Positions 1 through 64,000 of a stretch of 64,000 nt of DNA are shown here, in pieces. Within the stretch, counting starts at the first letter, position 1. Each line of letters starts with the position of its first letter. A program made the translations under genes and the position numbers. The notes beneath the pieces were generated by a model that worked only from the letters and a program-made list of their open reading frames with translations, did not search any database and was not told the origin of the DNA. Source of the DNA: Salvelinus alpinus. Its lineage: Eukaryota > Chordata > Actinopteri > Salmoniformes > Salmonidae. The DNA is taken from NCBI RefSeq assembly GCF_045679555.1, contig NC_092092.1, forward strand, positions 12,152,690 to 12,216,689, in the 5' to 3' direction.

Positions 1-690
1 GACCATCGGGTTCTTGGTCACCTCCCTGACCAAAGCCCTTCTTCCCCGATTGCTCATTTTGGCTGGGCAGCCAGCTCTAGGAAGAGTCTTGGTGGTTACA
101 AACTTCTGCCATTTAGGAATGATGGAGGCCACTCTGTTCTTCGGTACATTTAATGCTGCATAAATGTTTTGGCACCCTTCCCCAGATCTGTGCCCCTACA
201 CAATCCTGTCTCGGAGCTCAACGGACAATTCCTTCAACCTCATGGTTTGGTTTTTGCTCTGACATGCAATGTATATAGACAGGTGTGTGCATTTCCAAAT
301 CATGTCCAATCAATTGAATTTACCACAGGTGGACTCCAATCAAGTTGTAGAAACATCTCAAGGATGATCAATGGAAACAGGATGCATCTGAGCTCAATTT
401 TGAGTCTCATAGTAAAGGGTCTGAATACTTAAGTAAATAATGTATTTCTGTTTTTTCTTTTTAATACATTTGCAAACATTTCTAAAAAACTGTTTTTGCT
501 TCGTCATTATGGGGTATTGTGATGTCATTATGGGGTATTGTGATGTCATTATGGGGTATTGTGATGTCATTATGGGGTATTGTGTAGATTGATGAGGGGG
601 GAAATGATTTAATCAATTTTAGAATAACGCTGTAACGTAACAAAATGTGGAAAAGGTCAAGGGGTCTGAATACTTTCCGAAGGCACTGTA
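1..690 (-). mobile_element. Tc1/mariner element, 5' part, cut by window edge
   Basis: Read on the minus strand, bases 1-120 encode the helix-turn-helix linker of a Tc1 transposase (LPRAGCPAKMSNRGRRALV, then REVTKNPMV). Bases 170-260 correspond to the start of the same protein. The outer end is a terminal inverted repeat (GTCTGAATACTTTCCGAAGG, then CACTG) at about 655-688, followed by the TA target dinucleotide. The same terminal sequence bounds the element at 42123-43354, so the two are one family. The catalytic half lies outside the window. The terminal region carries a four-copy expansion of a 21-bp segment. Confidence 0.85.
502..585. repeat. 21-bp tandem repeat, four copies, inside a Tc1 terminal repeat
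   Basis: Four copies of a unit containing TCATTATGGGGTATTGTGATG stand in a row with one base difference or fewer. The related element at 42.1-43.4 kb has a single copy at the matching place (TCATTATGGGGTATTGTG near 43235), so the expansion happened in this copy after insertion. Confidence 0.9.
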
Positions 691-2079
691 TAAATATATA
701 TATATATTTTACATACATGTACGACCACATAGGAGGTCCAGTGAAAAAAATGTGCCCCCCTATGGAAATCAAATGCCCGTCCAACCTATTCGCTCTGGCA
801 GCGGCCCTGCCTGTGCCTAGGCAGCAGCAGCGGGGGCCACACCAGAGTGTGGGTGTGTGTATATGACTATGTGGTAACTAACTCAGCTGCTTCAGAACGC
901 ACAGTCCTTGTCATGTTACCCAGCTCAAGGTAGAGACTGAACGCCAAGGAGGGAGAACTGAAAGCTTCTCCGTTAGCTTCATCAGGATAATCTTGGAAAT
1001 GTGAATTAGGAGATGATTGGGTGGTACCCTCAATGCTTCACGTTCAAAGTGGAAGTTTGGGGCCAGAGTATAGGGATGTGTATTGATTTTAAAAGCAAGT
1101 CATTTGATCAGCCATTTAGGCCCAATCAGTATATGTCAAACTAACACTGTGAGGTCTTACAGTTTGAAACCTGCATACAGGACTAGGTGGTAGAATTGCT
1201 AACCTTCTAGTACCTCTCATAGAAAACTAGTGCACACTGTCAGTAGGACTAAGATCTCGTATGGAGCTAACCAGGGCAGAACAAATCCAACCCGTCTACA
1301 ATCAGATGGTGTATACAGTGTGACGTATTACAATGCTATGAAATAAGTGAAACAAGCTGTTTACACAGGAAAGACAGCTACAGTATATGGTGACAGACAC
1401 CGTCCCTGACAATGTCCCCTCCCATGTTTGTGTGTGCAGGAATTAGTTGACTGACACCAGCATAGGAAGGACCATTTGACAGTGAATTGTATCATCTGTT
1501 CCAAGGTTCGACTGGCCCCTTAATCTTATCACCAGTATTGGTTTGATTTGACAGACACAATGTTAGGCCGGACAAGTGATATGGGACAGAGTCACTGTGG
1601 TCCCTGACTAAAGAAACAAGTATTGCTTCACAGTCTAAGTAGACTTTTCCCCCAATTGTTTTAATGTAAGGAATTGTTCAGACCTGTGGGATAATAGAGC
1701 GCAGTAAACACATTTTAAAACATTACATTTCTAACATGCTTCTCATGCAATTCTGGATTTCTTATTCATGAAAACACAAAAACAGTCCTGCTGATACCAC
1801 GCTAATACTAGGGGCCAAATAACCAACACCGAAAATAATGACATGCATTTTATAACAAGTAAAAGAAGGAGCGTCTTCAATATTCTTCTATATTCACTCT
1901 ACGCCTCTTCCAAACTGAGAAAATAACAATGATAATTCATTCATTTCCGTCAATCCTTTGTTTAGACCAGAAGCTGAGGACGGAGAAAATACATTTTCCG
2001 CAGCTGGGATGTTCCTTGCTATCCGGGTTCCTTAGGACGTCCCTACCGCATTTGTAGTTGACATTTAAAATGGTTAAGA
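691..2079. other. No gene seen; probable DST intron
   Basis: A short AT-rich run (TATATATA near 694-708) is followed by unique-looking sequence with stops in all frames. No splice-flanked exon or recognisable repeat was found. Confidence 0.5.
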
Positions 2080-5000
2080 TAAAGGCTACGGGTTAGGGTT
2101 AGGTAAGGGTTATAGTTAAGGGTAGGGCTAAAGGTTAGGGTTAGGTAAGGGTTAGGGTTATGGTTAAGGGTAGGGCTAAAGGTTAGGGTTAGGTAAGGGT
2201 TATAGTTAAGGGTAGGACTAAAGGTTAGGGTTAGGTAAGGGTTATAGTTAAGGGTAGGGCTAAAGGTTAGGGTTAGGTAAGGGTTAGGGTTATGGTTAAG
2301 GGTAGGGCTAAAGGTTAGGGTTAGGTAAGGGTTATGGTTAAGGGTAGGGCTAAAGGTTAGGGTTAGGTAAGGGTTATAGTTAAGGGTAGGGCTAAAGGTT
2401 AGGGTTAGGTAAGGGTTATGGTTAAGGGTAGGGCTAAAGGTTAGGGTTAGGTAAGGGTTATAGTTAAGGGTAGGACTAAAGGTTAGGGTTAGGTAAGGGT
2501 TATAGTTAAGGGTAGGGCTAAAGGTTAGGGTTAGGTAAGGGTTAGGGTTATGGTTAAGGGTAGGGCTAAAGGTTAGGGTTAGGTAAGGGTTATAGTTAAG
2601 GGTAGAGCTAAAGGTTAGGGTTAGGTCAGGGTTATGGTTAAGGGTAGGGCTAAAGGTTAGGGTTAGGTAAGGGTTATGGTTAAGGGTAGGGCTAAGGGTT
2701 AGGGTTAGGTAAGGGTTATAGTTAAGGGTAGGGCTAAAGGTTAGGGTTAAGGGTAGGGCTAAAGGTTAGGGTTAGGTAAGGGTTATGGTTAAGGGTAGGG
2801 CTAAAGGTTAGGGTTAGGTAAGGGTTATGGTTAAGGGTAGGGCTAAAGGTTAGGGTTAGGTAAGGGTTATGGTTAAGGGTAGGGCTAAGGGTTAGGGTTA
2901 GGTAAGGGTTATAGTTAAGGGTAGGGCTAAAGGTTAGGGTTAGGTAAGGGTTATGGTTAAGGGTAGGGCTAAGGGTTAGGGTTAGGTAAGGGTTATAGTT
3001 AAGGGTAGGGCTAAAGGTTAGGGTTAGGTAAGGGTTATGGTTAAGGGTAGGGCTAAAGGTTAGGGTTAGGTAAGGGTTATGGTTAAGGGTAGGGATAAAG
3101 GTTAGGGTTAGGTAAGGGTTATGGTTAAGGGTAGGGATAAAGGTTAGGGTTAGGTAAGGGTTATGGTTAAGGGTAGGGCTAAAGGTTAGGGTTAGGTAAG
3201 GGTTATGGTTAAGGGTAGGGCTAAGGGTTAGGGTTAGGTAAGGGTTATGGTTAAGGGTAGGGCTAAAGGTTAGGGTTAGGTAAGGGTTATGGTTATGGTT
3301 AAGGGTAGGGCTAAGGGTTAGGGTTAGGGTTAGGTAAGGGTTATGGTTAAGGGTAGGGCTAAAGGTTAGGGTTAAGGGTAGGGCTAAAGGTTAGGGTTAG
3401 GTAAGGGTTATGGTTAAGGGTAGGGCTAAGGGTTAGGGTTAGGTAAGGGTTATGGTTAAGGGTAGGGCTAAAGGTTAGGGTTAGGTAAGGGTTATGGTTA
3501 AGGGTAGGGCTAAAGGTTAGGGTTAGGTAAGGGTTATGGTTAAGGGTAGGGCTAAGGGTTAGGGTTAGGTAAGGGTTATAGTTAAGGGTAGAGCTAAAGG
3601 TTAGGGTTAGGTCAGGGTTATGGTTAAGGGTAGGGCTAAAGGTTAGGGTTAGGTAAGGGTTATGGTTAAGGGTAGGGCTAAGGGTTAGGGTTAGGTAAGG
3701 GTTATAGTTAAGGGTAGGGCTAAAGGTTAGGGTTAAGGGTAGGGCTAAAGGTTAGGGTTAGGTAAGGGTTATGGTTAAGGGTAGGGCTAAAGGTTAGGGT
3801 TAGGTAAGGGTTATGGTTAAGGGTAGGGATAAAGGTTAGGGTTAGGTAAGGGTTATGGTTAAGGGTAGGGCTAAGGGTTAGGGTTAGGTAAGGGTTATAG
3901 TTAAGGGTAGGGATAAAGGTTAGGGTTAGGTAAGGGTTATGGTTAAGGGTAGGGCTAAGGGTTAGGGTTAGGTAAGGGTTATAGTTAAGGGTAGGGCTAA
4001 AGGTTAGGGTTAGGTAAGGGTTATGGTTAAGGGTAGGGATAAGGGTTAGGGTTAGGTAAGGGTTATGGTTAAGGGTAGGGCTAAAGGTTAGGGTTAGGTA
4101 AGGGTTATGGTTAAGGGTAGGGCTAAAGGTTAGGGTTAGGTAAGGGTTATGGTTAAGGGTAGGGATAAAGGTTAGGGTTAGGTAAGGGTTATGGTTAAGG
4201 GTAGGGATAAAGGTTAGGGTTAGGTAAGGGTTATGGTTATGGTTAAGGGTAGGGCTAAGGGTTAGGGTTAGGTAAGGGTTATGGTTAAGGGTAGGGCTAA
4301 AGGTTAGGGTTAAGGGTAGGGCTAAAGGTTAGGGTTAGGTATGGGTTATGGTTAAGGGTAGGGCTAAGGGTTAGGGTTAGGTAAGGGTTATGGTTAAGGG
4401 TAGGGCTAAAGGTTAGGGTTAGGTAAGGGTTATGGTTAAGGGTAGGGCTAAAGGTTAGGGTTAGGTAAGGGTTATGGTTAAGGGTAGGGCTAAGGGTTAG
4501 GGTTAGGTAAGGGTTATGGTTAAGGGTAGGGCTAAAGGTTAGGGTTAGGTAAGGGTTATGGTTAAGGGTAGGGCTAAAGGTTAGGGTTAGGTAAGGGTTA
4601 TGGTTAAGGGTAGGGCTAAAGGTTAGGGTTAGGTAAGGGTTATGGTTAAGGGTAGGGCTAAAGGTTAGGGTTAGGTAAGGGTTATGGTTAAGGGTAGGGC
4701 TAAAGGTTAGGGTTAAGGGTAGGGCTAAAGGTTAGGGTTAGGTAAGGGTTATGGTTAAGGGTAGGGCTAAAGGTTAGGGTTAGGTAAGGGTTATGGTTAA
4801 GGGTAGGGCTAAAGGTTAGGGTTAGGTAAGGGTTATGGTTAAGGGTAGGGCTAAGGGTTAGGGTTAGGTAAGGGTTATAGTTAAGGGTAGGGCTAAAGGT
4901 TAGGGTTAGGTAAGGGTTATGGTTAAGGGTAGGGCTAAGGGTTAGGGTTAGGTAAGGGTTATAGTTAAGGGTAGGGCTAAAGGTTAGGGTTAGGTAAGGG

Positions 5001-6018
5001 TTATGGTTAAGGGTAGGGCTAAGGGTTAGGGTTAGGTAAGGGTTATGGTTAAGGGTAGGGCTAAAGGTTAGGGTTAGGTAAGGGTTATGGTTAAGGGTAG
5101 GGCTAAAGGTTAGGGTTAGGTAAGGGTTATGGTTAAGGGTAGGGCTAAAGGTTAGGGTTAGGTAAGGGTTATGGTTAAGGGTAGGGCTAAAGGTTAGGGT
5201 TAGGTAAGGGTTATGGTTAAGGGTAGGGCTAAGGGTTAGGGTTAGGTAAGGGTTATGGTTAAGGGTAGGGCTAAAGGTTAGGGTTAGGTAAGGGTTATGG
5301 TTAAGGGTAGGGCTAAAGGTTAGGGTTAGGTAAGGGTTATGGTTAAGGGTAGGGCTAAAGGTTAGGGTTAGGTAAGGGTTATGGTTAAGGGTAGGGCTAA
5401 GGGTTAGGGTTAGGTAAGGGTTATGGTTAAGGGTAGGGCTAAAGGTTAGGGTTAGGTAAGGGTTATGGTTAAGGGTAGGGCTAAAGGTTAGGGTTAGGTA
5501 AGGGTTATGGTTAAGGGTAGGGATAAAGGTTAGGGTTAGGTAAGGGTTATGGTTATGGTTAAGGGTAGGGCTAAGGGTTAGGGTTAGGTAAGGGTTATGG
5601 TTAAGGGTAGGGCTAAAGGTTAGGGTTAAGGGTAGGGCTAAAGGTTAGGGTTAGGTAAGGGTTATGGTTAAGGGTAGGGCTAAGGGTTAGGGTTAGGTAA
5701 GGGTTATGGTTAAGGGTAGGGCTAAAGGTTAGGGTTAGGTAAGGGTTAGGGTTAAGGGTAGGGCTAAAGGTTAGGGTTAGGTAAGGGTTATGGTTAAGGG
5801 TAGGGCTAAAGGTTAGGGTTAGGTAAGGGTTATGGTTAAGGGTAGGGCTAAAGGTTAGGGTTAGGTAAGGGTTATGGTTAAGGGTAGGGCTAAAGGTTAG
5901 GGTTAGGTAAGGGTTATGGTTAAGGGTAGGTGTTAAAATCAGGGTCAGGTAAGGGTTATGGTTATGGTTGAGGGTATGGGTTAAGGTTAAGGTTATGGTT
6001 AGGGTTCAGGGTAGGGTC
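2080..6018. repeat. Interstitial telomere-like satellite, about 42-bp unit, roughly 90 copies
   Basis: The unit is G-rich on the plus strand. It begins with GGTTAGGGTTAGGTAAGGG and continues through TTATGGTTAAGGG and TAGGGCTAAA. Most units are 42 bp; shorter ones of about 25 bp lack the GGTAAGGGTTATGG part. Recurrent variants are TATAG for TATGG, CTAAGGG for CTAAAGG and GGGATAAA for GGGCTAAA. The right edge (5930-6018) is decayed. Several GGG runs per unit make it a G-quadruplex candidate. It resembles degenerate vertebrate telomere repeat but is not a pure TTAGGG array. Confidence 0.95.
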
Positions 6019-7102
6019 GTCCCAAGGATCCCAGATAGCACGAATATTGTTTCCTTCCCAGCATCCTCAACTGTGTGAAGAGCAGCATACTGCTGCACTA
6101 CAGTGGGTGAGTAAGCCAATGGTCACAGAGTATTATCCCAGGGGGAGGGGCAGTGACTCACCAGACAGAGCTGCCACTGTGAGCCAGCCAAGGCCAAAGA
6201 GCGGGGTGCTGTCATGCTACCATGACAACTCATAAACACGCAATTGACGCAACAACCGTAGGCTGCCCATAATCATACTGTCAGTTTGCATTGTAGAACC
6301 AAAACATTAACTGGTTTACTGATAGTATGTCTTGGAAGCTATTGATGTCTGAAGCACAGTAAGATATCCTAATTAAGACCTCAGAGTCTGACTCATTCCT
6401 TCCACACAGTAACTACATCTAATCGGTTCAGATCAATACAGGTCTTGACAGTAGGCCTAATAGAACAGGGTCGGTAACTTGCTCAATTGTCAGAGGATTC
6501 ACTGTCTTCAGCTCTGCTGCCTTATTGTTGTCGGCAATTTTGCTATTTCTTTCATGCGGATTCTTTCCCTCTTGTGTGTACTGTACTGTGCATTAGGCTA
6601 CACAGGCCTACTGTATTTAATGTATAATTATAGCAGATCAACGGCCCAACCCGATCAGGACAAAGTGTTCTGTTCTATAATTTTGTACTAATGTGGGTGG
6701 TTTGGCATTGCAAACTTAAAACTCCTCACTCGGCTCAAACAAAGCCTTCACCTACATCACTATGATGGTGTCATGTCCAAGCATGTTTTAAACGAAATGA
6801 ATGAAACATTTTACAGAAAGATGCCATCCATTAGACCTAATGAATACTTGTGTTAATATAAATATTATGGAGAGCTATATTAACAGGTTGACAGTAGGAC
6901 CTGTTAGCTTTGATTTTTCTGCAGTATCTCAGGGCACCAAGCTGACACATTAGAGGTGGGAACCGCTCCAGGAATTTGATGGGCTGAAATAGACGTTACC
7001 ACTAAAACAAATTAACTGCCGCAAATCCGAAGTGACAACTAACGTACATTCAACATTCATCCAAATGCTTTTTAGAACACAAAATTAAGTAATACTTGCC
7101 TT
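6019..7102. other. No gene seen; probable DST intron
   Basis: Unique-looking AT-rich sequence between the two tandem arrays. The short open frames at 6047-6235 and 6479-6691 have no recognisable domain, splice context or codon bias. Confidence 0.5.
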
Positions 7103-8222
7103 TACATTACACTAAACAAACTGTCAACTGAACGCACCATAAATTACACTATACAAACTGTCAACTGAACGAGCCATACATTACACTATACAAACTGTCA
7201 ACTGAACGCACCATACATTACACTATACAAACTGTCAACTGAACGAGCCATACATTACACTATACAAACTGTCAACTGAACGAGCCATACATTACACTAT
7301 ACAAACTGTCAACTGAACGCACCATACATTACACTATACAAACTGTCAACTGAACGCACCATACATTACACTATACAAACTGTCAACTGAACGAGCCATA
7401 CATTACACTATACAAACTGTCAACTGAACGCACCATACATTACACTATACAAACTGTCAACTGAACGAGCCATACATTACACTATACAAACTGTCAACTG
7501 AACGAGCCATACATTACACTATACAAACTGTCAACTGAACGCACCATACATTACACTATACAAACTGTCAACTGAACGCACCATACATTACACTATACAA
7601 ACTGTCAACTGAACGCACCAGACATTACACTATACAAACTGTCAACTGAACGAGCCATACATTACACTATACAAACTGTCAACTGAACGCACCATACATT
7701 ACACTATACAAACTGTCAACTGAACGAGCCATACATTACACTATACAAACTGTCAACTGAACGAGCCATACATTACACTATACAAACTGTCAACTGAACG
7801 CACCATACATTACACTATACAAACTGTCAACTGAACGCACCATACATTACACTATACAAACTGTCAACTGAACGAGCCAGACATTACACTATACAAACTG
7901 TCAACTGAACGAGCCAGACATTACACTATACAAACTGTCAACTGAACGAGCCAGACATTACACTATACAAACTGTCAACTGAACGCACCATACATTACAC
8001 TATACAAACTGTCAACTGAACGCACCATACATTACACTATACAAACTGTCAACTGAACGCACCATACATTACACTATACAAACTGTCAACTGAACGAGCC
8101 AGACATTACACTATACAAACTGTCAACTGAACGAGCCATACATTACACTATACAAACTGTCAACTGAACGCACCATACATTACACTATACAAACTGTCAA
8201 CTGAACGCACCATACATTACAC
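7103..8222. repeat. 37-bp minisatellite, about 30 copies
   Basis: Each unit contains CTATACAAACTGTCAACTGA followed by ACGCACCATACATTACA or a variant. Two variants dominate: GCACC and GAGCC. Some units also have AGAC for ATAC. The copies are otherwise almost identical, which points to recent expansion or strong homogenisation. The first copy (7103-7150) is the most divergent (CTAAACAAA, CATAAATT). Confidence 0.95.
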
Positions 8223-9298
8223 ATAAACGGGAACAGAACACTGCCTGCCCAGTCAGCAGAACAGTGTTTGCTCACGTTTGACTAAGCACTAAAATAGAAA
8301 ATACTCCTGTCAAGCATAACGGATCCACAAAGGAACAGGTCCCAGGTAAATAATTGCATACTTCAGGAGGATAAAGAGTAACTAGCTCCAAAGTATTATC
8401 TTAGCCTTGATTGGGGCTATTAAACCATTTCTAATGTTTTTCGCTTATTTTATCACCATTGCATCATTTCAACAGTCCTCTCAAATTGACTTTTGGAGAG
8501 TTGGGTTGAGAGAGGTTTTCAACAGCCAGACGCACTCAACCTAATCTGACAAGAGAGATAGCCTAACCACCCCTCGTCTAAAGTACACACACAGTGTTTT
8601 GATTTCTCTCTCTCAGCGCCATGGTCACATGGTCAGGGAGTGAGTGAGCGGAGGTTTGGGGTGTCCGCGTGGGTCTGACAGGATTAGGAATTTCATGGCC
8701 TAGTGCTGAGTATTCACCGTGCTTGGGTTTCCTCTGGGAATACACACTGGGATTTGGATGCGGCCTCTCCTCTGTCTGGACACAATGTGTCTTTTGTACA
8801 GTAACAGACAGTGTCCATAGAGGGAGCCTGCCTTTCTGTATGTGTGGCCCTGGCCCTGGGCCTGGTTCTGGGTCTGGCCCTGGATCTGGGTCTGGTTCTG
8901 GGCCTCGGTCTTGGCTGGTGTGATGAGTGGGCTGTGTGGAGAGAGGGATGATATGCTCGGCACAGGGGACCAGGGACAAAGACAGTGAATGTGCAAAAAC
9001 AACAGATGTTTTTTAACTCCTCATTGTCTTTTTTCAGTCAATCAGTATTTCTACCAGTGGATGAGCTACCGTTAAAGACTGTGTCTTGAGATCCTGCAGC
9101 ACACATGCAGGATAACATTAATCTCAGAGAGAACCAGAAGGGAATATTCATCTGCAATAGCCAGACAACACCCTAGTAAGAAAAGAAGAAAACAAAGGAC
9201 CAGGTATTGAAACTCAAATAATATTACCTGAATGTCATTCAGCGTGTGGAGGAATACGTGCTCTGAGAGCAGTCAGGCATAAAAACCTAATTTGCTAT
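8223..9298. other. No gene seen; contains a GC-rich hexamer run
   Basis: At 8845-8916 a run of six-base units (CTGGGT/CCTGGC type) gives open frames on both strands reading as Pro-Gly/Gly-Ser repeats. Both strands being open at once is what a simple repeat does and is not a sign of coding. The rest shows no exon or known repeat. Confidence 0.5.
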
Positions 9299-9615
9299 CA
9301 TATTGTAACGACCCTAGCCATACCCTTATGGAAAAACCACATGAATTTCACGTGATCATTCGAAGTGTTCCAAAACCACAGTGATGACATGTGATCTTAT
9401 GTGAAGTTAATGTGATAATGTGACAACATGTAAAGCAACATGTGATAACATAAACCTACATGTTTTCACATGACTTTACATGTGAAACTTCACATGAAAT
9501 CATGAGGTTTTCCACATATGAAATCATGTGGTTTTTCTGTAAGGTTAGCCAAATGGGATATCCCTATTGGAAGAGACTGTATTATGGGCTTCCATAGGCT
9601 AAGGTCGTTACAATA
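9299..9615. mobile_element. Short MITE with about 20-bp inverted ends
   Basis: The left end ATATTGTAACGACCCTAGCC and the right end GGCTAAGGTCGTTACAATAT are reverse complements with one difference. Inside, GAAAAACCACATGA (left) and TCATGTGGTTTTTC (right) pair as a second inverted segment, offset by an asymmetric stretch on the right. The centre is dense in CACATG/CATGTG motifs. There is no open frame, so it is non-autonomous. The superfamily is not assigned. Confidence 0.7.
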
Positions 9616-9635
9616 TCACGATCCCACTGAAGAAC

Positions 9636-9722
9636 GCAGATAAAACATCAGATAGAACATCAGGTAAAACATCAGATAGAACATCAGATAGAACATCAGA
9701 TAGAACATCAGATAGAACATCC
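9636..9722. repeat. 12-bp minisatellite, about seven copies
   Basis: The unit is ATCAGATAGAAC with occasional GGTAAA variants. Since 12 is a multiple of three, one minus-strand frame reads as repeated MFYL; this is a by-product of the repeat. Confidence 0.9.
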
Positions 9723-10232
9723 GGGATGAGGCTGTAAATACCAAGGGCATATGCAGATCTATTGGCAAATGAAAGAAACATTGGGAACTTGCCATGAAAT
9801 GGCTCAAACTCATAGACAAAACACAGCCATGTTGTTTTCCATAACGTATGTCACCATTACAAATATCATCAGGTCCCACAGCAATGTTGTTTTCCATAAC
9901 ATATGTGCAACATATCTGTACTGATCTCCGTTTTTAAAATGTCTGTTTGGACATAATGTTTTCATGTTCATATGTCCACCTTCCCGGGGACTGCAGATGT
10001 AAATTAGCTGTCAGCTAACTCCGAGATGTATGTATTGTGGCACATTGCCCCTGCCAAACAAACGTAATAAACAAATAAATATACCATGCTTTTTCAATTG
10101 ACAGTATTCTGTACTCTTGTAAACTATGAGACAGTAAAGATAAAACAATGGCATTATCAGTTTCTACAAAGATATGGAGATCAGGCATCATGCATTTTAT
10201 CAAGGTATTGATAATGGTTGTACATAGTCACG
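9723..10232. other. No gene seen
   Basis: Unique-looking intronic or intergenic sequence. A short duplication, GTTGTTTTCCATAAC, occurs near 9830 and again near 9885. Confidence 0.4.
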
Positions 10233-11416
10233 TACACTACATGACCAACGATATGTGGACACCTACTCGTTGAACATCTCATTCCAAAATCATGGGCATT
10301 AATATGAAGTTGGTCCACCCTTTGCTGTCATAACAGCCTCCACTCTTCTGGGAAGGCTTTCCACTAGATGTTGTAACATTGCTGCGGGGACTTGCTTCCA
10401 TTCAGCCACAAGAGCATTAGTGAGGTCGGGAACTGATGTTGGGCGATTAGGCCAGGCTCGCAGTCGGCATTCCAATTCATCCCAAAGGTGTTCGATGGGG
10501 TTGAGGTCAGGGCTCTGTGCAGGCCAGTCAAGTTCTTCCACACAGATCTCGACAAACCATTTCTGTATGGACCTCACTTTGTGCATGGGGGCATATTCAT
10601 GCTGAAACAGGAAAGGGGCTTCCCCAAACTGTTGCCACAAACTTGGAAGCACAGAATCTAATGTCATTGTATGCTGTAGCGTTAAGATTTCCCTTCACTG
10701 GAGCCTTGCCCGAATAATGAAAAACAGCTCCAGACCATTATTCCTCCTCCACCAAACTTTACAGTTGGCACTATGCATTGGGGCAGGTAGCGTTCTCCTG
10801 GCATCCACCAAACCCAGATTAGTCCTTCGGACTGCCAGATGGTGAAGTATCACCCCAGAGAACGCGCTTCGACTGCTCCAAAGTCCAACGGCGGCGAGCT
10901 TCACACCACTCCAGCCGACGCTTGGCATTGCGCATGGTGATCTTAGGCTTGGCTGCTCAGCCATGGAAACCCATTTCATGAAGCTCCCGATTAACAGTTC
11001 CTGCGCTGACGTTACTTGCAGATGCAGTTTGAAACTCCGTAGTGAGTGTTGTAACCGAGGACAGCCAATTTTTACGCACTACGCACTTCGGCACTCGGCG
11101 GTCTCATTCTGCTGAGCCGTTGTTGCTCCTAGACGTTTCCACTTCACAATAACAGCACTTACAGTTATCTGGGGAAGCTCTAGCAGAGAAGAAATTTGAT
11201 CAACTTACTTGTTGGAAAGGTGGCATCCTACGGTGGTGTCACATTGAAAGTTACTGAGCTCTTCAGTAAGGCCATTCTACTGCCAATGTTTGTCTATGGA
11301 GATTGCATGGCTGTGTTCTCGATTTTATACACCTGTCAGCAACGGGTGTGGCTGAAATAGCCGATTCCACTAATTTGAAGGGGTGTCCACATACTTTTGT
11401 ATGCAGTATATAGTGT
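10233..11416 (-). mobile_element. Tc1-like transposon, near full length, broken
   Basis: Inverted ends of the TACACTACATGACC type (left) and GTATGCAGTATATAGTGTA (right) bound a 1.2-kb element. On the minus strand the transposase is recognisable in pieces: the middle part at 10695-10979 and the C-terminus at 10299-10667. The latter includes DLNPIEHLWDELE, the Pro-rich motif with the catalytic Glu. The second catalytic Asp, normally in an HDNAP context, reads HEYAPMHK here, so a catalytic residue is lost as well as the frame. An old inactive copy. Confidence 0.9.
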
Positions 11417-12114
11417 ATGTCACAGGTAACACTTTTTATCCACTAAGCAGCTCCTGGCAGTGCAAAATTACACATATCTTACCAAAAAAAAACATAATAT
11501 TTCAAATAGACACCTAAACTGAACAATGTGCACTGTTTACTTAAAACACATAAAATATTGTTGCTATCTCATGGTCATAGTAAAAATATAGGTTTCAGGA
11601 TGAATCCAGCTGCAAGTATTGCAAGTAATATGGACGTAATTTCAGTGGACAGAAAATGACAACCCTCAACAATGTTTCAGAGAACAAAAGATCATTCCAA
11701 TAACCACCAGTTGATCTGATCAACAACTTTAGATTAGAAACCAGTGGGTGGCAACAGATCACTGTGCCAAATAAGGAGCAGGCTGACACGTCACTCAGGG
11801 ATGGAACACAAGTCAGCAAACATGACATGGGGAGATGCTTTATAAGGGTCATGTCAGTGGACAGCTATGTGCCATGACCTGTACAAATAGTGTCACTGTT
11901 AAGCTGTTGCCTCTGCAGGAGTGATTGTGTGCATCTGTGCATCTGGCTGTTACCTAACTTTCTTTTGGTGTTAGCTTTGTAAACAAACTCAAACCATCCC
12001 TACCCTGATAATTCTAGCATGAGATTACATAGTTATTTCCATTGTGAGTTTTATAGCAAATCCTTGAAATTGTGAATTGTGAACAGAAATATACAAACAA
12101 GAGTACATAAACCT
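11417..12114. other. No gene seen
   Basis: Unique-looking sequence with no supported exon or repeat between a Tc1 copy and the 3' end of the LINE. Confidence 0.4.
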
Positions 12115-12182
12115 GTCACACCCTGACCTTAGAGAGCCTTTTTTATTCTCTATTTGGTTAGGTCAGAGTGTTACTTGGGTGG
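12115..12182. repeat. Short dispersed repeat with inverted CTGACC/GGTCAG ends
   Basis: The segment CACCCTGACCTTAGAGAGCC faces GGTTAGGTCAGAGTG, forming a short imperfect palindrome. It looks like a piece of a dispersed element at the 3' side of the LINE; the family is not assigned. Confidence 0.35.
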
Positions 12183-12467
12183 GCAAATCTATGTAAGATT
12201 AGGGAGGTAAGGCAATAAATAGGCCATAGTGGTGAAATAATTACAATTTAGCAATTAAACACTGGAGGGATAGATGTGCAGAAGAAGAATGTGCAAGTAG
12301 AGATACTGGGGTGCAAAGGAGCAAAAAATAAGGCAGTTGGGTGGGCTACTTACAGATGGACTATGCACAGGTGCAACGATCGGTAAGCTGCTCTGACAGC
12401 TGATCCTTAAAGTTAGTGAGGAAGATATAAGACTCCAGCTTATATCTAGCTTTGCTAGCTTTTTTTG

Positions 12468-14204
12468 CTATCTTTTACCTAGCAAAGACTTATAGATGAC
12501 CTGGAGCCAGTGGGTTTGGCGACGAATATGAAGCGAGGGCCAGCCAACGAGAGCATACAGGTCGAAGTGGTGGGTAGTATATGGGGCTTTGGTGACAAAA
12601 CGGATGGCACTGTGATAGACTACATCCAATTTGCTGAGTAGAGTGTTGGAGGCTATTCTGTAAATGACATCGCCGAAGTCAAGGATCGCTAGGATAGTCA
12701 GTTTTACGAGGGTAAGTTTAGCAGCATGAGTGAAGGATGCTATGTTGCGAAATAGGAAGCCAATTTTATATTTCATTTTGGATTGGAGATGCTTAATGTG
12801 AGTCTGGAAGGAGAGTTTACAGTCTTACCAGACACCTAGGTATTTGTAGTTGTCCACATATTCTCAGTCAGAACCGTCCAGAGTAGTGATGCTAGATGGG
12901 CGGGCGGGTGCGGGCAGTGATCGGTTAAAGAGCATGCATTTAGTTTTACTTGCATTTAAGAGCAGTTGGAGGCCACGGAAGGAGTGTTGTATGGCATTGA
13001 AGCTTGTCTGGAGGTTTGTTAACACAGTGTCCAAAGAAGGGCCAAAAGTATACAGAATGGTGTCGTCTGCGTAGAGGTGGATCAGAGAATCACCAGCAGC
13101 AAAAGTGACATCATTGATGTACACAGAGAAAAGAGTCGGCCTGAGAAATGAACCCTGTGGCACCCCCATAGAGACTGCCAGAGGTCCGGACAACAGGCCC
13201 TCCGATTTGACACACTGAACTCTCTCTGACAAGTAGTTGGTGAACCAGGCGAGGCAGTCATTTGAGAAACCAAGGCTGTTGAGTCTGCCCTTTAAGAATG
13301 CGGTGATTGACAGAGTCAAAAGCCTTGGCCAGGTCGATGAAGACGGCTGCACAGTATTGTCTTTTACTGATGGCGGTTATGATATCGTTTAGGACCTTGA
13401 GCGTGGCTGAGGTGCACCCATAACCAGCTCGGAAACCAGATTGCATAGCGGAGAAGGTACGGTGGGATTCGAAATAGTCGGAGATCTGTTTGTTAACTTG
13501 GCTTTTGAAGACTTTAGAAAGGCAGGGTAGGATAGATATAGCTCTGTAACAGTTTGGATCGAGAGTGCCTCCCCCTTTGAAGAGGGCGATGACCGCGGCA
13601 GCTTTCCAATCTTTAGGGATCTCAGACGATACGAAGGAGAGGTTGAACAGGCTAGTAAATGGGGTTTCAACAATTGTGGCGGATCATTTTAGAAAGAGAG
13701 GGTCCAGATTGTCTAGCCCAGCTGATTTGTAGGGGTCCAGATTTTGCAGCTCTTTCAGAACATCAGCTATCTGGATTTGGGTGAAGGAGAAATGGCGGAG
13801 GCTTGGGCAAGTAGCTGTGGGGGGTGCAGAGCTGTTGACTGGGGTAGGGGTAAGCCAGGTGAAAAGCATGGCCAGCTGTAGAAAGATGCTTATTAAAATT
13901 CTCAATTATCGTAGATTTATCGGTGGTGACAGTGTTTCCTAGCTTCAGTGCAGTGGGCAGCTGGGAGGAGGTGCTCTTATTCTCCATGGACTTTACAGTG
14001 TCTAAGAAGTTTTTGGAGTTTGTGCTACGAGATGCAAATTTCTGTTTGAAAAAGCTAGCCTTTGCTTTCCTAACTGCCTGTGTATCCTAACTTCCCTGAA
14101 AAGTTGCATATCGCAGGGGCTATTCGATGCTAATGCAGTACGCCACAGGATGTTTTTGTGCTGGTCAAGGGCAGTCAGGTCTGGAGTGAACCAAGGGCTA
14201 TATA
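12468..14204 (-). pseudogene. LINE reverse transcriptase region
   Basis: RT blocks are visible in order on the minus strand in several frames. They are a linker with LQNLDPYKSAGLDNLDPLFLK (around 13684-13760), the finger/palm block AVFIDLAKAFDSVNHRIL (around 13340), MGVPQGS, then LYADDTILYT with the catalytic YADD at about 13062-13073, and a C-terminal block with LDFGDVIYRIASN and SAIRFVTKAPYTTHH (12468-12776). The catalytic Asp pair is intact, but the blocks are split by frameshifts. Ordinary function in the family is target-primed reverse transcription. Confidence 0.9.
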
Positions 14205-14206
14205 TA

Positions 14207-15811
14207 CAGTGAGGGAAAAAAGTATTTGATCCCCTGCTGATTTTGTACGTTTGCCCACTGACAAAGAAATGATCAGTCTATAATTTTAATGGTAGGTTTA
14301 TTTGAACAGTGAGAGACAGAATATCAACAAAAAAATCCAGAAAAACGCATGTCAAAAATGTTATGAATTGATTTGCATTTTAATGAGGGAAATAAGTATT
14401 TGACCCCTCTGCAAAACATGACTTAGTACTTGGTGGCAAAACCCTTGTTGGCAATCACAGAGGTCAGACGTTTCTTGTAGTTGGCCACCAGGTTTGCACA
14501 CATCTCAGGAGGGATTTTGTCCCACTCCTCTTTGCAGATCTTCTTCAAGTCATTAAGGTTTTGAGGCTGACGTTTGGCAACTCGAACCTTCAGCTCCCTC
14601 CACAGATTTTCTATGGGATTAAGGTCTGGATACTGGCTAGGCCACTCCAGGACCTTAATGTGCTTCTTCTTGAGCCACTCCTTTGTTGCCTTGGCCGTGT
14701 GTTTTCGGTCATTGTCATGCTGGAATACCCATCCACGACCCATTTTCAATACCCTGGCTGAGGGAAGGAGGTTTTCACCCAAGATTTGACGGTACATGGC
14801 CCCGTCCATTGTCCCTTTGATGCGGTGAAGTTGTCCTGTCCCTTTAGCAGAAAAACACCCCCAAAGCATAATGTTTCCACCTCCATGTTTGACGGTGGGG
14901 ATGGTTTCTTGGGGTCATAGGCAGCATTCCTCCTCCTCCAAACACGGCAAGTTGGGTTGATGCCAAAGAACTCCATTTTGGTCTCATCTGACCACAACAC
15001 GTTCACCCAGTTGTCCTCTGAATCATTCAGATGTTCATTGGCAAACTTCAGACGGGCATGTATATGTGCTTTCTTGAGCAGGGGGACCTTGCGGGCGCTG
15101 CAGGATTTCAGTCCTTCACGGCATAGTGTGTTACCAATTGTTTTCTTGATGACTATGGTCCCAGCTGCCTTGAGATCATTGACAAGATCCTCCTGTGTAG
15201 TTCTGGGCTGATTCCTCACCGTTCTCATGATCATTGCAACTTCACGAGGTGAGATCTTGCATGGAGCCCCAGGCTGAGGGAGATTGACAGGTCTTTTGTG
15301 TTTCTTCCATTTGCGAATAATCACAGAAACTGTTGTCACCTTCTCACCAAGCTGCTTGGCGATGGTCTTGTAGCCCATTCCAGCCTTGTGTAGGTCTACA
15401 ATCTTGTCCCTGACATCCTTGGAGAGCTCTTTGGTCTTGGCCATGGTGGAGAGTTTGGAATCTGATTGATTGATTGCTTCTGTGGACAGGTATCTTTTAT
15501 ACAGGTAAGAAACTGAGATTAGGAGCACTCCCTTTAAGAGTGTGCTCCTAATCTCCGTTCGTTACCTGTATGAAAGACACCTGGGAGCCAGAAATCTTTT
15601 TGATTGAGAAGGGGTCAAATACTTATTTCCCTCATTAAAATGCAAATCAATTTATAACATTTTTGACATGCATTTTTCTGGATATTTTTGTTGTTATTCT
15701 GTCTCTCACTGTTCAAATAAATCTACCATTAAAATTATAGACTGATAATATCTTTGTCAGTGGGCAAACGTACAAAATCAGCAGGGGATCAAATACTTTT
15801 TTCCCTCACTG
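14207..15811 (-). mobile_element. Tc1 transposon, full length, relatively young, inserted in the LINE
   Basis: Long inverted ends (CAGTGAGGGAAAAAAGTATT at left, mirrored at right) with TA on each side bound 1,605 bp, the typical size of a complete salmonid Tc1. The minus-strand transposase starts [20 protein letters not shown] (about 15442) and runs through paired HTH domains. The three catalytic positions are visible: [15 protein letters not shown] and [13 protein letters not shown] (Asp, Asp, Glu, DD34E type). It is spread over two overlapping frames (14746-15528 and 14423-14869), so at least one frameshift inactivates it. The inverted ends are still nearly identical. Confidence 0.95.
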
Positions 15812-16691
15812 TATTCTTAGTTCTACATTTTTTTAATGGAGCATGCTTATTTAAGATGGTGAGGAAAGCTCTTTGAAAGAATAACCAGTCATCCTCTACT
15901 GACGGAATGAGGTCAATATCCTTCCAGGATACCCGGGCCAGGTCGATTGGAAAGGCCTGCTCACTGAAGTGTTTTAGGGAGCGTTTGACAGTGATGAGGG
16001 GTGGTCATTTGACCACGGACCCATTATGGACGCAGGCAATGAGGCAGTGATCGCTGAGATCCTGGTTGAAGACAGCAGAGGTGTATTTAGAGGGCAGGTT
16101 GGTCAGGATGATATCTATGAGGGTGCTCGTATTTACGGGTTTAGCGATGTACCTGGTAGGTTCCATGATAATTTGTGTGAGATTGAGAGCATCTAGCTTA
16201 GATTGTAGGACGGATGAGGTGTTAAGCATATCCCAGTTTAGGTCACCTAACAGTACAAACTCTGAAGATAAATGGGGGGCAATTAATTCACATATGGTGT
16301 CCAGGGCACAGCTGGGGGCTGAGAGGGGTCTATAACAAGCGGCAACAGTGAGAGACTTATTTCTGGAAAGGTGGATTTTTAAAAGTAGAAGCTCGAACTG
16401 TTTGGGCACAGACCTGGATAGCATGACAGAACTCTGCAGGCTATCTCTGCAGTAGATTGCAACTCCACCCCCTTTGGCAGTTCTATCTTGGTGGAAAATG
16501 TTGTAGATGGGGATGGAAATTTCAGAATTTTTGGTGGCCTTCCTAAGCCAGGATTCAGACATGGCTAGGACGTCAGGGTTGGCAGAATGCGCTAAAGCAG
16601 TGAATAAAACAAACTTAGGGAGGAGGCTTCTGATGTTAATATGCATGAAACCAAGGCTTTTATGGTTACAGAAGTCAACAAATAATAGCGT
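15812..16691 (-). pseudogene. LINE APE-type endonuclease region
   Basis: An open stretch (16005-16646) reads MHINIRSLLPKF, then SESWLRK, GGGVAIYCRDSL, LLGDLNWDML, LIDIILTN and SDHCLIAC. These are the successive conserved blocks of apurinic-endonuclease-like nucleases of LINEs, including the GDxNWD and SDHxxI catalytic blocks. The leader frame upstream is continuous with this one apart from a single TAG at 16692-16694. The 3' part at 15812-16004 continues toward the RT across the Tc1 insertion. Confidence 0.9.
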
Positions 16692-17123
16692 CTAAGGAAT
16701 AGGGGTGGAACTGGGGGCTACAGGGCCTGGGTTAGCCTCTACATCACCAGAGGAAAAGAGGAGGAGTAGGATAAGGGTACGGCTAAAGGCTATAAGAACT
16801 GGTCGTCTAGTGCGTTGGGGACAGAGAATAAAAGGAGCCGATTTCTGGGCGTGGTAGAATAGATTCAAGACATAATGTACAGACAAGGGTATGGTAGGAT
16901 GTGAGTACAGTGGAGGTAAACCTAGGCGTTGAGTGAAGATGAGAAAGGTTTCGTCTCTGGAGGCACCAGTTAAGCCAGATGAGGTCTCCGCATGTGTGTG
17001 GGGTGGGACAAAGAAGCTATCTAAGGCATTTTGAGCAGGACTGAGGGCTCTACAGTGAAATAAAATAGTAAGAACTAGCCAAGCCAGCAGTAGACAAGGC
17101 ATATTGACATTAGAGTGAGGCAT
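16692..17123 (-). CDS. LINE leader peptide with signal-like segment and 2A ribosome-skipping motif
   Basis: The 143-codon frame starts MPHSNVNMPCLLLAWLVLTI. Residues 8-26 form a hydrophobic stretch followed by polar sequence, like a signal peptide or membrane anchor. Near its end it reads LILLLLFSSGDVEANPGP, which fits the 2A consensus D(V/I)ExNPGP preceded by a Leu-rich helix. The GDVEANPGP codons are at 16722-16748. Known 2A peptides make the ribosome release the nascent chain before the last Pro and resume, giving two proteins from one frame. Here that would separate the leader from the endonuclease/RT protein, whose frame follows directly. No function beyond this is known for the leader. 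Confidence 0.8.
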   Translation of the reverse strand: MPHSNVNMPCLLLAWLVLTILFHCRALSPAQNALDSFFVPPHTHAETSSGLTGASRDETFLIFTQRLGLPPLYSHPTIPLSVHYVLNLFYHAQKSAPFILCPQRTRRPVLIAFSRTLILLLLFSSGDVEANPGPVAPSSTPIP

Positions 17124-17510
17124 AAAGCAATCACAGTTGTTGATCAGGAGAGCTAAGACAACAATGGGTAAATGGCAATGAATGGGCAGAGCGGGTCAGT
17201 TAGGTACATACAGGACCTGAGTTCGAGGCTGCGGCCGACAGGTAAACAAAAGGAGGTACCGTGTTATTGAAACAGTCCAGGGGGCATCAGCTGTGTAGCC
17301 GAGTTATCATATGGTCAAAAGAGCAGCAATAGGTGAGTCAGGGTGCCGTTCGGTAGTCACTACTACGCTAGGCAAGCAGGGGACAAAGTGTTCAGAAAAG
17401 CTAGCGGGCCGGGGCTAGTAGATGGTTCTTCGGCGACATCGTAACAGAACAGCCTGTTGAGACCACATCGGGCGATCACGTCGGCAGTCCATACATAATT
17501 TAAACATTCA
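17124..17510 (-). other. LINE 5' untranslated region
   Basis: GC-richer sequence upstream of the leader start on the minus strand, with no open frame. It ends where the next Tc1 begins (CAGTGTAGG at 17511). An internal promoter would be expected here in a complete LINE; I cannot point to its elements. Confidence 0.5.
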
Positions 17511-17877
17511 CAGTGTAGGTTGGAAAAAGTATGTGAACCCCTAGGCTAATGACTTTTCCAAAAGCTAATTGGAGTCAGGAGTCAGCTAATCTGGAGTCCA
17601 ATCAATGAGATGAGATTGGAGATGTTGGTTAGAGCTGCCCTGCCCTATGAAAAATAGAGGTCGACCTATTAATCGGAATGGCTGATTAATTAGGGACGAT
17701 TTCAAGTTTTCATAACAATCGGTAATCAGCATTTTTAGACGCCGACTATGGCCGATTACATTGCATTCCACGAGGAAACTGCGCGGCAGGCTGACCACCT
17801 GTTACGCGAGTGCAGCAGAGAGCCAAGGTAAGTTGCTAGCTAGCATTAAACTTATCTTATAAAAAACAATCAATCTC

Positions 17878-18295
17878 AAATCAAGTCAAATCAAAGTTTA
17901 TTTGTCACGTGTGCCGAATACAACAGGTGAAATTACAGTGAAATGCTTACTTACAGGCTCTAACCAATAGGGGAAAAAAGGTATTAGGTGAACAATAGGT
18001 AAGTAAAGAAATAAAAACAACAGTAGAAAGACAGTGAAAAACAGTAGCGAGGCTATATACAGTAGCGAGGCTATAAAAGTAGCGAGGCTACATACAGACA
18101 CTGGTTGTCAGGCTGATTGAGGTAGTATGTAGATATGGTTAAAGTGACTATGCAAATATGATGAACAGATAGTAGCAGTAGCGTAAAGAGGGGTTGGCGG
18201 GTGGTGGGTGGCGGGACACAATGCAGATAGCCCGGTTAGCCAATGTGCGGGAGCACTGGTTGGTCGGGCCTATTGAGGTAGTATGTACATATGTA
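17878..18295. repeat. LINE 3'-tail type repeat nested in the hAT
   Basis: Begins with TCAAATCAAAGTTTATTTGT and contains degenerate tandem copies of CAGTAGCGAGGCTATA (18044-18095) and GATTGAGGTAGTATGTA, repeated later as TATTGAGGTAGTATGTA. It has no open frame. The look is that of a dispersed, 5'-truncated non-LTR element; the family is not assigned. Confidence 0.55.
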
Positions 18296-19194
18296 CATAA
18301 ATCTTCACATAATCTTCACATAATCACTAGTTAACTACACATGGTTGATGATATTACTAGGTTAACTAGCTTGCCCTGCGTTGCATATAATCAATGTGGT
18401 GCCTGTTAATTTATCATCGAATCCCAGGCTACTTCCCCAAACGGGGGATGATTTAACAAAAGCGCATTCGCAAAAAAAGCACAATCGTTGCACGAATGTA
18501 CCTAACCATAAACATCAATGCCTTTCTTAAAATCAATACACAGAAGTATATTTTTTAAACCTGCATATTTAGTTAAAAGAAATTCATGTTAGGGAAATTG
18601 TGTCACTTCTCTTGCGCTCATTGCATGCAGAGTCAGGGTATATGCAACAGTTTGGGCCGCCTGGCTCGTTGCAAACTAATTTTCCAGAATTGTACATAAT
18701 TATGACATCACATTGAAGGTTGTGCAATGGAACAGCAATATTTAGACTGAGGGTTGCCACCCGTTCGATAAAATACTGAAAGGTTCAATATTTCACTAAA
18801 AGTATAAACGTTTTGTTTTCGAAATGATAGTTTCCAGATTTGAATATATTAATGACCAAAGGCTCGTATTTCTGTGTTTATTATATTATAATTAAGTCTA
18901 TGATTTGATAGAGCAGTCTGACTGACCGATGGTAGGCACCAGCAGGCTCGTAAGCATTCATTCAAACAGCACTTTCGTGCGTTTTGCCAGCAGCTCTGCT
19001 GTTTATGACTTCAAGCCTATCAACTCCCGAGATTAGGCTGGTGTAACCGATGTGAAATGGCTAGCTAGTTAGTGGGGTGCTCGCTAATAGCGTTTCAAGC
19101 ATCACTCGCTCTGAGACTTGGAGTAGCTGTTCCCCTTGCTCTGCATGGGTAACGCTGCTTCGAGGGTGGCTGTTGTCGATGTGTTCCTCATTCA

Positions 19195-19469
19195 GCAGCA
19201 GCATACCACCCTGCATACCACTGCTGGCTTGCTTCTGAAGCTAAGCAGGGTTGGTCCTGGTCAGTCCCTGGATGGGAGACCAGGTGCTGCTGGAAGTGGT
19301 GTTGGAGGGCCAGTAGGAGGCACTCTTTCCTCTGGTCTAAACAAAGATCCCAATGCCCCAGGGCAGTGATTGGGGACACTGCTCTGTGTAGGGTGCCGTC
19401 TTTCGGATGGGACGTTAAACGGGTGTCCTGACTCTCTGAGGTCATTAAAGATCCCATGGCACTTATCGT

Positions 19470-19503
<34 letters not shown>

Positions 19504-19672
19504 AATTCCCAATCTGGCCCTCAACCATCACGGTCACCTAATAATCCCCAGTTTACAATTGGCTCATTCATCCCCCTCCTCTCCCCTGTAACTATTCCCC
19601 AGGTCGTTGCTGCAAATGAGAATGTGTTCTCAGTCAACTTACCTGGTAAAATAACGGTAAAATAAAAAATAA
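19195..19672 (+). repeat. 5S-rRNA-derived SINE (SINE3, OS-SINE1 type)
   Basis: The head carries GAAGCTAAGCAGGGTTGGTC and GGATGGGAGACCAGGTGCTG, which are the 3' half of 5S rRNA including its internal polymerase III control region. The body is a long conserved core and the tail ends in AATAACGGTAAAATAAA. 5S-derived SINEs of this kind are known in salmonids and zebrafish. It is oriented on the plus strand. Confidence 0.9.
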
Positions 19673-20696
19673 AATTCGAGCCCAGGTAGGAGTGAGGAGA
19701 GGGACGGAAGCTATACTGTTACACTGGCAATACTAAAGTGCCTATAAGAACATCCAATAGTCAAAGGTATATGAAATACAAATGGTATAGAGAGAAATAG
19801 TCCTATAATTCCTATAATAACTACAACCTAAAACTTCTTACCTGGGAATATTGAAGACTCATGTTAAAAGGAACCACCAGCTTTCATATGTTCTCATGTT
19901 CTGAGCAAGGAACTTAAACGTTAGCTTTCTTACATGGCACATATTGCACTTTTACTTTCTTCTCCAACACTTTGTTTTTGCATTATTTAAACCAAATTGA
20001 GCATGTTTCATTTTTTATTTGAGACTAAATAGATTTTATTTATGTATTATATTTAGTTAAAATAAGTGTTCATTGTTCATTCAGTATTGTTGTAATTGTC
20101 ATTATTACAAAGATATATATATTGGCCGATTAACCGATTAAGCTTTTTTTGGTCCTCCAATAATCGGTAGCGGCGTTGAAAAATCATAAATCGGTCGACC
20201 TCTAATAAAAAACACTAAGAAAATGTGAGTTTGCTATTTACAAGAAGCATTGCCTGATGTGAACCATGCCTCGAACAAAAGAGATCTCAGAAGACCTAAT
20301 TGTTGACTTGCATAAAGCTGGAAAGGGTTACAAAAAAATTGATGTTCATCAGTCCATGGTAAGACAAATTGTCTATAAATGGAGAAAGTTCAGCACTGTT
20401 GCTACTCTCCCTAGGAGTGGCCGTCCTGCAAAGATGACTGCAAGAGCAAATGCTCAATGAGGTTAAGAAGAATCCTTGTGTCAGCTAAAGACTTACAGAA
20501 ATCTCTGGAACATGGTAACATCTCTGTTGACGAGTCTACAATACGTAAAACACTAAACAAGAATGGTGTTCATAGGAGGACACCACGGAAGAAGCCACTG
20601 CTGTTCAAAATAAACATTGCTGCACATCTGAAGTTCGCAAAAGAGCACCTGGATGTTCCACAGCGCTTCTGGCAAAATATTCTGTGGACAGATTAA

Positions 20697-20945
<249 letters not shown>

Positions 20946-21440
20946 TGAGTGATGCAACAGGGCAACGACCCAAAACACAGAAGTAATCAACAACAGAATG
21001 GCTTCAACAGGAGAAAATACGCCTTCTGGAGTGGTCCAGTCAGAGTCCTGACCTCAACCCGATTTAAAATGCTGTGGCATGACCTCGAGAGTGGTTCACA
21101 CCAGACATCCTAAGAATATTGCTGAACTGAAACAGTTTTGTAAAGATGAATGGTCCAAAATTCCCCCTGACCGTTGAAAATGTTTAGTTGAGTTTATTGC
21201 TGCCAAAGGAGGGTCAACCGGTTATTAAATCCAAGGGTTCATATACTTTTCCCACCCTAATGTTTACACGGTGTGTTCAATAAAGACATGAAAACGTATA
21301 ATTGCTTGTGTGTTATTATTTTAAGCAGACTGTGCTTGTCTGTTGTTATGACTTATATGAAGATCAGATACAATTTTATGACCAATTTATGCAGAAATCC
21401 AGGTAATTCCAAAGGGTTCACATACTTTTTCTTGCCACTG

Positions 21441-23427
21441 TACATCAAATACGGAAGATTTAATTTACATTAATTGCTTGCCAAATAGATTCCAACCATC
21501 CAGGATCAATCTGACATCGCTGCTACACCGCAAACCTTTTAAAAAGGTTTTTTGATATAACCAAAGTCAAAGCCGTAACACAACATCTGAAGTTGAACAG
21601 ATGAACAGATTATATAATGCAGAGTTGAGGCCCACATTCTGGGAATATTTGAAGACCTACTGGAAGCTCTGTGTCCTGGCATGACCTTGTGAGGCTTTTC
21701 TTGGCGGTAGGAAAAGCTTGGGTTAGGATGAGGTGCCATCTTGACAGATTTCTTGTTAAGAATAGAACTCACTTTGTTTATGAGACCTTGTTACACAGAA
21801 TAGTAACTGTGGTAATAAATTGGTATGACTACACCATGATTCTCCTTCAGAAACCTGTCTCCAACACGGTATCCATAATAGAGAGCGCATGAGGTTATTG
21901 CTGAGTCACTGAAAGGCTTTACGTCACTCGCTGCGCAGCTACTGTACATGGTGTCAGAGAGAAAACCTGGGAGAGGAGACGACAAGACAAGGTTATCCTT
22001 CTCCTGTGGTTGAGATGCTACATATTTGTGTTGCTATCATTCTACAGTATAGGATAGAATGGCAGGTTTTCAGGCATAGCCTCCTCAATCAGCCTGTAAG
22101 CCAAGTGCAAAGTCATTGGACGTAGGCCTACTTCACTAGATATCTGTGCTGGTAGCATTTGATTGAATTTGCCTTAGCAGTTCATTACTGTAATGGATAT
22201 ACTGACTGCAGCCACAAAACAACACTACACTAATGCAATTACTCAATATTGATTCCCTGTCAAAATAAAGGTTAAATAAATACAATTAAAATATAACATA
22301 ACTGGACATTTATTTCAGGCTAATGCAATTTACCATGTGACTTCATTAGACATTCTAAAACATAAGACCAGTAAATTACTAGTAAAAGACTGGCCATGTG
22401 CATGATGCATCTAAACTGAAAAAATGCATTCCTGTTCACACACACATTCAATCACTACAACCCCCCGTCCAAACTCTAGAACAGCCATTCAATGGACAAT
22501 GTGCTTGATGTTTTGACACAATAACTTTGAATTTAATGAAAGAACCCAGTCAGTCGATCCCAACAGAGAGAAATGAGGCACACGCCCACTCCCAATAAAT
22601 CTTCAGGTTTCTTAACAACGGTAGGAGATCAACTGTTTGAAAAGACCACAATGGCTCCTATCGTTACCCAGGAGGACTAGAGAGACCCATCTAGAGAGGC
22701 TTTACTAGAACAGTGTGATCCCATACACTCACTCACTGTCCTATGCAACAGCCATTGTATATGTTCAAGAAACCATGGCTTGAAATCTAGACGAAGCTCG
22801 AATTTACAGACCTTTTGTGTATGAGGCTGTATTTTCTTCCAGTTGTAAAGTATGGGATTTCTACATTTTGTGAGAAACCGGTCTAATCCTTCCATCTCTG
22901 GTAAAACAGCAGTGGATTAGTGGAGTCCCGACCCAAAGAAACCCCTTGTTAGTGTGTTATTAACTCTAATGCCCAATTATAGAGGTATGGGGACGGACAG
23001 TCTTACAGGACTTGAATAGTAAATATACCTGGTGCCTATTAGACTGCATATCTGAGGAGTATAACCAATGTGCAAACACCCAAATGATTTAGTTTCAAGT
23101 GTATTTTAGAAATAATTGTTTCAGGTTAGTGAGTCATTTCCTCTTGAGTTTCCCGTTAAGGGTTGATATGAACAGCTAACTTCCAATGGCACGTCACAGC
23201 GCCACTGCGTAACACCACCATCATTAAAACCAAAGCATGTATCCCTCCACACAGAGGCTGTCGCCTCAGCATACTCAGCATGTGAAATACAATGTATCTG
23301 ATATCGCTAGCAATGTAGCAACATCCACACATCAGAGGTGTCACACTGCACTTGCAATACTGAGAGTGAGATACTGTAACAGGTGATATGTGACAGGTGC
23401 AGTGTGAAAACCTTACTGTGTATTGCT
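21441..23427. other. No gene seen; probable DST intron
   Basis: Mostly unique-looking sequence. There is a small palindrome AAACCTTTTAAAAAGGTTT at 21533-21551 and a SINE-tail-like AATAAAGGTTAAATAAATAC near 22265. The open frames are short and unsupported. Confidence 0.5.
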
Positions 23428-23435
23428 GTAGCCTA

Positions 23436-23765
23436 GGGCAGGGCGATATAGCCAAAATATCATATCACAATATGTTTGACGGTATGGCGCTATTCTATGG
23501 TATTTTATGCTTCTGAATTATAAATGTTCTAAGTATGTTTGATGAGTAGTGTATGACCCGAGGATGGCAACAAATAAATGATTAGTCCTTTTATGGGCTT
23601 CCGCCATTCTGATTATTTTATAGACAACCAAACTTTGACACAACTGACAGTGAAGTAGTGCAATTTGTGTAACTCTTTTATTTAGCACTGTATCAATATA
23701 TCGCTATAGGCGGTATTGTAAAAATCCATACCGGTATACTGGTATTCACGATATATCGGCCTAAT
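23436..23765. mobile_element. hAT-type MITE with perfect 8-bp target duplication
   Basis: GTAGCCTA stands on both sides (23428-23435 and 23766-23773). The ends GGGCAGGGCGATATAGCC and CGATATATCGGCCTAAT are loosely inverted around CGATATA. No coding. The 8-bp duplication places it with hAT or a similar superfamily. Confidence 0.7.
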
Positions 23766-24359
23766 GTAGCCTAACTGTCCCCACAATAAACAAGAAGTAA
23801 CAGCATTTGCAATGAGCTATGGTTCTTTTTCTCCATGGTTTCAGTGGGGAACAATAATACCCATTTAGAGGGATGAAACTTGAGGACCACAGTAAAAGCT
23901 TTTTTGTTGTAGAACAGATGTGTCACTGTTTCTGTTTCTGTACTTTCCAACAGTGTAGCCAATCAATTTCAGGAATGTTTCAACCGTATGATATTAAATC
24001 ATTTGCTGACTTTGTCCATGGCACAGCTACAGTACATGCAGCAGGCTAGTAGTGCATGAATTTCAGCAAACACCATAGAAAAATATTTTGAAGTTCTATG
24101 ACTGATTGTTTGCTCAAAGCTAAACAATGGCACGGTAACCTGAGTAGATCTACATATTGAGCATGTTACGCAACTTTGACCACGCCTGGTGTTTCAACAT
24201 AGATGTCTATTCGTACTAATGACAGCGACAGATGATGGTGTCACATGCAAGATGAACTGGAGGAAATCCATCCTCCCAAATGGGCTGTTGATTGTTCCAT
24301 TGTATAATTTTACTGTTATTCTGGACGAGGACGCATATAAGCCACACTTTTGTTTAAAC

Positions 24360-25020
24360 CAGGGATGGGCAACTGTTGGCCCGTGGGCCACAGGTGGCCG
24401 TACCCCCCCCCCCCCCCCTTTGTAGGCCCGCGGACCAGTGCATCAGCAGTTTTTCTCTTGTTATGCCAGTCACTGCCAGTCACTCAATTAGCCCATGTCT
24501 AGCCAGCTTTCAGAACTTGTAGTAATCATGGTCGAATTACAGACCGGGGGCCCCTATTGATTTTATTAGTTACTCTCACTCAGATATCATATAAAAAAAC
24601 GGAAGGAAATTTGCTGTAAAACTGCACATTTTTCTCTCTGCCCCATGGCGAAATTAGTGGAATTGCATGAAATGAGTTATAAAAATAGCTAGATCTTCTC
24701 TCTGCCCCCGGCAAAATGTATAGAATTGCAGCAAACTTGCTTTAAAACAGTGACACCCCTTGGCCAAATGTGTAGAATCGCAGGAAATGAACTCTAAAAC
24801 CTTTTTCTCTCCACTGTCAAGAAGGGGGACCGCTAAAATGTTTTGCTCGCAAAGTGGGGGTGGCCCCCGACAAAATGTCCCTTAGGGCCCCCAAAAGGCC
24901 AGCTCTGACAACATGTGTGGGTATGGATGTGGTTACGCAGACCCATAAGCCACTGCGGCCCCTCATGATGAGTTCAGATTTTTTTGTGGCCCCCACCCCC
25001 ATCAAAGTTGCCCATCCCTG
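24360..25020. mobile_element. hAT-type element, 661 bp, non-autonomous
   Basis: Inverted ends CAGGGATGGGCAAC / GTTGCCCATCCCTG are flanked by GTTTAAAC (24352-24359) and GTTTAAAA (25021-25028), an 8-bp duplication with one change. It contains a C-run at 24404-24418 and several diverged internal copies of AAATGTxTAGAATTGCAGxAA. Part of the interior is shared with the repeat at 32593-33016. No transposase frame. Confidence 0.85.
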
Positions 25021-25028
25021 GTTTAAAA

Positions 25029-25509
25029 CATCCTAATTATGGATACACCTTCTCTTCTGGGGTAAAAACTACTTGGCAGATAATGCTGGAGCAAAGTTTA
25101 TTTTCCTCATGTTCCTATGACCAAGGATATGTTGCTAGTTTGTTTTGCTTACTCACCGTTTGTTTTGTTTGGTAACTATTATTGTATAAGATGTAGCTAA
25201 ATAGGTGTTTCATGGATAAACAAAAGGTCACACGGAGATAAGCTTTAGGGAGACTTGAGGCTCTTTGTGCTTTATAGATGAACAACAGACAAAGGCTGTA
25301 TGAAGACAGTTATAGAGAATGTTCTCAACATCACTGAACTGCCCTACAGCCTAGAGTCATTCCTTAAAATAAAATAATGTGACGAGACTATGACATTGTT
25401 CAAGTTACAACAACATGTTTTGGGGTGTTGTACTTTTTCAGAAGGAACACCCCAGGGTTCGTTAAGTATTATTAGCAAGCTGTCTGGTAGATAAATGGTC
25501 TGATGAACA
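25029..25509. other. No gene seen
   Basis: Unique-looking sequence between two hAT elements. Confidence 0.4.
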
Positions 25510-25517
25510 GTTAATGT

Positions 25518-27495
25518 TAGGGATGCACGATATATCGGTGAACATATCGGAATCGGACGATATTAGCTAAAAATGCCAACATCGGTAACGGCCCGATATC
25601 TAGTTTAACACCGATGTGCAAAACCGATGTCAAAGCTGATATACCTATATAATGTAGGTACATGACGTAACGACGCCATGTAAAATTTTGCGCTACACGT
25701 GCAACCCAGCATTCTTAACTTATCCCACAATGTCTGCTGTGTGGATCGAGCAGTCAACAAGTCAAGCAGTCATTTGAAAGAGTAAGAACATTTCAGCGAG
25801 ACACCTCAAAATCCATTAACGCCAAGATAATGGAATTCATTGCCCTTGACAATCAACCGTTCTCTGTCGTGGGTGATGGCTTTCGCAACTAGTCGAGCAC
25901 CGATACACACTACCAACTGCGCTATTTTTCAGATGTTGCCCTACCGAAGTTACACAGTAATAGCATCACTGCTATTAGTTTCACAACATACTATGGAATG
26001 CCGTTTGGGTCTTTGCGTCTCAAAAAAGATACATGTCAAATAACAATATTTGACAATAACACTATTTGACGGGTTAAATAAGCTTTAAATTTGAGACGTC
26101 AAATAACACAGTTCTATTATAGAATATTGTGTGTTCTGAATTTGCACGTGCAAGCCAAGCGCCACCACTATTATCAGTAGCACTGTCAAAGCTGAACAAA
26201 AAAGTCTGCAAACAAGCAAACACCGGCCACGAACGATGGGTTTACAATACCGCGTTGGTAATTAAGCATTATTTGCTCGACCGCAGCTTCTGGGGTAGCT
26301 AGCTAGCTTTAGCTTGGTACCTACTGTAGCTAGCACCAATACAATCAGCCTGAAAACAATGACCAGTAGAAACTGCAGTCATTTTCAATATTCTTAGCAA
26401 TGATTTAGGAATCCTTGTGAGTAAGTATTAGCTAGGTAGCCACTTGTTGTTCACCTATTGAAATTGAACTTCAGTTCATGAAAATAATTAGCTAGCCAGC
26501 TACTTAACCCTGTTGCCCAAAGCTAATGTTATAAGCAGCCAGCTAGCTTCATCTGGCTAGTGATGCTCGACCAGACCGGGTTATGTGTTGTGAAGCTAGT
26601 TGGTATGTTGGTATGTGAAGCAATAAAATGGGGTATCAGTGTACTCGGTGACACCCACAGAACACAACTGTGAAGATTTTACAAAAAATATTAGCGTTGT
26701 AGCTCTTATCGCGGGACTGTGACTGTGTGAAATCACCCCCCCCCCCAGTCAGCCTGTTGTGTTGTATTGACATTCATAATGCACTGTACAGCTTTACCTA
26801 AGGATTTGGGATCAATGAAACGGGGTATCAGGCTACTCAATACCCAAGCTATTTTTTACCAACGTCCTCCTCAGACTCCAAAACATCCAATCAGTATTGT
26901 TTTTTCTTGGGAATAGTGTTCAATACACATAGGTTGACAATAAATGTGGCTCAATTCACAGTTGTTTCAGAGTCCTGGAATAAGAGCTATGACGCTAATG
27001 TTCTCTGGTTGTCACTGAGTAGACTGATACCACATGTCATTGATCCACAATCCATTGGTAAGGCTGTACAGTGAAATACATAGCAATTCTAAAGCAATTC
27101 TAATTACAAAGCAATTCTAAAGTATTTATTTATTTATTTCACCTTTATTTAACTAGGCAAGTCAGTTAAGAACAAATTCTTATTTACAATGACGGCCTAC
27201 CCCGGCCAAACCCAGACGATGCTGGGACAATTGTGCGCCGCCCTATGAGACTCCCAATCACGGCCGGATGTGATACAGCCTGGATTCGAACCAGGGACTG
27301 TAGTGATGCCTCTTGCACTGAGATGCAATGCCTTAGACCGCTGCATTCATGTGTGTGTGTTAACTATTTAACTGTACTAGAATGCTTAAAAGGCTGAAAC
27401 ATTTTAAATATCGGTTATCAGTATCATTTTTGGGGGGGGCAAGGAAAATATCGGATATCGTTATCGGCCAGAAATGTCATATCAGTGCATCACTA
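25518..27495 (+). mobile_element. hAT element with transposase remnant
   Basis: Ends TAGGGATGCAC / GTGCATCACTA are inverted with one difference and are flanked by GTTAATGT (25510-25517) and GTTAATAT (27496-27503). At 25830-25960 the plus strand reads MEFIALDNQPFSVVGDGF and, in other frames, pieces such as YFSDVALPKLH, which match the N-terminal region of ZBED-like hAT transposases. Almost all the rest of the transposase is gone. A reversed tRNA-derived SINE lies inside at 27123-27345. Confidence 0.8.
27123..27345 (-). repeat. tRNA-derived SINE, minus orientation
   Basis: On the minus strand a tRNA-like head (GGTCTAAGGCATTGCATC, then GGTTCGAATCCAGGC as B box) is followed by a body ending in AACTGACTTGCCTAGTTAAA and AAATAAA. 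This is one of the common salmonid tRNA SINE families; the exact name is not assigned. Confidence 0.85.
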
Positions 27496-27503
27496 GTTAA
27501 TAT

Positions 27504-28602
27504 ATTTTACCAAAACATTAATTATGATTCAGTATTGAACTTCCTCCTTGTTCCCATTATAACTTTGTATTGAGTCCTCAGAAAAGGTGATTTCCAGCTA
27601 TGTGTCACATTAAAAATAACTCAGATCAAAAACGTTTTACTGCAGTGGGCTAAATCAGGGTCACACAGTGTTTCTTGGTAGTCTTAAAGAAATCTACTTT
27701 GAAACAAAAGTATACACCTCACACACATGGTGACGGGCTTAAAAAAAGAAGACACCTGTACAATGTCAGATATAGTTGAAATGTATTGCATTTTGAGTTT
27801 GCCTCCCAATATTACACTTTATATACATCACAGAAAACTGAAATTTAACAGAACTGTTTGACATAGAAACACCGGATTTTCGGCAGGTTTAAAAAAATAA
27901 TGTTTATTAATTATGAAATTATGAAAAATATGAATAACATTCCACCCATGAGGCCACTAGGTCATTTGACTGAAGGAAAGGGGTCCACGGATATGCCTTG
28001 TGATCATTTGAAACAGGGATATTCCTACAGTGGTTTGGCAATGCATTGCAAGGCTATTGGCCTGTCTTTTAAAGCTGCAGCACAACTCCCTGGCTGCAGG
28101 TGACAATGACATTGATCACTAGTATTCAAATGTTCGGCTCAAATCACTGTTGGGCTTGCAACACTTTACAATAACTTTATTTCATAAACTACTGATAAGT
28201 AGTGCACATACTAAATGATTATTGCAGTATTATTAAACATTACCAACATTTGTAACGATGTATACGCTCAAGAGGAGTATTTATAAGAATCAAAGTAAGT
28301 AAATAATATGAATAGAATATCGGTTTAGAGTGCTTGCAATTCTTAACATTATGGTAACAATAATAAGTGTGGACCGAAGTCATTTTTAGAAACCAAAATT
28401 ATTTTTGTAACATTTGAAGTAGAAGTATGTAGGTGGTTGTAGGGAGCACCAATTATAAAACAGATTGTTGTCTGACCTAGCGCCTGGAGACAAAAGTCAG
28501 ACACACATTCCAAATGATGCTACATCATATGATTCCATTAGGCACTAGTCAAGGACCATTAAGCCAGGTCACAGCTGACTGTTTGTTGCTGTCATAGCAA
28601 CA

Positions 28603-28694
<92 letters not shown>

Positions 28695-29796
28695 CGAGCG
28701 AGCGAGCAAACCCACATAAATATGCATTGTTAGTGACCACTGGTTAACAAGGAATCACAGTAACATACACAACTAACGCATTCACACGGATGACCTTTAC
28801 TCATTCACTGATCGTTCAAATGGTGCAGATAATGTGGGGGAGATGGAAAATATAACGTGGAAAAACAATCACTGTAGGATACCTAGTCTATTCGAGTTTC
28901 ACACTATAGGCCTGGTCAGAGATTATGGGTAGGGGGATGATGTCATCCAGCTAGTGGAGAATGCTTTGCTGTAGACAGGATATTGAAAATATAATGTCTT
29001 CTGCAGTTCCAGTACTTGACTTGGCCTCAAGTCCTCTCAGCCTGAATGTAATGCTTGATGGGCTGATGTAAGTTAATAGGCCTTCTGCATCTTTAGCTGA
29101 TGGACCATGGTCCTCTCGTTGTTTTGGCCTACATCAATTACAATTTGCTCAATTGGTCAGACTAGAGTTAGAACAAAATAGGGGTCATCCACTCAACAAT
29201 ATTCAATCCTTCATAGATACAGTATGTTAAAGACGAGTAAATAACATCTCCTGCATTATATTGTATTCAAATAAATAAGCATCTCCATAATGAACAGGCC
29301 TCCCAAAATATAGCCTACAGTCATTTCGAGACTGCTTTTTTTTTTATGTGACAACAGTGACAGTAAAACGTTGAGACAGTAATCTTTCTTTAAATTGAGC
29401 AACCCCCCCCCCCCCCCCCCCCCCTCCAATCAATGCAACAGAAACAACATACATTCTAAATCATTCTAGGCCAATGTTGCACAAATCCAAGACAGTTTGG
29501 CTATTTACAAGTGGTAAACATAACCTTCATAATTATAATGCCAACTGTCAAGGCTGTAGACTACAAGTAAATAGCTTAAACTTTCATGTTTCCATTCACT
29601 CCGACCCGCTGTCCGACCCGCTGCAATCAAAGCTCATTGCTTGCAAAGCTCACACACTTGTTTAGGGCTGTCATTCGGCTGTAGGCTACCACGGGGCAAT
29701 TTCCCCATACATGGCTATTTGATCAATATCAAATCATTGTAGGCCTACCAATTAACGCATATATTCTATCAGTATAGGCTAAAGTAATTAGCATAC
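27504..29796. other. No gene seen; DST first-intron side
   Basis: Unique-looking DNA downstream (transcriptionally) of the DST a1 exon. It holds a long (GA)n tract and a C-run of more than 20 bases at 29402-29424. The next DST coding exon expected here (encoding ERDKVQKKTF-like sequence) was looked for on the minus strand and not found. Confidence 0.5.
28606..28691. repeat. (GA)n microsatellite
   Basis: About 43 uninterrupted GA units. Likely polymorphic in length. Confidence 0.98.
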
Positions 29797-30010
29797 CTTT
29801 GTATTTTTCGAGGACATCCTCATAAGCTTGAAGGTATTCCTTTTCATCCGCGAGCATATAACCCGCCGGTGTCGCGTTGTAGTGAGCCATTACCGGGGAT
29901 CCACCATAGAGCTCTACAGGCTGGACATTCACCAGACGCTGTGACGAGAATGTGTAGCCGAGTTGCGGGACACGATCCGGACTGAGGAGTGATCCGCGCT
30001 GTTGTTCCAT
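29797..30010 (-). CDS. dst: Dystonin first exon, a1-type cytosolic N-terminus
   Basis: Dystonin is a giant spectraplakin that links actin, intermediate filaments and microtubules. This exon starts ATG at 30010 and reads MEQQRGSLLSPDRVPQ... ending in EYLQAYEDVLEKYK, the conserved tail of the a1-type first exon just before the actin-binding calponin-homology domains. It ends in phase 1 at CAAAG|GTATGC, the same phase as the alternative a2-type leader, so both fit one common exon outside the window. Met41 (MAHYNATPAGYM) is a possible alternative start, closer to the mammalian one. The first 40 residues are not ones I recognise. A G-run lies just before the ATG. Confidence 0.88.
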
Positions 30011-30017
30011 GCAAGGA

Positions 30018-30047
30018 ACCCCCCCCCCCCCCCCCCCCCTCCCCCCC
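30018..30047 (-). promoter_or_regulatory. G-run immediately upstream of the DST a1 start codon
   Basis: The plus strand reads a run of about 19 C, one T, then seven C; on the transcribed strand this is poly-G ending about eight bases before the ATG. GTCGTCGTCG follows on the plus strand. A tract like this can form a G-quadruplex in DNA or in a 5' leader. Its length is probably unstable. Confidence 0.6.
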
Positions 30048-30381
30048 GTCGTCGTCGATCAAACAACCAATAGGCGACTCGCCTCTCCGGTGTCATGAGA
30101 ATCCCGGTTGTGTTCTGTGACAGTCTGGGAGGGAGGGAGAAAAGGGCTGCTGGACAAGAGAATACTAATGCACGCGGCTCCCCTCCTTGTACCAACATTC
30201 CAGCAATACCAGGAGGCTAATGCGACTGTTCATTACAAAATCAGTCATCATGAACTGCTGTGTTTAATAAGCATTAATAAGCACTGATACCATTCCAGTA
30301 ATTTCAAGACAGTCCACAATGTTTTCATTTTCATTTAACATAAACTCTATCCAATTGTTTTACTTGTTTGGCATTGCCTAT

Positions 30382-30492
30382 TACAGATATAGGATCTTAA
30401 TTTGACCACTTTCTCAGAAGAGTCAAATAATTATGCTGCACAGGAAATGTCCTGCAACAACAGGGTGATCAAATTAAGATCATACACCTGTA
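30382..30492. mobile_element. Short MITE (AGGATCTTAATTTGA family)
   Basis: Inverted ends TACAGATATAGGATCTTAAT and ATTAAGATCATACACCTGTA enclose about 60 bp. A longer copy of the same family lies at 63244-63498. Non-coding. Confidence 0.8.
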
Positions 30493-32592
30493 GGCCTATT
30501 TTTAATCCAACATACATAATCCAATGATTATAAAAGGATGACAACTGTCATAATTCATAAATCAAGGCCTATATTATATTTGTTAAAAAATAGAGATGCT
30601 TCAAAATTATGTCTCTCTGATCAAAAAATGATTTGTGTTATACATATGATACACTAAGCTGGAATATTGCATATATTTTCCCATCTCTGTTGCATGAGTC
30701 TGCATGTAGCCCACATGCTACAGCAGGCAGAGGAGATGTTCTCACAGGTCCTAATATTAAAAGGGTTTCATTCTAGAGGAAATGCAGTCCAGAATGAACA
30801 GATGATGCTGATGATTATGCATTTCAACACAGTCCAGGCCCTATTCAACCAGATTATTTCCATAAAATACAGAGAATCAATAGGCCAATGCTTTCTAAGG
30901 AGAAGTGATCAAGACTGGTATGGACAAAAGTCACAGACATGAATAAGATTAACAAAAGGGGCGAAATCAGAGGGCAAGTATTTCACAGTATCAGACATCA
31001 TTGGGAAAGGGTCAGATGCATCTAAATGTATGTAAATTGTAATGTATTTTGTCAGTAATGTCTTCTTCGTTATGTATCGGACCCAAGTAAGACGAGCTGT
31101 CACCATTGGCGTCGGCTAATGGGGATCCTATCAAATCAAATCCACCTGAACAATGACTACACCCTGCCATAAGAAAGATTCAGGACTGGTGAATTGAAGG
31201 GATAGATCAACCAAACTATATTAACCTAATTATTTTTTAACTAGTAAGTAATCCATGGATCCTGAGATTCAGGTAACAAAAATGATGGGTTTTAGGACTA
31301 CTCACATCATGAACAAAACAATAAGGGCCCCTTTTAGAAACATCAAATAGCATTTCATACCAAGCAACACACTGAAGGTTGTACATGTGATAGGCAATAG
31401 CATATGTAGCCTTATAATAACATAATGTTGGTCGTATGATCATATCAGGCTGGATTATGATATGTTATTCAATGGATGGGTCTAATCCTGAATGCCGATT
31501 GGTTAAAACCGCATTCCAGCCAGTGTCTATAATCACATCAGGCTTAATTATGATATGATAGACTCCTGTTGCTCCATTTTTATCAAAGCCAAATATTCTG
31601 TTGAGGAATGTCATCAAGCAGGAAAAGGTGATATTTGGGCGAGACGGCACACCCTGCAGATATGCCCATATTCCCATTACCATTGCCAACCAAATACTTG
31701 CCTTTATAGTTATGGTTCTGATCATATGACTAACGATTAATTCCTGAATTGAAAAGTGCATAGGCCTATCACAGCCACTGAACTGAAATGATGGTCTGAG
31801 AACAGACTTTTTGCAAAAAAGAAACAAACAAAAAAACAATGCCTTTAGCAAGGTCGCCCCTGGAATGTATCATTACTCGGCCTACTCTCATTTGTTTCAC
31901 AGACTGCATTTGCAGCATGCCACATGGTTCAAGTACTGTGAAATTCCCAGTTTATGGCATAGATGTTGATCAAATGATTCCTATCACAGTTTTGTTTTAA
32001 TCATTAAAACGTGTTAATCAAATAAACATCATCAGACCAACATAAAAGTTGCACTCATAAAGGCCCTGCAGCTGATAAGCCCATGTATTAAAGGATTACA
32101 ATAAATATTCAAATTCCGGTTCTAATAGTCTAATGCACAGCCTTATGCACAGGCAATGATGACTGCTCCTTGCACTTTCACCTAAAGAACTCAATCTCAA
32201 CAGCCATTGGACGGTCAATAGAATAGAGGATTAATGTGAGCATTCCAACACAGCAAATAACGTACCTCGCCTACAGGTTTTGACATGGATTTATTAATTT
32301 GTGTTATAGACTATTCTTATGAGACAGAAGCTTAATTATAGGCTACAGAAGCCTACACACATGTATGGCTTTGTCTGAATTGGACATGTATCAGAAGTGA
32401 CAGTGGCTGACTGCTTATATATGGGACTGTCCAGCAGCTGCCTCAGTCTATAATGTAATTGCCCATAGTTCATTTATAGGGAGAATAAATATAACCTGTA
32501 GCCTGTAGCCTACACATCAGAGTTGCTATGTGCCATATCTGATAGATGTGCAAAATCAATAGGCTTTGATGTTGTATTATCAGCAGCACATA
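30493..32592. other. No gene seen; DST intron or alternative-promoter region
   Basis: Unique-looking DNA between the a1 exon and the last a2-leader exon, with no supported exon. Short open frames such as 31465-31851 lack splice or domain support. Some of it may be conserved regulatory DNA, which cannot be judged from one sequence. Confidence 0.45.
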
Positions 32593-33016
32593 AACGATCG
32601 CTTAGGGCCCCCCCACCCCCCTAAAAATCAGGGTCTCAATTTACTGTTGAGAGTTAGAATAGTAGACTAACAAGGTGCAGGTTCTAAATTTGGTTGTGGA
32701 TCAGAAATGTTTCACTTGTTATGTCAGTCACTGACAGTCACTCAATTAGCCATGTCAGCTAACAATTTTTTATTGCAACATTGATTTTGTTTCTCTCTGC
32801 CTTCATAGCAAAATTAATAGAATTGCATGAAATTTGACATAAAATTGCATAAATGTCTCTTTCTGCCCCATGGCAAAATGTGTACAATTGCAGGAAATTC
32901 GCTTCAAAAGTATTTTATTATCCACTTTAGGGCCACTAAAATGTTTTGCCCGTGAGTAAGGGGGGGCAACCAAATCTCGCTTAGAGACCCCAAAAGGCTA
33001 GAGCCGGCCCTGACAA
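32593..33016. repeat. Dispersed repeat related to the hAT element at 24.4-25.0 kb
   Basis: Starts TTAGGGCCCCCC and ends AGAGCCGGCCCTGA. The interior shares CAGTCACTCAATTAGCC, AATTGCATGAAAT and CTGCCCCATGGCAAAATGTG with 24440-24870. It lies 22 bp from the donor of the DST exon at 33039. Confidence 0.7.
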
Positions 33017-33038
33017 TCAATTAAATATGGGCACTCAC

Positions 33039-33252
33039 CTGCAATCCTGAGCACAGCTCTCTCTGCTGGATCCAAAACGGATCCTCCCTGAATTTGTCGC
33101 TTATGTCGCTCGTGTCTTGGTAGGTTCCAGGGTAAAGTGTCCCCCGGTGCCGGTGAGACTGACCCAGATTTAAGACTATAATCATCTTCGTCCGAGAAAT
33201 CCGCCGATGAAGACATGGAACAGTGAAGGGAAGCGTTGCCAGAACCGGAGCT
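33039..33252 (-). CDS. dst: Dystonin a2-type leader, exon 4
   Basis: Acceptor CAACAG|AGC and donor GCAG|GTGAGT bound 214 bases entered in phase 0 and left in phase 1. The reading is SSGSGNASLHCSMSSSADFS, then DEDDYSLKSGSVSPAPGDTL, PWNLPRHERHKRQIQGG and SVLDPAERAVLRIA. It matches the segment of dystonin a2/b2 isoforms just before the actin-binding domain. It is Ser- and acid-rich and likely disordered. The expected next residues (DERDKVQKKTF-like) lie on the common exon outside the window. Confidence 0.93.
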
Positions 33253-34412
33253 CTGTTGAAACAATAGAAATAAATTATCAATGTGTTGCTCGCTCCATCG
33301 TAACACAAATATGACAACACACATATGAGCACAGTCAGAAAGACACAATGTAAAATGTCTCACCATCGCTACTCCTACGGTTGCCTAAACTGATGTGCGT
33401 AATGTAAATGTACATTGCTCCAAAGAGGCACCGTAGTGTGAGCCACCAGCTCGCCTAGCAATGATCTCTGATTCAACAATAAAAAGCTAAAGCAGAAGCA
33501 GGCAGCTAGAATGAAAATCAATTGTATCTGGCTCCCCCGCCAGGCCAAAAATAAGACTTACCGCTGTATACATGGTATCAGTTGAATATATCGAAATCCT
33601 TTATCCACTTGCTGTAAACTCAGACAGCGGCTATGTTATTTTTAACCAGAACCACACCCTTCTAGCGATGCAATCTGCTCATTACATTATGCTTGTCTCC
33701 CCTTTGGGTTGAGAGCCCGAAATGATGTCAAATCCCCAGAGAGTGTGCACAGATTGGGCCAGGGAGAGTAGAACGCGATGCGAGAGCTGTAGCATGTCAA
33801 CGCGTCACCATCCCAGGATACAGAAGAGGGCGGATGGAGACTGGAGGAGCCAGACGCTGTATTTCTGATTATTCAATCGGCAAGCTGTGGCCAATGACGC
33901 GGTCTTACAGCGCCATCCTGGGTGGATGCGTGTCTAGTGGTAACTGCGTAGTCTCCATGTTTACCGTCCAAAACCAATCAGAAATCCAGAGACTGGTCCA
34001 TGAGCATCCTTTGTGATGCACAGTCGGGTTGTTGTTTTGCTGCCTGATGCGCATGTGCTCTGTGTGCCATTCATTAGAAATGTTGCTAGTTGACAATGAA
34101 TGTGCAATTTTAGAGCACTGTCCTTATAATCTTTATGAAGTCCAAATAAAAATGTATGCATTCTGTTGGGATATTTATGATGTTCTTGTCTGTCTGTCTG
34201 TCTGTTTGTCTGTCTAGGCCGTCTCTCTGTGTCTAGGCTCTGTGATAGGGTAACTGAGCAAGTACATAACTAATACTTATCCACACCGTGTGATGACACA
34301 TCGAGACAGGGTGTGGCTGCTCAAATAGCAATAGGTTATACAGTCACATGTTGAGTTCGATTGCACAATTATAGAACAGCTTTGCTGTTTAAGTCTAAAC
34401 TACAGTAGGACA
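33253..34412. other. DST intron, no further exon seen
   Basis: Unique-looking DNA with a slightly GC-rich stretch near 33680-33840 and a (TCTG)n run at 34186-34215. Confidence 0.45.
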
Positions 34413-34860
34413 TTAAAAGCCCAGTGCAGTCAACATTCTGTTTTTCCTGTGTTTTGTATCATATTGCACAACAGCTTATGAAACACACTGTAAAAGTGAG
34501 AAAACATTTGATCAGTGTTATTTCACTATAGTTGCTGGTTGAAAATACAGGACCTTCTAATCAGCAGGTTTGCATTGGTGTTACAGCTTTCCATGGTGAC
34601 ATCACCATGCAGTAAATTGGTTAATAGACCAATAACAAAGACTGTTCCGAACCTCTCTGCCAATAACAGCTAGTTTTCAGCTTCCCCCTCCCCACTCATA
34701 CCACTCCCAGACAGTCCTATCAAAATTCTTGCATGAGAAATCGTTTTTTTGCTCAAAACAATTTTTGCCATTTTAATGAAAATGTATGACAGTAAAGTAC
34801 TTAATTGTCACCCAGAAATGATTTGATATTGATATAAAAACGGCTACATTGGGCCTTTAA
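34413..34860. mobile_element. TTAA-flanked MITE (piggyBac-like)
   Basis: TTAA stands at both edges. Inside it, AAGCCCAGTGCAG faces CTACATTGGGCCT, an inverted pair with a few differences. TTAA duplication is typical of piggyBac and a few other superfamilies. The interior (CCCCTCCCCACTCATACCAC, CCAATAACAGCTAGTTTTCAG) is shared with the foldback element in BAG2 intron 2. Non-coding. Confidence 0.7.
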
Positions 34861-35146
34861 CAATTAACTCTGGGTATATCACAGTCAATCACCAACATTT
34901 GTTTCCACATGGGTGTATCAACAAAGCATGCTCTTGCTCAATGGTGAAAGCAATCATGCTTGAAATGGTGCAAACAATGCATGATATGACCTAAATATAA
35001 TGATCCATGAACTTTGTTTTTGAATTCCTTATATTTGAGTGATAGTAAATCATTGTTATACACTCCAAATTGCAACAGTAAAATATCTCATGAACCAAAA
35101 TCACTTCCTAGTTTTAGACCACTGAGCCATGGTCAAATCATGCTGT

Positions 35147-36285
35147 AGCGAATTCAGGGAGTAGCCCTGACCGGGACTCGAACTGTGGTCCAACGACTGT
35201 GAAGCCAACACCTTAACTGTTAAAGGGATAGTTCACCCATATCACAAAATAACATATTGGTTTTCTTACTATGTAAACAGTGTATGGAGTAGGTATGACA
35301 GCAATCCATGCTTTGGTTTTATTTCCCTGGCAATGTTTCCAAATGCTAATGTTTTAGCATTTGTTGCACAAATCCCATTCAAGTCATAGGACCGATGTTA
35401 GCATTTTTCACGCATCTTGTCCAGACCATCTGAACGTATCTAAAATTAATTGTGAATCTTATCAAAGTCACTTATAGATGATTTGAACATGATGCGAGAA
35501 AAATGCTAATATCAGTCCCATCACTTGAATGCGATTTGTGGCACACTTGCTAAATGCTATATGAGATTTGTGCATTCAGAAACACTACCAACTAAACTAA
35601 AACAAAGCATGGACTGCTGTCATACATTGTCCATAGACTGCTTGCAGGGTAAAGAAAGCAATAGGGGTAGCCCCAACCAGGATTTGAACCTTGGTACAGC
35701 GACTGTTAAGCCACACCTTGGGCATGGCATAGGGAAATAAAAATTAAAAAATCAACTTCATAATCATAATCTCCAGCACCACCCCGACTGTGTTTTGTTA
35801 TAAAAAAGATAGAGGAAGATAAGTGTTTCCAATGGCATCATCCCTGTGCATCGTTTGATTTTAACCAATTATGAGTAGGCATGGTCTAGTATTGCCTACT
35901 AATTGGTTTATGATGTCATTGGAAACATTTATCTTCTTCTATATTTTTTATAACAAAACATAGAAACGTGCAATTTTCACATATGTTGATGTTGGGGTGG
36001 TGCTGGATATGATGAATATGAAGCAGAACATGTTTCAAATTTCCCGTTAACAGTTTAGGTGTTGGCTTACCAGTCAATGGACCAGGGTTCACGCCGGGGC
36101 TACCCCTGAATTCGCTACATTGTGTCAGAAGTGGGATGGTGCCCTTGAGGCCAGGCGTGTACACGTGAGGGACTTTGTATAGTGAAGCGTCCAGACATAC
36201 TTTCCCTGAAGGATGGGGGTAATGTATCGACCCTAACCCGACACCTAGCGACCTCATCAAGGTCGAACGTCTTAAAGGGATAGTT
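35147..36285. repeat. Cluster of foldback repeats with inverted tRNA-like flanks
   Basis: A 70-bp sequence (GCGAATTCAGGGAGTAGCCC through CAACACCTTAACTGT) at 35147-35220 returns inverted at 36048-36116. A third diverged copy is at 35667-35722. Between them lie two separate foldbacks: arms 35292-35409/35498-35625 and 35756-35841/35911-36022. The motif TTAAAGGGATAGTTCACCC or a near copy follows at 35219 and 36272. The sequence after 36116 (TGTGTCAGAAGTGGGATGG) resembles the primer-binding start of a Gypsy-type LTR element fossil, but this is weak. Non-coding. Confidence 0.65.
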
Positions 36286-36494
36286 CACTCAAATTACAAA
36301 AGTACATACTCTGCCTGATGACAAGAGGTCTGACTCTGAAGGCCTACATTATCTTTATTGTGATCATAGCTTGAAAGTGACAAAAGAAACAAACCCCTAC
36401 CACCTCAAACAAAGCATAAGAGAAACACTTGTTTTAATTGCCAGGGTCGCCCACCCCATACTTTGCCTTACGACTCAAACTGAATCATTCCACT

Positions 36495-36510
36495 TCTATC
36501 TATCTATCTA

Positions 36511-36574
<64 letters not shown>

Positions 36575-36593
36575 ATCTATCTATCTATCTATC
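36495..36593. repeat. (ATCT)n microsatellite
   Basis: About 24 tetranucleotide units with two small interruptions. Confidence 0.97.
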
Positions 36594-37186
36594 ATTCGCT
36601 ACATTGCAGAGAAGAATCGAACGTCCGTGGGCGTGGTGTAGCGTTTGGCCGGAGCAAGGAGTTTGGGTAGACAGCCACCAGGAAACAGAATCTAACTCGA
36701 TTTACTTTTTTATCCATTAGGCTACAAGTCAACAGCAATGAATATTGGTAATACTTCCTGCTACAAGGCCACAGCATCCAGCATTATGTCAGAAATAAGA
36801 CAATAAAGACTGCATTCTCCATAGATTTTATGTTAGTTAGCCAAATATTTGCTTCATATTTTCTTGCCTGTGAATTTAAAAAGTCCCAAAGCAATTTAGA
36901 ATTATTATTTTTTAAACTGTACATGGTAGGCTATTACTACCATCCATAATAAATTAAGAATCAAGATATTTCTTGAGCACTTGAGGGTACAAGAGAAAAG
37001 GATCCATCAGTAAATGTCCATGTTTACAGAAACCAAACATTATACATTTGGGACAAGTAACATTCAAATTGACATTGCTAATCTATTATAGGCCTATACT
37101 ATTTTAAATTCTAGAGGTAATTGTAATGAATATTGGCCATTTGAAACAATGTAATCATAACACAAAGAGGTCTAGACATCTTAACG
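36594..37186. other. DST intron, nothing recognised
   Basis: AT-rich unique-looking sequence without exon support. Confidence 0.4.
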
Positions 37187-37285
37187 TCATGCATCTCAGT
37201 TGTAACTTGAGTCATGCATCTCAGTTGTAACTTGAGTCATGCATCTCAGTTGAAACTTGAGTCGTGCATCTCAGTTGTAACTTGA
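37187..37285. repeat. 25-bp tandem repeat, four copies
   Basis: The unit is CATGCATCTCAGTTGTAACT plus TGAGT, with single changes in copies three and four. It lies in a DST intron. Confidence 0.9.
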
Positions 37286-37880
37286 AAGTCCATACTGAGC
37301 AAGATTCATCCAGAATAAACAAAGAAAATGTAGACACACCCAAAAGCACACATGTACCAACATTTTGTCTACATCCTGCTCTTCACCCCAGTAGAGTTTG
37401 GCATATGGTGAGGCTTAAGGATTGTAGCCTACAATGGAGATGATTGTTAATCTAAAATATAGACAATAATTTGCTTGCATTATTATTATGGCATTGTACT
37501 AGTCAAATGTTTGCTTGGTGCGTGTATCAACATGCAAAATGACAACATGAGCAATATCAAGAAATTGCTGAACTTTCAAGGCTTCAACTTCAAATACCAT
37601 CGCCAGGATGTAGTACGGAAGGTCAAACTATTGAAGGCTAACTGTTGCGTAAAAAACATCCAATAATTGCATCGATGTTAATAGGGATTACGCGCGCATT
37701 TTATGTTGGTTACTTTAATAATTGAATGACCCATATCATCGCTGTAGCATGTATTTGTTAATTGAAAAATAGAAAGTAAATCGGCCTACTGATAATTGAC
37801 CAAGGCAGATTTAATTTATAATGGATACCCTAAATGACAATGACTGGCATTAGGCTATAATTACGCAAGAATATACCTAC

Positions 37881-38069
37881 GGGTTTGCGTGTTGGGGTGA
37901 CTTGTACTGAGTGATAGAAATCTGGAAGGACTCTTTTCTTCACTTTTCGTTTCCTCACAGTTGTGGACGAGTCACTCTGATGATCACTCTGGGGAATTTC
38001 GACAAGAGGCTTTTCCTCTGCCACTCGAGCGCGTGCCCTCCTGGCATGGCGCGGACTGTGCCTGAAACC
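37881..38069 (-). CDS. dst: Dystonin a2-type leader, exon 3
   Basis: Acceptor TTTACAG|GGT and donor CCC|GTAGGT bound 63 codons, phase 0 at both sides. It reads GFRHSPRHARRARARVAEEK, then PLVEIPQSDHQSDSSTT, VRKRKVKKRVLPDFYHSVQV and TPTRKP. It is highly basic at both ends and corresponds to the Arg-rich juxtamembrane segment of dystonin a2/b2. The donor CCC|GTAGGT was chosen because the next exon must be entered in phase 0; CCCGTAG|GTATAT would shift the frame. Confidence 0.92.
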
Positions 38070-38579
38070 CTGTAAAAACATGGCACATCATGTCCAAAAA
38101 GGAGAGAGAAAAATATGACGAAATTGTTTAATATGCTTGAGACATTTAACTAGTTGGATGATCAATGTATTATTATGGATAACACTGACAAATATTGTCA
38201 TTAATGGATGGAACTTTGGTTTTGGATTGCTATAAACCTAATAAGTTAATTGTGTAATTAAGTAGTTTTTAATGTTCAATTTGTAATCGCCTATGTTGGC
38301 ATATTTTGTCATTTTTCATTTAAATGTGGATTTTTTCCACAGAATAGTCAAGCTGCATAAAGTGCAGAATCACTCACATTATTTATTGATCACACATGCG
38401 CAATGCGCATAACACAGAGTCCTAACAATAGCGCACCAACACAACTCCCAAAAGTATACGGTAAAGTATAATAAAAGTAACACAGAGCAGCATATAGTTG
38501 TACTTCCTTCACAGTCTTGTATTTGAAAGAAAACATTGGCTAATTATTGACCTTGACCGAACTAAAAACGAATGATTAC

Positions 38580-38614
38580 CTCTGATCGAAAATGATGCGT
38601 CCGGAGACCAGCTT
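38580..38614 (-). CDS. dst: Dystonin a2-type leader, 35-nt microexon 2
   Basis: Acceptor TCCTAG|AAGC and donor CAGAG|GTAATC bound 35 bases. Entered in phase 1 from the membrane-anchor exon, it reads EAGLRTHHFRSE and leaves in phase 0, restoring the frame into exon 3. The match to the mammalian stretch (DAVLRSHHFRSE) and the exact phase fit make this tiny exon secure despite its size. Confidence 0.9.
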
Positions 38615-39032
38615 CTAGGACAAATGAAAAGATGTTTAACTCACTCGGATACTTTCAAACACATCACATAAGCACATGGCTACATTTAGGGTATCGTAAT
38701 GACATCATAGACTACCATTAGACAAATTAAGACTGTGAATAAAGTGGAAAATATATATTTGGACACTGATAGTAATAGATGATTTCATCATCAAGGCCAT
38801 GCACATAGCAGTGAGTCTACACTAAACTGTAGCCAATGCTATGTTTATCTACTGAAAATAATGGCGATTCAAGTGTGTCAAGTAGCTTAAAATAGCACAG
38901 GATACACTTTAGGCTATATCCTATTTAACAGGTAATCGTGTGAAAATGCTTGAACATATTGCAGACATGCCACGCATTTGGTTTGGTGGATTAGCCGCAC
39001 TGCTTGAAGATGCTGACGACGCCTCTACTCAC

Positions 39033-39213
39033 CGCGACTCCTTGAGCGCCCTGAAAGCACAGATTTTATGGGATGTTTCCCGTTACGAAGCCTCCGATGC
39101 CAGCAACAGAAAAAAAGAATTGTTGCAATAGTTCCAAGCAATAGCAGCAATAATAGCAAAACAACTTGAATACTATATGGTCTCAATAAGACCAAAAACG
39201 CTGCAGCAATCAT
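39033..39213 (-). CDS. dst: Dystonin first exon, a2-type transmembrane N-terminus
   Basis: ATG at 39213 opens MIAAAFLVLLRPYSIQ, followed by a run of nine Leu and GTIATILFFCCW, a single transmembrane helix at residues 17-38. After it come HRRLRNGKHPIKSVLSGRS and RSR, a basic tail. In mammals this isoform anchors dystonin at perinuclear/ER membranes. The donor is CGCG|GTGAGT, phase 1. The open frame extends 14 codons upstream (MSVRRRRCPTSRFI), but the start chosen is the one conserved with mammalian DST. FFCCW is a likely palmitoylation site (inference). Coding only is given; the 5' leader continues upstream. Confidence 0.93.
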
Positions 39214-39275
39214 TATAAAACGCGATGTAGGGCAGCGCCTCCTGCGCACAGACAACCGGCTCTGGGCTTGCTGTC

Positions 39276-39283
39276 CTATATAC
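39276..39283 (-). promoter_or_regulatory. TATA-like box of DST a2
   Basis: TATATAGG on the minus strand lies about 65 bp upstream of the ATG, which would place the start site some 35 bp before it. Confidence 0.4.
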
Positions 39284-39933
39284 TGAAAGCGAAGGTAATA
39301 TTATTGACAGGATATAGTGAACGTCTCATTGCAGCCCGAAACATAGGCTAGACTACAGACTATCCTCCAGTTCTATTGATTTCAATAATGTAAGGCAACA
39401 ACCCATGACTCAGCAGAATAGCTTTTTTTTTTTAACTCATGCAAGGGGAGTGAGCATCAGCATCTGAGCTCGGCACAGCAAAGATGCTGCATATGGCCTG
39501 AGTATCACGATCAGTCTCTATCATCAACCTGGTCTCTGATATATGATAAATTAAAATAGTGTAGTATTAAATATGCTAGGCTATTTATAGGCTAAGGCTA
39601 AACTATAATAACACAGGCCTAATTGTCATGAAATGACTCTGCTTAATAGAGAATTGTTAGTAGGACCATGCCAAGCTAGGCTCAAACGTCGAGGAAACGT
39701 TTTTGACATAACAAGTATGTCAAAATTAAGCTTTATCGGTTTCCTGGATTAAAGGCAAATGCGTCTGATAGACCACCTGACTCCAAAGTAAAATGTGATT
39801 TTTTTCCCCCAGAAAAATAATTGCCTTTATAATTCATGAATTAATTAATGTCGACATGACAATTTTATGTTTCCCCCCAATGCGACAGCAGCACTGCGAA
39901 ACTATGTGGCTTCGCCGTGCGCTTTTCCTTAGA

Positions 39934-39949
39934 ACTCCAAATCCCAGCA
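39934..39949 (+). promoter_or_regulatory. ZNF143/THAP11-type motif in ZNF451 core promoter
   Basis: ACTCCAAATCCCAGCA differs at few positions from the known ACTACAATTCCCAGCA element, which sits close to the start site of many broadly expressed genes. It lies 46 bp before the exon 1 donor, consistent with a position at or just downstream of the start site. Confidence 0.5.
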
Positions 39950-40579
39950 ACACCCGCAGAAAATCAACATCCCTTTTGCACGAAAACGTTTCTTGGTGAG
40001 TGTCCGTTCGTGCTTATTATTTTCATAATTTACTTTATCGACATTAATCTAGTTATCAAGCTACTTGGGTGGCCAAATTGTTGTACCTAATAAATACGTT
40101 TATAATGTCTGCAAAGTATAGACTGCTTGTTGTGCATGGTGACCTGCTAACTATCGTTAGCTAGCTAACGAGCTAGCTAGACCAAGGAAGCTGCCTCGTT
40201 CTTGTGTTTTCTTTCCCGACAATGTTTCAACTAGTTTAGCTAGCTAACTAATCAGCAAAAGTGTTGAATTGGAGCAGTTATTCATACTAGTGCTAGCAGG
40301 GGTTATAGCTAGCTAGCTAGTGTTGAACCCACGTGATGGCAAATTGGAGAACGCTTGCATGAAAACAAACAATTTGTGACATTGTAATTGTAGTTAGCTA
40401 TCATTGTTTTAGATTTTTAGCTATTATCATTGTAACAATGTACTTATTGGTCATCATAACCCTGCCAGACATACTGACAGCTGGATGAGGATAATGATGT
40501 TGACAAAGTTTAGTTGATTAACAGTGGGATTCGATTTGGATGAGTTGTCTGTTTTATTATGTCGTTTTTTTTACTCCAG

Positions 40580-40639
40580 ATAAAATCAATGTCCTCCCCG
40601 TCTGGAGTAGAAGATGAAGATGAGGTTGAGTTTGTGTCA
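40580..40639 (+). CDS. znf451: ZNF451 exon 2: start codon and SIM1
   Basis: Acceptor CTCCAG|ATA, start ATG at 40589, donor TCA|GTAAGT. It reads [21 protein letters not shown], preceded by acidic residues, is the first SUMO-interacting motif. An in-frame ATG at 40559 lies before the acceptor and is therefore intronic. Confidence 0.92.
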
Positions 40640-43600
40640 GTAAGTGATTTGTCATTTGCAGAAACAAAGGTGCAAAGGTTTCTCTACTATGTTGTCATTG
40701 CGTCGTTCCATGTAATTTCAGCAAGCCATGACACCCACCATCATCATATATTGTTCTGAAATCGTTTCTGTAGTTAGAAACAGATAAGATTAGCTAGCAT
40801 TCCTGCAACATTCTTTTGTTGAAATATAATCTCTGAGAAATTAAGTTTATTGATTGCACGCAAATTGGCCATTTTTAATATATAGGATTCATATAATATT
40901 TAATACATATAGTACCTAAAATCTGATTTGGACCAAATGTTTTTTTTTCTAACAATGAGTAAGACCCCCACGCCAGTCCCAACCCAGTGCTTTCAGAAAG
41001 TATTCACACCCCTTGACTTTTTACACATTTTGTTGTTTCAGCTGGAATTTAAAAACCTTTTAGATGTAAAGTCCCCTGTTTAGGCGACTTGCATGGTTCT
41101 GGTACTGGTTCTGACCAACATTTTCACTCATAAATCAATCTGTGGACACCGTAGATCGAAATGGCTTGCATTTAGATGTAGGCCTGATTCTCATGGACAC
41201 AGGAGAATGTCTCTTCTGCCTGTATGAAATCTGACACCACATTAAGCTGGAATGTCCCTCCTTCCATTTCATTCGCTCTTCCGACTGTCCATCAAGCCCT
41301 GGCTGAACCCATGTCACAGCCACTAACAACGCATATGCCTGGAATCCTTACATCATAGCAGCAGGATAGTGGTTTTGTCGCCGTAGCACATTCCGAGATA
41401 GATTCATAGATTTTACACAAAAAACACTTTCTGTTTATCATTGACAGAGAGACGTTCACAGCGGTTGGGGCAAACATTTTGATCAAGAGATCTTCAGAAA
41501 ATATGAACCTTTTCTCTAACGCTAAATATACAATTATGTATTTTACAGTTGGAAGGAAGGTGAAATCTTATAGTTAATCATTTTATAAATGTATTCTACT
41601 ATATTTAGACAAAATGTAATTTCAACATTCATACAGTTTTGGGTAAAAAGGAAATGCATAATATAAAATATTTCATATTTTTATCATTTTTGTACTGTGT
41701 ACTTGAGCTTGTGTTCTCAAAAGTCACTACACCTCAGCAATTTATAACAATTTTTACCAGAAAGGTGTTTATGGCCCTCCCATGATAAAGTTACTTTTGG
41801 GAATTACATCGATTACATTTACTTACATTTAAGATGTTAAAATCGATTCAATTTAGAATTTTTGTCATGGCCTACACACTACCCCATAATGTCAAAAAAC
41901 ATTATTCCACTTTGACATTTTTACAAATTAATAAAAAATGAAAAGCTGGAATGTCTTGAGTCAATAAGTATTCAACCCCTTTGTTATGGCATGTCTACAG
42001 TACATAAGTTCAGGAGTAAACATTTGCTAAACAAGTTGCATGGACTCACTCTGTGCAATAATAGTATTTCACATGTGTTTTTAAAATAAATACCTAATCT
42101 CTGCACCCCATACATACAATTATAGTGCCTTCGGAAAGTATTCAGACCCTTTGCCTTTTTCCACATTTTGTTACGTTACAGCCTTATTCTAAAATTGATG
42201 AAATAAATGTTTTTCCTCAGCAATCTACACACACTACCCTATAATGACAAAGCAAAAACAGAAATACCTTATTTACATAAGTATTCAGACCCTTTGCTAT
42301 GAGACTCGACATTGAGCTCCGGTGCATCCAGTTTCCATTGATCCATTTCTACAACTTGATTTGAGTCAACCTGTGGTAAATTCAATGGACATGGTTTGGA
42401 AAGGACAAGAATCCGATGGTCACTCTGACAGAGCTCTAGAATTCCTCTGTGGAGATGGGAGAAACTTCCAGAAGGACAACCATCTCTGCAGCACTCCACC
42501 AATCAGGCCTTTATGGTAGAGTGGCCAGGCGGAAGCCACTCCTTAGTTGAAGACATATGACAGCCCGCTTGGAGTTTGCCAAACGGCACCTAAGGACTCT
42601 GGTCTGATGAAACCAAGATTGAACTCTGGCCTGAATGCCAAGCGTCACATCTGGAGGAAAACTGGCACCATCCCTACGGTGAAGCATGGTGGTGGCAGCA
42701 TCATGCTTTGGGGATGTTTCTCAGCGGCAGGGACTGAAAACTAGTCAGGATCGAGGGAAAGATGAACGGAGCAAAGTACAGAGAGCTCCTTGATGAAATC
42801 CTGCTCCAGAGCACTCGGGACCTCAGACTGGGGTGAAGGTTCACCTTCCAACAGGACAATGACCCTAAGCACACAGCCAAGGTAATGCAAGAGTGGCTTT
42901 GGGACTGTCTCTGAATGTCCTTGAGCTGCCCAGCCAGAGCCCAGGCTTGGAACGCGATTGGACATCTCTGGAGAGACCTGAAAATAACTCTACAGCAATT
43001 CTCCCCCTCCAACCTGAAAGAGCTTGAGAGGATCTGCAGAGAAGAATGGGAGAAACTCCGCAAAACAGGTGTGCCAAGCTTGTAGCGTCATACTTTAGAC
43101 TCGAGGCTGCAATTGCTGCCACAGGTGCTTCAACAAAGTACTGAGTAAAGGGTCTGAACTTATGTAAATGTGATATTTCAGTTTTTATTTTTAATAAATT
43201 AGCAAATGTTCAAAAAAACTGTTTTTGCTTTGTCATTATGGGGTATTGTGTGTAGATTGTTTTTCCCCCTCAATTTAATCAATGTTAGAATAAGGCTGTA
43301 ACGTAACAAAATATGTACAAAGTCAAGGGGTCTGAATACTTTCCGAAGGCACTGTATGTGTAAGGTCCTTCAGTTGAGCAGTGAATTTCATACACACATT
43401 CAACCACAAAAAAACAGGGAGGTTTTCCAATGCCTTGCAAAGAAGGGCACCTATTGGTAAATGGGTAGAAATATATATCCCTTTGAGCATGGTGAATGTA
43501 TTAATTGCACTTTGGATGGTGTGTTGATTCACCCAGTCACTACAAAGATACAGGCATACTTCCTAACTCTTGCCGGAGAGGAAGGAAACCGCTCAGGGAT

Positions 43601-46600
43601 TTCACTACTAGGCCAATGGTGACTTTAAAACAGTTACAGAGTTTAATGGCTGTTATAGGAGAACTGAGGATGGCTCAACAACTTTGTAATTACTCTGCAA
43701 TACTAACCTAATTGACAGAGTGAAACAAAGGAAGCCTGTACAAAATGAAAATATTCTCCATATTTTCAAACATAGTGGTTGCTGCATCATGTTATGGGTA
43801 TGCTTGTAATCGTTATAGATTGGGGAGTTTTTCAGGATAAAAAATAAACGGAATGGAGCTAAGCACAGTCAAAATCCTACAGGAAAACATGGTTGTCTGC
43901 TTTCCACCAGACACTGGGAGATGAATTTGCTTTTTCAGCAGGACAATAACCTAAAACACAAGACCAAATCTACACTGGAGTTGCTTACCAGGAAGATAGT
44001 GATTGAAGAATTTTGAAAATAATAATGGGCAAATGTTGCACAATCCAGGTGCACAAAGCTCTTAGACTTACACAGCTGTAATCACTGCCAAAGGTGATTC
44101 TAACAGTTATTGATACTTATCTAATCAATATATATTTGTTTTATTTTTCATAAATGTTTAACAAATGTTGGAATTTTTGTTCCACTTTGACATTAGAGTA
44201 TTGTGTTTTAGATCGTTTACAAAAAAATGACAAATCCATTTTAGTCCCACTTCGTAACAACAAAATGTGGAAAAAGTCAAGGGGTGTGAATACTATTTGA
44301 AGTCACTGTACAGTATCAGTTCTTTATCTGACAAGTCGTATAGAGCTGCGGCTCGGAGTATTGTTTCTTCATCCTATGTAATGTATTCTCAGTAAAAAAA
44401 ATCCTGTGCAGAGAAATTAGTAGTTGAAGTCGTTCAGTTTAGGTCCCAATCTATATCCTGATATAGATGATGCTGTTCCTGCTATTAGGTGATAATTCTT
44501 TTTTTTAACCCCCCTCCCACCCTCAATGTTAAAGGGATAGTTCACCCATATTACAAAATGACATTGGTTGACAGGACACGACAGTTCACCTGACACAAGA
44601 CTGAATCGAAAAATTACACTGTTGATTTTATGTGCATTTGACATTAACTGTACTTTTTGCCGATAGCCGTGTTCCGTGGCGAATTTTCTTTCCAATAGGC
44701 AAACAGGCACATTCTGTTCAGAACAACCCAGGGTATGACGCCATGTCATCTAGTAAATGTACATCAAACATAGTATCATAAACGTTGACACTGTATATGA
44801 CATGAGTTTTATATGGAAATGTAAAGTGCACATTTGGAGTCACAGGTGTTTGGCTTGCTTGTATGACATCAAAGTGGTATTTATTATAATCCTCAGTCTC
44901 ATCTTTCAAAATGCACTGAGGCCTTTTAATTTACAGCATTTTCCTCACTCAGACAAGCAAAAATGGAGGAGGGATGGGGGCAACTTCTTGTCGCATATGA
45001 AGCGCAGAGCCTTAGCTCTGACGTAATTTATAGCATGTTACTCTACAGCAACTGTGTTCCAATTTAGGCGCTTATCAGTTTCCAAATCTGCCATTTTCAA
45101 CCTTTATAGGGGTACAAGTGTAAAGGGCTACACATTTTCATCCTATGCATTAGTTTAATTGAAATTGACCCAAACTTGGATGTTTGAGTCAGATTAGGTC
45201 ATCTACTACAGTTCCCATATTGTTAAACAACTGTTCCATATTCTTCTACAAAAATCAGACAGTGTCTAAGTGAGTCAACAGTTTATTTCAGACAGTGTCT
45301 CATCCATTTAACTATTTTGTTTCAGGAGGCTCCACTCAGACCTGTACTGGAGTGTATTGATTTACTGAGTGAGGGCGAAGACGATGACAGTTTACCCATG
45401 GCAGAGACAGTGAGTGTGTCAAGTGAAAGATAATAAATTAAATCCAAACTGTAATGACATATGGAAAGGTTGGTGGAAGACCAGTTAAAAAAGTAACAGC
45501 CCGGGTTCGATCCCAGGCTGTGTCACAGCTGGCCGTTAGGGCAGGGTTTGGCCAGCTGGGATTTCCTTGTCCCTTCGCACTCTAGCGACTCCTTGTGGCG
45601 GGCCGGGCGCTTGCAAGCCAACTTCGGTCGCCAGCTGAACGGTGTTTCCCCCGACACATTGATGTAGCTGGCTTCCGTGTTAAGCGAGCAGTGTGTCAAG
45701 AAGCAGTGTGGCTTGGCAGGGTTGTGTTTCAGAGGACGCATGGCTCTCGACCTTCGCCTCTCCCGAGTCCGTAGTGGAGTTACAGCGATAAGCCAAGACT
45801 GTAACAACCAATTGGATATCACGAAAATGGGGGAAAAGTACAACAAAAATTAAATGTAAAATGTTATTGTTATGTAAGTAGTATATAATGTTCACCTTTA
45901 TTTTTTATTGTGAAGATTGAAGATGAGATTGAGCGACAGAAGGCTCAGGTCACCTCCACTTTGGACAGACTGGCTCAGCAAGTCGCTGTGGAGAAAAAGG
46001 AAAGAGCAGAGAAGTGTAAAGCCTTCAAGGTAAGGACACTTCAAGCTGGTATGATAATCATATTAACCATTTGAAGCTTGTTCTGCACTTGTCTTTTGTG
46101 GGTGCTATTGTCTCTGCACAGTTATTCATATTGGTCCGGTCTCTGCTCACATTATTTCAGGAGAAGCAAATCTCACAAAAGGCTCATGGGCGGCAGGAAC
46201 TGGCATTTAGTCCCAATGGACATGCATATGATGCCAAGCGCTGTGTGGACATGTGGTTAAAGATGCCAGGTAATGTCTCTTTTGTACTAGAGTTCTGGAC
46301 CCATATTCATAAAATGTCTCAGCGTAGGAATGCTGATCTAGGATCTAAAGTGATCAGCATACTTACTTCGAGAAGTTTAATGAACGGCCCCAACTAGCAC
46401 ACACAAAGTTTAACTTCATTTGTTAGAAAAGCAGCATCTCAGTCTTACCATTGTCTGTTCTCAGGTGTGAAACCTGGTATCATCAATACTGGAGCTACCT
46501 GGAGACGCAGACAGGTCCCCTTTCCTACCACTAGCTCATCTACACATACCTGTCCAGTGATCAACTGTGGTCGGGTTTACGACAACGTGCCTCTCCTGGA

Positions 46601-49600
46601 AGGTCACTTGAAAAGGTTAGATAATATGAGATTTATATTTCTGTAACAATTATACATAATAAACAACCAACTTTTATTTTAGCCATGAGTTGCCTTGAGA
46701 AATACTTTTTTCTTTGTGTTTGCAGGTTTGACCACTCTCCATGTGATCCGACCATCTACCTGAAAGGAAGCCCAACTGAGCTGTTTGCTTGCGTTGCCTG
46801 TGGTCTGCATTTTGAAACCAAAGAGGCTTGGAGGGTGCATCAGCAGTCAATGGTTGGTTGTGCATGTAAAATCAACCGCTGTTAGAAGATGACAGCACTT
46901 TCAATTGTGTTCAGTCACATCATTCAAATGTGCTCTATGCAAGAATTCTACCTGTCAATATTCCTAACGTAAAGGAATCAAGTACCATGAGGGGGAAAAG
47001 GACACTTCTGAATGCCGTTTCAAACTATAAAGTAGCTTTTTACCTGCAAGTAGTCCGTCCGGCCGACCACCTTCACACAGTAGTGTCTTCCTGTTTTAAA
47101 ATTGGAGGTTGAAAACATAAACAATGTAACACTACTTCACATTCCTGCAACAGCTTTTGTTATTGGATGGAGGAACTGGATGTCCATCTCTACCAAAGCA
47201 GTAGAGAGCAGCATTTAGCTGTGATATACACTTGGTGGCACTAAATACCAATGAGGAAGATCAATTACTATTATGTCTCTTAAGATTATTAAAGTATTCA
47301 TTTAATATTTTTTTATTCTTGTTTAAGTTTTCAACCACAGATATTGCACACACATTTCAATCCATCCCCACATTGTGTGGGGAAATTGTTATTTTGTTTA
47401 GCTGTCCTCTTCGCCCAATGAAGACCATGACCACAGTCAGACCTGCCAGTCCATCGTCTGCTTCGCCTGCCCTGTCTGCTACTTCCTGTTCTACACAAGG
47501 GACGAGTGCCTCCATCACATGTCGGCCAAAAACCACTTCTCTCAGTCCATCATCATGAGTGGTAAGCCTTAACTGCCTCTCCCACTCTGAGTATCATCAA
47601 TCATGTAAACAAGGATATGAATCTGCATCAACACTAAATATTCCGCTCAGGAAAATTGGATTTAGGCGGAAAGAGCAAAGATAAGCGGCATATGGACTCT
47701 CTTTATGCTGTTAGTGGCATTACTAGTTATCTGCATGTAGAGCAAATGGGTTGTGCGAATGAATAGTGCTTGGACAGGATAACATAACCAATACACTGCT
47801 ATTAGTTTGTATGCTCTATTGAAACATGTAACCAGCTATTTTGTTCTCTTTCTGAACAAAATAAACTACAGGGACAGCATTGCCAGTTCCCATCCCACGA
47901 TATGCGAAGAATCGTCTTACTGCTTTATGTAAGGCGGTTATATTCAGCGTGAGATGTACAACATGCCGAAAGGGGCTTACCTCACACATGGAAGCACAGG
48001 CCCACTTCAAGTAAGTTTATATCTGTTTGTGTAGTTTTGAATTCTGTATGGCGTTAGTGTACATGCAATTACATGGTTGTTACATAGGCAGGTATAATTA
48101 CAGTGTAGGTACATATTGTTCATACACAGTTTGTCTGTGTATTAGAAAATAAATCAATTACAGAAATACATAGTCAACATCTCACTTCCTTCATATGGAT
48201 AAATCATCTTATTTGTCATTTTGTTCATGTTATTCTTCTCCCTCAGTGTGCAGTGCAGAGAGGGCAGTGCCAGGGCTGAGGCAGAGAAAACAGTGGTGCA
48301 GGTTATGAAACAACTGCAAGTGCTGGGCCAGTGCTCTGTGTGTTGCAAACTGTTCCTCACCCAAGGTCAAGTTGACAGGCACAAAGAATTGAGTCAGCAC
48401 ATTACTGAAGTCAACAGCACCATGGAAAGGGCGATTCTGCACTACAGCAATTTCTATGAAATCCAACACGCCAAGAGGGCTGCGGTTGCCCCATCACAGA
48501 AGAGGGACAAGGAGAGGGGTGATTCTGTTGGATCCCCAGCCAAGCGCCAGAGACGCGGGGGAACTTTGAATGGCAGTGCTGGGCCCTCAACGAGTGTCTC
48601 GATAGTGGCATGGTTCTGTGAATGTGGCCAGCGCTTTTCAGAGGAGGCCATGGCTAGCAAGCACCTTTTAGCTGCCAATCAGATATTCCATCAATGTGGT
48701 GTGTGTGGAAAGCATATGGGTGAGTCGTCCATCACTCGCCTGCACATGAGCCGCTTTCACGGCGGCGCCCACCTCTCAAACTTCCTATTCCACTGCCGGC
48801 TGTGCAAGGTGGACATGCCACGTCACGAGGACATCCTGTTGCATGTGTCAGAGACCCACAGTGGACATACTTACTTCAGGGAAAGAGAGGTATCAGACGA
48901 GGAGCCTGCTCCCATCTCCTATTCCAAACCCTCCACCAGTGGCAGACCCAGCGCTCCCACTGAGCCCAGGGCTAGAACTACAACTCCCACACGTCTCCCC
49001 AAACAGGACGAGAGGTGGCTGTGCAGAATGTGTGAGGACATCTTTGACTCGGAGCGAGCCGTGCACAAGCACTGCAGAGATGTGAGAAACCACAGTTTCC
49101 AGAGGTTTGCCTGTGGCCACTGCCCACAGAAGTTCTTCAAGGAGGACACATTACGCAGGCACTGTGTGAACGAGCACAGCAACCAAATAGTGACACGCTA
49201 CTTCTGCGGGCTCTGTGACAGCATGCAGTATGACACTGAGGGGGAGTTCCAGGAACACTATAGAAGCCTGCACAGTAAGGACTACTACCTCATGGATGTG
49301 CCTGAGGTTGATAGACCCACTGAGGCCGAAAACTACAACTCCAGTCAACTGGCAACAACCAGTGAATGTCTGTGTCCATGCATGTCGTTAGAAAAGGCCA
49401 AAGACGAAAGGAAGGCTACTTTCACACGATGCATGAAGCGGCTGTCCAGTGAAGACAAATGCAGCTTTGTATGTGCACCATGCGACATCAAGGTAGCCTC
49501 CTTTGCTCAGATTAAGACTCATGTCCACTCTCAACACGACGCCTTGGGGCTAGAGAAGACCTTTGACGTGGTGTGTGGATCCTGTCAGGAGAGTCATAAC

Positions 49601-51230
49601 GACGTGCCCAGTTTCCATAACCACTACCACTCCCAGCACTGCTTTCTGGAGCCTTGCTCCAGCTCTAGAGATGGAGGTGAGAGTCGTACGGAGAAGGCAG
49701 CAGCTTCCTCCGCTGTTAAGACACTGCCTGCAGTGGAGATTAAACCGGAAGTGAATGGCAAGTCTGCTTTGAGTTTGGAACGTGTTCCGTGATTCATTTC
49801 CACTGCACTGACCTTCCTGGTCTTAGAAAACTGATTTGATTCATAATTTATTTTATAGTGGAGGAGTTGGAAGATATGAAACATGCCATCGCTGTGAACT
49901 TGGATGAGGTCAGAGATGACACTGAACCCCATGGAGGTGATTATGTTTGCTGATCTGTTCAGTGATTTGGTGAATGACATCGACCGTAGACATTACATAG
50001 CTGCAGCTAGCCTAGCGGTTAAGAGCGTTGAGCCAGTAACCGAAAGTTCGCTGGTTTGAATACCTGAGCCGACTAGCTGAAAAATCTGTTGATGTACCCT
50101 TGAGCAACTTAACCCTAATTGCTCCTTTATGTCGCTCTGGATAAGAGCGTCTGCTAAATGACTCAAATGTAAAAGAGCTATAGGAGGTTTCTTGTATTTT
50201 GGTCTGTTCAGTGATTTGGTGAATGACATCTACCATAGATATTAAACAGCTATAGAAGGTTTCTTAGAAATGTTTCCTAAAGTGCTGTTTTTTTCCCAAC
50301 TGAGATTCTCTTTTTGTTGTCCATTTCCATTGTGTTTCAGATGAATCTGAGGAAATGAAGCGCGCCTTGGCTTTAAGTGCAGAAGAAGCAAGAGAGCCAA
50401 CTGACTTTGATATTGGTGTGTAACACCTTTACTTATCTTTGTTTTTTTGAGGACCTTTTCAGTAGTTACATTTTAGTTTACACGTTAGAGTTGGGAGATT
50501 TTTAGGTTAGACGTCTTCTACGATATGCTAATCCAAATATCACGATATCCTGTAATTGTTTTGCGTCGGTAAGGACTAAGTAATTTCAGACTGTGCGATT
50601 TTTGTGCCTTTTTTATAGTATTAGTCACATTCTCATTAAATAATCTTTGTGTGGCAAAGAAATAAGACTTAGTTCATTAATTTAGACTTCATTTTCAACA
50701 TATTGATAGAACCTAACTGGTAAAACTGCACAGTTTTGATTTGTAAAGTTCAAATACGGTATAGTCTTTGCACATCACAATATATCGTCTTGCACTTCAC
50801 GATATTCGATTTAATCATATATCAGCCAATCCCTGTTGCATATTGCCTTATTTGAATGGCCAGAAAGGTTCTGAAGAGTTTTGAAGCGGTTGCCCAATCT
50901 GGTCATGTAGATGTAGCATAATAAAAACAAGATGATACCTCTCTTCTTTTTTTAACCAGCGTTACATGCTTGAAGAATAACCTTAGTGTGAGTATGTCTA
51001 ATCAAATCATAGTGACGTTTAATGCACACTGGGATATTCAGATAGTTGGTGTAGAGGACAGCATGAACACTTTTTGGATGGTTTTGAGATGGTAGTCTCT
51101 TGTGTTTTTGTGACAGTTATATTTCTTATTTAAGTTGACATTATTTGATTTTTTCCCCCCTGTTGTGCCCCCCCAATTTATCTTCACAGAGATGGAGGAA
51201 GCTCTCAAAAGAAGCCTTCTTGAATACTGA
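40589..51230 (+). CDS. znf451: Zinc finger protein 451, SUMO2/3 E3/E4 ligase
   Basis: Coding exons (plus): 40589-40639, 45326-45409, 45916-46029, 46161-46269, 46465-46615, 46726-46852, 47402-47561, 47872-48010, 48247-49757, 49859-49936, 50341-50415, 51190-51230. Phases agree throughout, giving 879 codons and a stop. The protein extends poly-SUMO2/3 chains in the nucleus with UBC9. SIM1 (VEFVS) is followed by PLRP and SIM2 ([15 protein letters not shown]), the known catalytic pair. About twelve C2H2-like fingers run from [20 protein letters not shown] to [20 protein letters not shown], with a basic NLS-like [10 protein letters not shown]. The donor after exon 7 (ATG|GTTGGT) is weak. Human ZNF451 is longer (about 1,061 aa); its PIN-like region is missing here. 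Exon 1 is non-coding. Confidence 0.95.
41060..41805. other. Unassigned insert within the old Tc1
   Basis: This interrupts the Tc1 left end. It shows no open frame or recognised family and becomes AT-rich toward its right end. It could be a further, unrecognised repeat. Confidence 0.4.
42123..43354 (+). mobile_element. Tc1 transposon nested in the older Tc1
   Basis: Ends with GTGCCTTCGGAAAGTATTCA at left and its mirror TACTTTCCGAAGGCACTG at right, with TA outside. The plus-strand transposase is broken into frames: [20 protein letters not shown] near 42650, [12 protein letters not shown] near 42850 and [11 protein letters not shown] near 43030. It is the same family as the fragment at 1-690. 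The 5' HTH part is partly deleted: in the left half only short matches remain before 42560. Confidence 0.9.
44309..45325. other. ZNF451 intron 2, right part
   Basis: At 44528 TTAAAGGGATAGTTCACCCA marks one end of a TTAA-flanked MITE, the same end sequence as at 35219 and 36272. Its other end is not recognised. The rest shows nothing supported. Confidence 0.45.
45326..45409 (+). CDS. znf451: ZNF451 exon 3: PLRP and SIM2
   Basis: Phase 0 on both sides. It reads [19 protein letters not shown], then DDSLPMAET. The PLRP linker and the hydrophobic-acidic SIM2 form, with SIM1 of exon 2, the minimal catalytic region known from human ZNF451. Confidence 0.93.
45484..45850 (+). repeat. tRNA-derived SINE in ZNF451 intron 3
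   Basis: Begins at a B-box-like GGGTTCGATCCCAGGCTG; the A-box part is missing, so it is 5'-truncated. The long body contains CGACTCCTTGTGGCGGGCCG and GGTGTTTCCCCCGACACATT and ends AATGGGGGAAAAGTACAACA. A family common in salmonid DNA; the name is not assigned. It fills most of the 506-bp intron. Confidence 0.8.
48247..49757 (+). CDS. znf451: ZNF451 exon 10: large zinc-finger exon
   Basis: Acceptor CCTCAG|TGTGC. It encodes about 504 residues with finger blocks [153 protein letters not shown] and [21 protein letters not shown] basic, Ser-rich linker lies after the first finger and a Pro/Ser/Thr linker after the fourth. The exon ends at GTGAATG|GCAAGT, a GC donor, which is the only junction that keeps the frame into exon 11. 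Confidence 0.9.
49859..51230 (+). CDS. znf451: ZNF451 exons 11-13: three ubiquitin-interacting-type helices
   Basis: Three short exons in the same phase (1,1) each encode one helix. Exon 11 (49859-49936) gives [20 protein letters not shown]. Exon 12 (50341-50415) gives [19 protein letters not shown]. Exon 13 (51190-51230) gives [13 protein letters not shown] and stop. The second and third fit the UIM pattern (acidic-hydrophobic-x-x-Ala-x-x-x-Ser-x-x-acidic); the first has Asn for the Ser. The last matches the C-terminal UIM of human ZNF451. Equal phase makes exons 11 and 12 skippable without a frame change. Confidence 0.85.
50003..50172 (+). repeat. HpaI-type tRNA SINE in ZNF451 intron 11
   Basis: The tRNA-like head reads TAGCCTAGCGGTTAAGAGCG and GGTTTGAATACC; the tail reads GCTCTGGATAAGAGCGTCTG and CTAAATGACTCAAATGTAAA. 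Full length, moderately diverged, inserted in one copy of a small tandem duplication. Confidence 0.9.
50480..50840. repeat. Possible hAT-type MITE in ZNF451 intron 12
   Basis: CACGATATCCTG near 50539 and CACGATATTCGA near 50798, with ATATATCAGCC at the right, recall the CGATATA-rich ends of the element at 23436-23765. No clean ends or duplication were found. Confidence 0.3.
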
Positions 51231-51437
51231 TCAGCAAATGTTACCTTCTGGTAGCCTGTCATTTATTGAGATGTATGGCACGTGTAACATATCAGCTACT
51301 TTCAAAATCGTTACACTTTACGACACCCTTATACCTATGTGATTACACAGTAATAACTGTAGTAACATATGAACTGTAAAGATTATGTTGAGGCATACCG
51401 TGTATGCATCTTTATCACATGTTCAGACCTCTTTTTA

Positions 51438-51443
51438 AATAAA
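51438..51443 (+). terminator. ZNF451 polyadenylation signal
   Basis: AATAAA lies 208 bp after the ZNF451 stop and is followed by GT/T-rich sequence (GTTAAGTGTTTTCCTTGTCT). Confidence 0.75.
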
Positions 51444-51554
51444 GATGTTAAGTGTTTTCCTTGTCTCTTTCTTTGAACTTTTAACATCATTGGATGTCTG
51501 GCTATTGTCAACAAGTAAATTAGATTAGGTCGTCGTTTTTTATTTATATATATT

Positions 51555-51586
51555 TTTTTTTTTACCTTTATTTAACTAGGCAAGAT
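51555..51586 (-). repeat. SINE tail fragment between ZNF451 and BAG2
   Basis: TTACCTTTATTTAACTAGGC next to a T-run matches the tail of the SINE at 27123. Only the tail is present. Confidence 0.6.
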
Positions 51587-51630
51587 TAGGTCGTTCTACT
51601 GGCTGCAGTGCAGAAAGAATCCCACACTCT

Positions 51631-51645
51631 TGAACGTTCCAGAAA
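51631..51645 (+). promoter_or_regulatory. Heat-shock element upstream of BAG2
   Basis: TGAACGTTCCAGAAA contains the three alternating units GAA-xx-TTC-xx-GAA of a perfect heat-shock element, 192 bp before the BAG2 start codon. The usual HSF1 site has this form. BAG2 is an Hsp70 co-chaperone, so heat-shock control makes sense; the link is inferred. Confidence 0.6.
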
Positions 51646-51788
51646 TGCAATCCTCAATCCCGTCCGATGGGTCGGTAAAAACAGCAAGGGAAGTTCCAGC
51701 CCATGTTTGGATATGTTTACTCTGTGGCGCTGTCTGTCAAGCAGAAACCTCTAGGTTGTGCTCTTGGGACCAGCTAGTGCACCGTTAG

Positions 51789-53876
<2,088 letters not shown>

Positions 53877-54469
53877 AGGCACTCATGCTGATTCAACCCC
53901 CCTAACAGCCCTAATTAATAGAAAGTCATAATACATGGGGAGACCAAACTCCTCATTACCATACTATTATTTCCCATAATTAGTGAAAGATAGCATCCGC
54001 CCGTCTTCCTGTCATGGCATAAGGCATATGCATATCGTCCGTTCCATATCATTTAAACCTGTAAAGTACTTTGCCTTGAACATTTGAAAAGCCCTTATGA
54101 CTTCCACTGTATTCTACTACCACTAATGTCACATTCAAACCCTGTCACCATAAATATTGCATATAAAAAAGTATTACACATCTTAACATTACTAACATTG
54201 TCACATTATTGTTTTGAATGTCCGTTCAGTTACCTACACACTGCCTTATGTAGTTTCAATAAGCACTCAGGCTGCCACTCATTAAGGCATTTAAAAATGC
54301 ATCCACATTGTTTTTGTTTAACCATCTTAATGTGATCATTTACATCTTAAGTCTTAATCCTTGACATGTTTTGCTACTGGAATTGTCATTACTGTAAGCC
54401 CGGGTCACAACCTAACTGAAAACACAAGGCAAGGTACTGAGATAGTTAATCATAGATATGTTAGGTACA
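53877..54469. other. BAG2 3' untranslated region and intergenic start
   Basis: No open frame of note. The 3' end of the BAG2 transcript is somewhere here or beyond; a canonical signal was not found. Confidence 0.4.
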
Positions 54470-54471
54470 TA

Positions 54472-56093
54472 CAGTTGAAGTCAGAAGTTTACATACACTT
54501 AGGTTGGAGTCATTACAACTCGTTTTTCAACCACTCCACAAATTTCTTGTTAACTATAGTTTTGGCAAGTTGGTTAGGACATCTACTTTGTGCATGACAC
54601 AAGTAATTTTTCCAACAATTGTTGACAGACAGATTATTTCACTTATAATTCACGATCACAATTCCAGTGGGTCAGAAGTGTACATACACTAAGTTGACTG
54701 TGCCTTTAAACACTTTGGAAAATTCCAGAAAATTATGTCATGGCTTTAGAAGCTTCTGATAGGCTAATTGACATCATTTGAGTCAATTGGAGGTATACCT
54801 GTGGATGTATTTCAAGGCCTACCTTCAAACTCAGTGCCTCTTTGCTTGACATCATGGGAAAATCAAAAGAAATCAGCCAAGACCTCGGAACAAAATTGTA
54901 CACCTCCACAAGTCTGGTTCATCCTTGGGAGCAATTTCCAAACACCTGAAGGTACCACATTCATCTGTACAAACAATCGTACGTTAATATAAACACCATG
55001 GGACCGCACAGCCGTCATAACGCTCAGGAAGGAGACGCATTCTGTCTCCTAGAGATTAACGTACTTTGGTGCAAAAAGTGCAAATCAATCCCAGAACAAC
55101 AGCAAAGGACCTTGTGAAGATGCTGGAGAAAACAGGTACCAAAGTATTTATATCCACAGTAAAACGAGTCCTATATCGACATAACCTGAAAGGCCGCTCA
55201 GCAAGGAAGAAGCCACTGCTCCAAATCCGCCATAAAAAAAAGCCAGACTACGGTTTACAACTGCACATGGGGACAAAGATGGTACTTTTTGGAGAAATGT
55301 CCTCTGGTCTGATGAAACAAAAATAGAACTGTTTGGCCATAATGACCATCGTTATGTTTGGAGGAAAAAGGGGGATGCTTGCAAGCCGAAGAACACCATC
55401 CCAACCGTGAAGCACAGGGGTGGCAGCATCATGTTGTGGGGGTCCTTTGCTGCAGGAGGAACTGGTGCACTTCACAAAATAGATGGCATCATGAGGAAAG
55501 AAAATGATGTGGATATATTGAAGCAACATCTCAAGACATCAGTCAGGAAGTTAAAGCTTGGTCGCAAATGGGTCTTCCAAATGGACAATGGCCCCATGCA
55601 TATTTCCAAAGTTGTGGCAAAATGGCTTCAGGACAACAAAGTCAAGGTATTGGAGTGGCCATCACAAATCCCTGACCTCAATCACATAGAAAATGTGTGG
55701 GCATAACTGAAAAAGCGTGTGCGAGCAAGAAGGCCTACAAACCTGACTCAGTTACACCAGCTCTGTCAGGAGGAATGGGCCAAAATAAGCTGGGAAGCTT
55801 GTGGAAGGCTACCCGAAACGTTTGACCCAAGTTAAACAATTTAAAGGCAATACTACCAAATACTAATTGAGTGTATGTAAACTTCTGACCCACTGGGAAT
55901 GTGATGAAAGAAAAAAAGCTGGAAAAAATCATTCTCTTTACTATTATTCTGACATTTCACATTCTTAAAATAAAATGGTGATCCTAACTGACCTAAAACA
56001 GGGAATTTTTACTAGGACTAAATGTTAGGAATTGTGAAAAACTGAGTTTAAATGTATTTGGCTAAAGTGTATGTAAACTTCCGACTACAACTG
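54472..56093 (+). mobile_element. Sleeping Beauty-type Tc1 transposon, full length, broken
   Basis: The outer end CAGTTGAAGTCAGAAGTTTA and an inner repeat near 54668-54690 (GGGTCAGAAGTGTACATACA) form the IR/DR arrangement of this family; the right end mirrors it (AACTTCCGACTACAACTG). Length is 1,622 bp with TA at both sides. The transposase starts [14 protein letters not shown] (54854). VQKVQINPRTTAKDLVKML at 55069 is the second HTH, and 55407-55706 holds [29 protein letters not shown] (second Asp) and HIENVWA (Glu region). The first Asp block is in another frame. Several stops and frame changes inactivate it. Confidence 0.95.
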
Positions 56094-56701
56094 TATGTAC
56101 TTGTGAAAGACCAGTCCAGAAATAGCCAAAGTAACAGTGAGACCTCATTAGAGACAATGTACCATGTCAATACATCATGAATAGGTATTTCACATGTAGG
56201 TGCAAAGTAAGCAACATGAGCACATGCACATACAGAATAGGATACTAGGCAGTCATTTTATGTATCCATTAACACATATTTAGCTATTTTTTTAAGCAAG
56301 TCACTGATGTTTTGAATAAACATATATATTCCACTTGCTGAAAGGCATTCTTATTCAGATTTTTTTTGGGGGGGAGAGGGGGGTGGTCTCATTGCAATGT
56401 TTATATCTGTTATTCTAACAAACCCCACACAATTGAAAATGTGGTTAAAAATAAACACATTCTTCACATAGCCAATACATTCCAATAATGTTTTTTTTTT
56501 AAATGTATAATTACATTTTTTTAATGTGTATGACCCAATGTGGTCATGCTTTAAATGACGTGTCAAACGTGACTTAACCCATTATGTCAAATATTACATA
56601 AATCTGTGCTTTATAAAGGGTGGCATAAGCACCTCTTAATAAAGGCCATATAAGTCATTCAATTGAGTCTTCACAAATAGGATTTATAACCCTGTCATAC
56701 A

Positions 56702-56818
56702 TCTTGGTAGAGCATTGCAACGCCAGGATATTGGGTTCGATTCCCGGGACCACCCATATGTAAAAATGCATTCACGCATGACTGTAAATTGCTTTGGATA
56801 AAAGTTTCTGCTAAATGT
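56702..56818 (+). repeat. SmaI-like tRNA SINE
   Basis: TTGGTAGAGCATTGCAACGC and GGGTTCGATTCCCGGGACC are the A and B boxes of a tRNA-Lys-like head. The tail reads GCTTTGGATAAAAGTTTCTG and CTAAATG. It is a diverged copy. Confidence 0.85.
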
Positions 56819-56821
56819 TAT

Positions 56822-57145
56822 ATACTGAACAAAAATATAAACGCAACATGCAACAATTTTACCAAGTTACAGTTCATATAAGGAAATCACTACATTGAAA
56901 TAAATGCACTATGCCCTAATGTATGGATTTCACATGACTGGGCTGGGGTGCAGCCATAGGCTGGTAGCCAGGCCCTGCCAATCAGACAGAAATATTCCTG
57001 TTTCATCAACTTTCCGGGTGGCTGGCCTCAGATGATCTCGCAGGTGAAGAAGCCGGATGTGGAGAGGCTGGCGTAGTTACACATGGTCTGTGGTTGTGAG
57101 GCCGGTTGGACGTACTGCCAAATTCTTTAAAGTAGATTCTTCTAC
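56822..57145. mobile_element. Tc1 fragment (CTGAACAAAAATATAAACGC end)
   Basis: The left end ATACTGAACAAAAATATAAA is a known type of Tc1 inverted end. The interior jumps to sequence from near the other end (GTGAGGCCGGTTGGACGTAC), so the centre is deleted. The right end is missing. Confidence 0.75.
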
Positions 57146-57272
57146 TTTGAAGAATCTAAAATCTAAATATATTTTGATTTGTTTAACACTTTCTTTGTTA
57201 CTACATGATTCCACATGTTATTTCATAGTTTTGATGTCTTCACTAATATTCTACAATGTAGAATATTGGACC
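57140..57272. mobile_element. Second Tc1-type fragment
   Basis: TTGAAGAATCTAAAATCTAA, then ATATTTTGATTTGTTTAACA and CACATGTTATTTCATAGTTT, is the end region of another Tc1-like family. Only this end is present. Confidence 0.55.
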
Positions 57273-58284
57273 TGACCACAACTTCCCCCAAAATGCTGTG
57301 CTGCAGGATGATACAAACACTAATGTAAAGTCATTCACAGCAAACAACGTTGGTAGAGCCTTTTTAAATCTTATTCTTTGCCTACTTTAGTTTTTTTATT
57401 ACGTTTTCTTTGTTTTGTTTTTCCAGGTTTCGGATTTCCCAATTTTTTTTCTGTGTTCATAACAATGCTTAAACCACATCAGAGGATTACTTTTGAGGTC
57501 TTGGAAAAATCTAAGAAACTGTGTAATTGGCCTTTAATTCAGTGAGCATGCCCTGCACTTTTGTTTTGTTAGCAGGTTTTCTGTAGCGCAGTAAGCGCAC
57601 ATGTGATGTGATTCGGCTGCCAATGGAATGGGGGGAGTAATCAAAAGCCCACTTGTGCTGCCACTGGGCAGCGAAAAACTAGTAAGTTAACCTTTATTAA
57701 TTTGAATTTAAATTAGTTTTGTAGTAGTTAAGTGATGCATTAAATTACTGTAGCTACCTCAATCGTTATTTCAAATCATTTCGGTGAGTTCACAGAAATT
57801 GCTAGCTATCTGACATTTAACTAGCGAGCATGCTGAGCTAAATACAAATCCCCCTAGATTTGTAACTGAAAGAGTAATATAATAATATGAATTGAATGGA
57901 GTTTCCCATCTTCCCATTTAGAGTTTCTGGCGGAGCCAAAAATGCCCTTATCCAGATGATGTGACAAAGGCATTTCCAAACAGACCTGCTAACTTTCTTT
58001 GTTGTTCCTTTTAAGGTTGGAACCAACATGGAGTACCTCCAGTAGGAAGAGAGGCAAGAACCATTCGTCTGCCAGCTCAGGGACAAGCTACACTATTCAC
58101 AGCAATTACATTGCAATGTTCAATGTAATTGCATTGCTGGACTTTTTGAAACTTAATGTATTTGTATTGCTTAAAAAATTTACAAATACAAGGAAATGTA
58201 TGGTTTAAACGGGTGTTTAATGTTAATTTGTTTTAGCTGTTAGTGATCATTCCCAGTGTTAATACATTTGTGTTTACATCATTA
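57273..58284. other. No gene seen
   Basis: The frame around 57999-58208 has a splice-acceptor-like CTTTTAAG before it but no recognisable domain. An inverted pair TTACATTGCAATG / CAATGTAATTGCATTG occurs near 58107-58137. Confidence 0.4.
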
Positions 58285-58483
58285 AGCCTTTATGTATCTG
58301 TTATGATCAAAGGGGTCTGACTTTATAGTAAGCAGAGCCTCATAGGATACAAGGCATTTATGTATGTGTTATAAATTACCAAAGGGGTCTGACTTTAAAT
58401 TAAGTACAGCTTCATGCGATATAGTCTTTATGGACGTGTTATGAATGACTGAAGGTGTCTCACTTCAAACTAAGTATTACAGG
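58285..58483. repeat. Degenerate tandem repeat, about 70-bp unit, three copies
   Basis: Each unit contains TTTATGTATxTGTTAT, AAAGGGGTCTGACTTTA and AAGTACAGCxTCAT or its diverged form. The third copy is the most changed (GAAGGTGTCTCACTTCAAAC). Confidence 0.7.
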
Positions 58484-60465
58484 ACAACAGTGTCAATAAA
58501 TATGTTAACGTTCTGCTGATTTCTCTCATAATTTACATATTACTGTAGGAGTGAGAGGTATTTACATGGGTTGATGGACCTGCAAAGCTTGTGTTTGTGT
58601 GTGTGTGTGTGAGAACCAAGATGATTTGGAGTAGTCCAACCTGAGACCGCCGCACCAGGTATTCCTCTTCAGTTCCCATGGAGACCAGGGCTTGATTACA
58701 TCCTGTTACAATGGCAACAACATTTTGTAGCTGATCATTCAGCGGGGGAGTGGGTGAATGTGTCAAAGACCTGACTAGGCCCAGCACTGTGCGGTATGAC
58801 TCGTTTTTGCTGGGTGTGTGTTTGTGTACTGAGGAACATGTAACTTGGTTCCAGAAGACACTATTAATTTATTTAGATTGGGAGCTTTCATCAAGGTAAG
58901 TGTCTCTTGGGGTAACGTCATGCCCAGGCTATTAAACACACAGCACATAAGCCTGGGATATCAACCATTCAAAGTTGGCCTTAGTGGGAGTGACCATAGA
59001 ACTCTACAGGAGTGACCTTAAGTAGTGACGATGACAAATACTTTACTCCGTAACACAGTCAAAAAGTCATAACGATGACTAAATCCTGCCCATTACCATG
59101 AACCCTTTATAAAGCATGACATACGGTTATAGATGCTTTGTAACGCCTTAATCAGCTGAATGTCATTGAAAGTGAGAAAGATTCACATAAAGATTTACTA
59201 TCAGCCTTGTGTAAAGTGGAAATTACAATGCTGAAGAAAACAATGAAAATATTTTATTTATGCTATAGACCACCATCAAAACAGATTGTCAACAAAGGAG
59301 CAGGTGCAAGTATGTGTGGCACACCTTGAAACACTTTATAACCGTTAAATCAAAGTAATACAAATGAACAAACTAGGTGAGATATACACCTACTACTAAG
59401 TGTTACATTTTGTCAGAATTCTGTGACACAAAGTTAAAGTCTGTAGCCTGGACCCAGGTATGCATGTGCCCTTGTCTACTCCATGCTGACAAACAATGTT
59501 TGGCATGACAATTCCAGGAGTTGCAGGTTGATGTTTAGGGTTATGAATCTTGCCCTGATTGTAATTTAAGATTAGGGTTAGCAGTGTGGTTAAGGTTTAA
59601 AATCAGATTTTATGACTTTGTGGCTGTGCTAGCTAGTGACCACAGCAAAGCTGCCTCCAGGTCAAGATTCATGACAATAAATGCTAACCTGCTAAGGAGT
59701 TGGCAAGAAAGCAGAAACAAACTGGCAGATCTGGGTACAAACATTAAAGTTCATGGAAGCAGTATGCCATATTTCAAAAAGCCATCTGCTGAATGTAATA
59801 ACATTGTAACATTAGAATGGACTACAGTGATTCTCACAACACCTGAGTGAAAAAGCACTTGACCATAGATTTTCTAAGAATGGTAACTGACTGAATTATT
59901 AATTAGTCATTATAAACATTGTATTTTCAGGAGACAAAAATAAATCATAACACATGTTTACAAACAGAAACTGTTATAAAGGGATGGAGTGTGATTTACA
60001 ATATTCACTGAGCAGGCATCTTTAAAACAAAATAGTTATATGTTTAAGAATGAGGATGTAAAGGCATTGGACCGTGGTTCCACATTCCTTCACATGAAAA
60101 AAATGTAAAAAAACTAACATAAGGCAAGCATGCAACATTTACTGAAGACATAGGCTAAATTAAGAGTACTTTTTATTTTATTTATAAATATACAGTAGAA
60201 TGTACTTAGAAACACTGGGGCCATTTTGATTTGTGAAGTGTTAATGGGTAACTAAAAGTTATTATGAAGAGGACAGTATAGAGACAATGAGACTTTCCTG
60301 TTCGTCTTACAGTGAAATGAGAGCAAAAATATGTCTTGCCTTAGAAAAAGTCAACATCGGTTAGAGAGAGTGGTAACAGAACATTGTCCAAGCATGATGA
60401 CTAGGCGAGAAAATTAAGCCATTACAAAGCACTCCTCAGAGCATGATAGTAGTTCTGTTCATAAC
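58484..60465. other. No gene established
   Basis: A (GT)n stretch lies at 58593-58611. A minus-strand frame at 58620-58745 reads LQNVVAIVTGCNQALVSMGT and continues for about 20 residues; see findings. 59520-59660 has repeat-like sequence (GGTTAGCAGTGTGGTTAAGG). Nothing else is supported. Confidence 0.4.
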
Positions 60466-60527
60466 ATTTACATTTACATTTAAGTCATTTAGCAGACGCT
60501 CTTATCCAGAGCGACTTAAGAACACTC
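60466..60527 (-). repeat. HpaI-type SINE tail fragment
   Basis: CATTTAAGTCATTTAGCAGA and CGCTCTTATCCAGAGCGACT form the reversed conserved tail of the SINE family also present at 50003 and 61435. Confidence 0.85.
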
Positions 60528-61434
60528 AATCAAGACACCATTCATTGAGATCTGTTTTCACTTAAAAATAAACATCTGATATTTCTTTAGTAAACAATAG
60601 TGTTTATTTCTCCCGAAATTAACATAAATATAAAATGTAACAAATATAAATTGACTCAAATATGAGCACATTAAAGACGTTACCATTGATTGTACCACAG
60701 TAGAAACACAAAGCACATATTTAAATGCAGCAATATATAACATGTAAACAATTTCAATTGCTAGTACCCTATGAAAGTGTTCGACCAAATAGTTGGCCAG
60801 TTACAATGACCAGTACAAACACCTGTGCATGAATTGTGTGCGCTAACCAGATAAAGAGGGATATTATTGATTTGTATGTTCTGTAGCAAAATCCTCTTCA
60901 CTGGCTCATCCATCCTATAAGTTCACAACATTGTATAAGTTTGTGTCTCAAGTAGAGGGCCTATTGTGCGAATCTCAAATAGTATTTGGTCATATAACAG
61001 CATACTCTTCTAGTCGACTGTAATTCAATATTCTCAAAACTGCAAAATCCCTCCAATCTTTTTCTTACAACAATGAAATAAACATTAGAAACTATTTGGC
61101 ACTATGTTAACGAGGTGTTAAGCAGCTCATTGTTAAGATTCATATAAAAATACCTTTCAGAAAAGAATGAACAAATATATGTCTGAATCTCGTAGGTTTC
61201 TATTGTTGGCTGGTGTTGAGGTGCAAGCATCCAACGCACATTAGTTGCGTCATGTAAAAAATGTTGCACTAGCATTTTCTGCGCATTTTCCCCTAACGCC
61301 AGGTTCGGCATTTTAACTGCCTAACATCAGTTGCTTGTGCTGAGGTGGGATGGGTGGCAAGATTTGAGGCGTGTCCTTAAAAACTATTTCATGCAGTGCT
61401 ATAGGGAAGTTTGAAGACCCACAAAAAGCAGGTG
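60528..61434. other. No gene seen
   Basis: AT-rich unique-looking sequence. Confidence 0.4.
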
Positions 61435-61612
61435 GAGCGGCAGGTAGCCTAGTGGTTAAGAGTGTTGGGCCAGTAACTGAAAGGTTGCTGGTTTGAATCC
61501 CCGAGATAACTAGGTAAAATAAACTGTCGATGTGCCCTTGAGCAAGGCACTTATCCCTAATTGCTCCTGTAAGTCGCTTTGAATAAGAGCATCTGCTAAA
61601 TGACTAAATGGT
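61435..61612 (+). repeat. HpaI-type tRNA SINE
   Basis: The head reads GTAGCCTAGTGGTTAAGAGT and GGTTTGAATCCC; the body includes TGTGCCCTTGAGCAAGGCAC; the tail reads AAGAGCATCTGCTAAATGAC. Full length and less diverged than the copy in ZNF451. Confidence 0.92.
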
Positions 61613-62328
61613 AAAAATATCTTAACGCTCATGCAATGGCCATTAGCCAAAATTAGTATGAATAAAGCAATTTTAAATAGTCTGAGAGTGCTTTGAAATT
61701 AAGTTTTCGCCCTAATGCTTTTTAATTATTCACATACCAGCATTTCGCGTGTTCAAGTAGGCTATCCATCCCCATTTTCAAAGAACACCCCTCGTCTGAT
61801 TACCAAAGCCACACTCCTCCAAACTATTCAGTCCTACTATAATGACATAACGGCAGATTTTTTGGGAGAATCAGCCTGCAACATAGGCAACGATACAATT
61901 GACAGGAGCCTAGTATTTTTGTATAGTCATCAGAATGTTGTGTGTAAAGACGTTTAGACCACGTGTACACAGTGCCATGCAACGAGAAGCCATGTATGAT
62001 CTCATGCTTCTGACCCGATCCTATTTAGAAACATTGTTTTTGGTTTAACGCATAAAATAGCGTAAAACACACAACTTGAAGCCACCACATATTTAGCCAT
62101 GGAGCACGTTCTGATTGGCCGGTGAGGGGCCAAACCTCGACACACCAACAACATGTTTGTTCATCAAAACCCAGCTCTTTCGCACCACAGCCAGCTACTG
62201 CGCCAATAATTCCAGTAGTGAAAATACTAAAAATATGACATCCCGAACCCATAAAGCCACTGCCAGCACAAAGACTTACCATTGTGTTAGCCTTGTTAAA
62301 AGAGAGCCCTTAGTCTTTATTCATGATA
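61613..62328. other. No gene seen
   Basis: Unique-looking sequence; the frames at 61715-61957 and 62025-62363 have no domain support. Confidence 0.4.
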
Positions 62329-62816
62329 TACACCGAGTGTACAAAACATTTATGACAGACTGACCAGGTGAAAGCTATGATCCTTTATTGATGTCACTTG
62401 TTAAATCCACTTCAAATCAGTATAGATGAAGGGGAGGAGACAGGTTAAAGAAGGATTTTTAAGCCTTGAGACATGGATTGTGTATGTGTGCTATCCAGAG
62501 GGTGAATGAGCAAGACACAAAAATATTTAAGTGCCTTTGATAGTTCTTGAGTGTGTCAAGAACTGCAATGCTGATGGGTTTTTCATGCTCAACAGTTTCC
62601 TGTGTTTTATCAAGAATGGTCCACCATCCAAAGGACATTCAGGCAACTTGACACAACTGTGGGAAACATTGGAGTCAACATGGGCCAGAATCCCTGTGGA
62701 ATGCTTTTGACACCTTGTAGAGCCCATGCCCCGACAAATTAACCACTTTCTGAGGGCAAAAGGGGGCAAAACTTAATATTAGGAAGGTGTTCCTAATGTT
62801 TTGTACACTCAGTATA
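62329..62816 (+). mobile_element. Deleted Tc1 element
   Basis: The inverted ends TACACCGAGTGTACAAAACA and TGTTTTGTACACTCAGTATA match with few differences. Inside, the plus strand keeps pieces of the transposase coding region in diverged form ([13 protein letters not shown] near 62560). About two thirds of a complete element is missing. Confidence 0.85.
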
Positions 62817-63243
62817 TTGAACCATATTCCATTAATATTTTAGAACAAATATGGTAGAAAGTAATCTGTATATTTCTTACAATACAAACAGATTGCACAG
62901 ATGAACAGTCAAATGCACAAATGGTCATCTATAAAAATCACAATATGAACATACAAATACACCTTGTTAGTGAACTAGAATGTAACCCTTCCCTACACCA
63001 TGTTCAAGGGTGTAAATGGGAGAACCCTGTCACGCCCAACTACTATTTCTCAAAAGAATGAGAACATTCATGCTACAACATAGCGTCTGTGTTGGATTGT
63101 AGTACCCATTACAGCCACCAGGACGACTATTGTTACTTTCGCTTTATATTTCATACATCTATCCATGAGAAACAAAGGCTGCACTTGATCTGTAAAGATG
63201 CTCAAAGGCATGGTCGTCACAATACTCAGGTGCATATTAGATT
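62817..63243. other. No gene seen
   Basis: Unique-looking sequence. Confidence 0.35.
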
Positions 63244-63498
63244 TACAGATGTTGGATCTTCATTTGACCAATATTGTCAGAGCAAATATAATCCTGCAGC
63301 AACAGGATTTGAACTTTTAGTGTTGCTTGTTCTGTGGTTAGACTATTAGCTGGCCAAAATTAGGCTTCATGAAGTGCAATACTGTTAATATAACTGTGTT
63401 ATAAGTGCAGATTTTGTGAATTTATGTCCATCATGAAGGTCATTTGCAGGGAAATTCTCAGCAACAAAAGAGGGATCAAATTAAGACCTATACCTGTA
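63244..63498. mobile_element. MITE (AGGATCTTAATTTGA family)
   Basis: The ends TACAGATGTTGGATCTTCAT and ATTAAGACCTATACCTGTA are inverted copies. The interior has TCCTGCAGCAACAGGA, typical of this family. A shorter member is at 30382-30492. Confidence 0.8.
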
Positions 63499-64000
63499 GG
63501 TTATGCTCAAATGTATAGACTCTTACACTCACACATGGCAGTCAAATCGTACATTATTGTAGGGAATGGATTGATTCTAAAGAAGGCTGCAGCTACCAAA
63601 GGGGTTTTTGCTTTTCTTTGTCCTCTGTTTGTTGGGTCGCAAGCTGATGACTTCTCGGCCGTTGCTGGAGTTCTGACTAGATAAGTTACTACTTGTGGTG
63701 TTGAAAACTCCTGTTAGGGTAGAGATGTTAAGATGTGTTACAACGTTAATGACTCATTGCTGACACAAAACATTTACAAGAGCACTCTTATGAAATCCCT
63801 TGGATTTCTAAGCACGTGTTCTGAAAGCTAAGAAATTGAGAATCATAATGAATACCGCTTTGATGTCATTCAAGCAAACCACACACCCGAGTCCAAATAT
63901 GCACTTTACATTTCTATATAAAACACATCGTTTTTACTGATGCACAGACATTTAGGCCTTCAAGTTGAAGCCAACTACAACAATTTGGACTGCAAACACA
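63499..64000. other. No gene seen at right edge
   Basis: The frame at 63424-63684 overlaps the MITE and is not supported as coding. Confidence 0.35.

Follow-up and report, generated by a model that had tools for sequence, protein, structure and literature searches.

The minus strand of the window, by which we mean the whole 64,000-nucleotide stretch of Salvelinus alpinus DNA analysed here, carries, as part of a dead copy, the 5' region of an APE-type non-LTR retrotransposon (LINE) with a single ORF, intact copies of which encode a leader, a 2A (StopGo) peptide, an endonuclease and a reverse transcriptase (RT) in one frame. Comparisons among its lineages show selection on the 2A peptide and, together with its sequence class, make ribosome skipping at that site the best explanation, and we put the probability of this reading as a whole at roughly 0.85. 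The ribosome would skip the Gly-Pro bond at the 2A, a leader of about 126–133 residues ending in ...NPG would be released, and translation would go on to give an endonuclease-RT starting with Pro, so that neither a second ORF nor an internal start would be needed to part the leader from the enzyme. More tentatively, the leader may be a membrane- or ER-directed product in its own right, and skipping may keep the enzyme cytosolic and available for RNP formation. The features of the window copy are collected in Table 1.

Table 1. Features of the LINE copy in the window and of the transposon inserted into it (positions in the window).
Feature	Position	Strand	Remarks
Leader open frame, 167 codons stop to stop	16692..17195	-	First AUG 17121-17123; AUG with A at -3: 17100-17102
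Hydrophobic N-terminal stretch CLLLAWLVLTILFHC, tentatively signal-like	17052..17096	-	Maximal 15-residue Kyte-Doolittle mean 2.49 in the window copy
30-codon 2A/StopGo tract (22 upstream codons and core octapeptide)	16722..16811	-	dN/dS 0.06 between lineages A and B
2A core DVEANPGP; skipping of the Gly-Pro bond predicted between the last two codons	16722..16745	-	A-B: 3 silent, 0 replacement
Stop codon in the linker from 2A to endonuclease	16692..16694	-	Sense codon in open sibling copies
APE-type endonuclease stretch in the leader's frame, in-frame stop 16005-16007 at its end	16005..16691	-	PF03372, E 2.7e-9
Tc1/Sleeping Beauty-type DNA transposon inside the LINE	14204..15814		205-nt inverted arms; PF25787, PF01498
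Reverse transcriptase and C-terminal region, broken frames	12468..13683	-	PF00078, E 5.4e-11 and 6.1e-10, in two frames

The leader frame of the window copy contains the hydrophobic stretch CLLLAWLVLTILFHC and ends in LLLLFSSGDVEANPGPVAPSSTPIP immediately before its stop. The earlier note had read the ending LLLLFSSGDVEANPGP as a 2A motif on the minus strand, in frame with an endonuclease except for one stop, and this proves correct: the core is DVEANPGP, the two frames are identical, and a single TAG stands between them. The DNA pattern of the motif, with up to two mismatches allowed, is matched once in the window against 0.01 expected. The copy is judged dead because of the linker TAG, the stop at the end of the endonuclease stretch, the 1.6-kb Tc1-type insert (its arms 97% complementary), the splitting of the RT over two frames, and the fact that the 3' tail of young copies finds no match there with up to three mismatches allowed. 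The transposase of the insert is itself spread over two frames, and a second Tc1-like transposase fragment (PF13358) lies at 55236-55706. Elsewhere, the window holds about 94 copies of a 42-bp satellite of TTAGGG-like, telomere-like words (2150-6017), with long, spurious-looking minus-strand open frames; a tandem satellite of 30 copies of a 37-bp unit with 96% matches (7103-8222); and an open stretch of 529 codons that encodes C2H2 zinc fingers of the ZNF451 type (48203-49792; PF23108, E 1.9e-27), which is probably an exon of a ZNF451-like gene.

Copies were searched for in the window's own genome (2.37 Gb, 928 contigs). The leader gave 9808 first-look candidates, and all 150 of those scored were matches; among the seven other best leader matches (L002-L008), DVExNPGP is present in five and its Glu is changed in two. 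The DxExNPGP DNA pattern GAYNTNGARNNNAAYCCNGGNCC has 5364 exact matches in the genome (2644 + 2720), compared with 9 for the reversed pattern, and the first 30 loci opened among them all belong to the window's LINE family. The motif is thus not confined to the window copy, and on these counts, together with the expectation of 0.01 in the window, chance or a single-copy artefact was rejected. A second 2A family using CCB codons was considered and dropped, as its 28 matches (control 7), inspected by eye, resemble the same LINE with variant codons. Twenty copies were fetched from an endonuclease search, picked mostly for long open frames and hence a biased sample; 18 of them have DVExNPGP in frame, the exceptions being L021, broken at the first core residues, and L026, which has no motif. 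Half of the twenty possess 1106–1108 open codons running from leader through 2A and endonuclease to RT, with DVEVNPGP in frame in every one. In the one intact copy scanned (L009, a frame of 1108 aa), PF03372 lies at residues 173-370 and PF00078 at 668-909, so that an APE endonuclease and an RT share one ORF. The layout that had been proposed for active copies therefore holds in these open siblings, and copies other than that in the window retain NPGP in the frame of the endonuclease, contrary to what would be found if the motif were lacking or the leader out of frame. The family is still active in this salmonid genome or was so until very recently.

Retention of the motif was also assessed in a sample blind to it. 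An endonuclease DNA pattern, with up to three mismatches, has 6740 matches in the genome (control 0), ordered with exact matches first, which favours little-mutated copies; the sample comprises, among the matches listed, the 31 within the first 60.1 Mb of contig C1. The exact motif lies 142–180 nt upstream on the same strand in 16 of the 31, a 17th motif match, 1224 nt from its endonuclease, having been left out as another element's. When the remainder were read by eye, nine proved to have a 5' truncation that falls at the motif or before it (L059, L060, L063, L064 and L066-L070, in which the apparent duplicate pairs L063/L064 and L066/L067 are counted), and in six the motif is altered or deleted (L061, L062, L065 and L071-L073). 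It is accordingly kept in 16 of 22 informative copies and lost in 6, a loss expected of decaying copies, yet also compatible with a relaxed need for the motif. Two of the six, L072 and L073, have in common a deletion that removes the whole 2A. With up to three mismatches allowed, its junction occurs at these two places and nowhere else in the genome, and a propagating 2A-less subfamily was therefore rejected; local duplication is likelier, since the two occurrences are 50 kb apart on one contig.

The StopGo core is given, in the part of PMC12846837 available to us, as (D/G/C/N)(V/I)ExNPGP, with Leu-rich upstream hexapeptide motifs in which (A/S/C)G directly precedes the Asp at p12; one example each of motifs 1, 3, 4 and 6 was assayed there, and all four were active. 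The same portion of that source states that cellular genes only rarely use 2A peptides. The sequence LILLLLCSSG-DVEVNPGP of the salmonid LINE fits both the core and the lead-in: the core reads DVEANPGP in the window copy and DVEVNPGP in the ten intact copies, and it is preceded by ...LLLLCSSG, the D following at once. At p15 most copies have Val, whereas the window copy has Ala; Val lies outside the favoured p15 residues in what is available of PMC12846837, though p15 is variable. Coding sequence continues in frame on both sides of the motif, and selection acts at the level of the peptide, as described below. StopGo skipping is the best explanation of such a selected peptide, and skipping activity is predicted from it.

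Decay after insertion is neutral, and selection was therefore sought between lineages. The alignment comprised 34 copies with open frames, drawn from 57 with the motif, together with the window copy, and changes were counted by the Nei-Gojobori method in ten pairs, each lineage being represented by a single copy. Lineages A (L010) and B (L046) are the two with many young copies. Between them, the 30-codon 2A tract has accumulated 10 silent changes in 25.8 sites and 2 replacements in 64.2 sites, a dN/dS of 0.06, and the core octapeptide 3 silent changes in 6 sites and no replacement in 18 sites; elsewhere, dN/dS is 0.10 in the endonuclease, 0.44 in the N-terminal part of the leader and 0.26 in its middle. 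In the other nine pairs the tract gives 0.05–0.29, the four highest values coming from pairs of closely related lineages or pairs with the dead window copy (some close pairs give 0.18–0.29). Seven pairs do not involve the window copy, and their core is free of replacements; in the three that do involve it, there is one. The leader ranges over the ten pairs from 0.33 to 1.06 in its N-terminal part and from 0.23 to 1.09 in its middle, where the high values occur in closer pairs.

Set against neutrality, at most 2 replacements among the 12 A-B changes have a binomial P of 1.4e-4, and the 2A tract differs from the leader with a Fisher P of 0.012. The A-B core count holds partly by construction, as L046 was found through the motif pattern, in which most core positions are already specified; the test was therefore repeated on copies found by their endonuclease. 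Two of 13 changes are replacements in A-D (P 5e-5; 2A versus leader, P 0.015), and 5 of 16 in A-C (P 0.001; 2A versus leader, only P 0.055). For the 22 upstream codons alone, which lie outside the motif pattern, P is 0.004 in A-B and 0.002 in A-D. The neutral control consists of nine dead members of the window's subfamily, which yield a pN/pS of 1.11 in the 2A tract and 0.73 in the leader, over 36 non-independent pairs; they had been found through a relaxed motif pattern, a bias that works against a high pN/pS.

Silent changes thus pile up between lineages while the bias against replacements is gone among dead copies, and it follows that the active element needed the peptide and not the DNA. 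Sheer abundance could carry any sequence through the genome, and NPGP might on that account be a chance or DNA-level conserved feature of the repeat devoid of peptide function, but the scarcity of replacements between lineages and its disappearance among dead copies make this extremely improbable, and DNA-level conservation was rejected. The comparison of silent with replacement changes that the earlier note had proposed has accordingly detected selection on the motif. On these substitution counts, the peptide of the 2A tract has been selected in active lineages, under a constraint comparable to that on the endonuclease. That constraint could also be that of ordinary coding sequence in one fused leader-endonuclease-RT protein made without skipping. 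Such a protein is always encodable, as nothing interrupts the reading frame at the motif in intact copies, and the endonuclease has a dN/dS similar to that of the 2A tract. Against it, dN/dS in the remainder of the leader is 4–7 times that of the tract in A-B, the contrast given above by the Fisher tests, and the part conserved is precisely the octapeptide and the Leu-rich (S)G lead-in that define StopGo elements in the available part of PMC12846837. We regard a fused protein as improbable and keep to skipping as the preferred reading.

The leader itself is, we conclude, a real and moderately constrained protein. No Pfam domain was found in the window leader (E up to 1) or in two young leaders (E up to 10), and weak PDB matches to myosin XV (E 0.07-0.08) were taken as chance and not as its fold. 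In a survey of 55 codons in 14 copies, each copy has one to three in-frame AUGs; in 13 of the 14 an AUG stands directly before the hydrophobic stretch (MPC...), in each case with A at -3. With initiation at this AUG, the leader released would be about 126 residues long. The hydrophobic N-terminus recurs in all lineages, with Kyte-Doolittle maxima of 2.15–3.29 in eight copies, at least one per lineage, and is lost in two of the 34 aligned copies, L034 and L035. In these two, about 8 kb apart, the leader N-terminus is replaced by unrelated, repetitive-looking sequence (ILLGGTPPSY), and the frame stays open into the 2A.

These features raise the alternative of dual targeting, in which a signal sequence would send the leader, or an unskipped fusion, to the ER, while skipping would leave the enzyme cytosolic, as in sea-urchin NLR proteins. 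The position of the hydrophobic stretch behind an AUG in good context, its recurrence across lineages and the precedent in the available part of PMC4981915, where the N-terminal 26-residue 2A of SpNLR2A is itself the signal, all argue for it. On the other side, the N-terminal part of the leader is the region with a dN/dS of 0.33–1.06; the other two reading frames of lineage B are as hydrophobic as the leader frame; and directional hydrophobicity simulations give P from 0.005 to 0.36, with 4 of 9 below 0.05. The hydrophobicity is therefore poorly constrained and partly an effect of composition. The basic n-region of a cleavable signal peptide is absent from the eight copies, which have 0–1 Lys/Arg in their first 20 residues, and the 2A core lies 118–121 codons after the AUG of best context, the one with A at -3, so that the 2A is not itself an N-terminal signal of about 26 aa as in SpNLR2A. 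A signal peptide on the leader is possible but unproven, and dual targeting seems to us rather unlikely. Of the double claim first made for this element, the 2A half thus stands firmly, as thousands of copies have the motif in frame and purifying selection acts on it, whereas the signal half is far less secure. A broader version is more doubtful still: that this is a currently active vertebrate LINE whose ORF1 has been replaced by a membrane-directed leader shed by skipping, with the enzyme made on ER-bound ribosomes and freed to the cytosol, and with the efficiency of skipping controlling the balance between free enzyme and ER-bound fusion. According to the available part of De Felipe 2010, some upstream proteins that are translocated into the ER inhibit the 2A through their C-terminal region, and such inhibition would give an arrangement of signal-bearing leader and 2A a built-in mixture of products.

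Outside the ORF, the family has the anatomy of a non-LTR retrotransposon, with dispersed copies, many of them 5'-truncated, and a common 3' end. Young copies share a 3' tail with an A-rich run at its end, and a stem-loop of -18.9 kcal/mol is predicted there (a value without a shuffle control). Upstream of the motif, the sequence that five young copies have in common extends for 0.87 kb in L014 and for as much as about 1.65 kb between L009 and L010, and no frame of at least 60 codons that could be an ORF1 is common to the five between 1200 and 400 nt upstream. The 5'UTR of young copies (L016 with the upstream L075) contains repeated stretches of about 210 bp, differing in number between copies, which could possibly be a promoter array. 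Zebrafish ZfL2-2, of the L2 clade, is similar as far as the accessible description goes, with one ORF, no ORF1 and repeat units in its 5'UTR, and because of this match in single ORF and 5'UTR repeats the salmonid LINE likely belongs to the L2 clade. A PWF...W is present (PWF at residue 452), with a spacing unlike the residue numbers quoted for the conserved tail-binding region of the L2 clade and its spaced Pro-Trp/Glu/Trp. If the RNA-binding region of ZfL2-2 (residue 324 in the accessible description) corresponds to this PWF site, ZfL2-2 would, as a rough estimate, be without a leader of the salmonid length. SalL2, described in the available part of PMC3747384 as a salmonid L2 LINE and the partner of the SmaI and FokI SINEs, comes from the same host group and has a structured 3' tail; set beside it by description only, the present LINE is possibly SalL2 or a sister family, which is a guess. 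One scan of viral contigs confirmed no relatives.

The presence of 2A sequences in non-LTR retrotransposons is already known, and the salmonid LINE is therefore a further vertebrate case of a known phenomenon. Odon and colleagues are said to have found them, in 2013, in APE-type elements of clades including Rex1, Crack, L2, L2A, CR1 and Ingi, with L2 reportedly among the clades whose 2A is active. In 2A-bearing non-LTR elements, their presence is correlated with a single ORF in place of ORF1 and ORF2, and in those of the APE type the 2A is in frame with the endonuclease-RT, as in the salmonid LINE. The L1Tc element of Trypanosoma cruzi, a protist element of the Ingi clade, reportedly carries a 2A described by Heras and colleagues in 2006, likewise in frame with LINE proteins; the likeness is one of description only. 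SpNLR2A, in the available part of its source, resembles the salmonid LINE in its Leu-rich lead-in, its DVExNPGP and a signal-like sequence tied to skipping, and differs from it in that about 100 residues separate the hydrophobic N-terminus from the 2A in the salmonid protein, which moreover belongs to a LINE.

No published description of a 2A in a fish LINE was recognised in a literature search conducted mostly below full-text depth. What is new, and well supported, is a very abundant vertebrate family with intact frames and evidence of selection set against a neutral control; compared with the elements of Odon and colleagues, it adds thousands of copies and a selection test with dead copies as the control. 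With more than 5000 motif copies, many near-identical full-length frames and dead copies that serve as the neutral control, it allows selection on a 2A to be read directly. The salmonid LINE supplies a natural Leu-rich 2A in abundance, for which skipping is predicted, and opens to tests in fish cells the question of why a 2A, and not a separate ORF1, is found in some LINEs.
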